Source: Roridomyces roridus (lineage: Eukaryota; Basidiomycota; Agaricomycetes; Agaricales; Mycenaceae). From it: a stretch of 64,000 bases of DNA. Made by a program: the position numbers and the translations under genes. A model generated the notes under the pieces. It searched no databases. It had not been told where the DNA came from and worked only from the letters and a program-made list of their open reading frames with translations. Numbering within the stretch: the first letter of the stretch is position 1; every line of letters starts with the position of its first letter. The stretch is taken from the NCBI GenBank assembly GCA_029378245.1, contig JARKIF010000174.1:1-64000 (forward strand), read 5' to 3'. Shown in pieces: positions 1-64,000 of the stretch.

Positions 1-3000
1 ATCAAGCTTTATCATTTATGAAGAAATACAAAGAAATAATTCATTCAAGGTGTCTTCAACACATTGAAGCCGTGCCATCGCGCCGGACCTAGCAGACTGT
101 GGAAGAATGGGCAAGGCAAAACCCGGGCGGCATCGGCTCTTGTGTGTTTATGCCGAACACGAGATCATCTGCTTGTTGAATGAGACATGATTCAAGCAAG
201 GACAAAGAGAGAGAACCTGGGGTCTGGCCGCTGGGGAGTGCCTGTTATTGAATTTGAACGTACTGGCAGCGTAGCGAGAATCACGGGGACGGGTTGTGTC
301 GGCAACTGGCCACACATCTGAGTTGTTAGATAGATATGAAAAGAGCATGAACCTACAAGTGCCATGGCCCGCCACAGAACGAAGAAAAGTACCTCGCAGA
401 CCAGTCAGCAGGGAAAGGATGCGAAAATACGAATTACACACATGCACGTTCCGTCAGCTGTCCTTGGCTCATGATCAGGCTTGCCTTTCGGGTGGAGATT
501 TGCAACTGTGTTCCACAGGGACGATGAATCTGGAAAATGATCAACATCGAAGTAGAACCAAGGCGAGGCAAGCAGTCAAAGGAATAGCATCCTTACAGGC
601 AGACCTTAACAAGGAACCCGGACAGTCCGACACTTCTACCAGAAGTTGCAGACGATGGTCAAAAGACTGCCAGTAGCACTGAAAGATATCTGGCGCGGAT
701 CTTCTAGGATGGTGTCGCACAGTACATACTACATCCGGGTCAAATGACTCAAGAAAGGCCTCAATCCGGTGAATACGAAGCTTACGCGGCTCGTCAAATC
801 GGCCGGCACTGCGATTCGAACGGTCACAAGGCATAATTGATCGTCTCGCGAGTCAAGCAAACAGCAGTGAAAGCTCGTTCACACTGAGACCTTACACACC
901 CAGCAATGAGTTGAAGCCGGCCGCTGGAAAGAATCCCGAGAATAGTGCCAAGGTGCCGCCAGGTATGAGTTGGAATGACTATGAGTACAGCAGCCCATGA
1001 TGCCCATCCGGCCGTAATTGATACGGCCGTATTGAGACACGGCCGTGACATTACGGCCCGTAGAATGGTAGCATCAATCGCTCACGGTACGCTACGGTGC
1101 CGTATACGGCCGTATTTCCGTAACACGGCCGTAAATTGATGGCCAATCATTTCCATGGGAGTGAGAATTCCTGGATGATTGTGTGCATCGGCATTGAATC
1201 TTATGATATGCAGTACCTCTCCCATTCATGGGCATCCTTCCTGGGGCAAAATGTGGGCGGGGAACGTCCACCGCCATCGGCTTTGAATGGTGATGGCGCA
1301 TTGATGCATTGATGCGGCTACCGTAAACATCGATGATCCCCGCGGCAGCCCCCAGCTGCCCGCTCATCCAAAGGGGATGTTGGCTCCGCAGTTGTCCAAG
1401 TTCCCACATCGCTTGGTGAGACAATTCTGACACAAATCACCCGCGATAACAATTTTTAGAGGAGATTGCCGTGCATTGCCGTATTACGGCCGTAACGGCC
1501 GTGTTTCTATGGGCAAATATGGCACACGGCCCGTGTTAAGACCACTACCAGGGGCCACGGCACGGCACCGTGTCCGTATTACGGAGCCGTATTATCCGTT
1601 CTTTAAGATTATGGCTCCTTTTTGTTTATACAACTGTCAGTTCACTTGCTTCTATCCCCAAATGTACTTTCTCTTTATGCTCATCTGGCTCTCGGAAGGG
1701 TGTTTCTACAGCTTTCTTACAGCTTTGGATTTGCTTCTTTTCATTCCCATCGACCGCTGTCACCACAGCTTTCCACAGCTTTCTTGGCAGATCGCAGCTT
1801 ATCGCACGGAACGGCAGTGGAGCGACCATTGGCGGCAAGATGACGCGTCACCGGCATGGCATGCATATATAGAGAACCCCGGGCTGTCGGCTTGCTCACC
1901 CCGCTTCCCTGAGCCCTCCTCCTACTGACCCTTTGCTATTTAATATTTATTCTTCGTCATTGGGGCTCAAAATCCGGATTATTCATCAATTGTGCCGCAC
2001 TCTGGGATACTCTTGGGATACTCTTCAAGCATTGTCTCAAGCTCCTCAAGCCGCCTCCTTCCTTTTCATCCCGCCATCGCATCCCCACTTTCTGGCTGTC
2101 ACTGAGCTGCGTCCCTCGGTAATCACACCGGCCTGGCTCGAGCGGAACACTGTCCCCGGTCACCAAATACTGCTTCCGGCGTCGCATCCCCAACGGCCTC
2201 ACCGCGCATGATTGTCGGCGTGCTCATTTTGCTTCAACCTACCTCCCACGCCGCCCTGGCTGAGTTTCTTCGTGATATCAACCGCTCAGTTTCGCATTTC
2301 TGCAACACTCGACGTGTCGGCAGACTCGACGGGACACGGGGAACACGGGGTACGATGGTGCGTGGCTCTCTCACCGCTTTGACTCTAGACTGACCCGGCT
2401 CGAGTGGACGCGTCGCTTTCAAACCCCAGGGCGTCGTGCGCCACGCCACACGCTCTGACTCGAGGTGAATGTCACTCAGCCTCTTTGAGCCCGGTGTACT
2501 CACCAGCTCGCCGTCTCCCCTCAAGCCACGCGTCGTAATTTTCCTCATCCACCTCGAAGCCGCGAGCTTCGTTGCCTCTCCCCGACGCCCGTTGTGGCTT
2601 CAGCAACGTACTACCATGAGTCGCATGGTGTGTTCCCCCTCGGACCTCCTACTACATACAACTCCTGGGTTGCTCTCATTCCCACTCTCGACGACTGACC
2701 GTTCGCCAAACGACTCCCATCATGGTGCCCGTGAACCTTGGCACAGTGCGAGTGCGACAGGATATGCAAGGTAACGCGTAGAGCGCCACTGCGTGCGGGA
2801 TCCACGCGGTGGGTCAAACGTGGATGTACGTTCATGTGTTTTGCTCAGTTGCATTTTCCCTTTCTGAAAACTTTGTACCAGGGGAAGACTTTTGACGTAG
2901 ATGTTCAATCTGGGGAAGGGTGGAATCTGGAATCTGGATGTCCCATGTAGTAATACGTGACTTTGACTTGGCTGTTGTTGATCTTCTTGGCCAAAATGTC

Positions 3001-3436
3001 TATTCCTTCTCATCCAAAGCGGAAATCCAAGTGCTGGCCACTCAAAAGCCGTGTGGAGTTTAGAGCAAATCCCGGTGTTGATGCAATGCTGCCGGAGCGA
3101 AGCGAAGGCACGTCTTGTTCCGTATAATACGGTTACGGTGCCCAGCCCTAGCCGTGATGGCTGTTCGGATTCAGATGACAGCGGCACTTTGCCGGGACGC
3201 GATGCAATCATTGTTCAACTGCGCTCTTGACTCAAGTTGACTGAGCCGCAAGCCGGCGGCTGCGTCGTTGGGCTGCCGAATTGGTCTGATCGCTGAGTGA
3301 TTGCCGAGCCGTGCTGCAACGCTTACACCGAAGGCAAGGTCGACGGGCCAGGTGTAAATTGTGTGATTGTGAGAAGGCGGCCCCATGAGTCTGAAGTGAG
3401 AGCAAAGGGAGTTCCCGGGGTCCAAATACCACAAAC
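1..3436. other. gene-poor stretch, no supported gene
   Basis: No reading frame here has a recognisable domain, conserved start or believable intron structure; the ORFs of 60-160 codons are short, overlap on both strands and are compositionally plain. The only clear structure is the cluster of CGGCCG palindromes annotated separately at 1010-1600, with a weaker relative near 3120-3140. CT-rich stretches around 1900-2700 resemble untranslated or promoter sequence but nothing links them to a gene. Confidence 0.5.
1010..1600. repeat. CGGCCG palindrome clusters flanking a 330-bp core (MITE-like)
   Basis: Two arms rich in ACGGCCGT or close variants (about 1010-1140 and 1465-1600) bracket a core without the motif (1140-1465). 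The 8-mer is its own reverse complement, so each arm can pair with itself or with the other arm, as in foldback or MITE-type non-autonomous DNA elements. The left arm ends with CACGGCCGTAAATTGATGG; the right arm carries TTACGGCCGTAACGGCCGTG. No target-site duplication or transposase was seen, so the element class is inference. Confidence 0.45.
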
Positions 3437-3770
3437 GTGAGCCGATATCTGATTGACAAGCTTGACTGTCCGGCCTTCCATACTTCCCCGTTTGACACAT
3501 TTAACCTTGGTGTCGACATACATCTGATGACTTCGCGGCTTCCGAATCTCGCCGTTGTCGTCTTTGTCACGGACGTTGAAGAGGACTTCCCTGACAGCTC
3601 TTCGGGTGTCGTGGTACCCGTACTTTGGTGGGATTATCAGCCAGAGGAGGCTTGGGAGATTTGTCATTCCGAGGAGGACAATATTTGTGGGCCCGTGCTG
3701 ACCGTATAATCGCTGCTCGGCAGGCGACGTCGGCGGCGAAGGAGGCTGAGGCTGGGCTGGGTAGTATTTC
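3437..3770 (+). pseudogene. C-terminal remnant of the LEREIFE F-box-like family
   Basis: The frame from 3437 encodes a segment with S-R-L-P-N-L-A-V-V-V-F-V and C-H-S-E-E-D-N, and the next frame continues with L-W-A-R-A-D-R-I-I-A-A-R-Q. The same order (G-L-P-N-L, H-H-S-E-D-N-D, L-W-A-R-A-E-R-M-I-A-A-R) closes the protein at 8281-9153. The remnant needs a frame change near 3690, has no N-terminal half and lies directly upstream of an intact relative at 3934. It is best read as the decayed 3' end of a tandem copy. Confidence 0.55.
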
Positions 3771-3933
3771 TTGTCCAATTTTTTATTTCTTCGCACGTAC
3801 ACGGCTTGTTACTCCTGCGAACGCTTGGCGTTGGACTACTCGAAGATAGGGGCTCGGCATGAGTCCGGACCCGACGTCAATCATCCTATAGGCTCCCACA
3901 ACCACCACCACCTTGCTCAAACCTTGCTCAAAG

Positions 3934-4956
3934 ATGCCAACACTACCCTTGGAATTAGAACGTGAAATCTTTGAGATTGCTTTCAGATCCTCGTACAAAT
4001 ATTCAACCTACGATGGGAGTCTCAGAACGAAACTCGGCCAGGTTGCCCCTCGCGTCCAACATTGGTAGGTTCGTCCCCTCAATACAGGAGATGGCGCTCA
4101 ACTCGCCGCCAGGATCTCTCTCATCCTCTACGAATCCATAGACCTGATAGTCGCAAACAACCTAGCCCATTTCTCGCACCTACTCGACACCGCCGACCCT
4201 CCAGATTTCTTCACCATCGCGGTTAAACACCTACGCATCGGGCCTTCGTGTCTGGGCTACATTTCAGAGGGGCAGAGTCTGAGTCGGTTCAAATGGTTGC
4301 GCCGATTCGAGCCCAAGCACAACCTTGTCCGCATACTGTCTACGTACACGGCAGTAGAGCAGCTCCGGTACTACCTCGACCCCGACCCAGCTTTTAGCGG
4401 AGGCCGGACGAGACACGATATATCCCAAGTCACCCCTCTCATTCGACAGCTCCCTCTAAATCGGCTGTGGATTCAGTACACGCTTTTCATTGATGTGGCG
4501 GAGATTCGAATCCCCGACTCATCTCTGTATCCCAACCTCACTCATCTCTCCATAACCTTCGACAAGTACGAGGAGTTGGCCGACTCGGAGCAGCGAATCA
4601 CCCTCATTCGGATGGTCTCGCAATTTCCTCGCCTCACGCATTTCGCCTTTGATTCACACAAAGAACAGCCAAGTGCCGCCCTGCTCAAGCAGTTCTGCTC
4701 GGCCTTGCCCGAGATTCAGTGTATTGCAGTTTCGTGGAGTCACTCGCAATTGAAGCAGCGGGAGGACTCGGACTACTCTCTCGACGAGCGCACCGTCCAA
4801 GTCTGTCTCGGTCATAATCATGATAAACACTCGGAAGATCAGAAGCATGTCTGGGAGTGTGCTGCTGAGATTTTGGCTGAGCGGAAGCGCTCCGAGCCAG
4901 CTGCTGTAGATGCAGTGTCACCATTGCAAGAGGGTCTGCCAGTGGAAGCTCGTTGA
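3934..4956 (+). CDS. F-box-like / leucine-rich protein, LEREIFE family
   Basis: Two exons, 3934-4064 and 4113-4956, joined by a 48-nt intron that splits a Trp codon (TG|G); the phases fit and give about 324 aa. The N-terminus reads M-P-T-L-P-L-E-L-E-R-E-I-F-E-I-A, the F-box-like opening of a family expanded in agaricomycete genomes; it is followed by leucine-rich segments (for example L-Y-P-N-L-T-H-L-S-I-T-F). Known F-box proteins recruit substrates to SCF ubiquitin ligases; that role is inferred here only from the opening helix. Relatives lie at 8281, with remnants at 3437 and 9252, and the first intron sits at the same codon in the 8281 copy. The C-terminus is polar and less conserved. Confidence 0.75.
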
Positions 4957-5203
4957 TGAAGTTCTAGATGAGCGGAAATGAGCGGTGACTCGGATGACCC
5001 GAATCTATTTCGCAGCACCGGAGTAGTGCTAAAATGTGCATGGATTGGAGAATATATTGCTTGACCAATGGGGACTTTGAGTTTTTTCGCGGAGCCAGAT
5101 ACTTGAAAGTTCAAGTTAGGAGCAGATCGGCATCACGGTCCGGCTCGGACTCATATGGACACACTCCTTGTCCAGTGCAACCACAACGCCACTCCACACA
5201 CCC

Positions 5204-5642
5204 ATGTCGGACTCACACCTAGCCCCAAGCCCGGAGCGTGTATTAAACGTCACCGATGCCCTTGGCTACCTCGACGAGGTCAAAGCCGAATACGAGAACC
5301 AGCCAGAAGTGTACGAGACCTTTCTCGATATAATGAAAGACTTCAAAACCCTAAAGTGCGTTTTGAGCTGTTCCATAGCTATATACCAAGTTTTCACGAT
5401 GAATCCACAGATTCGACACCGTAGGCGTCATGGAGCGCGTCTCCCAACTCTTCCATGGTAGCCCTCGTCTCATCGAGGCATTTAACACCTTTTTGCCTGT
5501 TGGATATCGGATGGAACTTGTGTCTGGTGGAAGGATTGTGATCATCACCACGAGGAGTGGTAAATTCATACGCAATGCATCGCAGGTTGTCGGTGTCGCA
5601 AATGACGTCCGAATGGCTTGGGTTCCGAGAGCGAGAAATTAA
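5204..5642 (+). CDS. single-PAH-domain protein, SIN3-like miniprotein
   Basis: Exons 5204-5355 and 5411-5642 join in frame to give 127 aa. Nearly the whole protein is one paired amphipathic helix (PAH) domain: helix 1 has [14 protein letters not shown], then [16 protein letters not shown], the intron, then [20 protein letters not shown] and V-G-Y-R-M. This matches PAH1 of the full-length SIN3 gene at 21723 almost segment by segment, and the intron lies at the equivalent place. There is no HDAC-interaction region. PAH domains bind short amphipathic helices of transcription factors, so the product could compete with SIN3; that is inference. It ends with a short unrelated tail after position 100. 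Confidence 0.8.
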
Positions 5643-7131
5643 ATACATTACAGTAGACAAGTTTAACCAGAGAATGGTCACTCAGACTCTGGGACGCGCG
5701 TACCCGAGCCATAACCAGTGACCAAGAATTGTGGGTAGCCCTAAGAAAGGAGCATATAACCCAGATCGGATAGGGCTCGAGTTTTCCGCCAACGAATCTG
5801 AAGATCATCTCGAAAGATTGGTCGAAAAGTACTAGTTGGTGGAGTCGGGGCCGGCGCCGAGAATACTAGCGCCATGTCTACTCGGTCTCGGTCTAGTATT
5901 GAAACGGCGCGTGTTAGCTGCCTCCGTGGGTGTGGGCCGTTCGGGCCTCAGCAGATGATGAAAGATTCATCGGCGTCTACACAGCGAAATATGTCCAGGG
6001 AGGAGCCCAAGTTACTAGGGGAATTTGAATGCGCTCAGTTCTCTGCAGAAGAGAATCAAGACACAACGAGGTTCATATTTGCATTTTCGAGGACGGAATA
6101 GAGACGACCTACTGTGCACACCCCATGAGTCCGGCGATGTCAACCCCGAAAGGCCAGGATTCAAGTAGCTGCTGCGGAATCTCCTCATACTAGTGTCATG
6201 TCGACAATTACTTGGGTTTGTAAGGGAGCGGCCCGAGCGGGGGCGAGAAGGCAACGGGCACGGGGACTTTGCTGATTGGAAATGAGACGATAGACATAAG
6301 TGTGGAGTGAACAGACAAGAGGACAATAGGTGTTGATATTGCAAAGCCGCCTAAAGTTTAAACGATCCAAGTTCATGTGAGATGACGCCGACGTCGGCTC
6401 AGTTTCGAATGAGCTGCATTGATGAGTCGCGGATGCCGTGCTTCAATTACACGGAGGGACGGTAGGCAGCAGCAGTGCCAGATACGATGGTCGCCGACGC
6501 GGCACTGTGTTTTCTTGCAAGACGGAATCCACGAGTGCGACCGTCGCGACCTGCGGATGTTGGATGAACGTTGAACCTCGAAGCGGAGGCATTTAGAGGA
6601 TTGGAAACGGGAAGCGTCAAGTAATCCCGTAGCTTGAAGCCCTCCAACTTGAGGATGGTGGCGGAAAAACAAGATTGAAAGCTGTGCCCGGCCATCAAAA
6701 TTAACTCCGCCATCGGAGTTTGTACTTGATCTTTGCTTCTACCATCTTTTGCATCCAAGTTGAAGACGTCGACGCGCTCTACAGCTGCCTGAGCTCTAAT
6801 GAATGGTCTTTTCCCTCGTATTCGTCTCCCGATTTCCCCACATCATCGACTTCCCCGCTCTTCGGCACCAAAACACGCGACGACGAAGAAAAACTCTGGG
6901 ATTTATTTCCCTTGCCTGCCTCTTTGCCTCTCAATCTAGACTCGGTCTCGGTCGTTCTGGACGCGTTTGCTATTGGACCCGGTCATCCAACCAGACCCAA
7001 CACTGCGTCGCGTCAACATCTACAAATATTTCTTTGTTCTCTTTCACCCCCACTCTCAAGTTGCCACTCACCAGGTATCGCAATCTTTTGCAATGTCTCT
7101 AATATCTGAACCTAACTCGAGATAGCTCACC
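5643..7131. other. intergenic, holds a dispersed repeat at its 3' end
   Basis: No convincing coding sequence. The right half (6345-6724) is a repeat also found inverted at 14546-14870. The last 300 bp before 7132 are CT-rich and may be the leader of the next gene. Confidence 0.45.
6345..6724 (+). repeat. dispersed repeat, copy 1 (inverted relative at 14546-14870)
   Basis: Shared landmarks with the reverse complement of 14546-14870, in the same order: AACGATCCAAGTTCATG, GATGAGTCGCGGATGCC, GCAGCAG, GATACGATGGTC, AAGCGTCAAGTA, GCTGTG-CCGGCCATCAA and finally ACTCCGCCATCGGAGT, a 16-bp near-perfect hairpin. By eye roughly three quarters of positions agree in the matched blocks. Both copies lie downstream of a PAH-only gene and in the same orientation relative to it. 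No coding capacity is evident; the class (MITE, or remnant of a larger duplicated segment) is open. Confidence 0.65.
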
Positions 7132-8088
7132 ATGTCCTCCAACACCAGGGATGCGTACATTTACCATGTCATCCGGCACACCGATGGCGTCTCTGACACC
7201 GAAATCCCGGGGACATATACGACTTCAGCAGAAGCCCGCGCCGCCGCATTTGCCGATATAGTCAGCAAAATGGGAGCCGCTCCTTTCCCAATATTCGACT
7301 GGAAACTCACAGAAGACGGCGATGTGCTGCCATTCTACAAAGCAGAATGTCCAGAGGGGAGGATGATTCGCGTGTGTGTTGAGAAGAAGGCAGCATCGAA
7401 ATCAACACCCCGGGATGGTGAAGCCGCTACCGCCGGTGCCACTTTGTCCTTGGCACCCTAAGGTATGTGGCACAACTTGAATATGCGGTTTCTGATAGAC
7501 AGGCAGCATCGACACCGGCCTTCCGGGATGTTGTGGCCGCTAGCGGTACCCCTTCGTCCGTGGCACTCCCAGGTATGTTACAGAACTTGACTATGCATTT
7601 TCGTCTCATGGAGATGTCTTTCAGCAGCTGCCACTCCGAAACCAGAAACCAAGCCTGCGAGGCAGGCGCCGGCGCGCAAGGAAGTGTGGATCGTCATGAA
7701 GACCGTGCACGACAACTACTACACAGACTACGACGACTCGCACCCCCCCAGCTGTCTTGCAGCAAAGGTTGCATTCGCGTTCTTGCGTGAGGCTAACCAC
7801 CATGCGCGGCAGGTGTTATACTGGGAGTGCGAGCCCGACGAAGAAGATGAAGATGAAGGAAACGGAAACGAGGACGACGAAGAAGACGGAGGCGATGACG
7901 ATGGCGAACAAAAACTTCCCCGGGGGATTCATTTCCAGGAGAAGAACATTGGTTCTTCTACTGAGAAATACGTCGGTGACGCGTACTATGAAAACTCGGA
8001 CGACAGTGGAACTTACCACGTCCACGTTGAGGTGGAGAATCTGAGTTTCCGCCGATTGGCGCGCCAGCACAACAATCGAAAGGCTTGA
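7132..8088 (+). CDS. unknown two-repeat protein with acidic C-terminal half
   Basis: I do not recognise the family. A model with exons 7132-7371, 7503-7572 and 7625-8088 keeps frame throughout and gives 257 aa. The N-terminal part (A-Y-I-Y-H-V-I-R-H-T-D-G-V) and a later segment (V-W-I-V-M-K-T-V-H-D-N-Y-Y) look like two diverged copies of one small domain. Then comes an acidic run of D/E/G/N around residues 140-175. The first intron in this model (GTGTGT to ACAG, 131 nt) removes the first of two tandem copies of an exon-plus-intron unit; if that copy were retained, TAA at 7459-7461 would stop translation. Alternative splicing is therefore possible. Confidence 0.5.
7389..7625 (+). repeat. tandem duplication of an exon-end plus intron unit
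   Basis: Copy 1 (7389-7502) and copy 2 (7502-7625) both start GGCAGCATCG, both run through CGGGATG, GCCGCTA and a TCC-TTGGCA / TCC-GTGGCA block, then share a donor region AGGTATGT and AACTTGA-TATGC inside the intron. The exon part is 70 nt, not a multiple of three, so including both copies shifts the frame. Copy 1 carries a stop codon, copy 2 does not. Confidence 0.65.
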
Positions 8089-8280
8089 AGAAGCGGAAGG
8101 ATGAGGAGGCCGGCGATGATTCCAGCTTCTAGATCTACAAGCCCCATTTATTAGCAAACACAGTTATAGACGAGCGCCAATGAATTGTTTCATGTAATCT
8201 GAAGTTGAACGAGGCGCCCTCGGGCTGTGATGTGGATCATTGTGGGCGTTTGATGCGAACCTGGCTTGCTCTCAACCACC

Positions 8281-9153
8281 ATGTCCGAATCGAAAATTCT
8301 TCCACCTGAACTCGAACGCGAAATCTTTGAACTCGCGTATCGACTTGATCCCAGCGACGGTCTAAACCTCAAATTGGTTGCTCAGCGCGTCCGAGTCTGG
8401 TCGGCTAGATTCACTTGCCTCTGGATTACTCTTACATAAACCCTTGCCCAGGATCGACATGCTTGTCTACGAAACAGTAAAGCTCCCAACCCAAACGGCC
8501 GCTACCAGATTTTGGAAGCAGCCCGAGAAAAGGAGCCTGCATTCTTCGCTGCCGTCAAAAATCTTTCCTTTGCGTATCCTGTCTTGTCAACGCAGGCGGT
8601 GGAGATTGTCTCTCTCTGCTCTGCCGTTCAGCAGCTTGCATGCTGGATCAACCATGATGAGACGCCTCAACTACTTCTTCTTATTCGACAACTGCCACTC
8701 CGTCGCTTGTCCATCGAGCACGAGCACTTTGTAAACGTCCTCGCCGCGTCCGCGCTGGCATCCTCCCCCTGGACCTTGAACCTCACACATTTGGAACTCG
8801 TCTTTTGGCGGGAGGCGAACGACGGGGTGCGATTCACGCAGCAGCTCGTCCATGATCTCTGCAAACTCCCTCGGCTAACACATGTAGCCCTGTCGTTGGA
8901 CTTTAAAGACGGCGTCCGACAGGAACATGTGGACCTGATAACATCGGGGCTCCCGAACCTTTCTGTACTCATCATCCTAGTCAACGCCGATGATGACCTT
9001 GCGGGCAATTTTTCCGGTGGTTGCGTGGTCGAGATTTCAGAGGAATCGATGCCGGATGTATCGGAGGTTCATCATTCGGAGGATAATGACTTGTGGGCTC
9101 GTGCTGAACGCATGATTGCTGCTCGGAAGGCTGCTGCGTCGCAGAGTAGCTAG
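8281..9153 (+). CDS. F-box-like / leucine-rich protein, LEREIFE family, one frameshift
   Basis: Exon 1, 8281-8399, encodes M-S-E-S-K-I-L-P-P-E-L-E-R-E-I-F-E-L-A and ends inside a Trp codon exactly as in the 3934 gene; exon 2 starts at 8452. Exon 2 opens in one frame (M-L-V-Y-E-T-V-K-L) and continues in another (L-E-A-A-R-E-K-E-P-A) after a run of T at about 8505-8509; restoring one T would keep the frame. The remainder is open to the TAG at 9151 and shows leucine-rich segments and the family C-terminus L-W-A-R-A-E-R-M-I-A-A-R. The break could be a homopolymer consensus error or an inactivating mutation. Function as for the 3934 relative. Confidence 0.65.
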
Positions 9154-9251
9154 TAGACTTGTTGGCCCTTGCGCGAATGCAGTACGCTGTATTTTTTATT
9201 ATTCATTGTTTATCATCAATTATTGATGCACCTCTCTTGCTCTTGACTCTC

Positions 9252-9362
9252 ATGTCAAGAATCCCCCTCGAACTGGAACGCGAGATTTTCGAGCGGGCTT
9301 CCAGACTGCACCAAGTACTAGTCATCACGAAGATCAATTCCGCTGTCGGAGTTGAACGTTGA
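9252..9362 (+). pseudogene. N-terminal remnant of the LEREIFE family
   Basis: ATG at 9252 opens M-S-R-I-P-L-E-L-E-R-E-I-F-E-R-A-S-R, the family N-terminus, then diverges and stops at 9362 with no LRR body following. It lies 99 bp after the end of the 8281 gene in the same orientation, as expected for a truncated tandem copy. Confidence 0.6.
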
Positions 9363-10565
9363 ATTGTTATCTTGCTTCCCACCCGTTGGATCACATATCC
9401 TGCACCCAACACGTACGCGTCTTGCAGCCAAGAGTTCTACTTGTCCTTTCCCTCGGATCCTTATTTCCCACATCACCGACCTCCGCAGCTCAGAGACGTG
9501 GGTCATGCACTCTGCAGCCTGCTGGGCACCGTTTGCTACTTTTCTTCGTCGCCGGATTCTTTGAAGTTTTCCCGACAAGCATTCGGCAGCCCAAATTCGA
9601 GGGATCAATTGGCCGTCAATCCGTTACTACCGTGACTTTTCAACTCTCAACTAGTGCTTGCCCCCCTCGGTACCCCGAAATGTGAAGCTATCTAAGGCTC
9701 GAGGTCCGCCGACCGCCAAACCCCGCTCCGGAACCCCCGACACAATTCATGATTTTCTTCCGTGCCAAGCACAAGACTTGACTTGTACCATACCAGCCAA
9801 GTGCGCTCGGCGTGCGAAGACACGAAGAGATCGTCGTGATCGCCGTTCGCGTGGTCCCTCTTGTCATTGAATTTAAACTCTTCCATCTTCTTCCATAATG
9901 CCATGACGAAATTCTGATTCCGTGGACGCCAGCCACGACATGGGTTGCTAGGACTCGAGTGCTCGGGCTGAGCGTTGGCCGAGCTCCTGGCATCGTGACC
10001 CCCACCTATTCACTCACCGACCCGAACCGGACCGAAGAACACCCATCCTCGGCAAATCGTCGTCGCCCGTCGCTGTCTGTCTCTCGTCGCACCTTACCAC
10101 ACATGGCTCTGTCTCACTGGCATTTTCAATGATTCAATCCAATTCAATCATTCACGAGCCAATCCCGTCGTCCCGGAACCTGCTCCGGATGACCGGTACG
10201 GAAATCTTTCGTTTCCCTCTCGCCGACTTGCCATCTTGTCAAGTTGTCTACTTGGAAGCCCGAGTCTATTCATGCTCTGCATTCAGACGAGTGAAAACAG
10301 GTGACAAGCACCCCAAACCCGGGCCACAGACGGGCCGCAGAACGAGCAACGCATCTCCCGTTTCCTCCCCTTTTATCATCTTGCCAAGTTGTCGAATAGT
10401 TTCTACCGTACTCGTACCCACATCCCACGAGAAACCAAACGAGACATAGCTATAGATGAGCGTACGATAACGGATAGTATATACGATATAGATTCAAGAG
10501 AGAGAAAAAAATGGTACAACTTCAAAAATTCCACTTGATTCATTCAGTCCAAGCAAAAATTCACC
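9363..10565. other. intergenic, no supported gene
   Basis: Small overlapping ORFs on both strands, none with recognisable sequence or splice structure. The right end (10440-10565) is probably the 3' flank of the minus-strand membrane-protein gene. Confidence 0.4.
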
Positions 10566-12347
10566 TCACCCATCCCCACCAAGCGGCGGCACCCAAGGCC
10601 ACCCCGTATCATGCACTTCACCGGGCCCAGAAGGCGCATGTCGTTCGCGATCGCCGGGAGTAGAATCCGAATCCTCTTGAGAATGCAAGTCCGCCTTCGA
10701 GATTTGCCGCTCATCTTCATCTTCCTGCTCCTCAAACCCATCATCGTACTCCAAAGGCGGAGCACTCGGCTCTCCAAAGCTATCCTCGTCTTCATCTTCA
10801 TCTTCCAGCGCTGGCGGTTCTCGTGCTCGCAATCGCAGCGGAAGCCCAGTACTAGGACCCGCCTCTGCCCCTCCCTCATATTCCTCCTCCTCAAACGGCG
10901 GCGCGCTCGCCTGCATCCTCCGACTGCCGCTCGATCCCTCCAAAAACTCTTCCTCATCTTCATCTTCAAACGGCGGAGCACTCGGCATGGGCAGCGCCGA
11001 ATGAGGTGTACTCGGACCAGCTTCACCCTCCTCCTCATACACATACGAAGGAACGTCGACTTCCTCGTGCACAGCATACGCCCTCTCGAGCTCCATCTTC
11101 TCCCACAGAGCCGGTCGGGCACTAGGCGGTGGGGGTAGCTGCGAAGACGATGCAGCCTCCTCCTCCTTGGGTGACTCTGGCGCCCATTCAAACTCAAGGT
11201 CATCTTCACTAGGCACAGCGCCTCGCTCAGACAGAGGAGACAAAGGCGGCGCAGACGCCCTGGCCGCAAGCTCCTCCAATATCGCCTTGTCGTCGGTGGC
11301 AAGATGTGCTCGGGGTGGTGGAGCTGGCGATGGCGTGTACGGCGGGTGGTCTTCCACCTCGCCCAAGTACGAATATGAATCCGAGTCGAGGAGATGGGCA
11401 GGGAGTTTGCCTGGATTGCGTGGTGGTGGTGGTTGAGCAGGAGATGGAGATGGAGGGCGGGGGTAAGCTGGTGGAGCTGGTGGTGGTGGAGGGTCGGATG
11501 ATAAGTCCAGGCTGGAAGTCGAGGGCGAGTTGGAGGACAAGGATGGGAGGGTGTTTGTAGAGCGAGAGGAGGATGTAGTGGGAGTAGGGGAAGTCGAGCG
11601 GTGGGGGACAAGTGTCTCGACCGAGGCCTGCGGCGACCGGGCAGTCGTCGGCGTTTGTACGGCGGAAGATGACGAGAGATGGTGCGAGCGACGTCCTCCT
11701 CGGCGCTGCATTGCAAGGTAACGAGTATTTTCTCGCCAACGGGCACTTGCTCGGCTCATACTGTTGTACCACTTGCGCGCAGCAGCCGTCCCGTCCGACT
11801 TTTCCTTGTCTATATTCGAACTACGCTTTTTGTGTCGACGTTTCTCCACGTCAGAGCGACGTTGCTTCTGGCTGCGGAGGCGAAGAAAGTGGAAGCGAGT
11901 GAGGATGATGCAGATGGCGACTGCGAGGACCACGGAGAGTGCGATGGTCAGCTTGACGCGCCCAGGGGTGGCTACACTCGGGCGCAGCCAGCCATCGGGG
12001 ATAGACGAGGAGAACGCAGCGTCTTCCTCGCTCATCACAGTCGCCGTTGGTGCTGCAGTGCAAGTCTGCAAGGAACAAGTCAATTAGGCCGAAATTCCCC
12101 GGAGTAGGTAAAAGTGACGGACGTCGCATATGGTAGATCCGACGAGGGTGTATGAGGGCATACGACGCCAGACGCCATCGGTATCTGGACCGTATGGCGG
12201 GGGCACACGGTGTCGGGCGGTGTGGATCGTCGTGTCTATACCGCTGATGGTAGGAGGAGGCACTGGTGGCGGAGCAGCGTGGGTCGGGTAGGGTTTCAGG
12301 GCGGCGACGAGGGCAAGTAGTGATATCGCCTTGTCTGGCGAGAGCAT
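10566..12347 (-). CDS. single-pass membrane protein with PPxY and PSAP motifs in a long cytoplasmic tail
   Basis: Exon 1 (12123-12347, 75 codons) and exon 2 (10566-12065) join in frame across a 57-nt intron; product 574 aa. Residues 1-25 (M-L-S-P-D-K-A-I-S-L-L-A-L-V-A-A-L) look like a signal peptide; a short ectodomain with two close cysteines (about 71 and 77) is followed by a membrane span near 115-135 (T-I-A-L-S-V-V-L-A-V-A-I-C-I-I-L), then a basic stop-transfer. The tail of more than 400 residues is Pro/Ser/Glu-rich and contains P-P-A-Y and two copies of P-S-A-P-P followed by acidic residues, plus one A-S-A-P-P. PPxY is the ligand of Nedd4/Rsp5 WW domains and PSAP/PTAP of Tsg101/Vps23, so an adaptor or cargo of the ubiquitin-ESCRT route is a reasonable inference. 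Family not recognised. Long ORFs on the opposite strand are shadows of its biased composition. Confidence 0.75.
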
Positions 12348-14545
12348 TCATGCCAAGGACAGTAGATAATCTGCAACTGCTCGCCAAGACCAGTCAGACC
12401 GCCGGGGGAGGGATGCAGACGTGGGGAACAACAACCGTCAATACTCCTTATACCTGTCCCATATATTTTTACGACTTCTATTTTCGTTCCATCTCTCGTT
12501 TTTTTACTATCCCCGCAGGAATCCCTTTCCCGACGGGCAGGACGATTGCAAAGCTCTTCAGAGACGAGGAGGAGGAGGAGGGATCCAGTCAAAATTCGGA
12601 CAAGTGTTTCTACGGCTACAGCTCGGCCGGTATCAGTATGGAAAAATTGACCTTGTGCGCCAAACAACCACTAAATGCGTCCACTTTCAATTCTTGTTGG
12701 ATGGCGACACGCACGCAACCCACGCTCGGGACAGGCTGGATACCGGCGTTAGTATTTTTTTACTGCATCTATTTTCGGAGTTTCAACTTTTAGGGGAAAA
12801 ACGACCAGCCGGCGAGCCGAGTTCCAGAGTCATCGCAGGATGGTACATTCTCGAAAAATTACCCGGGTCCTTCTTTGCTCTGCTCCAACATTATTAGTTC
12901 TGTCCGCGGTCAAAATTGGCACCCCCACCCCACCTATTTTCTTCTGCGGCGTTGTCGAATTGCAAGAATGCCCAACACTGCCTCCGGACCATACCATACC
13001 CAATACCCTGCAACCCATTCCATCTTTCTTCCATTTTTGTCCCTCTCTGCCCTATTCCCCATCCCGCGGTTCAATTGGGGCAAAGTGCCTTATTTTAGTG
13101 GTTGGTCGACGGTCGTGGGATGCAACGGTTGAAACGGAGCCGCAATAAGTAGTCTTCTCGAAATACTTGTGTTACTGGATTGGAACGGCAGCCAAAAAAG
13201 ACGGGTGCTTACGAAGAATACCCGGGAGCCAGACAGACAGGCAGCCCGGTGGCGTCCTTCATATCGCATCCCTCAGGCGAAAAAGTCGAGGCTGACGGCG
13301 GATGTATTAGGTGCAGGGCAGAATCAGTCGAGGGTACGTAGTAGAGTAAGAAAGGAAGTTAATAGAGTCTTTAGGCTGAGACGAGACGAGATGAATTTAA
13401 CCGTCGTCGGAGGTCCGAATGCGAGCCCGCCCTAGTGTCCATAATTAATGAATGAGTCTTGAGTCTTGATCCCCGCGCCTTGCACTGTGAGGATAGAACT
13501 GTATCAGAGGAAGAGGAGGAAGCGAGGATACAGACCAACACACTCCAGCGAGCAGATATATGCTCTCTGCTGATAAGGAAAAGCGAAGCAAAGACTACAT
13601 CGGGAAGAGAGATTCCCAAAGACAAAGATGGTGCAATATTGGCTCCAGCCCGGATTAGCAGCCAACCCAAATCAGCGGACTCGGATCTGCCCCCCACGAA
13701 GCAAGAGTGAGCCACCGCCAGAGTACGAGTCCCAGTTGATTTCAAGTGCAGGCTACATAGGCATCCCAGTTGCTAAAGATTCAGAGTCGGTCGGGTCGAA
13801 TCGGCGACCTGGGCCCTGGCTAGCTAGTAACCAGCCAAGGCTGTTTTCGGGTTGCGATCCTTCGGACAGGCCTAGACAACTTGTAAATCGATTCAAGCGC
13901 TCGGAGGCAGCGTAAAATTAGGTATACATGCCCAGGTCCCCGCGGATTCAAGTTCGAGGACTCGATCGAAGAAGGGAAGGGGTCTTGCTGGTTCCACTGA
14001 GGATATCTGGGTTGGGATCGGAAGTCTGGACCAGGTTGAAATGAAATGAAATGATCAGGCGGCAGGCCTCGGAGCGTTTGGATTCCGAGTGGTTCTTGGT
14101 GGGAGGCTTAGAGGTACGATTTGAACTTTGAACCTTTGAAGCGGCCCAGGTGCGAGGTCGGAGTCGAATTGAGGAGTGTGAACGTTAACGTTTGAAGGAG
14201 GGAGACCGACCGCGGAGATCTATAGTACTAGTCACCAGAGAAGTCGATGGCGAGTCAGCTGCAGGGATTCAACCCAGTAAAGATACAACACGACACGCCC
14301 AAGGACTCGAGATCGACCGCGGACAGGAATACAAATGGCAGCCACGACTGAGCTGGGCACCCGGCGATTCAGAAGAGGGGACTTCCGGCCGCCGCCGCCG
14401 CGGGCAACATCGGACGTTTGGGACCGGAGTACGGGCAAGTCGGTGATATGGGAAAACGGGATGGAATAGAGCCTGAGGCAAGTCCGAGGGAGAACGCTAT
14501 TAAGAATGCGTGGGATGGTTGCGGTGGGATGCAAGATTACAAACT
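12348..14545. other. intergenic, no supported gene
   Basis: The left part is the 5' flank of the minus-strand membrane-protein gene. ORFs up to 175 codons occur but have no conserved features, lack plausible starts and overlap each other. I see no RNA gene or repeat other than the element that begins at 14546. Confidence 0.4.
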
Positions 14546-14870
14546 CCGATGGCGGAGTTATCGGATTAGCGCTTGATGGCCGGACACAGCTTGGAGCTGC
14601 TCAAGGTAATATTCCGCAAAGGACATCCACTCGACATTCACTGAATACTTGACGCTTTTCGTTGCCAATATTAGTCCTCCTCCTCCTCGAGCTTTCATCG
14701 CGGACTCCGATTGCTCGTCATCTTAGTCGGTGACCATCGTATCTGCTGCTGCGCACCGGCGTCCCTCTGTGTACTTGGAACTCGGGCATCCGCGACTCAT
14801 CGAATTCGCTCTCAGCCAACGCCGGCGCCATCTCACAATGAACTTGGATCGTTTAGGCAGCTTTTCAACA
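14546..14870 (-). repeat. dispersed repeat, copy 2 (inverted relative of 6345-6724)
   Basis: The reverse complement reproduces the landmarks of the 6345 copy in order, beginning with AACGATCCAAGTTCAT and ending with AACTCCGCCATCGGAGTTTGTA. The hairpin ACTCCG-CCAT-CGGAGT closes both copies. The element begins only about 30 bp beyond the stop codon of the PAH gene at 14898-15761. Confidence 0.65.
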
Positions 14871-14897
14871 TCAGCACTTATCGATGTATTGCTCTCT

Positions 14898-15761
14898 CTA
14901 CGACCCCAAACCATCCACTACATCGCGCACCGATGTACCATGAGGACCGGTGATAGTAGCAATCCTTCCAGAAGAATCAAGTTCCATCCGATATCCAACA
15001 GGCAAAAAAGCGTTGAATCCCCCGATGAGAAGAGGGCAACCAGGGAAGAGTTGGCAGACGCGCTCTATGACGCCAGGGGTGTCAATTCTGTGGATTTTTT
15101 TGTTAAAACCTCAACAATAGAAGAGCTCATCAAGCAAAAAATACGCACTTTTGGGATTTAAAGTCCATCATCACATCCAGAAAGGTATCGTACACCTCTG
15201 GCTGGGTACTGTATTGGTTTCTGACCGCATCGAGGTAGCTCAAGGCATCGGCGACATTTAGTTTACCAGACCCACTCGCGGTGGGCTGTGCGGATCGAGA
15301 GACGGCGGGCTTGTGGGCGCCAGTTGGAACGTCGTCGACGAAGAACTGCGATAAATCGTGGGTTATCGTCTCCGTAGGGGTGGTGAGTGTAATGATCCCT
15401 TTGGTAGACCCGTCGATGTGATATCCGACAGGCAAAAAGGTGTTGAATCCCTCGATGAGACGAGGGGTACGATGAAAGAGCTGGCAAAGGCGCTCTACGA
15501 CGTTTGGAGTGTCGATTCTGTGTCCGTCGTGAGTTACGACTCTTTTCAACAAAGAGAATCAAGTAAACCAACGCACACTTGGTTTTTAAAGTCCATCATC
15601 ACCTCGAGAAAGTGGTCATACACCTCTGGCTGGCCCTTGCATTGCTTCTTGACTTTCTCGAGGTAGCGCAGGGCATCAACAACATTTAGTGGAGGCTGTT
15701 GAATTGGGGCGGGCTGTACAGCAGACTGAGAGGCCGATGCAGACATGGTGGTCGATGTCAA
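14898..15761 (-). CDS. two-PAH-domain protein, SIN3-like, with one junction out of phase
   Basis: Three exons on the minus strand: 15579-15761, 15149-15517 and 14898-15087. Two PAH domains follow each other: the first with [14 protein letters not shown] and [18 protein letters not shown], the second with [14 protein letters not shown] and [18 protein letters not shown]. Each domain is split by an intron at the place where SIN3 PAH1 is split. The second junction keeps frame (AA|A); the first does not, because its exon ends CAA before GTGTGCG where the sister exon ends CAA-AA before GTGCG, a 2-nt difference. No HDAC-interaction region follows. Possible SIN3 competitor, or a copy beginning to decay. 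Confidence 0.65.
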
Positions 15762-16161
15762 GTTTCAGATGACGTGCGCCGATCCTTTTCGCCCCTATAT
15801 CATTTTCCCAATCCAATTGCCAACCAACAGCCAGGAATCTCCGCCGCAATAAAATCGTGTACTCCGTACTGATGCAGTAGGATAAATTCTCCGTCATGCA
15901 AATCATCTTTCGTGGTGCGGCAGACAAATCTGGACCCTTTGTGGCGGTGTGATAAGGCGCCGATCATTTCGCCCCTATCTTTAGTTTTCGATCGACTCCG
16001 CGAAGAGGCCCGACCAACCATTGAGGCATGAATTTCTGCGGAAATAAAATCAAGTATTCTTGGAATTAGGATGAATACTACAGTAGGTCTACGGTTGCCT
16101 GTCTTCGCCGGCATGCCCACTTCACGATACGGCAGACTCTATGTGAACCAAATCTGAATCT

Positions 16162-17000
16162 TCAAGCTTCAAGAGGCGTGTTCAACTGTGCAAATTCGTC
16201 CACGAGATCCGGCGCGTCTTTGAACAGCTCTGCTACTTCTTTGTGGACTTGTGACTATAAAACATCAGCTCGAAGCATGATTACCGTGGATAGAAAGACA
16301 TACAGAAGAACTAAGCCCCCTGAACCTAGCGCGCATGATTCGCACAAGATGAATATATTTATTGGTACTGGGCTTTTTCCTCACGTACTGGCCCCGGCTT
16401 CGTGTTTTCCCCTTGGTTTTCAAGGCGTACCGCGCCTTGACCTTGTTCATGTATTGAACCGGCGCCGGCGAGTGGCTGACCCCAAGACCCAACCCGTCCT
16501 GCTGCACAGTCAGAGCGGGTTTGTCCCAGGCACCAAGGAATGGGATAGGAGACGTGATGATATTCGGCTGGAGCGTAGGAACGCCGTCTGCGACACCGAG
16601 AAACTGAGAGGTATCGCGTGTGATGGAGGAGCCAGGAGTGATAATAGTGATGGTCCTCTCAGGAGACGGATGCATGCGATATCCCTCAGGCAAAAAAGGG
16701 TTGAATGCCTCGATGAGATGAGGGCTGTGTCGAAAGAGGTGGGAGATGCGCTGCATGGTTCCCAGGGTGTCGAGGCTGCCATGTCCAGTCAATTGAGAGC
16801 CTCTTCAAATAAAGAGACTCCACAACGCACCTGCCTCTGCTCAATCTTTTGGAAATATCGAGGAACTCGGCGTAGACCTCGGTTCGGCGGTGCTTGAATT
16901 GGTTCTTGACTGCGAGTATGTACGCCACTGCTGGCTCCAGTTCTGTCTCATCTAGTTGACGTTGGCCTGGAGGGAGGTTTGTAGATTGGGTGGTCGACAT
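16162..17000 (-). CDS. PAH1 plus degenerate PAH2 protein, SIN3-like miniprotein
   Basis: Exons 16831-17000, 16304-16775 and 16162-16254 join in frame to give 244 aa. PAH1 is diverged but clear (V-A-Y-I-L-A-V-K-N-Q-F-K, E-V-Y-A-E-F-L-D-I, then I-S-H-L-F-R-H-S-P-H-L-I-E-A-F-N-P-F-L-P). A linker follows, then a degenerate PAH2: V-Q-Y-M-N-K-V-K-A-R-Y corresponds to [11 protein letters not shown] in SIN3, and the last exon V-A-E-L-F-K-D-A-P-D-L-V-D-E-F to [15 protein letters not shown]. It stops there, where SIN3 continues into PAH3 and the HDAC-binding region. It is thus a truncated SIN3 paralogue with an intact reading frame. The start is the first ATG before PAH1. Confidence 0.75.
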
Positions 17001-17225
17001 AGGGGGCGAGCACAACGACGGCGTGAGACAAGTTTGAGACAAGTATCTGATGAGCGGATCGTGACGGCAACAACGGCCGCCGCGGTTCTCTCTTCCCCAC
17101 ACCACAGTCAAACGACCAAATCTGTTTCCCCTACCCTCCTAGGAAATCCGCCGATCGAGTGGCTTCCTTCCTTCCGTCGTCGAAAAAGAGAGGCACAGAT
17201 CGAGCGTGCACTATGGAGCTGCATC

Positions 17226-18783
17226 ACGTTGAAATTCAACGTAATTCCTGGTGAATACCAACTATCAACGTATCTTCCGTTGACTTCCGGTGATTTTGAT
17301 TCACTGTTGAATTTACGTTGAATTCTGATTCAACCCGTTCTACGTTGAATTTCACGGCACTTCATTAACATGCCCAGGTTTCAACCCAATGAAGGTGAAG
17401 CCAATTGCCCTCGGCTCCACTCGGTACGTGTCCATCTTGGGCCCTAACCGAACTCACAATTTTCCTTGGAGACCTGATCACGACGGTTGTCTCAAGTCCT
17501 TCAAACTCCGACCGGATCGGTGACCGAGTACCGATATTGCGCCATTGATTGCGACGTGGCGTGATTTCCTTGCTCTTTTTTCTTCCTTTCCTCCATGTCG
17601 CCCACGTCCTCACGCAAGCCTCGACTTCCCCCAGCTGCCACCACCTCGTCCACACCGCCGTCACGCGATCTCATACCGCTCACCTCCGACCCGGCGAGCC
17701 CCAGACCACTGTCTTGAATGCCACCCTCGCCCTCAGGACGTCGTCTCAGATCTCCCGCTCGCTCCCCATGCTCATGCCCGCCTGCACCCTCTCTGCGTCC
17801 GCAGCCGCTGACCACTGCACGTCTCAAGCCTACCACGTGCCGCCCGCCGGCTGTCTGCCTTCCCCAGGGCCACGCTTCTATATCACTCTCGCCGTCAAAA
17901 CCTTCCCCCGCTCCAGGCCTACTCCCTTCATCCAGAGACCCTCTGCGTCCGCAGCCGCCGCCCCCATCGCGCTTCCCGTCGGCCCTTGGTGACGGTGCCG
18001 TTATCCACTCACCGGTGTTACTACCGGCTATCGCAACGCAGCAACAACGCGCCGTCTTCCGCTGTCAACGAATCGCAAAATGAAGCCCAAGCCCCACGGT
18101 TTCTCAAATCACGCCGACCACCATGTCAACGCCAACGTCGCCGCTCGAAGCTTGCTCTGCCGTGGTCTTCAAGTTGCACGCTGCTCATATTTGAAGACCT
18201 CCGTTCCTGCTGCTTCACTCTGCCATTCCCATGCAAGATGTTTCGCCACACGCTCAACTCATGAAGTGCATCAAATCTTTGGCTTTCGACTTCGTCAAGT
18301 TCGTCAAGTCCGAATCTGCACCAGTCTGTACCCTATCCAAGTTCAAGGTGTTGCTGCCGCTTGCTCCCCCGTTGCCTTTTCGCCTTCCTCACGCCCCACT
18401 GCTGTCGTCCGTCCTCGCGGGCGGGCCCCGCCTTCATATACGGGTTGGTCAGCCTCCACCTGTAACTAGTTAGTTTAGCTGTAATATTCATTCAATGCAC
18501 TTGTTCTTTTCCCCTTTTAATTGCCCGAATGAGGCTTTAGTGAGAGTGTATATGGGTGCTGCAGTGCTGGCAGTTTTACCCAATTCAACGTAAATCACGT
18601 CGAGATTAACTGGGAACCTCATGTGGAAGGAGCAGTGATTTTGGCCATATCACGTTGATTATCGACGTAGATTTCAACGTAATCTGGAGGTGAAAATCAA
18701 CGTAGGCCCGGTGAAAATCAACGTAGGCTTCAGTGAAACTCAACGTACCGCGTGGTTAAAACTAGGTTGAAATTCAACGTACC
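17226..18783. mobile_element. foldback-like element with TACGTTGAA/TTCAACGTA repeats at both ends
   Basis: Both termini carry GTTGAAATTCAACGTA (17228-17243 and 18766-18781), itself nearly palindromic. The left end (to about 17360) has several further CAACGTA/ACGTTGAA copies and the right end (from about 18588) at least seven, in both orientations, some in GGTGAAAATCAACGTAGG units. Between them the sequence is CT-rich with no transposase; an 18-bp direct repeat CTCTGCGTCCGCAGCCGC occurs at 17791 and 17941. Repeats confined to both ends of a 1.56-kb block suggest a non-autonomous foldback DNA element. I could not define a target-site duplication. Confidence 0.55.
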
Positions 18784-18923
18784 CTACCCCCCCAGAGAGG
18801 GATTCCGCAAGATTTACCAAGGCCAGTCCAAAAATGATACCCCTCCTCAAGCCACGCCCTGTATCGTGGATTATACATTCTGCATTGACAAGGACAAAAT
18901 TCAAGTCGCCATGCACATTTAAT

Positions 18924-19428
18924 CTACGATATCACACTGGCACCGAGATACTTGGCAATTTGGTTGCGCCGCTGCAAATCGGTGGCTGGTGGCGAAGTCA
19001 GTCATAATGAATGCCCATGATGATTTGGTTGACTGACGACCGTCAGCAGGCAAAGCAGGCAGGTTGAGCGCCTTGGCAGAAGCGATGCAATTTTCCTCTG
19101 CAGAACATGCAAGTAAGACATTGTGATCAAGTCGAACGAGACAGGAGAGAGTGCTGACTGGTGAAGTTGAGGAGCTCATCGCGCGTCAAGGGATTGGGTG
19201 CCGCGAGAAATTTAAGGACTGGTCCAACAAGGGGCTCGGATGAGTTTTTGACTGCGTTCGCAACACGCATAGGGTGGAGGGCCAAGCTTGGGTTGGACAT
19301 ACGTGGCTTCCATCGTAGCGATTACGCTGCTCTGGTCCTTGATTTGCTTTTCCATGTTCTGCAGCGCGGCTTGAATGGGGCTTGGCATCGACGTTCGAGC
19401 CCGGGAGAGTCTGCGAGGTCTCTGTCAT
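18924..19428 (-). CDS. small coiled-coil protein of a repeated basidiomycete family (tentative)
   Basis: Reading on the minus strand, ATG at 19428 opens M-T-E-T-S-Q-T-L-P-G-S, followed (after a one-base shift in a C run) by a short coiled coil, I-Q-A-A-L-Q-N-M-E-K-Q-I-K-D-Q. A second block has L-T-R-D-E-L-L-N-F-T; a junction there to K-E-N-C-I-A-S-A-K-A-L-N-L-P-A-L-P-A-D is in phase; the last block R-R-N-Q-I-A-K-Y-L-G-A-S-V-I-S ends at TAG 18924-18926. The order coiled coil, DELLNFT-type helix, then R-R-N-Q-I-A-K-Y-L resembles small proteins I associate with Mug135-like C-terminal regions, but that is memory of style, not a match. Two junctions need a one-base correction, so it may be decayed. 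Confidence 0.4.
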
Positions 19429-20153
19429 GGTTTGAGAGGATAAAGGAGGAATGTTGTTTGTTCCAAAAAATGCAACCCTTTTCAATGAGCGATCGAGCGG
19501 TGCCGGTGAGCCCCTATTAACCAGTTAAGGTCTCAGTCAGAGGCAGCCAACTTGGAAACCAGCTCGACACAGCAGAGTAATGCGCTATCGAGCGGGTTTG
19601 GTCATTACTGACGAGTGTCGAGAGGCCTTCGATAGACTACGACGACTATACGGAAGATGCTTTGGGAAAAACAGAAGGGATTTTTGTTGAAGAAGGTATG
19701 AGGAATCCGCCGTGGCTTTGGGATTACCAGTACGAGGTTTTCACTAGAAAATGAAAGGTAGCTTGTTTTACAACGGAGGATGCAATGTAAATTTACCCAC
19801 CTTGTTCAAGTTCGGGTAACAAGAATGGAAATGCTATGACGGAGCCATCGACTCGCCCAGAAGAGAAGAGGTTATAACTTTGCCGATGTGTTAGCGCGTG
19901 TTCTGAATCCCTTTGAAACATTTCTTCTATTTGAGGTTTTGTGATACAAAATTCGTACGTCTGCCTCGAAATCGACACGCAATCTCAACTGGGTGACGCA
20001 TACGAGGAGAATTGACGGATCAGCACCTCTGCCTTGTCTGGGAAGAGTTCAATGGTCGAATGAGTTGAAGAACTTGGAAGTAGACCGGAGCCGGTCTGTC
20101 TATGAACAAGTGTCGATAAGCGAAGCTTTCGATACGACAGGCTGGATTCGAGC
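19429..20153. other. intergenic, no supported gene
   Basis: Short ORFs only. The part next to 20154 is probably the 3' flank of the kinase-like gene. Confidence 0.4.
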
Positions 20154-21486
20154 CTAACTTGGAAGAAACGAACCAGGAATCTCCAACGTGTAGTTCTCAG
20201 CTTCCCAATCAATGATTCTGGCAAGAAGGGAGGCATTCCTCAGAGAACCGCCAACTGCCATGGCATCCGCCCACTCGGGGTTGAGTTGCGCGACCTTGAA
20301 CCAAATCATCCGATTCAACTCTTCCCGCTCTTGGCGTAAAACAGATGGATGGTCGTAGTCCCAGAAAGACGGAAGTTTGAATATATCCCAGATGGGGGCG
20401 GTTCTGGTACCTTCCCAGTCGATGACGGCGAGGACCTTAGTGGGATCGGTGGGAGACACGAGAACGTTGTGCAGTCTAAAATCAGGTGGTTTGAGGCCCA
20501 AAGGGTGTGCCCGCGCCCCCTTCCACAGGAATGATTCGGCTTTGAGGGTAGCAAGGTTACCCGCGACCAGATGGGCAACGGCCTCCTCTTCTTCGGGACT
20601 CTTCCTGAACTCGGGTTTTATCTCGTAGCGGAGATCCGAGTTCGCCACGGCCAGAATCCACTCTGGTACCGTCGCAAATGGCCCGCATTTATCTCGCGGG
20701 GGAGGGGCGTCGACTGAGATGATTTGGGGGCACATCATTGAAAGCGGACCGACGACGATGTCACCCTTATTGTCATAGCTCAGACTGCCAATGGCGTCGA
20801 AGCGCAAAGACAAAAGCTGGTTCCAGTAGTCCGCGATTGATTCAGACAGCGGGCGCATCTGTTGCATACTCATCTCCGATAAAGCTTGCTCGATTCTCCG
20901 GCCTTCAATCTGGATGAAGAGTGAGTGCAATTACAAGTCATAATCAAGGCAACTAACGAATTCCATGAGCATCCAGGGCCCACCGACTTCGTTGTCAAGG
21001 TCTTCGTCGTAAAAATATATCTCAGGAATAGCAATGGTGGTATTTGCCTTGAGATACCGCATTGTCGCCACCTGTAAAACCTATCAACATGTGCAGCATG
21101 TAAGAGATAATGCGCACCTCAGATGAGAGTTTCCACGGGACTCTGCGAAGCCTATCTGTGCCAATGCAGAAAGCAAAGTCGACTCGAGCAATGAAGACAC
21201 GTTCAGAGCCAGGGGTACCAACGTCCATTTCGATGATCTATACACACGTCAGCTTGGACCGTGCAATTGGAAGGTCGAAGTACACTGTGGTTTCCTCCTG
21301 TGATATCATTGTTAGAGTAGGGAGAAAAGGCCGCGGGCGACTTGCCATGATGGGTAAATCGTCCTCTCCTGCATTTCACGTCATCTTTGGAAAAGAAAGA
21401 ATCTATGCGTTCGGCCATCTTCTTGACATCGGGAACAGGCCAAGATGGCTCTTGCTCCTCTGGATGGGATGTAGAGTCGCTGCTCA
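20154..21486 (-). CDS. aminoglycoside-phosphotransferase-like (APH/choline kinase fold) protein
   Basis: The last exon (20154 to about 20890) encodes most of the C-lobe: P-P-D-F-R-L-H-N-V-L-V corresponds to the catalytic loop and V-L-A-V-I-D-W-E-G-T to the Mg-binding D-W-E motif of APH-like kinases. Upstream exons supply V-A-T-M-R-Y-L-K-A-N-T and V-G-G-P-W-M-L-M-E-F, the hinge region. The catalytic Asp and the Asn five residues later are present, but the usual His two residues before the Asp is Pro, as in many fungal members of the family. The start at 21486 (M-S-S-D-S-T-S-H-P) is the first ATG in frame. The junctions between 21250 and 21350 are uncertain; one option uses a GC-AG intron (GCAAGT). 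Substrate unknown: fungal members are mostly uncharacterised and this does not imply drug resistance. Confidence 0.7.
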
Positions 21487-21722
21487 TGGGCAATTGAGGA
21501 ATGTGGCGACAGGGGCGAATGACGTAGCTCCACGATCTCGACAGCCAGTACCGATGAGATGGTGGCAGATGGGAAATCTTCACTCAGACTTTGGGCAATT
21601 TGGAACACAATCGAGAAGCTGGAGCATGGTTGAGAGGACAGAGCTGCTTGTCGTGGTTGAGAAAGATCAATCGCGTCAGAGGTTGCCGTAACCTTCTTCT
21701 CCTCCCCTTCTCCGCCGGGAAC

Positions 21723-24700
21723 ATGGAAGACGTCCAGCCCCATATCAAAAACGAGATGCCGGATCCCGCTGACGGTCCGAGAGGGCTCGTCTCTCCGTCA
21801 CTCCGACCAGCGAGTCCAAGGTCCATCCTGAACCCCCCACACTCTCCTCCTCTGCGCGCCCTGCCGATGGCCACTTCTTCCCAGTCCAAGGCGGCCTCTC
21901 CGCCCAGAAATTCGCCAGAGCAGCGCCCACTCAATGTGACCGATGCGCTCAGCTACCTTGACGCAGTCAAGAACCAGTTCCAAGACCAGCCAGAGGTCTA
22001 CAACCGCTTCCTCGACATAATGAAGGATTTCAAAAGCCAAGTGTGCGTCTTTGCGCTTTCTTTTCACGTATCTACTCACAAAACAGTACAGAATTGACAC
22101 CCCTGGCGTTATACAGCGCGTCTCCCAGCTCTTTCACGGCAACCCCAGTCTTATCCAAGGATTCAATACTTTTTTACCTCTTGGTTACCGCATCGACGTC
22201 TCCCATTCCGATCACACGATCACCGTCACCACCCCCACTGGCACGTCCACCCAGAACACGGATTACAGCCATGGCCAGCACTCTCGCATCGCACGCGACA
22301 TCCCTGGATTTGGGCCTAATATCGCGCATCCCATGCCATTTGCAGGCATTCGCAACCCCGTTCCTGCTCTCCCTCCGATAGGCAGTGGCCCAGGCTCACG
22401 CTCCCTCACCCCGCTGTACCACGTTCCACACCCGCAACAAGTACCGCGCCAGGCTACATTCGAGCCACCGCCATTTGGTGGCGGAAATCCGAACCACCCG
22501 CAGACGCAAACGAACGCTGCCGCGTCCTTCCTCGGGAACCTAAACAACAACAGTCGCAACGCGCCGGAAAAGCAGCAGGCTCCGAGCGGCGAGTTCAACC
22601 ACGCGATCCAGTACTTGAACAAGATCAAGGCGCGCTACGTAGACGATCCCAATACGTACAAGCAGTTTTTGGATATTCTGCAGGCGTATCAGAAGGAGCA
22701 GAGGCAGATAAAGGATTCGCAGGTCTACGTCCAGGTTCAGCATCTGTTTAGAGACGCGCCGGATCTTTTGGGCGAATTTCAGGTGTTCCTGCCCGAGATG
22801 GCTGGTGGGTTCCCGCATCATCCATCGTCTGCACCTTGGCCGATGGACGATAAACCCGTCAAGAAATCCGCTCAACCCGTCAAGCGCAAGAAACGGGTAG
22901 AAAAAGATCCGACCCCGGTGCCTCCTGCAAAACCCGCACGCGTAAGTTTCTCAAAGGAATTATCGACTTGTGGATTAACGCTCGTTGTAGCCCGCAAAGA
23001 AGGCCAAGCACCATCACAAGCCCGAGGGCTCGCCTGCGTCCTTCTCAGGCTACCACTCGCCCCCGCCGTCTCAGATGGCGCTGCCTTCACTCAGCGGCGG
23101 TTCCTCTGCAGGCAAACTCCTGTTCTTTGACCGCGCGCAAAAGGCGCTCGAGAACCGGCAGGTGTTTGAAGAGTTTATGAAGCTGCTCTCTTTGTACTCC
23201 AAAGACGTGATCGACATGAAGACGTTGATTGATCAGACGAGGGATGCGTTCCTTGGGGATGGGGAGTTGATGGCTGAATTCAAGGAGCTGGTTGGCTGGG
23301 ATGGTGGTCCGGAAGCTGCCGTTGAGAGGGGTCCGCCAGGGAGTGTGAGGACAGGGCCGCCCGAGGCGCTTTCGGCACTGCCTGCGGATGACGGGGAGGG
23401 TCCTAGTTATCGGAGGATGCCAGAGAGTGTCAGTGCTTTGTTTTCGATTCTGCTCAATGATTGACTTTTTACAGGAAAGTCGACTGGCTTGTTCTGGGCG
23501 GGACGAGCTCTGCCGGTCGGTGCTCAACGACGAGTGGGTTTCTCATCCGACGTGGGCATCCGAGGACGCCGGGTTCATGTCGCACAAGAAGAACTCGTTC
23601 GAGGAGGCGCTGCATAAGAGCGAGGAGGAGAGGCACGAGTATCACGTGCAGATTGCGGCGCTCACTCGCACGATTGCGCACTTTGAGCCACTCGCTCTTC
23701 GGATTGATGACATGAACGCCGAGGAGCGGGCCAATTTACGGCTGAAACCCGATTTTGGTGGGTCGGCCAAGGGTTTATATCATCGAATGATCAAGAAGAT
23801 ATATGGGCGGGATGGCGGGGTGGAGATTATCCAGGCGTTGCAGGATTGCCCGACCGTGGCGGTACCCGTTGTGCTGGGGAGGCTCAAGCAAAAGGACGAA
23901 GAATGGCGAAGGGCGCAGCGCGAGTGGGGCCGGACGTGGCGCGAGGTGGACGCCAAGAACTTTTACAAGAGTCTTGACCACCAGGGGATCAGCTTCAAGG
24001 TGAACGACAAGAAGAATATCACGGCCAAGTTTTTCGTCGGGGACATTGAAACGCTCAAGAGTGCACAAGACCCGCATTGGGCAAAGACTCTGCCTGCACA
24101 GCTGGACTATAGCTTCCAGGACACGTCTGTCTTGCACGATTCGCTCAAGATGGTGTATTCGTTCTTGGATCATTCGCAGGGGCAGTACAGTGCTTTGGAG
24201 CGGAGGAGCGTCGAGTCGTTCTTGCGACGCTTCGTGCCTTTGTTGTGCATGTACCCCGCAGCCGAGTTCAATGCGGCTTGCGGCCCACTTGACGGATTGA
24301 TGCAGCAGCAGGAGGAGGAGCAACATGAACAACCCTCACGCAGCGGGGGACGTCGGTCTAACGGGAGCACGCATTCCATGTCGAACGGGGTTGGGGTAGC
24401 TCCGGGGGACTTGCGCAAGAAGCTGCTGAGGACGGCGCAAGAGAAGAATAACGAGTCAGCTAATGCGTCACGTGCCCAGTCACAGGTGCCAGCGGATACG
24501 GCGGATGTGTGGATCAAGGAGAGGACGGTGGTCGCCGAGGCTGTGAACGGCAGCGCACCGCACGCCCGACGTCCGTTTTTCGCCAATACGACCTTTTATA
24601 CGCTGTTGCGGCTCCTTCAGGTGAGTTATCGTTCTGCTTTCATTGACCTTGATTCTGATATCAAGCAGCTTCTGTACTCCCGGCTCGCCATGTGCAAAGT

Positions 24701-25720
24701 AATTGGGCAGAATCTCGCCAATGAAAAGCATACATCTTTGCTCGTCAATCCCGTTGCTTCCGCACTCGGGCTGGACGACCCGGCTGGGCCGCCAGTGGTA
24801 CTCGCGCAGACCATCCAACCGCTTGGTGTCAAGGAGGCGGAAAGCGATGGACCTCCGAATGTGGTTTACATGTACCTACTTGATGCGTGCGAGAAGGTGT
24901 TTGACAACGAGCTGGATCAGGCGACGTTTGAGGAGCACATGCGATGGTTCTTTGGCGAGAAGGTATTGTCCTTTTCAATTTATTGCTCAGAGGATTGACG
25001 ATATGGCAGGCGTACCATTTGTTCACTATCGACAAAGTCATTACGGCGCTGGTCAAGCAGGTGCTGACGATTGCTGGGGACAACAAATGTCAGGAGCTGT
25101 GGACGTTGCTGCAGAACGCCAACTCGACGGCTGGTGAGATTGGCATGAGCGAAGCGGATATCGTGAAATATCGACGAGAAGCGGAGCGGCATGTTGGTCA
25201 GGACGACCATCTGTATCGAATTGAATGGGTTTGTGGATTTCATTTCTCTCTTGCGGTTCTTCATATTGACATCTTTCATGCAGTCACGAGAGGAACGGGC
25301 TTTGCGGTTGTCCCTGATTGCGGCAGATGACCCGAGCGTGGATGGCGGTGATCGCTGGCGGGAGTACGTCACGACGTACGCAATGCGGCTACCGACCGAG
25401 TGGAATCCTCCTGGGCCGGTGGATGAAGATGGAGAACGGATACCGAGTGTGCCCTTCCTCCGAAGGTGGGCTTTCTTCTGTCTCTCTCTCTTTGTCTGCC
25501 CAATGCTGAAATTCATTCTAGGACAAGACGAGCAGGGGAGGTACGTGCGGCGGTGGTGGAAGATACGATGTCCGTGCGCATTGTGGCCCCGGCCTATAAG
25601 ATTGTATATGAGGCGGGGGCGGAGGATTTCGTATGGTGTGGGATGCGAGCGCCGTATGAGGCTCGTGTTCGTGCGGCTGCGGAACGGAGGAGGACGAGGT
25701 TGGCGGAGATGTTTTCATGA
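21723..25720 (+). CDS. SIN3: SIN3 transcriptional corepressor
   Basis: Eight exons (21723-22040, 22087-22941, 22991-23428, 23475-24620, 24669-24962, 25010-25228, 25284-25465, 25522-25720) join without a phase error to give 1216 aa. PAH1 lies at about 71-150 ([13 protein letters not shown]), PAH2 at 273-342 ([19 protein letters not shown]), PAH3 at 431-494. The HDAC-interaction region follows from about 540 ([20 protein letters not shown]), then the conserved C-terminal region with [10 protein letters not shown] and [12 protein letters not shown]3 is the nuclear scaffold that brings Rpd3-type histone deacetylases to DNA-bound repressors. All expected domains are present. Three shorter PAH-only relatives lie upstream at 5.2, 14.9 and 16.2 kb. 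Confidence 0.95.
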
Positions 25721-25885
25721 TATTTTCGTTGTAGATGTATAATTTTTATTCGTGTACTCGACGAATCTTTGCGGATTTCCTTGTCCTCGGGAGTCGACCT
25801 GCACCATCTCCAAAATACAGTCTCGTCATTCAAATTGGGACGAAAAGTCACTAGTCAAGGGATCTGTACAACCCTTGGAAGTCGG

Positions 25886-26959
25886 CTACACAAAACTCGA
25901 CAAGTAACCCTCCTCTGCTCTGAATCTCTGAAACACATCCTGAAGAGGTCTGAAACTCGATGTCACCATTTCCTTCCTCAACTGGTCCCAGTCCCGCCTG
26001 CCCCAAATCAGACTCGCTCGATAGCCCATTACAGTTTTGTCGAGAGGAGCCAGTGCATAGAAGGCGATCCCAAAATCTGATTCCGATCCAAGCGGCGCAT
26101 CTCGCCTGCTCTCTTCGATCCTGATTAAAACGTCCTCCAATTTTGCGTAAGCCGAAAGGAGTTCGTCAAGTTCGTCTGTGGACTTTTGTGTTGCCTCTGG
26201 CAGTTGCTCAAGTAGGTCGAGCTGAGCGGCATTAACCGACTTGTTCCAATTGGGGAACAACGCCCATGAAGTGGAGGTGCAGCCTGAGTAAGAGTTGGCT
26301 GCGGTGCGCACAGTGTCAATGATATCCTTCCATTAGGTCTTGATTTCCTCCGCCTGTCCACTCATCTGTCGTAGGCACCGACTGAAAGCCGCAAGGGCCT
26401 CGTCAATCCGCCAAAGGGGTACAGACTCTGGACCTTCCCGACACATCTTTCGGCGAAGCAACAGATACTCAGCGCAGGCTGCGTGGGACTTGCTCGCAGC
26501 CTCCAGGAAATCTATATGCCGGCTCGAAATGGCGGAGATTTTTGCGGGTCGAGGGAATACTTCGATGTCGGCGCGTTGAACGATACCGAATGATTCTAGG
26601 TCGGCCCGAACGACACGATCAGAGAGGTCGCTCAAGTGAAGATATGGGTTGCGGCCCAGTTTATCCACTTGGGCCAATTCGAGGAGTAGTGCATTGACAA
26701 TGGGCGCAACTCGGATGTCCTGAACAAAAGTATAAGGCGACTCGGAGGGTGACGAAGAAAAGGCTGCCACAGACGCAAATGCCCTGCTGTGGCCCGGGGT
26801 AGGACGAGTCAATGAACCAGAGTATCTTGGAACCAAGCAAAGCGTCCTCTGGGCTTCGATGAGACATGAGATGTTGTGGTCAGGGGTGAAAAGTTGAGTG
26901 GCTGACTCCGACAGGGTTGAGGGACCCGTTTCATGCTCGATCTGGCAGCTTTTAAGCAA
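25886..26959 (-). pseudogene. unknown helical protein gene interrupted by one in-frame stop
   Basis: One continuous minus-strand frame of about 358 codons is broken only by TAA at 26333-26335 (E-E-I-K-T, stop, W-K-D-I-I-D-T-V). Both halves look like the same alpha-helical protein with leucine-rich amphipathic stretches (A-P-I-V-N-A-L-L-L-E-L-A; A-Y-A-K-L-E-D-V-L-I-R-I). A CAA-to-TAA change would explain the stop. I do not recognise the family and see no membrane span or signal. It converges with SIN3, 166 bp from its stop. Either a recent pseudogene or an allele with a nonsense mutation; a small in-frame intron containing the TAA is less likely because no good splice sites flank it. Confidence 0.5.
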
Positions 26960-27324
26960 TCCAATTTTGTAGAATTTTGGTAACTATTACATTCGGGCAG
27001 AAACAAAGAACTTGGAAGACGTGGCGGCGAGACTGAGTCATGCGAGCGGTGAAGAGGAACGTCGTTCACCCGACCAGATACGGGGGAAGGTAGAAAGGGA
27101 TGATATGGGTACTATTGGTATCCGAGCAAATATCCCAGTGACATTCGAGCTATGTGCAGGGAAAGCCCCTCAGGTGCGTTTGCGAAACAAGCCCCGTACG
27201 ATGCGCCAGAAAGATAGTTTCTTCGGTTTCTTGGTGAGGGGAGACTGGGTGTCCTCTGTCGGAGAGCAATGAGATTCCTCCCTTGGTGGGAGAGCAGGGA
27301 TCTCCTTGGGGCTAGGAGGGTCCT

Positions 27325-28231
27325 CTAGGATCGAAGGAGGGTCGAACGAGGAGGGAGGAGGGTCCTCTTTCGAGGAGGTGGGAGCGTCCGCATTTGGCCG
27401 AGCAACGGGAATATCGCTTCATCCACCCCGAATTCCGCCGTGCACTCGATGCACTCCAAACTTGGACAACAACTAGTCAAAAACGCCACAAAATCGGCGT
27501 TCGCGTCGCGCACAACGAGTCTCTTGACGGCAGTAAAGTCGGGCAAGTCCGAGTCGGGTAGATCAGACACACAGCGCGGCGGGAAGAACGTGCCTCGCGG
27601 TGCACCAGCGAGCAGCGGCGGCGGAGGGGAGGTGTAAGCGAATGTGACGTGCAGATCGGTGAGGCAGTCCGGGTACCATTCACCAAACCAACTGGTCTGA
27701 ACATCATACTCCATGCCCCAATACCAATACGTGGGGACGCAGTCCACGAGGACAAAATGGAGGGATGTTATATTGGGAAACCAGTCGACGATAACGTTCC
27801 TGATTTTCCCGGGAGGAATGCCAAAGTAGGGTTCCCTTCCTGTCCCCCAGGAAGCGACATTGACAACATTGGCCCGGCTGGGGTCTGCTGCGTATTGTGC
27901 CAGCTCGGCGCATTGGCTGTCGTACTCTCCCCCGCGTCGTTGGTAAATCGAAACGGTGAGGGAGCGACAATTTTGAGCCAGGTATGAGATCTGTGATGCC
28001 TGCGAGTCTGAATAGAAGGCCAGGACTCGGATGGCAGTTCTCCAAGATGTGAAATATGAGGGATTGAGAGGTGGCCCAGACGTCGCGCAGGAAAATGGGG
28101 ACGACGATGCTGAGCCATTCGCGACTGACGAGCATCCAGCAAGTCATCGAGTACGCATGTCGGTGGCTGCTGGTCGAGAGGCATTGCCAGCCGTAGCCCA
28201 CGATGAGCTCGACCAGCTCAGGAGGGAGCAT
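27325..28231 (-). CDS. F-box / LRR-type protein, one frame change
   Basis: ATG at 28231 starts M-L-P-P-E-L-V-E-L-I-V-G-Y-G-W and C-W-M-L-V-S-R-E-W-L-S-I-V-V-P-I-F-L-R-D-V-W, the usual opening of basidiomycete F-box proteins. Near 28010-28050 the good frame changes; it resumes with Y-L-A-Q-N-C-R-S-L-T-V-S-I and continues to the stop at 27325 through I-T-S-L-H-F-V-L-V-D-C-V and F-T-A-V-K-R-L-V-V-R-D. One missing or extra base reconciles the two parts. Such proteins are presumed SCF substrate receptors. Confidence 0.6.
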
Positions 28232-28690
28232 TGGTCTGTGCGCTGAAGGTGATTCGAGGCGACGAGACGGTGTGGAGGGGAACGTTGACGAGGCAGATCG
28301 CGACGCGCGTTGTTTACCCGGCTACGCCGCGCGCGTTCACGTCGATTTGAAGCCATCTCTGGCCACAGTCGTCAAGCTGGCACCCCCGCAACAGAGTTGT
28401 CGACGCCTGGAGCAAGCCCAAATGAAATGAGGCCGTTGGATGGTGATGGAGTGAAGGAAGGCTTGACTTGCAATCAAGTTGCTGGAATCTCAAAGTGCGG
28501 ACGATCCCATTGAATAGAGAGAGAAAAAGAGATAAATTGAGGAGAGTACAGGTCATATTATAGTAGTACAGAAGGAAAATGAGATAGGCCTCGATATAAT
28601 TCTAGATGAGAGGCGAGAGATAATAGTATAGTAGTAGTAGAATCGAGGAGAGATGAAAGAGATCTATGGAGGGAGAGAGAGAAATCTAGG

Positions 28691-28802
28691 GTCCGAGTCT
28701 AAGCAAGTTCGAGTCTAAGCAAGTTCGAGTCTAAGCAAGTTCGAGTCTAAGCAAGTTCGAGTCTAAGCAAGTTCGAGTCTAAGCAAGTTCGAGTCTAAGC
28801 AA
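28691..28802. repeat. 16-bp tandem repeat, seven units
   Basis: The unit GTTCGAGTCTAAGCAA is repeated with perfect 16-bp spacing six times (28707-28802), preceded by one variant unit starting GTCCGAG at 28691. No spacers separate the units, so it is a minisatellite and not a CRISPR-like array. It lies in the intergenic region downstream of the membrane-protein gene at 29003-29999. Confidence 0.9.
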
Positions 28803-29002
28803 AATAGTCAACCCTAAGGAATCGTAAGTAAAGAGCAAGAGCGAGAAAAGGAAAAGACACACCGCGAGATCCCGTAGCCCATAACCAACTCGAAAACGAC
28901 CCGGCAATACCCCCTCGATCGCGACGCGTCCGTCCTCGAGGTCCATAACTTGCTGAATCGTTGTTCTTGCTGGCCAGGGTGCAGGGAGTCCAATCGCAGG
29001 CG

Positions 29003-29999
29003 CTACGCGTGTTTCATGTACCAACAATCGGAGTGTCGTTTCCGTCGTTGGCGAGATCGGGGAGGTTTGGGCGGAGGAGGGTCGACTGATGGTGGTAGAG
29101 ACGGAGGTGATGCGCGGCGAAGAAAGGCAATCATATCGAGCTGAGGAATGTGGTCAGAAGATGGAAGAGATGGAAGGTATGTTGCGCACCAAGAGTAGAA
29201 TCCAAACTAAATCCCAAGCGCAACGCGTCGTCGTTGGACGGAAATCTACTTGCGAGGCGAGGGATACGACAAGAGAATGCAGCTAAAAGGAAGAGTCAGA
29301 CGCGTTGAAAGAGGAAGAGAGAGGCGACGCACCTGGCCCATGGCCCACGAAGTCAATTCCGCCACAAAGACTCCCGAAACTCTGATCTGCAAGAGGCAAT
29401 GAGAACGAGAAGAAAACGCGCTGCAGGAAACGCACCTTTCTGACACGAACCAGCAAACAACCCAGCATCGCAAACAACATATCCAGCACGAAGCGGACTC
29501 CAAAGGAGGCGAGATGATGCTCGACGCTCTCGGCGACGTAAACATCACTCTGAGCTCCCATAACGTGGTCATACAACATCATCTTTGCTCCTTCCACCAG
29601 CAGCGACGACAGCAGACGGCTGGGGTCGCGAGTCGCCGTTTGAGCAATGGCGAGCCAGGCGGGAAACCACTTCTCGGCGAGGTCGATGTCGAAGTCGGAG
29701 AAGATATCGAAGGGCGACATGACGTGTGGGGTGGGGAGAGTGGTGGGTGGCGGGAGCTCGATGGGAAACTTGAGCAGGAGGAGTGGTTCTACGTCGAGTC
29801 AGCAAAGGCAGAGAAGAGATTCCGAGCAATGCTTACCCCAGGCGCAGACTGGAGCAGAGCTGTTGGTGGTGGCGGGCTTGAGGGAGTCGGTTGTAGGGAC
29901 GACAAGCCCAGGCGAGGAGGACGAAGGCAAGTCGACGCTGGCGAGCAGGGAGCTGCCGACGAAGACGAGGACGAGGCGACGAATGTGGCGAGAAAACAT
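29003..29999 (-). CDS. small membrane protein of unknown family
   Basis: Five exons (29837-29999, 29436-29788, 29333-29386, 29190-29282, 29003-29140) join in phase to give 266 aa. An N-terminal hydrophobic segment (R-R-L-V-L-V-F-V-G-S-S-L-L-A-S-V) could be a signal peptide or anchor. Further hydrophobic stretches occur at V-L-D-M-L-F-A-M-L-G-C-L-L-V and, in exon 4 to 5, L-V-W-I-L-L-L-L-D-M-I-A-F-L. The C-terminus is Pro-rich and then basic (R-S-R-Q-R-R-K-R-H). I know no family with this layout. All splice junctions use GT-AG with mostly GTGCG donors. Confidence 0.6.
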
Positions 30000-32413
30000 T
30001 GTTGTGGTACTTGGTAAAGTGAAGAACAAACAATGGACGCCCGCATTTTATACTCGCAAGCCCTGGTCCCGTGCCAATGGCGGTGTTTGATTATTTTGCG
30101 GCTGTGCTGAGTTATTCGTCACGGGGTCGTGAAATCCTATAAAAGGCAGTCGGGATCCCCAATTTGGGTTTTCTTCTTCCTTTCCTTTAGCCATCATGTA
30201 GTGTCTCAATAGTATGCGCATTTGAGGAACTCGCCCAGTGTCAAATGATAGAAGCAGCCATCCCCGTCACGACATATTGAAGGTTTCGCCGCCGAGGGCA
30301 TTTAAGTGCGTCGTCCACAATGCTCAAACTGGTGCTTTCCACTGACGGCAGCAAGTAAGCCTTGCAGTTGCACGCAGGCCAATTTTGTCCTCAAAACGCG
30401 ACAGAACAGGGAAGGACCAAGGACTTCAAGTACGTTCGCTTCCAAACTATAGAGAGGACATGAATCCAAGGCACCAGTATCATTCTCTTCGACGACGACG
30501 ACGACCCGTCCAGACCCATCTCCTTCGCTCGCAAGACGACAAGCACGCTCGGGAATCGACAGGCTCGGCAGACGTGGCTCGGTGACGGAAACGGCAGGCT
30601 CTGAGGTTTCTCGATGTCGTGTGGTCGGGTGGAGTCGTGAGGGTTGGACGCGTTCTGTAAGTCTTCTAAGGCCTCTGCCATAGTATCCAATCTCGACGCC
30701 CAATCCCCACAGCCTGCTCCGAGTCTGCTCTCTTCATCGCATCCATTCCACCATTCCATTGCCCAGACCCATCTCCATCGCTTGGCGACAAACGTAGCTT
30801 GGCGCAGCGCGCAGGATTCGTCCGGGACTCGACAGAGGTGGCTGAAGTTCTCGGGTGGAGTGAAGGGGCTGGACGGGTCTTGTGCATTGCTGGTAAGTCT
30901 TCCTAACTTCTGGAGTTATCTGGCGACGGGCGTAACCGCAACGACTATCGTCCCAGCCCACTGCTGCTCACTGCTCCTTTCATCCCCTTTTCCAACCCTT
31001 TTCCATTCCTCAGCTGGCGGTCGTGTCTTGAACTGGCAGTGCGAAAGAAGGAGGCCATTCGCGTGCGCGTCTTCTCACTTCAAAGATGATTCCGTGGGCG
31101 CTCTAGCAATTGGGTGTGGAGGAGGGCGAGTCATGGTAAGTAGAAAGAAGAACACACTCGTTGGCCGACGGCCGTTGTTGATGCCTTTGGCCGCGGACGG
31201 CCCGACCTGTCCGAGGCGCTAAATCTAATCTACTCGTCTTTTCGCCGTTCTAATCTAATCAATTCTCTTTCTCTCTGGGTCATCACCAGTAAGATCTTAT
31301 GTCGACGTGCAAAGCCTTTCCGCTCCATTCCGAGACAAGCTGTTTCCAGTTCATCCGTTTCTACTGCCTCCTCCCATTCAATAAACCATCCACAAAACTG
31401 AGAACGCGGCCAACGTATCGCAGCTAACGCACGTATAGCTCGACTAGAACCCGAATCAGTACCAGCCTCGTGAAATATTCAAACAAACTCACGATCGCAG
31501 TCTTCGTCGGGTCAAGTCTCCGATACCCAAATCATCATGTCACTGCGAGCGCTTGGCATGACACTTGGCCCACCCCGTCCATCCTTTTCTTCCACAGATT
31601 AGGCGAGCGCTGCCCGAACACCTTCTTCAGCGCGGAAAGTGCACGAAATTCGAGATCCTTTGAATATTGGTCGTCGACAGGCACTTCCCTCCATCTCGCT
31701 TCCGAGGACAACAGAGGCGAGTTTGCTGTGGCCTACTGCTGGTAAGTAGTAGACACCCTGTAGCTGGGCGCTCTCTTTCGTCCTGAAAAGGCGATATCCG
31801 GAGAATCTATAAAGATTTGTCGGGCTCCACGTCAACGTGTACGGGCAATTTAGAAGTCCGACAGTCCAGATGTATCCTGGCACGGTGCACCAGGACAGGA
31901 GGGGCTGCTTGTCGTCTTCCGTGCTGGGAAGATACGCGGAGACGAGAATAGTGCCCGTCTTCTACTTGCAGTGAGGGAGTGGCTTTGTGTCTGGCCTCCA
32001 AGAGAACGCGAAATGGACGTAGAGGCTGCATGGGAAGAGACGAAATCTGGGGTGCTACGAACAAAGTCAGAAGCGAGCATGAAGATATGGACACAATTTG
32101 CGTACAATGTACTTCTTGGCAGCAACGTCTGCGACCAAGACAGCGCCCTCGCTCCAGCGAGCAGACCACCAGGCTCGTCGAGGGGTGGGTGATGGGCGGC
32201 GACCCGTATAATAGAAATGGGGAGAATCTCGCAAAGTGAAAGATCTTCACCTGGACGGCGTTCCGGGATGGTTCTGCATCGTTTCAGCAAGGCCCAGCGC
32301 CCTACGAGAGCTGCCCAGAGCCCATGAACCTCGAAAACGCTCATGGAATGTTCAACGGTATGTCGGGATACCAGTATGAGACGCGTGTATCATGACATCT
32401 ATTGCACCATAAG
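30000..32413. other. no resolvable gene; contains a diverged local duplication
   Basis: Several fragments with coding-like flavour occur (for example S-H-F-K-D-D-S-V-G-A-L-A-I-G-C-G-G-G near 31070-31130 on plus), but frames change repeatedly and I could not assemble a gene. Segments 30507-30672 and 30766-30906 are diverged copies of one another. This may be the debris of a gene. Confidence 0.35.
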
Positions 32414-33643
32414 TTAATTAAGAAAAGGTCTCCCATCCGGGAACTCTAGAGCACAACCCCGCTCGTTCAGCCGATGGCTCAACACCGCAAAACGCGCGTC
32501 ACCAAGGATCGACTGCCGGGGTCCAAAGACGCGAACCCGTTGCAGCCCGGGGAACATGGGACCCGTGAACGCGTCGAAATGCCTCTCCAACTGCTCCCAC
32601 GACGCAGTATCGCCGCCTAAAAAGGGGTTGTCCAACAAGTGGATGCCTATGGATGTGACCGAGGGAAAGACTTCCTCCTGGTCCATCTCGGGCGGCATCG
32701 TGATGAAGACGTAGAAATTGACACAGACGAGATTTGGGCAGCCGCGGAGGCACGGCGAGAGCGTCTGGTGGAGCAAGAAGCGAAGGTGTCGCCCGAATTC
32801 GACGATACGGAGTTGTGGCCCCAGCGTTTCCCATACCATCGACATCTCCATCCCGGGCATTCCGGGCACGGGCGAATCGACGACTAGATTGTCTAGTTCG
32901 GGCAGCGTCCAGCGGTAGAGGACGTCGCGAAGTAGGAGGGCGTTGGCAATGTTAAGCCGCAGTGTGCGGAGTCGTGGGAGATGGATGGAAGATTTGACGA
33001 GCCCGAAAAACGTTCCCGAGACGCCGCCGCCGATGAATAAATACTCTAGATTCGGCGCAGCTGCTAAGACTGCTGTGAGCGAGTTGATACCGCCCGAACG
33101 CGATGCTTCGATGTGGTTCCAAAAGTCCAGCCGCTTGAGCGACGGCAGGGGCGGACAGGTTGCGTCGAATTCGAATTTCAGGTGCCGCAGTGGAGTCGCC
33201 TGGTATGGTGGTCGCACGAGCACCTTCACAACCTTCAATATCCTTCTTATTCTTGAACTGGAACAACGCACCTCTAACTTATGGCAGTTCCCAAGAATTC
33301 CCGTCGACAGCATGGGCTTGGATGTAGCCGTCACCGTAGTCGAGTACGGGACGACCGCACGCCGTACCCATTCCCCATGGATACGAGTAGCTTCGTGCAT
33401 TAATTGTGACAATTCTTCCGAGAGCTTGATGTTTCGGAACTGAAGCTGTATCGCCCATGCTCGCCAGTTGCGGCAGACCAACACCACGGCATGATAAGAG
33501 CTGCCACTAGTGTTCCCTGCCTCGGAAGACACCCCGGGAATCGGTTGGAAAGGCTCGTGTGAGACGAAATACGAGCGGATGTCGAGGTGACTGAAGATTT
33601 CGAGCCAGAGCTCGGTCGGGAGGTCGTCATGGTGAAAGCACAT
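32414..33643 (-). CDS. F-box protein, single exon
   Basis: Uninterrupted minus-strand frame; the ATG at 33643 (M-C-F-H-H-D-D-L-P-T-E-L-W-L-E-I-F-S-H-L-D) is preferred over the upstream 33709 because the F-box helix starts right after it; product 409 aa. L-P-T-E-L-W-L-E-I-F is the F-box signature and V-V-L-V-C-R-N-W-R-A-W-A-I follows as its third helix. The body has leucine-rich segments typical of agaricomycete F-box receptors (L-R-T-L-R-L-N-I-A, L-P-E-L-D-N-L-V-V-D). Presumed substrate receptor of an SCF ubiquitin ligase; substrate unknown. Confidence 0.85.
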   Translation of the reverse strand: MCFHHDDLPTELWLEIFSHLDIRSYFVSHEPFQPIPGVSSEAGNTSGSSYHAVVLVCRNWRAWAIQLQFRNIKLSEELSQLMHEATRIHGEWVRRAVVPYSTTVTATSKPMLSTGILGNCHKLEVRCSSSRIRRILKVVKVLVRPPYQATPLRHLKFEFDATCPPLPSLKRLDFWNHIEASRSGGINSLTAVLAAAPNLEYLFIGGGVSGTFFGLVKSSIHLPRLRTLRLNIANALLLRDVLYRWTLPELDNLVVDSPVPGMPGMEMSMVWETLGPQLRIVEFGRHLRFLLHQTLSPCLRGCPNLVCVNFYVFITMPPEMDQEEVFPSVTSIGIHLLDNPFLGGDTASWEQLERHFDAFTGPMFPGLQRVRVFGPRQSILGDARFAVLSHRLNERGCALEFPDGRPFLN

Positions 33644-34439
33644 GAAGGTTAGAGAAGAGGCCGTTGTTGGGCTGTTATGTATCTCCCCCGTGAGTCGACG
33701 GAGGATCACTCAATTTACGGGGTCGGGGAATCATGTTTACAGCAGAAACGTAGAACGAGGGACAATTGTCGGCGGAAAGCCATTCTGAGCGCATCGGATA
33801 CAAAGATAAGATGCATTGAGAAGAACTGAGATAAACTGAGTAGCAACGATGAAAGTATAGATATGGGCAGTAATACAAGAGGTAGTCAAGTGGAAGGGAT
33901 GGCGTAGGCAGGAGCGGGGTGGAAGAGGGTATATCGAGAGAAAAAAACAGTGGGCCGGTCCGGGCGCGGACCGACCCTTGAGGAGGAGGTGGTGTCGGTA
34001 TATAGCACTGGTGCGAGACCGTGAATAAACTGGCATCGTCAGGGGTACGTGGAGGGGTTTCGCCGGTGGAAGATGAAGGTTTTTCAGAAGGAGGAATCGC
34101 GGGGAAGGTTTCGCGAATCGATGGGTGGAGTATCCTTCAAGTCGATGCCGAGTCTCTGCAGAGGTTGGAGTGACGTGGCGAGCCGTTGTTTGCTATGCCA
34201 GTGGATTTCGTCTGCTGCGAGAGCGGGGCGGTTTCGGAGCGTTGGTTGCCGCAGCGGAGGAAGAGAGGTTTGGTTTCGTGTCGCTTCGGACTAGAGGTTG
34301 TTAGTGCGGACAGAATGTACAGAGCTCATTGACGCGGAACCCAAAGCCACGGTGGAGCGCGAAATAGAGGGCTGGTAGCCGGGTACAAGTCCTCCCACAT
34401 TTTGATAGACGACACCGCCAGGTAGCAGCCTTACTCGAC
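33644..34439. other. intergenic, no supported gene
   Basis: 5' flank of the F-box gene on the left. No repeat or conserved frame was seen; the right edge borders the sphingomyelinase pseudogene. Confidence 0.4.
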
Positions 34440-35510
34440 CGTTCTAGGTGTCCATCCCGGCCGTAAGGACGTGTCCGGTAATCCACACTAACAGAAGAAG
34501 GTAAGAACACAAGAAGGGAAAAGACATACACCGCGATCCCCGACATCCTCCGCATCTCGTCGGACTGGAAAGTTAGCATATCCGGATGGTCAAGATTCGC
34601 CTTGTACCCTGAAAATAATACTCGGTAATCACCAATGGAGAGAAATGAAGACGTGCACATCTCTCCATTGGACGCAATCATCCACGACCCAGCCTGCCTC
34701 CTCACCACAAACGCCGAATAAAACTTGCGCGCTAGATTCATCGCCGCCTACCACACAGCCAGATGGTTGTTGTTCCAGCTAAACTGCTCCGCGAGCTCCC
34801 CGCCAATCGCATGCTGCGCGTCTTGCTGTACGTTGTACGAATCGTGGTTACCCAGAGCCGTGTAGACGGGCCCCGAGCCGAGATTCTTCTTAAAGAGTGT
34901 GAAAAGGAGTGATTCGGTGTATTCGACGTAGGCTCGAGAGTCGAGAGAGTTGGTTATCAGGGTCGTGCGATACCAAGTCGCCGGTGTAGAGGGTAAAGTC
35001 GAAGCCCGTGTCTTGCGTGCCGGTCATGGGCGGGATGGCCTCGAGGGCAGCGAGACCGAGTGCCATTGGCGTGTCGCTACATTCTGTCAATGCTGGTTTC
35101 AAGCCGATGAGACAAGGCTGACCGACCACTTGAACGCCCCATGGCGCAGTGCATGGAACAGCGTCGCATTCGGAGACCCGCCAGTATCTTGTTGGACCAG
35201 CAGCATGAAGTGGAGGTGCGAATCGCCTCCGAGCAGGCAAGGTGCTGGAAGTTTCGATGTGCGACATCTTGAAACACTTCCCAGTCGCTGTCTTGGGCGC
35301 GAAGAGCGGGTCCCGTTCGGGCTTCTTGCCAAGTAAAGAGTGAGGGTGAGCGGCGTCGTTGGCGGGCTTTTGTCAAAGTTGTTGCGAGACATCTACCAGA
35401 CAGTCAGATGCAAAAGGAGAAGAATTTAGTTGACGCACCTGGTCATCGTATCCACCCACATTGGCGTTCGCAACTGTGATCTGGGTAAAAAGACGCGTCG
35501 GATGGATAAT
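34440..35510 (-). pseudogene. truncated, decayed copy of acid sphingomyelinase gene
   Basis: Reading on the minus strand, the segment begins with T-V-A-N-A-N-V-G-G-Y-D-D-Q, matching the end of exon 1 of the intact gene at 38006-40674. It passes through the same intron sites and retains C-S-D-T-P-M-A-L-G-L-A-A-L-E-A-I-P-P and S-Y-N-V-Q-Q-D-A-Q-H-A-I-G-G-E-L. It ends near 34440 with V-W-I-T-G-H-V-L-T, equivalent to V-W-I-I-G-H-V-L-T-G-W-D. The segment equivalent to exon 2, with the first metal-binding motif (D-F-H in the intact gene), is scrambled by indels, and the copy lacks the signal peptide, most of the saposin domain and the C-terminal third. It is inverted relative to the intact gene and its 5' end lies about 45 bp from the TBL1-like start codon. 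Confidence 0.8.
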
Positions 35511-35555
35511 GACGGCAACAACGGCCCGCCGCAGCTCTCTCTCCCAATGACCGCC

Positions 35556-37612
35556 ATGGCAGAAAACGAGCCTCTCATCCGGATGACTGCGGATGAAGTC
35601 AACTGCCTTGTATATGCTTTCCTCGTCGATTCCGGTAATCCCAAGCCAGTTTCTTTCAACGGGACGCATTGTGACGCCGCCCTTTGTCTCCAGGTTTCAA
35701 ACACACGGCATTCAGTCTTTGTATGGAGGCACACCTCGAAAACTCGCACAATTTTTCAAAGCACATTCCTCGTGGAGAGTTGATCGACCTGCTCAGCAAA
35801 TCGCTACTCTACCGCGAGGTCGAATCGCACTGGAAAGCCGACCACCTGGCAGTCAACTGCAAGTCACCCTTTTCTTTATTGGATCCACACGTCTGCTCGT
35901 TGGACCCTCCAAAACTCAAGTCCCTCCCATTGCCGATGACCTATACCCAAAATCCAATCCTTGCCGACGGAAAACGAAAAGGAAGCCCTTTGAACGGCGA
36001 CGGACCTGAAAAGCGCGCGCGTCTCGACGACCCAATGGACGTGGATTGTATGTGAATCTGAGCCACTCAAATTCAATTCTACTCACTCGGAAAATGCAGT
36101 ATACAAGGCCCCGGATTCAAAGAAACCTCTCAAGCCCAAAGTCCGCACTCAAGGCCCGGGCGACAACGACACGGATCCTGGCGCTGTTCTCCTTCTCTCA
36201 AGCCACGAAACAGAGGTACGTTTTCGAGGGTCCTCCTCTTTGTCCTCCTCATCCTCTTTCAAGGTCTTTGTGTGCGCATTCAACCCCGTGAAGCAGTCGA
36301 TCTTGGTGACTGGGTGCGTCGCATGCATCCCATTCATTCTTCGTATTCATTATTATTTAGATCTAAAGATGCAGTCGTCAACCTATGGGATTTGCCAAAT
36401 CCCCCTGCCGCCACCTCCCCCAACTTTGCCCAAGCTCCCGGGCCACCTCGTCGATTGGAGCATTTTGGCGCGGCGGATCAGGGTGATTTGACCGCTTTGC
36501 ATTGGAACAACGAAGGCAACTTAGTTGCCATCGGTTCTTATGATACTGTTCTCCGGGTGTGTACCGTCGAAGGCGATCTTTATTTTTCGCACACGCAGCA
36601 CCAGGTGTGTTTTCATTTGTGGCGTTCAATTTTGTTTATTTATTTTTCAAGGGTCCGATCTTTGCTGTTCGGTTTTCCAAAGACAGTAAATGGCTGCTAA
36701 CGGCCAGTCTGGACGGCACGACGTGTCTTTGGGATATTCATAAGAAGGAACTTGTCCGACAATACAAGGCGCACACTGACTGCTGCTTGGACGTCGACTG
36801 GATCACGGACAAATTATTTGGCAGTTGTTCCGCGGACCAAATGATCCATATCCTGCATATTGACAAGAATGAGCCCGTCAACACATTCACGTGCGTTCCG
36901 TTTCTTTTACTTGATTCTGTGCTTATATGTTGTTTGTTCCAAAGCGGCCACTCGAACGAAATCAACCAAATAAAAAGCAACCCCTCCGGTACGCGACTCG
37001 CTTCGTGCTCGGACGATATGACAGCACGCATTTGGTCGCTCGACGATATCGAGACTCGCAAACGACCCACTCCCGATGCCGCCAACGGCGCCATCCCCGG
37101 ATTGTCCGCACCCCCAGCCACTTCCGATGATCTCGACAAGCCGGTGATCCTGACTGGGCATAATCACTCGGTCAGTACGATTGCATGGTGTCCCAATCAC
37201 GTTCCTGGTACGAACGAGATTGTCGCAACCTCGTCCTTTGACGGGACTGCCCGATTATGGGATTCTGTGACTGGAGCGTGCCTATCCGTGTTCAACGACC
37301 ATAAGCGGCCGGTTTATGCGCTGAAATTCAGCCCTGCCGGTCGTTGGCTGGCCACGGGCAGTGGTGATGGGTGGTTGTACGTATACGATGTGCAGGTGAG
37401 CGAGTTCATCGCATTCCGCTAATTTCTCTCATCTTTGTTTTTTTCAGACCCGCACAGTCGTATGGTCCTGGTTTGCCGGATACGACAAACCCGGTGTATT
37501 CGAAATCGATTGGCAGGCAGGCGAGGGTGTGGATCGGATTGCGTTGGCGTTGGAGTGTCGGAATGTCGCGGTTATTGATGTTTTGAAGGTTCCCGCCTTT
37601 CAAAAAAAGTAG
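35556..37612 (+). CDS. TBL1/SIF2-type LisH-WD40 corepressor subunit
   Basis: Eight exons (35556-35634, 35694-36047, 36100-36215, 36264-36313, 36361-36604, 36652-36890, 36945-37395, 37448-37612) join in phase to give 565 aa. The N-terminus, T-A-D-E-V-N-C-L-V-Y-A-F-L-V-D-S-G-F-K-H-T-A-F, is the LisH motif of TBL1/TBL1XR1 (yeast Sif2). A polar linker with a basic K-R-A-R follows, then WD40 repeats with blades such as T-A-S-L-D-G-T-T-C-L-W-D and A-T-S-S-F-D-G-T-A-R-L-W-D. TBL1 works in NCoR/SMRT, and Sif2 in the yeast Set3 complex, both histone-deacetylase corepressors. ATGs at 35502 and 35547 are alternative in-frame starts. Its upstream side abuts the sphingomyelinase pseudogene. Confidence 0.9.
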
Positions 37613-38005
37613 TTAAAGGTTTTTTTTTGTTGTACTACATGTTATACTCCTTGTTTATTTGCAGGCGAACGCTGTGAGATACTTTGCGGATCGAGTCATG
37701 AACGAATGGCCGTTTCTGTCTCTTCAAACTCTTCTTCAAGTTCTTGTGCTCTTCCATGTCGATTCTATTGAGACTACTCTGCGAAGTATATTGTGCCACA
37801 CGAGATTGAGCATACATAAAATGCCTTCCCTTCCGGTCCGCGCAACAGGCGCAAGTCTCGGCCGATCCGACGGATGTGGTCCCATCTAGCGGCTAGCTGT
37901 CGTGTAGCTGGTTACTCCACGGCGCTAGAGTTGACAACTTTCCGACCCTATCCCGACGTTAGACTGTTCCCTACATAAGGGCTCTCACAGTGGTGGACCA
38001 GAAAC
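37613..38005. other. intergenic between TBL1-like gene and sphingomyelinase
   Basis: No gene. A poly-T tract (37620-37628) and a TTGCAG acceptor-like site near 37660 suggest 3' UTR sequence, perhaps with a UTR intron. Confidence 0.4.
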
Positions 38006-40674
38006 ATGAATCCTACTCGGCGCGTCCTCATTCTTTTCGCCCTCCGCGGGCTGGTAGCCAGCGCGCAGTCCACTACAACAACAGCAGGGAGCCTCCTCTC
38101 GGTGTTCACCGTACCAGGCTCATTCCCCACGGGCGCATTCACCCAAGGCCAAAGCTTCTACAACGACCCTACGCAGACTGCTTCGCAAATCCAGCCTGTC
38201 GTCGTCGACCCAGTCGAGACGGGTGTCACGTACAAGCTCGAATTGACGTCGCCCGACAGCATACCGACGAACAACACCCAGGACGCGCACCCACTGCCGC
38301 CCAAAGCCTCGGATGACGCGCTTCTAAAGCAAGCCATGGCACAGATCATCGCCATCTCGCAAAACCCTGTCTTTGGGGGCAACACTTGCGCGCAGTGTCA
38401 GGCGGGGTTGGAGGTGGCCAAGTTCCTTGCGCTGGCATCGCCTGAGAATGGGCCCGCGTTGGCAATCGCGATGTGCACGCACTTTAACTTCAATTCCAAT
38501 TGCGCGACCATGTTTAGCGCCTTGTCATTGGGATCTGTCGTTACACAGGTTGTGGCGAACGCGAATGTGGGTGGGTACGATGGCCAGGTGCGTTGGCTAA
38601 ATTCTTCGGGTTTTCGTATCTGACCGTCCCTGGTAGATGTTATGCAATAACTTTGTCGGCGGCCTATGCCCCATCCCGCCAGCAACGCCGCTCAACCTCA
38701 CTTCCTGGTTTAGCAAGCCCAAACCGAACCCGCTTCCTGCGCCCAAGACGCCGACTGGCAAACGCCTCAACGTGCTGCACATCTCGGACTTTCACCTCGA
38801 CCCCCGCTATGCTACCAGCTCAGAGGCGAATTGCACCTCAACTCCGTGCTGCCGGTCGAACAAGGTCAATAACGCGTCTCCCAATGCAACGCTATTCCAT
38901 GCACCGCGGTATGGCGCGTTCAAGTGGTCAGTCAGCCTTGTCTCTAGGCTTGAAACCAGCATTGACAGAATGTAGCGACACGCCAATGGCACTCGGTCTC
39001 GCTGCCCTCGAGGCCATCCCGCCTATGACTGGCACGCAAGACACGGGCTTCGACTTTACCCTCTACACCGGCGACTTGGTATCACATGACCCTGATAACC
39101 AGCTCTCTCGAGCCTACGTCGAATACACCGAATCACTCCTTTTCACACTCTTTAAGAAGAATCTCGGCTCGGGGCCCGTCTACACCGCTCTTGGTAACCA
39201 CGATTCGTATAATGTACAGCAAGATGCGCAGCATGCGATTGGCGGGGAGCTCGCGGAGCAGTTTAGCTGGAACTACGACCATCTAGCTGCGCTTTGGGCA
39301 CACGAGGAGTGGTTGCCTGAGGCGGCGATTGATCTGGCGCGCAAGTTTTATTCGGCGTTTATGGTGAGGAGGCAGGACGGGTTGAGGATCATTGCGTTGA
39401 ATACCGAGATGTGTATGTGCTCTCTTTCTTTCTTTTGGATGATTACCCAGTATTTTTTCCAGGGTACAAGGCAAATTACTTTAATTACATCAATCTTGAC
39501 CAGCCGGATAACTCGGGCATGCTGCGGTTCCTGACCGACGAACTGCAGGACGCAGAGGATGCGGGGGATCGCGGTGAGTGCCCTTTCCTTTCTTCTTGAG
39601 TTGCTCTTACTGTATGTTAGTCTGGATCATCGGACACGTCCTTACGGGCTGGGATGGGACCAATCGTATGTGATCTTCTACATTCGCTTTCCGGTGGGCT
39701 CATAAGACTTCAGCGTTGGTCAATCCTACGGATCTGTTTTACCAGATGTATGTCTTCTGCTCTGAGAAACCCACCGACTCTGACCTTTTGTAGCGTTGAC
39801 CGGTATTCGCCGCATGTCATCGCCAGTGCGTTTGCCAGCTCATTCTCGGAGGTTGAAATCTCATCGTGTGCAGATATCTTCTTTGGCCACACACACGAGG
39901 ATCAGAATTCGGTTAGTCCCTTCGCCTTTCACAATCCTTCGGTCGACCGACACGACTTAGATCTTCTACACCAACAACGCGACCGAGATGAACGCTGCGA
40001 ATGCGTTGACGACGGCTTGGGTGTGTAGTAGTCAGTTCTTCTTGAAGCCTTGCCGTGTTCATGATCGCTGCAGATTGGACCTGGTCTCACCCCGTTAACG
40101 AACCTAAACTCTGGGTTCCGTATGTACGAGGTTGACTCGGGGGTGCGTTTTCTGTCTTTTAGCGTAAATGCTTTACTCATTCTCCCATAGACCTTCGAGG
40201 TCATGGACGCGCATACGTACGTCCATCTCCCCACACTTTGCACAACGATTGACCCACCCTCCCTCCTTCCAGCTGGCGCGCAGACGTAAACGCCTTCCCC
40301 GCCCTCGACTCGCAAACCGCATTCGGGCCCACCTACGTGTACGAATACAGCACGCGGGACACGTACGGACCGCACATCGCCGGCGGTGGCTGGGGCGCTA
40401 ACGACCCCCTGAATGCGACTTTCTGGCATTTGGTCACCGAGGCGATGGAGGCGGATTTGTCTATCGTTTCGGTGGGTTTCCCTCCCTTTTTTGCGTGTCT
40501 TGGCCGTAGCTGATGCATTTAAAGACATACAATACTCTGCAAGGAAAGACGTCTGTCATGACCAAGCCATGCACGGGGGCCTGTGCGACTGCCAAGATTT
40601 GTTATATACGTAGTGGGTCGGCGGCGATTGCGAGACAGAATTGCCAGCAAGGGTTTGGGTCGGTGCAGTCGTGA
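38006..40674 (+). CDS. secreted acid sphingomyelinase-like phosphodiesterase
   Basis: Twelve exons assembled in phase (38006-38587, 38637-38926, 38976-39412, 39463-39573, 39621-39665, 39714-39747, 39794-39911, 39961-40020, 40074-40142, 40191-40216, 40273-40471, 40525-40674) give 706 aa. A signal peptide (M-N-P-T-R-R-V-L-I-L-F-A-L) is followed by a saposin-B-type domain with C-A-Q-C at about 130 and paired cysteines. Then comes the calcineurin-like metallophosphoesterase core: H-I-S-D-F-H-L-D, Y-T-G-D-L-V-S-H-D, L-G-N-H-D-S-Y, W-I-I-G-H-V and F-F-G-H-T-H-E-D supply the expected metal and phosphate ligands. The known reaction is hydrolysis of sphingomyelin-like phospholipids to ceramide and the phospho head group; fungi lack sphingomyelin, so the natural substrate is open. 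A partial inverted pseudogene copy lies at 34440-35510. Confidence 0.9.
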
Positions 40675-40897
40675 ATCTGCGAATATTTATTCTTTTATCT
40701 AATACTATACGGGACAGTCGGTCGTTGCCTACATATAATTTTCGCTTGATACACTGCCGTGAGCATGACTCTGGGCCTGAGGTTCGGAGTGAATAAGTAG
40801 GGGCCCTTCGAGTCGGCGCCTTTGCATCAAGAATAAATACACAATACATACAGGGAAGATACAACAAATTGAAATACAGCACTGCGCTGCTCAATCT

Positions 40898-42232
40898 CTA
40901 CACAGTTTCCATCTTGGACTTTAAAGTAGCATTGGGATCCGACACGGTCGTGCCAGAGGTGGAAGTCGAGGTGGACCTCCCGCGTAACGTCTGGCTCAGG
41001 CCTACGCGCACGACGATCAAGATTGGGCCGATGTTCTGCATCGCAATGAATCCGCTGCTTGAAGAGAGGAGATGGATGTACTTACGAGAAGCTGGGCGAG
41101 ACCGCCACGGAATATTCTCCAGACGGGCTGGGTAGCAGTGTGAGTTTGAGGCAGCGTAGAAGACCGAGAGGACTCACGGGTTGGCAGAGGGACCTGGTAA
41201 TGACATACGCGATGGTCCACGCACAGATGATAGCGCCACTCTCCAAAACCATAGCCAGCGCGGTATTGTACCTCTGAATGGTCGTGTCGCTGACGTTTCG
41301 GCTGACCGCTTTGGCACGCGTCATCCATATGCGGCTGGCTAGAAAGAGACTCAGAGCTGGAAAGCACGAACGAGGGAGGACGCACCAGTGAGTCCTACGA
41401 TGACGATATTCGTGAGCAACCCCAAGGCGAACCCGAATCGCAAGTCGACGGTCGGGCCTCCTGCAGAGGGATAGTCGCCTTGGTACGCAGAGAGGTAGCT
41501 CAACACTACATGGGATTAGCTCGGGATCAGACTGGCCAGTTGGTGGCATACCGGTAGTCACGAAGAGCATTAGACTTGGGAGGATGATGACTTTGTAGTT
41601 TCGTTCCCAGATGAACCAACAGCGATAGATCTTTGAAAGTCAAGTGATCAGCGAAAATAAAATTTGAATGAAGGAAGGACGCGTACCAAAACTCCATCAG
41701 CAACGAGACTGTACGCTTCGTAAGAACGGAATCAAGAGATAAAACACCCAAACGCACTCATTCGTAACCAGCAAAACATCCTCGACAAACTGCGAATCGA
41801 CCCACTCCCCATTGGCCTTGTTCGCCACAGCAGATTGCGGCACGAGCTCCCCCTGCATCGCAAGGTAGAACAATCGGAACGCGGCAGTCGTGGAGCGCAA
41901 TCTCGCAGCGAGCTGCACCGTGGCGAGGATGAACATGACCACCGTTGACACGGATAAGACGCGGTTGCTCGCAATGGGCCGTCTGTAGAGAAGAACTGAA
42001 GCGAAGGCGACCAGCACCAGCAGGATACCTATAGCAGAGTTGGGTCTTCATACTTCTTCAATGCAGAGTGGGCACGGACCGTAGAAAATCAACTCAGTCT
42101 GCGCGAGTCGCCAGTCAGAATGCAGCTCTTTCGCAAAGATTAGAATTCACGCACCATCGCCTCAAACAGATCCGCCGACACGAACGTCCAAAAGGTCGAC
42201 AACGTCGATTCAGACACGGTGAAAGTCGCCAT
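40898..42232 (-). CDS. multi-span membrane protein, basidiomycete 7-TM-like family
   Basis: Exons 42155-42232, 42080-42098, 41758-42028, 41687-41708, 41552-41630, 41386-41505, 41178-41338 and 41086-41127 join in phase (264 codons), including two micro-exons of 19 and 22 nt. The last exon, to TAG at 40898-40900, needs a one-base shift to give the expected I-G-P-I-L-I-V-V-R-V-G. Hydrophobic segments include I-L-L-V-L-V-A-F-A-S-V-L-L-Y, V-V-M-F-I-L-A-T-V-Q-L, Y-K-V-I-I-L-P-S-L-M-L-F, N-I-V-I-V-G-L-T and I-I-C-A-W-T-I-A-Y-V-I. The pattern Y-R-C-W-F-I-W-E-R-N-Y-K-V-I-I-L-P is typical of an uncharacterised, often multigene basidiomycete membrane family. No G-protein coupling motif was identified. 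Confidence 0.75.
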
Positions 42233-42763
42233 TTATCGCGCAGCGAAAAGAAGAAGAAAGAAAAACGAAAAGAATGGACAAAGAAGAAGGAGAGGAGGAG
42301 GCGCAAAGCGTTTTGGGGCATAATTGCGCGGGTCATATAGTGCACAGCAACAAGGAGGGATGCCGTACAAGCGGTACCCCTGTCGTTAGAGCTGATTTCA
42401 CCATCTGGACATTGAAATATTGACCTGAGACGAGTACTAGACGGCAAGGGTTGAGGTCGGTTGGGATTCTGCGTAATTTGAAGCCAGAAAACGAGGATAT
42501 AAGACACCAGGGCGATGGTACTGGGCAGTATTAACCATTACAGCACTCCGAATCGTCTCCCCGCCCTGCGCCGATGTGCTGAGACGATGGAGTAGCAACC
42601 GGAATGAGCACAAAATAAAAACCAGCACAGGCTAATGCACCAGAGACCGCGGAAGCATTCGAATGCAGTCCGATGCTGTTCAGGGCACCGGAATTCAGGT
42701 AAAGGATGAGGATGCATGGCAAATTATTACATTCGGTTTAGTACAGTTCTACGGACGCAAAAA

Positions 42764-43613
42764 TCAATCTGGAGCATCACCAGGTACAAACATCGACGTC
42801 CTCCGCTCTGGCCTCCGTTTCGGCGATGTATAATGCTCAGCCTCGACAGTCCCAGGCACAGGGAAGAAATACGGCGCATCGTACGGTTGTGTCCGTAGCG
42901 TCTGCGACCGCCTCCCGCTCATCGACAAACGGCCATCGCGGTGATGCTCGTGGTCATGATGGTGCTCCTCGTCCTCGTCGGGATCCAAGCTCAAAGGCGA
43001 GATGGACGAGAGCGAATGCTGGTTTGGTTCGTGCGTCATCGAGCGTCGTGACTTTACTGAATCTGTGCTGATGTTCAGAGACCGTCTCCGGTGCAGGAAG
43101 CTGAGATGGGATTTCCGCCTTTCCAAAACAACGGGAGCGTCCGGGCTGTCTGGAGCTACCGCCAACAGTGAGGAAGGGAAAGAAATTTGCATAAATGAAG
43201 CACGTACTCAAGTCTGCAATATGCACCTTCTTCCGCCGCAAGAAAGACAGCCGCTTCTTGACCGGAGCTGAATGCGGTAATGATTCAGATGAGCGTGCCC
43301 GTGGCAGATCAGCTCCATCTGTCGCAATTAGCGGCTCGGACTCGGCGGGCTGTGTACACATTGAATATGTCCACGGTTTTGGCGAGGGGGGCGTGGACTC
43401 CGACCGACGGCAATGGTGACGGAGGTGAATGGTCCGTCGGAAGTCTGGTCGTTCAGTGCATTCAGACGCGATGCGCCCGTGTGTCCCTTGTCTGGCCATG
43501 TCGGGTTGTGTTGTTGAAGGATGCTCCGAGTGGGTGGTGCTGCAAGACTCCTGCGAGCTCGATGGGCTCGCGTAGCTAGAAATCGAATCCATGTGCGAGT
43601 TGGTCGTCATCAT
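42764..43613 (-). CDS. unknown Ser/Arg/His-rich protein
   Basis: Exons 43208-43613 and 42764-43155 join in phase across a 52-nt intron; product 265 aa. The N-terminal third is Ser/Thr-rich and low in complexity. The middle carries basic clusters (K-K-R-L-S-F-L-R-R-K-K-V-H; R-R-K-S-H-L-S-F-L-H-R-R-R-S-L), the second resembling a repeat of the first, with R-x-x-S sites suitable for basophilic kinases. An acidic-histidine run (E-D-E-E-H-H-H-D-H-E-H-H) precedes the C-terminus. No membrane span or known domain. The second ATG (43610) is directly adjacent. Confidence 0.6.
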
Positions 43614-45053
43614 GCTTCTTCGTCTGCCAGCCGTGGAGGCTCTGCGTATTACAGGCCTCCGGGTTTGAATTTGGGATGAGACATTCGCGCCGGTGGGATG
43701 GAAAGGAAGGAGCAGATGAAAGAGTGTAGAGAAGACGCTCTACAGCGGCCGACACAATCAGTCAGCACGTCCGGCAAACGAAAATTGTGTGATCGCGCAC
43801 CAGCACAAAGAAAAACGAAGCAAAAAGAAACCCAGCAGAAGTCGAAAGTGTTCCTCGGAGGCGATTATCCATATTAGAGGGCGGCGACTGTCAAAGCCAA
43901 CAAGAGACGAAGAAAATCTGGGCGAGACCCATTTATACTGATCCCGTAGTCAACGTACAGCCAGTGCATGTCACAAATGCGGCAAACGATCCGTCCTTGA
44001 AACGCCCGCCATTCTCCGCCATTGTGGCATTGACGTTGACGAGGCTGAGTAGAGTCGGGCGTAAAGGTGGAGGAGATTTCTTCGGGGTGGGTCATTCCAT
44101 GACGTGGTAACAAACCAGCGATCCCTAAGCTCCGGGAATGAATTGAATTTTCTCGGGATACCGGTGGGCGTTGTAAGAATCCCTGGCATCGAGTGGAGTT
44201 GGTATTACAAGAGACGGTGGGGCGGAATAAGAGCAAACACCGTGATAGGATTACAGCTACAACGTACAGATTTTCTCAACCCCGACGTCCTCCGGTGGAT
44301 TTGCGCCAGCTATTAACCTCGCCGCGCCTAGGACCGTTGCAATTTAATGCGCATGATATTCCCGTTGACTCCGAGGTGGGACGGGAACGTCATGGGCAAG
44401 TAGTAACACGCGCAAGACGCGACCCGCCTATGAGCAAGAACAACGAGATCGAGATTCTTGAGCTATGAAAAGTACCAAGCACTTTATTACTTGCCTTTCG
44501 AATTTTGGCTGCGGCTAGGGTCTTCCTGAAGGCACGATTCCGAGCAACGAGACGTTCTGCGGGAAATTGAACACGAGTCCTTTTATCAGAGCTCTTGGCT
44601 GGACATAATCTAGGCGTGCCAGCAGGACTTGAAGTGGGCTCGGCAGGCTACGAATCATATTCACGCTGCATCCCGGGAGACACGATGAGGACTGATGAGC
44701 TGGACTGAGTATGCATCTACGAAATGTATTGGATTACGGTGAGAGGGTCGACGTCGAGGGTCCGGCTGTTCTGTCAGCTGGCATCGACATCCTTGAACCG
44801 TCGACAGAGGCTCAAGCCCGAGGAAGGAAGGAAGGAAGGAAGGAAGGATTAACCTCGGAACAGCAGGGGCCCGTAACTACACACATGTGACGTCTACACG
44901 TATGCTACGGATGCCCATCCCTCTCCATCGGTACGAACTAACCACTACCACAAGCCATACACCCCCGGCCCTCGCGAGTAGACACGAGAGAATCGAGGCT
45001 CGCGCATCCCATTGAAGTCAAAAGTCAAGAAGGAAATTGATCTGCAGCGTGAT
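43614..45053. other. intergenic with a (GGAA)n microsatellite
   Basis: No gene supported. A GGAA microsatellite of about seven units lies at 44820-44848. Left part is the 5' flank of the 42764-43613 gene; right part is the 3' flank of the IDO gene. Confidence 0.5.
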
Positions 45054-46527
45054 CTACTGCTCTACACCCCGCTCCTTCGAAAACTTCTCAACCTCCTTCT
45101 TCAAAGTCTCCCTCTGCACAAGAGTCCTCTCCATAAAATCCTCACACCCCTCCAAATCCCCATCCATCCCCTCCCAAACCCCAACCATCTCCTCCATAAC
45201 CGCCAACAACTGATTCGGCAACCACGTAACAATAGGACTACCCCCAGTAGCCGTCGGATGCGCCGTCTTCTTCAAAATATACTCGCGCGTGAAACACCAG
45301 TGCCTCCACCGGAAATCCCTCACTTGATTCAAGATCTTGAGGTACCCACTCGCTGATTCACGATCCGCCAACGCGTACTCTTTGAGCCCGAGCGAGCGAG
45401 AGCGCGCTTGTACGTATTCGAGAAACTCTTTGTGGTTCCCGGGTCGGTACGAACGGAAGTCTTTGAGGATCGCCGTGAGGGGCGTCGCAGGCATGGAGAT
45501 TTGGAGGAAGTTGTCGCAGAGGGGAATCATGCTGTCGTTGGCGCCGGATTCCCCGCGGAAGGAAAGAGGTTCGTCCGAAACGCCTTCGTAGATGACACCG
45601 TTGGGGAACATGGACTGGGAGGTGATGCCGAAGATGAAAGTGCGGAAGGAGGTGTAATCGTTGGCTGTTGGTCACGATTAGCTAGCTGAATGAATGAAAG
45701 GGTACGACTGACGCTTCGATTTCGCCCACATCTTCTCCATGACCGAGTTAACCTTGGTCATTGCCTCGACGATCGTGTCTAGGCCTTCGTTGAAGCTTGG
45801 GCGGTCATTGGACGCGCACGCGACAAGGGAGGACATGACACCCGCGATGAGAGGCCCCGAGTTGCGCACCATATCGACGTGTACAAGCACAAAGCCCGCC
45901 TCGGACGAGGAAGGGTCTAGGCCATGCTCAAAGGCGCGAATGAGGCGCAGGTTGGAGTACTCGAGTCCCTTGGTAGGGTCGACAAGGCGGTAGTTGAAGA
46001 GCGCATAGGAACCCGCGTACTCCATGAATGGCTTGAATCCGGCGCTGCCGTATACATCAGCCAAGAAGACTTGAAGAAAGAAACACGTACATTTCAGCAC
46101 AACGAGAGATGGGCAAAGAGATATTCTTCGGCAACGTCTGGCGGCCCAACCCGTAGGACTCTCCCTTGAGGACCCTTTCATGGCACGGCTCCAAGAGGTA
46201 TGCCGACGCCAGGAAGGCATAATCTCTGTAGAGCGCGTTCTGGAGAGGAAGATTGTCGGCGTACTTCTCGATGGCCCACGTAAGATCTGGAAGCTCCTTC
46301 AAGACCGTCTCCCCGAGGGTGAATTGCGCAAGGAGGCCGGGCGAGCCGTCCAGGGTCTTGACGGGCATGCGAGCCAGGATGGACTCGAGGACGTCAAACT
46401 CCTTTGGAAGGGCGACGATGGGCTCTGAACGTGGCAAGAAACCACGGGTGGTCGATACCATGAACGCGGGCAAGCTCGTGTCTTCGGGGCGCGTGTCATG
46501 GAGAACGGAAAAGGTGCCAATGGTCAT
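45054..46527 (-). CDS. indoleamine 2,3-dioxygenase
   Basis: Exons 46091-46527, 45713-46044 and 45054-45664 join in phase; 459 aa. The family signatures are unmistakable: R-D-Y-A-F-L-A-S-A-Y-L-L-E-P, Y-G-L-G-R-Q-T-L-P-K-N-I, F-M-E-Y-A-G-S-Y-A-L, F-R-G-E-S-G-A-N-D-S, R-H-W-C-F-T-R-E-Y-I and H-P-T-A-T-G-G-S-P-I-V-T-W. The H-W/R-E-Y-I region includes the haem-ligand segment. The enzyme opens the indole ring of L-tryptophan to N-formylkynurenine, the first step of de novo NAD synthesis from tryptophan in fungi (BNA2 role). M-T-I-G-T-F-S-V at 46527 is the likely start; an upstream in-frame ATG at 46626 adds 33 residues unlike the family. It diverges from the methionine aminopeptidase gene. Confidence 0.95.
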
Positions 46528-47052
46528 GTTGTCTGTGAGGGGACCGACTTGAAACGCTGCACGCGCTTTATACGATTCAAGCCGATCGCACAAGGGTCTA
46601 AATTGATCGACTGGAGAACGTTCCATGACCCGCCCGAATTAAAAATGAAATCCAATCCATGTGAGATAGAGCGCGTAACAAGGGCGTTGGTAGCGTTTGG
46701 CCCGACTCAGACGGGCCTGCAAAGATAAGCGGGAGTTCTTTGACGACAGAGGCCCGTTGGTCGGGCCATTCCAGTGCGCCTTTGGCCCGTGTGAGTCGGG
46801 CCTGGTCAGATATGGCTTGAGGGAGAACCGAGGTCATCCTGATGCCCGCGGCAGAGGCCCGTTTGTCGGGCCAGTTCCCGAGTGCCGTGGCCCGACTCAA
46901 ACGGGCCAGGGTACGGTAATAATCGACTGCGGGCGGAGTCCAGCGTCACGAGAAGGCGAAACCAGGATTCTTGCCGTGGTGGTGAGAGAAGAGATGGTGG
47001 ATTAGAATCAAGGTTGAATCGGGCCGCCACATCAAAATATTCTCTGCATTTC
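46528..47052. promoter_or_regulatory. bidirectional intergenic region with five GGCCCG hairpins
   Basis: Between the divergent starts of IDO and methionine aminopeptidase lie five short inverted repeats with GGCCCG/CGGGCC arms: 46699-46717, 46751-46767, 46784-46802, 46856-46872 and 46889-46907. Loops are of two types: ACTCAGA-like (19-bp units, in both orientations) and TTGGT/TTTGT (17-bp units). The 19-bp units contain CGACTCA, one base from the AP-1/Gcn4 site TGACTCA. Regular spacing and confinement to this region suggest a regulatory array; function is inference. Confidence 0.55.
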
Positions 47053-48332
47053 ATGCTCTACCTCTCACTTCGACGACGACCCTTGCTTCTATCTCGACTG
47101 AGGGCTTTTGGAACTTATTCCGTCAACTCCGTGATTCTGCCTCAAGAGCCATTTGTCTACGGCGTCTCACACTTTACTCCCCGGACTGTTCCAGACCATA
47201 TCGTCAAACCTCACTACGCGGGCGGACCTCCAACGGCACGAGATCCTGGGGGCCTCATTTCGCTAGGCAGCGACGCGGAAAGACGCCTTCGAGCTGCTGC
47301 AAGGTTGGCCAGCGACGTTCGCGAGTTTGCAGGGACTTTGGTGCAGGTCTGTGCGTACGCGCAAGATAACATACTGCTCTTTTAATTCTGTCCAAGGCCA
47401 AAGTGACTACGGATGAAATTGACGCCGCCGTCCATGAATATATCATACGGCATTCGGCCTATCCGTCGCCCCTTCTGTACTCTGGCTTCCCTCGCTCGTG
47501 CTGTACAAGGTATTCTTCATTTCTCCGAGGCGAGATACGCGCTGATCCTTGGAAGCGTGAATAACATCATATCGCATGGAATTCCTGACGAGTAAGCTTC
47601 TTCCGAGGGCTTGAAGCATTCAATGACCATGCAAGCCGACCGCTGGAGGACGGGGACATTGTCAACGTCGACATTACCGTGTATCTCGATGGATACCACG
47701 GAGACACATCCCAGACCTTTCTTGTTGGCAATGTGGTAAGATTTCCTGCAGTTCATAGCGGGAAGATAAACTCTCGGGAATTCAGGACGACACTGGAAAG
47801 GAACTCGTCGAGATGACGAATAGGGCTTTGCAAGCTGGAATCGATGCCTGCGCTCCGGGGCGCCCGTTCAGCGATATAGGCAAAGCCATCCACGACCTCA
47901 TAGACCCAACGTCCTTCTCCATCTCTCCAGACTTTAACGGCCATGGCATTGGCACCGAGTTCCATCGCGAGCCTTGGATAGTCCACAATTGTGCTTTGCG
48001 TTCTTCTTCTTGAGGCGTCTGGCGACTAATGCGAACGTGTAGTGAACAACGGAGCGGGGAGAATGATGCCAGGTCATTGCTTTACCATTGAGGTAGCTGG
48101 ACTTATATGTCGTTCTCGTGCATTGTCTGAGCAATTTGTAGCCTGCGATAATCGAGAGCAAGACTCCGAGCTGTTTCATGTTCCCTGATGGATGGACTGC
48201 GTCTACGGAGGTAAGAATTTCGTTTCAGCGAGGGTGGAATAATCTGATTCTGGATAGGATTGTTCGCGCAGTGCGCAAGCGGAGCATATGGTCCTCATAA
48301 CAGAGGACGGTGCGGAGGTGCTGACTAGATGA
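47053..48332 (+). CDS. methionine aminopeptidase type 1, mitochondrial-type
   Basis: Eight exons: 47053-47346, 47397-47510, 47556-47591, 47636-47735, 47786-47990, 48043-48092, 48142-48210, 48258-48332. The start [17 protein letters not shown] is Arg-rich and lacks acidic residues, as in a mitochondrial presequence. The pita-bread core carries [23 protein letters not shown] (two metal Asp), G-H-G-I-G-T-E-F-H (metal His), F-T-I-E-P (metal Glu) and [10 protein letters not shown] (metal Glu); all ligands are present. It removes the initiator Met from new proteins, here probably in mitochondria. No zinc-finger N-terminal extension of the cytosolic Map1 type is present. Confidence 0.92.
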
Positions 48333-48603
48333 GTGGAAATAGACGCAATAGCGGTACCTATGCGGGGGTCTACTATATGATTTTGATATCCGTTACTCGT
48401 TCGTTCCTCCTGTGAAAAGGCACCAGAATTCAAGAATCATAGGGGCCTGACCCAAATGGGATACAGTGCAGCTGTCACACCTTGTCACACACTTCCTCCG
48501 CTCCACCGATTGCAGTGTGAAGCGGTGCCTAGCTCATAGTCTTGGCTCTTTCACCTCTCTCATCTCTTCACGCGCGAACCCGTCCAGGGATTGCATCTAA
48601 ACC

Positions 48604-50271
48604 ATGTCCTGCATACGGCCAGCGACGCCCGGCTTCCTTCTTACCACCATCGCCACCGGCCTCCTCGCTGTCGTCTCTTTTTGCGTTCCGTACTTCAAGT
48701 CCGTTTTCTTCCTCAAGGCCGACATAAGCTCCAATGGAGTCTCGGGGACAATTACATTCGGAACGTTGGGTTACTGTCTCGAGCTGCCGAGTGGGACGAC
48801 TTGCTCGAAACCTTCAGTAGGATACGAACTTGGTGCGTTCATCTCAAAGAGCAATGTTATCTTGATTTCTAACTCTACACTAGACATCAACAGTCTCGTG
48901 GGCAATGAGGGCGACTTTATCCAAATACCCAATGTCGTTGTGAAATGGTTGACGTATGTGCTGGTGCTGCACATCGTTGGCCTCGCCCTGGCTGCGGGGT
49001 CTGCCCTGTTTGGGTTGTTGGCCCACGTTCGGGAGATGGCCATGACCTACTGCAGCACCTGTATATCAGGTTTTGCTGCTGTTGTCACCCTCCTCGCCTT
49101 CATCTTTGACCTTGCATTCTTCTTTATCGCCAAATCCCGTATCAACGCTGTCGGCAAAGCGTCCATTGGGAACGCCATCTGGCTTACCCTCGCGGCATGG
49201 ATACTGTTGTTCTTCAGCGGGTGTTTCTACACCCTCGGGCGTTGCTGTATCTCCAACCGTCAGAAGCGCGGGGACTGGGACGGGCGAAAGGCCCCGCCCC
49301 CTCCAGGGGACGTCGCTGTCCACGACCAGTTGCGCCTCGATGCTGTCAAGGCGGAGGCAGACCGCAAGGCGCGCCAAAAGGCTTCCGAGGGCGGTTTGCC
49401 TGCTTTCCACGAAAGTGTGCCGCTCACCACCACCGCATACGATGATGGCTCCAATGTCTATGCCGATAAACCGCATACACCGGGTGGTTACGTGCAGGCG
49501 CCATTAGGCTCGCGTGCTGTAGACCAATACTACAATAATGCGGCCCAACCCGCCGATCCTTACTACAACAACAACACTGCGGCGGGACCTTCTGCTGCGC
49601 GGTACAACGATCCCAATGCGTACCCACCAGCTGGCCACCGCCAGTACGAACCTTCGACATACGCGCAGTCGGTTTACAGCTACAACGCACCTCAGCAGCC
49701 ACAGAACCAGAACCCATACCCTGACCAGCAGTACAACTCGATACCACCTCTCCCGCATACCTCTCCTCCTCCTCAGCAATACACACCTCCACAACAACAA
49801 CAACAATATGGTATCGGTCGTGAACCGTCCAACCCGTACATCAACCCTGGTGGCGCATACCTCGGTGTTCCTCCTGGTCATCTTGCTCGTGGGACATCAT
49901 ATCATTCTGCTGCGTCACATCCTGCGGGCGAGTATTCTCAGTACGACCCATATGAGCCAGAGACGCAACCGCAGTCGGCATATTACACTCCTCCAGTGCA
50001 TTCGCAATACACGCCGCAGTCTCCACAGACGCCGAATGGGTATGGCGTGAATCAGGTTCCGCCGTTAGAAACGGCAGGTTACTTTGTACATGAGCCAGAG
50101 CCACAGTCGCCCTATGCCTCGAGCTCGGTGCCGACGACGACGGCGACGACGACGCCCAAGGGCCCGAGGAATCATCGCCAGTCGTTGCAGGTGGTGAATG
50201 CGGAGGATGATAGTCCGCCACAGTACGAGGCTGGGTCGGAGCATGTACCTGGAGCGTGGGGGAAACATTAA
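48604..50271 (+). CDS. PalI/Rim9-family membrane protein (pH-response regulator)
   Basis: Intronless, 555 aa. Four membrane spans at about 8-30, 115-140, 152-172 and 190-215, with a first extracellular loop containing G-T-L-G-Y-C-L, as in the SUR7/PalI superfamily. The remaining 330 residues are a Tyr/Gln/Asn/Pro-rich cytoplasmic tail (Y-Y-N-N-A-A-Q-P, Y-T-P-P-Q-Q-Q-Q-Q-Y-G) of prion-like composition. Rim9/PalI assists the plasma-membrane pH sensor Rim21/PalH, which signals through ESCRT to activate Rim101/PacC. Assignment rests on topology and N-terminal similarity; a more general SUR7-like role is possible. Confidence 0.8.
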   Translation: MSCIRPATPGFLLTTIATGLLAVVSFCVPYFKSVFFLKADISSNGVSGTITFGTLGYCLELPSGTTCSKPSVGYELGAFISKSNVILISNSTLDINSLVGNEGDFIQIPNVVVKWLTYVLVLHIVGLALAAGSALFGLLAHVREMAMTYCSTCISGFAAVVTLLAFIFDLAFFFIAKSRINAVGKASIGNAIWLTLAAWILLFFSGCFYTLGRCCISNRQKRGDWDGRKAPPPPGDVAVHDQLRLDAVKAEADRKARQKASEGGLPAFHESVPLTTTAYDDGSNVYADKPHTPGGYVQAPLGSRAVDQYYNNAAQPADPYYNNNTAAGPSAARYNDPNAYPPAGHRQYEPSTYAQSVYSYNAPQQPQNQNPYPDQQYNSIPPLPHTSPPPQQYTPPQQQQQYGIGREPSNPYINPGGAYLGVPPGHLARGTSYHSAASHPAGEYSQYDPYEPETQPQSAYYTPPVHSQYTPQSPQTPNGYGVNQVPPLETAGYFVHEPEPQSPYASSSVPTTTATTTPKGPRNHRQSLQVVNAEDDSPPQYEAGSEHVPGAWGKH

Positions 50272-50423
50272 TGAGCTGTATGCCTATATCTTATTTATGA
50301 TTACGACTGGACTACGATGTATGCATGGACTTTGAATTTTCTATACGATGTACATAGTTGCCTGCAAACAATTGCCACAATTTCCTTTTTTGTGATCACG
50401 GCCTTCGACCTCAACCACCTTTC

Positions 50424-53400
50424 ATGTCCGGCGAATCGTCGACGCGCTCCAACCTCGTCGATGTGTAAGACACCATCCTTTCTCTCCGTTACTTTCTTCT
50501 CACCAGCAAAACCAGATCGTACTCCCAACTCCATGCCATCCTGTCTGGCCAACAAGACGGCACGACCATCGACCAGATTATAGAACACGTCACTCCGCGC
50601 CTCGAGCAGCTGCGCAACATCGCAGAACCCTTTGGCAAGCCTTCAGACGCGTCGAAAAAGAAGATTGACGGTGGAGCGGCGGTGTTGAATGACGGGGTGA
50701 CGCTGCGAGTCGAGGATGCGGACAAAGAGTACGTCTTGGCCGTCAGCAACAAGTTCCAGATCGACCAAGTCCAAGCCCTCATCCTCCTTCGCTCGTTTCT
50801 ATACAACAAAGGACTGCCGGCTTCGGTTGGCGACGGGAAGAGCGGCGAGGACGACAGCAGCTCGTTGGTGGACGAGTTGTTGGCCGCTATCACGCCGTTT
50901 TATTTTTCGGAACGGTTGTCGGTGCTTCGTGTGCTCTTGCCGCTGTTTCGTGCGAATGGAGATCCTGCGGACCCGTTGTACGAGTTTGCGTCGAGCTTTG
51001 TGCCGAAACTCATTCCGGACGGGCAGAAATTTGCCGAGGAGGTGGTGGATGAGCTCGTGCGCAAGACGCGCTACAGAGTGCCGGAAACGATGCATAGGAA
51101 TCCTCGCGAGGCGGCAAGAGATGCGAGGCAGAATAGCGCAGAGCAGGTCGTCCTCCTCGAGGTTCTTTTTGCCGCCATGTGGGACTATGTCAAGTGCGAT
51201 GGCCCCATTGTTGTCAAGATATTCACAACGGCGTATGATACGGCCGTCGGGGCGTCGCAGCTCAACGCGGCTCTCCTTATGGACGAAGAAGCGCTGCAAA
51301 TAACCCAGGACATCGCCGCGTTGTGGGGCCTCATCATGCTCGAGGTCCTCGAACTTGAAACTCTGGCCGATCCGACCAACCTCATCGAGATATCCGCCGA
51401 CCCGCAGGACAAGAACTTTTATACGGCGTCCCCCAGCTCGTTACAGCGCTTACACGAGATGGTCACGACCAACGACAACGGGCAGTACGCGTGCGTTTAC
51501 ATTGCCTGGGCTTTTGTGCTCTCTCGATTGGCGGCGGCGGTGGCGGAGCTGGACGAAATACCCGCCACCTATCGACCGTTTTTCGAGTCGATATTACCCC
51601 ACCTGAGTCGGGCGTACTCGAAAGACCGAGAGCCTGCGCATGTTATCATGACGCGGACGTGCTTGCAGCCAAGCGTCGGGTTGATGGATTTCATGCTTAG
51701 TTACTTGACGAATTCGCCGCTGTTCGTCGCGTCTGTTGCGTGGAAACGCGCTTCTGTGGTTACGGATCCGAATGCTACTGCATATCGGTCTGTTTTCAAA
51801 GGTATTTTTCTTCGCTTTTTGCGTCATGTTAGCTGACACCGCTTCCAGGGCTCCTTATAGCCATAGTGGAACTCACCCCGGTCGAATCAATACCTCAGTT
51901 TGACATTCTCATTCAAGTCTGGATAAACCTGTTTGGCCGCAGCGAGAGCAAGGTGCGTCTTTCCATTGTTTCTTAACAATCAGATCCTTACGGGCGATCT
52001 AGTCCGTGGCTCAGATATGTGCTCAATATTGGGAATCCGACTGGCATGTCTCATCCGCGCGACGGGCCATATTCGATGTCGCCCGCGCACGCTTCCCCAT
52101 CCATTTCAAACCCCTCATCCAACTCCTTCGTGCCATGACCGGCGCTGGATTCCTCGACACTGACCCCCTGTGCTCGACTCACGCGGGCAGACAAACACGA
52201 CCGGCGTCTCAAGCGGCGGCACTAGACTCGTGCGCGCGCCATGTGTTTTACTACCTCGAAACACTCTCTTCGTATTCGCAAATTGTACCTCTGGCGTCTG
52301 CCACCGGTCCCCACGCATTGTACGAGCGACAGCCTGAACGATATGGCCATCCGCATACGTCTATCGGACTCAGTTATGCGAATCAGCGCCAGATACGGCT
52401 TCCTGGAGGCTCTACGCTCCCTATAGGCTCTCCTGGCCGTCTGTTGAGCAGCGACGGCGCCGAGTTGCTGATTGTGTGTTGGCAGCATGCACACTCGGGG
52501 TGGAAAATCATATTGGAAGTTCTCACCGATTATGTCAATCGGCGACGGATTCAGTCTGGCGGGGCGTACCAGGACGTCTCGTTTGCAAGGCGTGGGGCTG
52601 GGCAGCAGCAGCAACTCGTCACTCTGCGGCTCGAGGATGTTGGGGTGGAGATGGATGGTGGAGGCGTCGAGGAGGCGTCTATTACTGCTGCTTTGGACCT
52701 TGTGCGGAGTTTGATTCAAGATAATCCGGCGCAAGCGGAACAGCTGATGCAGGCGTTGGAAGCGGGGGAACCTGTTGTTTCGCATACCATGACGGAGGCG
52801 CAGCCACCGGATTTGGTCCAGCTTACGACGATGATTCTGGAAGAGGCTTTGTCTTCACCTCACCACCAGCAACCGGCGCTGATTACTTCCGCTATGAGCG
52901 TCCTCTCCGCCATTCTGGCGCTACCACGATACGCACATCGTGTCTGGCTGTACATTCGGTCCACATCGGTGCTCTTTACTGCGGATCGTAGTGTGGGCTT
53001 TGCCTCGGTGGGACTGGCGTCTGAACGTATTGGCGGGAGGTATACGATGACGCTTGCGTTACTCCATCTTGTCCGCCAACTGGCACTCGAGGCATTTTCG
53101 TCTATCCGGCCCGACAACCCGCGGCTCCAGCAGTTGAAGGAAGAGGTTCTCATTCGTGCCATCCGATTCGTCCATACCGAGATCTGGGTCGAGCATCTCA
53201 GTTGGAGGTACCTCCAGAAGGGCGAGTGCTTTGATATTGCGCAACAAGTGACTAGCTTGTACAATGACATTTTGAAACACGCTCCTCTCGTTTTCAATGA
53301 GGAAATTTCGGTGCGTTATTCTTTGAATATTTCACTTTTTGTACTCAATTTATACCAGAAGACGTTCCCTTTTGGCCAATTGTTGCAGGGCATCGTGGAT

Positions 53401-56400
53401 CTGTGGCTCTTTAGAGCGACGACTTCCACCATCAACCCTCTGGTTTCTTCCCTTACCAACGGCCTCTCGGTTCTCGAGTTGCTGTACGATTCCAGGCATC
53501 TCAGTGACGTAAGGAGATTGATCTTCTCCTTGGCCTCGCATCTTCGTCTGGCCCGGATCGTCCTCAACCTCAAAATCAACTCGCGTAGCTCGAATCAGCC
53601 TTGTTTGTTGGAGCAATCCTTCTGCGCCCGTATCACCAACAGCATCGTCTCGCGTGACTCGTATGCAGCCAAGATCGACCCTATTGACGTTCTTGCGCTG
53701 TATGTGAAGAATCGAAGCATCGGGAGCGTGGTACCGCTTGAAGCGACGAGAGTGCTGTGCGCTTTGTGCACGTCGTTTTCCATGGCATCTCCCTCTCCGC
53801 CGACCATCATTGCCCATCTCAATAATCCTGAAGCTACCGTTGCGTCGTTGGTGCGGATTATACAGCATCCGTACGACGAGATGGCGTTGCGCACTTTGGT
53901 GTGGAATTTTATTTCATTGGCGGTGAATGAGGAGCCTGCGCTGGGAAGTCTGTTTGTCGTTGGGCAGTTCCGCACCCACAAGGGCAAGGGCAAGGCGATA
54001 TCAGACAAGCCTGCGTCCGAGGAGAAGCGTGACAGCGCGCTTGATGTCGCCACGGAGGTGCTCGCTGGATGGAATGAGATGTGGGAGCTCAATCCGCAGC
54101 TTCTTTCCTCTGTATTGCGCTTTTTGGAGGTGGTTTGGCAGCATGGGCTTGAACATCGGGGCGTCCTTGATGCTCTTCGTGAAAGCTCCGAGTTCTGGGA
54201 CCGTATAACCATGCTCGCATGCTCTGAGTTGGGGCCGCTTCCAGAGTACGAGACGGGATCATTTGCGGTTGTTGATGATGTTCGGCGATCAACACATCAC
54301 GAGATCATTTCGATGCATGCGTACCGCACATTGGTCAAGTCTTATGCTTTGAAGATCATCGCGCACGATATTGGCATCCATTTTGCTTCTAGCAAAGAGG
54401 CGTCCAAGACCAAGCCTCTCAGCTTTTCGAAAATGGAACCCAAATTCAAATCGGCGGATACTCTCGGCGAGCTGCTCTCCGAGGCATCACCGAGCTCGTA
54501 TGATCCGGAGCTGTACGATCAACTCTCGCAACAACTCGAAACGGATTTCCCCGCGTTGAATATCGAGCAGGTGCGGTCTTCGCGGCCGATCGAGGAACGC
54601 GAATTTGGAGATGATTTTGCCTTTTCCGCGTCTCTTTTCCGGAGGCGTCTGCGGGCGTACGAGACCTCGGTGGACCATCACGATTCTCTGATCGCCCAAC
54701 TTCATCTGATCAATATGAATTTGTCTCTAACGCACTCACAAACGAACCTGGCGGATTCGTGGCAACTACTATTGCGCAAGGCTGTTCCGTACCTCCGTGG
54801 GGATGCCACTGTTGGGCCCATCCTCATCGCGAGTGCAGCTTCCATGTCGTATGATATCGCTGCAGAGAGGCGTTCTGGAGATATGATGGCGACCATCCAC
54901 GGAGCAAGACTTTCGCTTCTCTTGTCTCTGCTCGAGGTTGTTTGGTTTGCGACGGCCGAGAAGAAGGAGGAGATTGGATCTTTTGTGGAGCTTGTCGAGA
55001 ATGTGCGCAACATCATCCTGAACGAGGCTCAGCCGCCTTCAAATCCTTCCTGGGCGGCCTCTCGGTTCCCTTCCATCGCACCCTCCTCCTCATCCTCTAT
55101 TTCTGCGCGAAAAACTGCGGACTCCTGGCTCGTCGTCCTAAAACACTGAATGCCGATCAACGCCTCCGGATCGCTTCCATGATTGACGCGACGCTGGTGT
55201 TGGTCATTGACGCACTTCGTGTGGTTATGGTCTCTGCACGCAGTCGATTGGATATCGAGCTCGATCGAGATCTCGAGTTTTTAGTGTCTGTTTTCGAGCA
55301 GTGCACTCGCCCGGATCTCAATCCGTCTTCGACGCTGTGGTTGACGCGGTGTCAAGAAACGGATGTAATCCGGATTAGCCTTGACCTGTATGTCCACATT
55401 GATCTAGTTGGCTTGTCCGATCTTCCCCTCCTGCTTTCCCGGAAACGACCGCTATACGCTCCTCATCTCCTTCTCTTCCACATGACGCTCGCGGGCATCC
55501 CTTCCGCTGCTGAGAGGTTCGCCAGCGAGGGCGTTCTTGCCGCCTATGGCAACAACTGCCTCAGCGCTGCCATCAGCTCCGGCATGGTTGACGTTGTACT
55601 TGCAGAAATGCCGGGGCATCGTAGTCCAGCCCACACCACCTACTGTTCGATGCTTGGAATCATCTCTGGCGTCGTTTCGGCTTTGGGTCGGCATAACCAT
55701 TACTTGACGCGGAAGCCAGCGGTCTCATCCAGTTGTACGGCGATCAAATCGCCAAAGCTCTCTCTTGGACGATTGGGGACGCTATTACGCTGCCTCTGCT
55801 GGAGGAGATTGAGCAGGTTGTGAACTTGTTTTACCTCGATTGCCGAGAGTGCACCGTTGGGGCCGAATATCAGCCCTGCGGTCGAGAATGTTTTGCACGT
55901 GTTTTCCTCCGCATGCGCTGCATCTGCTACAACAACTCAACTACGCTATTACACATCCGAATCACCTGGCGAGTTTGTTGGAGCCAATTACGAGTGAGGA
56001 GAGGGCGCTTCTTGACAAGGATCCTCCGTCAGCGGAGCCACTGAAAACGACCTTTGGTTGCTCATTTGGTGCACCGACTCTTCCGGCTTTCGAGCAATAT
56101 CCTCTCGACTTTGGTCACTATCAGTGGAGCCTACACGGTTCCTCGCGAGCGACAAGATTGACTGGCCGGTTCATGAAGCTTTGATTGTGCCTGTGAGTAA
56201 TCACTCAAAAGCTTTGTGAATTAACCGCTTATTGTTGTTAAAGCACTCCAAAGTCGTCCTGGGCGAACCAGCGTCCATGGGCACTCTGCTCGAATTGGGC
56301 AATTGCACCCTGGATGTATTGCGAGATCTAGTGAATCGGCCGGCTGGGCAGAGTCTTTCGGACGTTGGGTCTTTACCAGGCACGTATGCGCTGGATGTGC

Positions 56401-56783
56401 GGCAAGGCGTGACGACTGTGCGGAGGAATCTGGAGGCGCTGTTGATTTACGCGTCGACGCAGCTGGCGATGTGGTTATCCAAGCCTGACTTTGACGTGAA
56501 TCCGAGTAGTGAGATGGATACTGAGGAGCAGCAGCAGCAGGCGGATGGTCATGGGCATGGGCATGGGAGGGAGGAGAGGAGGGCACCGAGACAGTCGTTG
56601 TCGCTTGCGGATCGGTTGAGGAGGGAGTGACGGGGGAAATGGCTGCTGATTTGCAGTCGCTGTTGACCAAGTCCAAGCCGATTATCGCCAAGAGTGATGC
56701 GGTGTTGGGATCGCCTGGGGTGGAACTTGACGCAGGTCTTGACGAATTTCTTGCAGGAGCGGATTGTTTCCACTGGCAAGTGA
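50424..56783 (+). CDS. nucleoporin Nup192/Nup205
   Basis: Exon 1 50424-50464 and exons 50507-51801, 51849-51952, 52003-53310, then from 53359, and a late exon from 56244, give a protein of about 2000 aa. The N-terminal part has I-D-Q-V-Q-A-L-I-L-L-R-S-F-L-Y-N-K-G-L-P, characteristic of the Nup192/Nup205 alpha-solenoid. The body is helical throughout. This is a core scaffold of the nuclear-pore inner ring and binds Nup93/Nic96. From 55030 on, the good frame changes at about 55030, 55715, 55825, 55890, 56130, 56630 and 56765, each consistent with a single-base change, while flanking sequence stays well conserved (for example L-L-L-I-L-Y-F-C-A-K-N-C-G; D-K-I-D-W-P-V-H-E-A-L). For an essential gene this points to consensus errors. 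The stop at 56781 follows L-Q-E-R-I-V. Confidence 0.85.
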
Positions 56784-56866
56784 CGAAAAGTATCTTTAGT
56801 AGATTGTATTTCTATGTATGTTCTAGTACACGTAACTGCCAAAAGCCACCTCGTACCATTCCCACC

Positions 56867-57927
56867 ATGAGGGTAGCCGCGGTGCACGCAGCACCGGTGT
56901 ACATGGACAAGGAGGCCACCACCCAGAAAGTGATTGACTTGATCAGGCAAGCGGGCGAGCGGGGTATACGATTGCTGGTGTTTCCCGAGACGTTTATTCC
57001 TGGATATCCGTACTTTATCGAGTGTTACCCCCGCTCAGCAAGTCGGTGCGATTGCGCTGTATGCCGAGGTGAGTGGAGTTTCCGATCTTCAAGTTCTGCG
57101 GCATCTAACCTCTTGTGATTCTAGCAATCCGTTGTAACCCAAGGCAAAGAAATCTCGGCCATCCAATCAGCCTGTCGGGAGACTGGCGTGGCTATCAGCT
57201 TGGGCGTCCTCGGAACGCATGGCAGGAGGATTCCGCTGTTTAATAGTCAGATCAATGTGGACGGGAACGGCGAGTTGTTGGGTGTGCATCGCAAGTTGCA
57301 GCCCACGTATGTCGAGAGGGCTGTTTGGGCTTGTGGGAGCGGGGCTACGCTCAAGACGTACAAGACTGGGGATGGGTATAACTTGGGAGGTGAGTGTCGA
57401 GTGCTTGTGGAGGCAAAATGTTGGTGTGAATGTCGTTCAGGTCTGTGTTGTTGGGAAAACACCATGCACCTCGCACGACAGGCCCTCGTCGAGCAGAATG
57501 AGCACATCCATGCCGCGGCTTGGCCCGCGTTGAGCGTGCTGGCGGGGTTTGAAGCGGTGGCGGACATACAGATCGAGGCGCTGATGAAAAGCCACGCTTT
57601 GATGTGCCAGACGTTTGTCGTATGCGCGTCGAGCTACGTCGATGAGGGGTGTTTAGCTTGGATGGACGAGAATTTGGGCAGCCAATCTCTGCTCAAGAAG
57701 GGCGGAGGGTGGTCGGCTGTTGTGCATCCATTCTGCGAAGTGTTGGCAGGGCCGCATACGAGCGAGACGGAGTGCATGCTGGAAGCCGAGATTGAATTGA
57801 GGGAGCTGCTGAGGTGAAGGTTTGGATCGACGCGGCTGGGCATTATAAGCGGCCTGAAGTGCTGGAGCTGAAGGTTCATGGGAGGCCGCTGTGGAGGGTG
57901 ATGCAGTCCAGGGGATTCCAAGAGTGA
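56867..57927 (+). CDS. nitrilase
   Basis: The carbon-nitrogen hydrolase triad is present: Glu in L-L-V-F-P-E-T-F-I-P-G-Y-P-Y, Lys in V-H-R-K-L-Q-P-T-Y-V-E-R and Cys in L-C-C-W-E-N. Nitrilases hydrolyse organic nitriles to the carboxylic acid and ammonia; Y-P-Y-F-I-E-C-Y-P and the C-W-E-N variant fit the aliphatic/aromatic nitrilase branch. Introns lie near 57070-57125 and 57390-57440. Two frame changes, one in a C run at about 57030 and one near 57815, must be bridged; beyond the second the C-terminus V-W-I-D-A-A-G-H-Y-K-R-P-E is typical. The stop is 57925-57927. It begins only 84 bp after the Nup192 stop, in the same direction. Confidence 0.85.
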
Positions 57928-58118
57928 GGTCCGCGTCGTTGTTTGGGGAAATTGAATCGCGTTCAAGCTATTGTGAAGATTTCGCCCGTGGAGAGATTCG
58001 CGCAAGCCTACGCTGCCGCAAATCCGAGTCAGCCTCGGGACCCATACAAACAAGCCGAATTAGTAACCCGATCTCATCTCTTTGAACAACACACTCATTG
58101 ACCTCTTCCCCTCAAACC

Positions 58119-60570
58119 ATGTCCACCGTTGCAACTCAGACTCAGCCTCGTGCCCAGCGTGGCACTGGCAAGCGAAACAACCGCGGTCGCAGTGGCCAAA
58201 ACCGCCCGGCGCGTTCCAGCACCAAGGCAGATGAAAAGATTGAAGAAACGCCTTCCACGACTGCAACGGCTGAAGAAGAGACTCAGGCCGAAGACACTGC
58301 GGTCTGCTGGATCTGTGCAGAACCCGTCAAGTACTACGCCGTGGCCGGAGTGTAACACCGGACATGCCATGTCTGTTCCCTCCGTTTGCGCGCGCTTTAC
58401 AAGAAAAACGACTGCACATTCCTGCAAGGTCCGTTTACCCTTTTCCTTGGGGCGCGTGAATTGAATTGTTATAGGAACCACAACCCAATATGGTTTTTAC
58501 TGCATCGCCAGACGCCCTGTTTTCCAGCTTCGAGACCGACCAGATGACCTGGAAAGATGCGAAACTGAGCATTTACTTTGAGAGCCAGGAGATGATGGAG
58601 GAGACTCTTCTACTGCTGCGTTTCAATTGTCCCGACTCCGAGTGCGACTTTATCGGGAATAGCTGGAGCGACATCAAGCTCCATGTGCGCGCTACTCACG
58701 GCCGACTCATGTGGTGGCGTTTCCCTTCCACTATTCACCTGCGTTCGTTAATGCCATTCCCAGCGATCTTTGTATTCGGAGCAAAAAGGTCTTTGCACAT
58801 GAGCACGCGCTCTACCCGCCCAACATCCTGCCTCTGCATCTTCCCTCTACTGCTCTCCCACAATCGGTCCAATAAATCGGCTGGGAAAGGCAAAGACAAC
58901 AAGGACCAGATCGCAGGCGGGGTCCACCCCTTGTGCGAGTTCTGCCACGAGTGCTTCTTTAGTGGAGACGAGCTCTTTACGCACATGCGCGAGACGCACG
59001 AGGAGTGCTTTGTTTGTAAACGGGACGATGTCCGCGACCAATAGTATGTCCTTTCTTTTACTTGTTCGAAAACAGCTACTAATGTGTATGGAAGCTTCCT
59101 GAATTATGCTGCCCTCGAGGTGCACTTTAACAATGCGCACCACCCATGCCCACACGGTTCCTGTCTGGCACGCAAATTCGTCGTTTATGGCAGTGCACTT
59201 GACTCCAGGCGCATCTGGTCGAAGATCACGGCGAGGAGATGGGTAAAGGCGCGAGGAGGGATGTGAGGCGCGTCGAAGTGCATGGGATGAAGTTCGCCAT
59301 ACCAACAACTCTGGTTCTGGAAGGACGAGGTCGCGGACGAGAGGAGGGAACGCGACAGGGACAGGGACAGAGAGGTTGAAAGAGAGCCGCCTCCAGCGCC
59401 TGTCAGGCGCAACCGCACCGCCCGCCGGGAGTTGGAACGCGAAGACGCGAAGGCTTTGGCGCTGCTTGATGTCGAAGGGAACACGCCTCCTCCGCCTCCG
59501 TCAATTTCTCCCGTGCCTGCTGCCCCACGCGCGGATGTCGACCCTGCTGTCGCCGAGTATGTGATTCTTTTCTGGCTGATGCAATCCATCTTGTTTACAG
59601 ACGACACAATGCCTTTCTTGCTCGATTATCTGCCCTTGCCACGAACCCCGTGACGGCTGTCCCCGCCGCCGTGCCGCGATCCGTTCTTTCCGGGCGAACG
59701 AGAGTACCGCTGCGGCATTATTTCGACGTTGTTCAGCATTGTAGGCGACAAGATGGAGGCGGCGTCGAGTGTTGTTAATGGGTTTGTGGATTTGTTGGAT
59801 GGGGACGGTGAGAGTGATAGAGAGCAGCGAGAGGCGGTTCTAGCTGCTTGGCGTGCATTCGAGGTGGCGGTATGTGTTTTTTTCTCGCTTAATCTGCGAT
59901 TAATACTGACTGTGGTCTTTAGCAAAGACGCCAGTTCCCGGAACTTGTGCCTACCTCTGTCGGCTCTGGCTTTGCCGGAATCGCCAGTGGTCGCGTTAAA
60001 CGCCAAGCATGCGACAGCTGGGCGCGGGAGGCAAGTTTGGGATCGCGTTGCCAGGCAGCCTCTTCCTCTCTCCTCTACAACTCAACGTTTCCCGCCCTAT
60101 CCAACACCAACGCTGGCGCCTCCACCAGCGGCACTCGCCCCGGACAGCGCAACACGCCGTGGTCAGGCAGCACTGCGACTCGCCCTGCCCAACCTACTTT
60201 GCCCCTTCCTCGTCCTTCGTCCCGCCAAATCTCAACGCTGCTCCAACGCCTACTGTCACCCGTTTTCGATGAACATACCCAGTGCGCCTGCTTCACGTAA
60301 CGCACCGAAGCTGTCGAATTCGTTATTCCCCGAACTGGCTCCGTCGGCTGCGGCGCGTCCCAAGGCTCTTGTTAGTGGGAATCAGTCGTTGAAGATATAT
60401 TAGGGACGCCGACGCTTGGGCTGGAGCATGGGGTGCTGGTGCTGGTGCTGGTGTGCGACTCCTACTGAGGAGGTTGGAGTTGATGCGGCTGCGGCTGCTG
60501 GTGGAGGGAAGAAGAAGGGCAAAGGGAAGGGGAAGCAGACGTTGTCACCCTTGGGACGTTCCCTTCGTGA
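58119..60570 (+). CDS. Hel2/ZNF598-type RING-C2H2 ubiquitin ligase
   Basis: M-S-T-V-A-T-Q-T at 58119 leads through a basic, low-complexity N-terminus to a RING: C-W-I-C-A-E-P-V-K-Y-Y-A-V, then H-R-T-C-H-V-C-S-L-R-L-R-A-L-Y-K-K-N-D-C-T-F in the neighbouring frame. After it come F-T-A-S-P-D-A-L-F-S-S-F and C2H2 zinc fingers (C-P-D-S-E-C-D-F-I, C-E-F-C-H-E-C-F-F, H-H-P-C-P-H-G-S-C). The C-terminus has a G-K-G-K-G-K-Q-T-L tract and T-L-G-T-F-P-S before the stop at 60568, as in family members. Hel2 ubiquitylates ribosomal proteins at collided ribosomes to start ribosome-associated quality control. Several single-base frame changes (58340-58430, 58845, 59200, 60545) must be bridged, three within or beside the RING. 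Confidence 0.8.
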
Positions 60571-60744
60571 GGTGGCTGTAGACGATTCTGATAGATGTGT
60601 ACAATCTTCTTAGCACGGAGAAGGCTTAAATATGTACATTCCATGGGATATGCTGCGTCTAATAAATCGCGGATCTGCGGTAAATGATACACTATGCCAG
60701 CCACGAGACAATGTATAACCCTAACCTACTAATAATATACACAT

Positions 60745-62920
60745 TTAGAAGTTTTCTGAGGGTGCGAGACGCCTTAGTTTATGGCAGCGACGAACAAGCC
60801 AAGACATACCCTTGCCAAAGAAGAACCGAGTGCCTTCGTTGTTGGGCGAGCTGTACTGGTTGGACTTTTCGTGCAACGCCTTGGCGATGGCTGCCGGACC
60901 GCAGAAGAACTAACAGGAAATTCAAATTAACACAGGGCTGGCGTGAGTTGGAGATGGTGGACGTACCACACCGACATCCGACTCGCTTCTTCGCAGTGAT
61001 GGAGGTGAATATCTTGTCCCAATTCGGGCGACCAAAGTGCGTCGGGGCGCGTAGAGAGGTGATGGCGTCCTTTTCTGCACCGACATCTTGAACCTATATG
61101 AAAGGATTGTCATTACGGAGGTTCGCATGCTATGCAAGGACGAGACGCACGATGATATTGTTCATGTCGTCCTCCTTGATGCGCGCGGTGAGGTAGATGT
61201 TGATCTCAATCCTGTTTTGCGTGTCTTGCGTTTCGATGGCGTGGAGGAGCGAGTGGAACCATTCGGCTGTGCCAAAGTCGCGGATGACCCAGGTAAAGTA
61301 TACCTGTCGGTTGTTCAAAATGACATGACAATGCAAAGAACCAACGACCGACCTTGAGAGCCGAGTGGGTTTGGCCGAGCTAAAGTTGTTCATGCGGTAC
61401 CAGATGTGCTTCAAAATCCTAGTCGAGATGTAAGAGGATAATTTCCACCAGAATCCAGGAACATACGAAGCGAAGGGGGTAACACCGATACCCGCACCAA
61501 CGAGAAGAACAGTCTCGAAATCCAAGAACTCCTCCGAGCAGGTGCCAAACGGTCCGTCGACCATGACCCGAGGAAGAGCACGGCTGACAGGCGGCTGCAC
61601 AACAGTGCTCTCGCCCGCCTTATCGATGATTTGCCCTCAAAGTCGCAGCCGACCGCCTTGGCGAGCGCGGTAGTGAAATCGCCTTCAACACGGATATGGA
61701 CCGAAATGTAGTCTTCTTCAGGAGCGCTGCGCGAATTGAGTGAGCGAAGAGTAATGTAGAGTGGCGAGTGGCGGACCTGGTAAGTGTGAAGGGATGCCAC
61801 TGGAAATAGGAGATTTCGGGGCAGTTGATGAAGATGTACTCTCCAGCCCTGGTTGTTGTCTTCTCTTTCTTGATCTGGAGCTCCATGGTCTTTGACGGGT
61901 GCTGGATGACCTTGGAGATGTACGTGACGTGGCGCGAACGAACTTCGCGGAGAATACGCTCGTAGACAAAGATAAGGCCGCCGACAATCCAGTACCGCTG
62001 TGTCTCAAATTAGTGACAAAGTGGAGAATGGGACACAGCAAACTCACCCAAAAGACGCCGATAGTGTTGTAAGAGCAGAAGGGCTGACGATCGGCCTTGA
62101 TCATGCAGAACATGCCGTGGAACTGCCACAAGAGGAAGAACGGGATGAAGAGGTGGTGGGTGTACCAGAACTTCTCGAATCCTCCGTTCGGCGTACGCCT
62201 ACGCTTCTCTATGGCGTAGTAGACCATGATACCGAGCGCTACCCACATCAACCACCCGGTCCAGAGGGGCCCGATGATGAAGTTGGCGTAGACGAAGAAG
62301 GCGACCTTCTTGCCCACGGTGGTGGCACTGGTATCCGCCATCGTCAAGTGATATAGGTTCACGACGTGGGCGAGGGTGTGGACAAGACTACCGATCACGA
62401 TAGCCCAACCAACGGACTTGTGAAAGGTGATGTTTTCGTCGAAAGGAATGACAGTCCCGATGGGAGTGCGACGAATGACCGAGATGAAGTTGCGGCAGAT
62501 GGGGAGAAGGATGAAGATGACGTCCACGTGCAGAACCAGAGCCGCCGAGCGAGCAATGACTGAAGTAAATCGTCGTCAACTTGAGAAGTGGACTGTAAAA
62601 GGAAGACCCATACCGAAAGTGATCCCAAACGTTGCTCTCGCATTATTCAAATTGTCCTTGAGACTATAATGAAGCCACGCGAGGATGAACGCCACAAGGT
62701 GAAGTCCCAAAAACACGATGAAGAAGAGACCGATGCGGCCCTCATTTATCATCCAAATGTTCCATTTCTCGAACATGCTTTTGGGAGTAGCAGCCTTGAA
62801 CGCGACATTGTCGGTAGTTTTGCTTTCGACCTTTTGGAGGCCTTGCAAACGCCACCGTTCTGTCTTGTTGCGCTGGAGATGGGTTGCCCCCGTCTTTGAC
62901 GCGTCACCGTCAAAGTCCAT
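60745..62920 (-). CDS. NADPH oxidase, gp91phox/NoxA-like
   Basis: Minus strand. N-terminal M-F-E-K-W-N-I-W-M-I-N-E-G and several membrane spans carry the haem-ligand His pairs (S-L-V-H-T-L-A-H and W-Y-T-H-H-L-F-I-P, Q-F-H-G). Then Q-W-H-P-F-T-L-T-S-A-P marks the FAD site, G-A-G-I-G-V-T-P-F-A-S the NADPH site, F-F-C-G-P the nucleotide loop, and the protein ends F-F-F-G-K-E-N-F at TAA 60745-60747. It transfers electrons from NADPH across the membrane to O2, making superoxide; fungal NoxA/NoxB act in hyphal differentiation and penetration. No EF-hands, so not NoxC. Introns at about 62560-62610, 62000-62050, 61730-61780, 61435-61480 and others keep frame. Two single-base inconsistencies occur near 61635 and 60980. 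M at 62920 is the longest start; 62776 is possible. Confidence 0.9.
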
Positions 62921-63413
62921 GGTGAATATCCAGAAACACGCGATAGGTTTATCGGAAGTGAAGTGAAGAGGGAGCAGGCCGGCCTGGTGGTATGGAAGAA
63001 AGGGAAAGGAATGGAGGACGAGGACGCATCGAGAGCTGTTTCAAAGACATTTATGTACGAGACCGGTCCAGAACTGCGCTTGGTCGGTCTCCAGGATTGT
63101 GACGAGTCCAGACTGGGCGGGGCCAGTGATGTTTATGTTAGGCGCTTGACGACTCCGCTGCATCGGATGAACGCGTTTGAGTCGACGTGAATCTCAAGGT
63201 CGAGAGCAGCAACCAGAGTTCTAACCATTGAAAAGAAGATAGATGAACGAGAAGGATAAGATTTTGTTCTTGATCCGTCGGGCCAGTCATAACCGGTACC
63301 AACGACTTCAGCTCGAGAGGTCCTAGCAATTACCTAGCAAGCTCCCAGCGCCGCTCTCGCGGACTCTGAAGTAGTAAGTTCAAACGACCCAATGCTCGAG
63401 ATCATTCGACTCC
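62921..63413. other. intergenic, promoter side of the NADPH oxidase gene
   Basis: Nothing beyond short ORFs is seen. This is the upstream region of the minus-strand oxidase gene and the downstream flank of the last minus-strand gene. Confidence 0.4.
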
Positions 63414-63997
63414 TCAGTGCTGCGTCCACTGCCAGAACCTCGTCAACTTGCACCGGAGTCTGGAGTACATAATTCCAAGCGTATTGCAAGCGGCAAGATA
63501 TCTATGGATACTGAGTGCAAGAGCGGTGGAATCTTTGACCATTGAACGCCAAAAAAGGTATCTACGACACCACCGTTTCCTCAAACCCTTGACCGCCGCC
63601 CTCCTCACCCTCTGCGCCGCATTCCTCCCTTTCATCCTCCCTTGCAGCACCCTGCGCACCTTCTCCTCCGACCGCCGCTTAGTCATAGCCTGCCTCCTGC
63701 CCCTGGCAGATATCCTCCGTAGCCGCTCCTCGACGTCAAGGACTTGCCGCCAACGTCAACAAAGTGAATCGGCAGTCGACCTAGTCGCTCGACGGTCTGC
63801 ACCTTCTGCCGAGGCGACTTGAATACGTCCGTGTCTTTCAAGCGCGGCATAAGGTGGGGAGAATATTTGCGGTCTCGGGCGGCTTGAGCAGAACGCTCAG
63901 CGACGCGCTTGGCGTGCTGAAGGGATGCGGGGAGGAGAGATTCTTTGAAGGGCATAAGAACTCGGCGGGGAAAGAGACGGAACACAAACCTTGCCAT
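63414..63997 (-). CDS. small, strongly basic protein, unknown (mitochondrial-like N-terminus)
   Basis: ATG at 63997 on the minus strand starts M-A-R-F-V-F-R-L-F-P-R-R-V-L-M-P-F, an Arg-rich amphipathic start like a mitochondrial presequence, and continues for 104 codons to TGA at 63683. The neighbouring frame continues with A-M-T-K-R-R-S-E-E-K-V-R-R-V-L-Q-G-R-M-K-G-R-N, equally basic and helical, so the true product may run on after a one-base correction or a short intron near 63685. I do not recognise it; a mitochondrial ribosomal or assembly protein would fit the composition. The gene lies at the window edge and only its promoter is missing. Confidence 0.45.
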
Positions 63998-64000
63998 CGT

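What the first reader, a model, noticed from the sequence alone, without database searches (positions are those of the whole stretch)
5204..25720. Three PAH-only miniature SIN3 relatives within 20 kb of full-length SIN3
Genes at 5204-5642 (127 aa, one PAH), 14898-15761 (two PAHs) and 16162-17000 (PAH1 plus degenerate PAH2) keep the SIN3 PAH fold and its intron position but lack PAH3, the HDAC-interaction region and the C-terminus present in the 21723-25720 gene. PAH domains are ligand-binding modules, so HDAC-less copies could titrate transcription factors away from SIN3, as microproteins do. Two of the three have fully open spliced frames. I know of no described natural family of PAH-only SIN3 competitors.
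Basis: partly seen in the sequence, partly recalled or inferred. Interest (0 to 1): 0.8.

Follow-up and report, generated by a model that had tools for sequence, protein, structure and literature searches.

The report
Partial SIN3 gene copies, mushroom genome
A small mushroom carries, next to a complete copy of the gene-silencing scaffold SIN3, three short partial copies that hold only its docking pieces; similar short copies occur in many mushrooms and appear to have arisen more than once, and here they look only loosely kept by selection, so a dedicated competitor role is possible but unproven.

Summary
The window is from Roridomyces roridus (Mycenaceae). Gene A (5204-5642, +, 127 aa), B (15746-14898, -, 242 aa) and C (17000-16162, -, 244 aa) carry PAH domains above Pfam's cut-off, share SIN3's PAH1 intron and lack PAH3, HDAC-interaction region and C-terminus. 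Corrections: B is two PAH1-type domains; all three splice to open frames; A, B and the SIN3 already have NCBI records. PAH-only proteins are recorded in many Agaricomycetes and are rejected as one clade in three tests, so they are not one competitor family. A and B evolve under weak purifying selection (omega about 0.5, range about 0.32-0.93) against 0.03-0.05 in full-length SIN3; C is probably decaying. A PAH-only SIN3 product is already described (SIN3B short isoform). No transcript data were at hand. Off-window surprise: in this genome SIN3 PAH1-PAH2 is fused in frame onto members of a large array of PHD-like genes, other members of which end in pieces of SNF5 or of a MAPKKK-like gene, reminiscent of integrated domains of plant NLRs.

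The parts
5204..5642 (+). Gene A: 127 aa, one PAH1-type domain; exons 5204-5355, 5411-5642; NCBI holds a 73-aa partial record (P0121)
14898..15746 (-). Gene B: 242 aa, two PAH1-type domains, each with the SIN3 PAH1 intron; NCBI holds a 185-aa record (P0001)
16162..17000 (-). Gene C: 244 aa, divergent PAH1 plus remnant of PAH2; three exons; probably decaying
21723..25720 (+). Full-length SIN3 (type II), 1216 aa, eight exons; PAH1-3, Sin3_corepress, Sin3a_C
   Evidence: Pfam run on the 1215-aa record P0171
5356..5410 (+). Intron of gene A at the SIN3 PAH1 intron position
22043..22091 (+). Intron 1 of SIN3, inside PAH1, the ancestral position

Best explanation
A, B and C are partial copies of the 5' end of a type-II SIN3 gene, found so far only in Roridomyces roridus. 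A PAH1-linker-PAH2 piece was duplicated at DNA level (intron kept) and then multiplied locally: C keeps a PAH2 remnant, B is an internal tandem duplication of PAH1, and A is closest to B's second half. A and B encode, or until recently encoded, free PAH1 modules under weak purifying selection; C is probably decaying. If translated they would fold as PAH1 and could bind PAH1 ligands without bringing a deacetylase, a weak and probably dispensable SIN3-antagonist effect. Shown: anatomy, derivation from type-II SIN3, relaxed constraint, no single PAH-only clade. Inferred: order of events, when the copy left SIN3, translation, binding, effect.
For: Same intron in all four mini PAH1 copies; repeats linking A, B, C and SIN3. 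Synonymous divergence A-B2 0.32 against 0.49 and 0.61 for the other mini pairs; the codon tree with A next to B2 is 10.6 and 12.9 log units better than the two others. Mini omega 0.51-0.55 in four codon-model runs, p against 1 of 0.017-0.031; SIN3 omega 0.026-0.045. PAH-only rows rejected as one clade: p-AU 1.2e-5 (35 of 65 rows), 1.2e-4 (26 of 56), 1.1e-18 (21 of 51, without fusions and long branches). Lentinula's short protein pairs with Lentinula SIN3 in all three trees (100/99). PAH1 fold predicted for A, best PDB match mSin3B PAH1-REST 2czy, TM 0.80.
Against: Frames are better kept than neutral drift predicts: substitutions alone leave A open in about 16% and B in 3-6% of simulations (36% and 20-21% at half the branch length), far fewer with an assumed indel rate, so a stronger role is possible. 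The stem before the minis has low omega (0.06-0.12), so their ancestor was long under strong constraint, perhaps as a fuller SIN3; the minis diverge from SIN3 more at synonymous sites than the two type-II SIN3 genes do from each other, so they may be older than the species. A groups with an 85-aa Cylindrobasidium protein (bootstrap 96-99) or, without it, a Lentinus one (91/41); these are long branches, but an older stand-alone lineage is not excluded. Mycena metata and M. polygramma short proteins group together in all three trees (bootstrap 86-97), so some PAH-only lineages are shared between species. Mycenaceae PAH-only rows as one clade are rejected only weakly (p-AU 0.024, 10 of 51 rows); the R. 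roridus minis as one clade, with or without SIN3-II, and A+B+C as one clade are neither rejected (p-AU 0.29, 0.32, 0.48) nor shown. All PAH1 trees rest on about 75 columns.
Confidence: 0.58

Rival explanations
1. Dedicated HDAC-less SIN3 competitors: A and B proteins occupy the SIDs of PAH1-binding repressors and so relieve SIN3 repression, as microproteins do.
For: PAH1 fold predicted; weak but significant purifying selection; both have NCBI protein records. Ala126 and Lys155 of human SIN3A PAH1, reported as conserved positions with strong intermolecular contacts (PMC13068551, passages), are kept in A, B1 and B2, while C has lost the lysine (sequences); I placed the numbering with a human sequence recalled, not fetched.
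Against: Omega more than ten times that of SIN3; no expression or binding data; no clear ortholog found; the best-known PAH-only product, the SIN3B short isoform, still represses basal transcription (PMC5902990) and its knock-down did not enhance BMP4-dependent transcription (PMC4914931, passages), so loss of the HDAC region does not by itself make a competitor.
Confidence: 0.23
2. Plain pseudogene fragments of SIN3 that happen still to be open.
For: Small fast-evolving pieces in a genome with several SIN3 pieces; C has lost most of PAH2 and its PAH1 omega is not distinguishable from 1 (0.46, p 0.10); the NCBI records differ from the splice found here.
Against: Mini omega below 1 at p 0.017-0.031 in four runs; neutral survival of B's frame 3-6% by substitutions alone; splice sites kept.
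Confidence: 0.15
3. Full SIN3 paralogues with hidden HDAC-binding exons.
For: None found.
Against: No SIN3 similarity beyond residue 192 near B and C in contig C102; only the PAH1 part is repeated near A; each frame ends in a stop soon after the PAH part.
Confidence: 0.02

Closest known systems
Mammalian SIN3B short isoform (SIN3B-SF, SIN3B(293), Sin3b-202)
   Same: SIN3-derived protein with PAH domains only, no HDAC-interaction region (PMC5902990 and PMC4914931, passages)
   Different: Made by alternative splicing from the full gene, has PAH1 and PAH2; here separate genes, with one or two PAH1-type domains (A, B)
Short 'paired amphipathic helix' and 'PAH2 domain-containing' records of Agaricomycetes (Mycena, Lentinula, Lactarius, Armillaria, Jaapia and others)
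   Same: Short PAH-only database proteins; Jaapia P0002 and Mycena metata P0003 also carry two PAH1-type matches, P0003's second one cut short
   Different: Not one clade with A and B. Lentinula's pairs with its own SIN3 in three of three trees, Mycena pura's and Armillaria's in two of three each; M. metata and M. polygramma ones group together; several records are partial
Full-length fungal SIN3
   Same: PAH1 sequence and intron position; the stretch after PAH1 is also recognisable by eye
   Different: A, B and C lack PAH3, HID and Sin3a_C; omega about 0.5 against 0.03-0.05
MicroProteins (single-domain competitors of multidomain regulators)
   Same: Domain architecture would suit that role
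   Different: No competition or expression shown; the concept is recalled; a search for microprotein with dominant negative and Sin3 listed 2 papers, both off topic by title and abstract start

Membership tests
SIN3 PAH-domain proteins | PAH domain above Pfam gathering score | tested here: met
   A 55.2, B 106.8, C 54.9 bits against cut-off 21.3
SIN3 corepressor proper | Sin3_corepress (HID) and Sin3a_C domains | tested here: not met
   Absent from A, B, C; present in the neighbouring gene's record
SIN3 corepressor proper | PAH3 | tested here: not met
   No similarity beyond SIN3 residue 192 at B and C in C102; A and B are PAH1-type only
PAH1 subtype | PAH1 sequence type and intron | tested here: met
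   A, B1, B2 align to SIN3 PAH1 with the same intron; the three best structural matches of P0121 are PAH1 domains
SIN3-titrating microprotein | Derived from the target's interaction domain, lacking the effector part | tested here: met
SIN3-titrating microprotein | Expressed, binds the same ligands, opposes SIN3 | not testable with these tools
   No transcript, protein or binding data
One conserved PAH-only gene family | Members form one clade apart from SIN3 | tested here: not met
   p-AU 1.2e-5 (35 of 65 rows); 1.2e-4 (26 of 56 rows after dropping 8 records marked partial and one with a HID); 1.1e-18 (21 of 51 rows after also dropping the 3 R. roridus fusions, C and the Cylindrobasidium row)

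The most novel reading that the evidence does not exclude
In Roridomyces roridus the SIN3 PAH1(-PAH2) module is copied out of SIN3 as a bait: as stand-alone proteins A and B, and as the C-terminus of members of a large tandem array of PHD-like genes (C1:402-420k and its allele C190) whose other members end in the finger region of SNF5 or in a segment of a MAPKKK-like gene. This would be a fungal counterpart of plant NLR integrated domains, displaying pieces of chromatin and signalling regulators to detect or absorb proteins that attack them.
Probability: 0.12. Interest if true: 0.8.

Novelty: new member of a known kind. Interest (0 to 1): 0.4.

Why it matters
If A and B are expressed they would be natural, genetically separate, HDAC-free SIN3 modules, a clean test of whether loose PAH domains antagonise SIN3. 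Independently of function, PAH modules seem to be shed from SIN3 repeatedly in mushrooms, and in this genome they are also fused into a fast-changing gene array beside SNF5 and kinase-gene pieces, which points to SIN3's first exons as reused material.

Tried and rejected
Hidden HID or C-terminal exons near A-C: none found. Allelic comparison of B and C (window vs C102: 1 difference in 849 bases, 0 in 839) as evidence for selection: rejected, because the region from 11 kb on has only 0-3 mismatches per kb anyway. Pairwise omega of A, B1, B2 against the type-II SIN3 genes (0.09-0.25) as evidence for mini constraint: set aside, because SIN3's own slow branch and near-saturated synonymous sites dominate it. 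Origin of the minis from the R. roridus SIN3 after it split from other Mycenaceae: not resolved by the trees. PADLOC scan of gene B's record: no match.

Literature. Six searches aimed at PAH-only SIN3 proteins, microproteins or SIN3/PAH genes in fungi listed no paper on a fungal PAH-only SIN3 gene family; rows listed of papers found: 8 of 8, 20 of 34, 2 of 2, 15 of 47, 10 of 19, 2 of 2. I saw titles and abstract starts of these, and passages of six papers; no paper was read whole. A search for an R. roridus genome paper listed one paper, on luminous fungi, not read; a Mycena genome-expansion search listed 8 papers, none read. Plant NLR integrated domains: listing only, plus the WRKY19 passage.

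The linear-gap spliced aligner gave spurious long tails at C1a, C1b and C190; only the PAH parts confirmed by BLAST are used. Confidence of the best explanation went from 0.60 to 0.58 and of the competitor rival from 0.22 to 0.23 because one search leaves the age of the minis open.

Full report
Where it is from. The full-length SIN3 (1215-aa record) and gene B (185-aa record) are in the protein database under Roridomyces roridus on a contig of 65,751 bases, the length of the window's contig; gene A is there as a 73-aa partial record named after the mSin3A PAH1-SAP25 complex. The species is in Mycenaceae, Agaricales.

The observation. Pfam finds PAH in each, and nothing else above its cut-off except PAH_ZNF598 in B, a related PAH model. 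The SIN3 PAH1 intron is kept in A, in both halves of B and in C. The neighbour at 21723-25720 splices to 1216 aa; its record has three PAH stretches, HID and C-terminal domain.

The rest of the genome. A PAH search of the assembly gave 27 matches, all 42 candidates scored. They fall in: the window contig C84 (7) and its near-identical partner C102 (6); a second type-II SIN3 on C442 and C118 (3 each; 87% DNA identity to the window gene); a more divergent SIN3 on C1:2446k (3); and PAH pieces on C1:408k (2), C190:147-148k (2) and C1:420k (1). A DNA search with the gene A region found no second copy of A; C102 begins at the counterpart of window 7.4 kb, so A's allele is not covered.

Selection. 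On 75 codons of PAH1, full-length type-II SIN3 copies have omega 0.026-0.045, the mini branches 0.51-0.55 (four runs, p against 1 of 0.017-0.031; likelihood range about 0.32-0.93, interpolated), and the stem before them 0.07-0.12. With C included: minis 0.53, C 0.46 (p against 1 of 0.10), C1a/C1b 0.44 (p 0.03). Simulated neutral drift along the estimated branches leaves A's frame open in about 16% and B's in 3-6% of 4000 runs by substitutions alone, 36% and 20-21% at half the branch length, and in 0.15% or less with one indel per ten substitutions at full length, an assumed rate. So A and B are neither tightly kept nor plainly dead. Branch lengths come from PAH1 only and were applied to whole genes.

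Relatives. Short PAH-only or PAH-mostly proteins are common in Agaricomycetes records (the first list shows 120 of 331 hits, and animal, plant and unnamed metagenome proteins are among them). I put 26 of these short proteins, chosen by hand from the named fungal rows, into trees of PAH1 with 27 full-length SIN3 of other fungi. All short rows together are rejected as one clade: p-AU 1.2e-5 (35 of 65 rows); 1.2e-4 after dropping eight records marked partial and one with a HID (26 of 56 rows); 1.1e-18 after also dropping the three R. roridus fusion pieces, C and the long-branched Cylindrobasidium row (21 of 51 rows). Lentinula's short protein pairs with its own SIN3 (100/99) in all three trees; Mycena pura's does in two (98/77, 94/77) and Armillaria's in two (84/82, 98/84). 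Against a purely species-by-species origin, M. metata and M. polygramma short proteins group together (97/86, 86/85, 96/84). A, B1 and B2 fall together, with a long-branched row of another species among them each time (Cylindrobasidium 88/84 and 92/73, Lentinus 66/72). C's place is not resolved. Where the minis leave the SIN3 tree is not resolved, so 'only in R. roridus' rests on not finding orthologs, not on the tree.

Structure and binding. AlphaFold2 of the 73-aa PAH1 of A gives four helices at mean pLDDT 73; best PDB match 2czy, mSin3B PAH1 with REST (TM 0.80). PAH1 binds single helices of repressors in a hydrophobic cleft (PMC6168491, passages). Binding by A or B is inferred, not shown.

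What is known. SIN3B's short isoform has only PAH1 and PAH2, does not interact with HDACs and still represses basal transcription (PMC5902990, passages); knocking it down did not enhance BMP4-dependent transcription, whereas knocking down the long isoform did (PMC4914931, passages). A review notes numerous PAH proteins with only some of the SIN3 domains and a PAH in plant WRKY19 (PMC7948954, passages). I therefore file the finding as a new member of a known kind: locally amplified partial SIN3 copies.

The side discovery. The PAH pieces on C1:408k, C1:420k and C190 are not stand-alone. C190:136-158k is the allele of C1:398-428k. There the same kind of gene, with a C-x2-C-x2-W-x-H-x2-C finger, is repeated. 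The finger is PHD-like only weakly: Pfam lists PHD below its cut-off (E 0.04-0.42) in five of ten ORFs scanned, and one ORF matches PHF13 at E 0.0085. A 100-aa piece of it finds 71 matches, 65 of them on C1 or C190, counted exon by exon and with alleles. The C190 ORF of 402 aa runs from this finger into PAH1-linker-PAH2, 70% identical to SIN3 over 312 columns. At C1:410.9k the same N-part (58% identical over 246 columns) ends in a finger segment 84% identical over 63 residues to the region after the SNF5 domain of a C112 gene. At C1:402.9k and C190:152k it ends in a segment 82% identical over 98 columns to an ORF at C491, which lies about 3 kb upstream of a kinase domain whose best PDB matches are MAPKKKs; that segment and kinase belong to one gene is inferred. 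Pieces of three different regulator genes at the ends of one gene kind recall the integrated domains of plant NLRs (listing).

Noticed in passing
G000:C1:398-428k (L019-L021) and allele C190:136-158k (L016-L018): Large tandem array of weakly PHD-like zinc-finger genes whose C-termini differ: SIN3 PAH1-PAH2, SIN3 PAH1, an SNF5 finger segment, a MAPKKK-like gene segment, a weak C2H2-like finger; 71 matches to a 100-aa piece genome-wide.
   Followed up: partly
G000:C118 (L012): The C118 allele of the second type-II SIN3 reads one in-frame stop in the spliced alignment, absent from the C442 allele; its 988-aa database record still has HID and C-terminal domain.
   Followed up: no
G000:C1:421.0-421.1k (L021:3002-3118): A PAH2 half that by eye resembles the other, more divergent SIN3 kind (C1:2446k) lies about 1 kb downstream of the type-II PAH1 fusion at C1:420k, apparently a separate fragment.
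   Followed up: no
window 7410-11000: The window and its partner contig C102 are 86% identical up to 9.7 kb but nearly identical (0-3 mismatches per kb) from 11 kb on: an abrupt change in allelic divergence.
   Followed up: no
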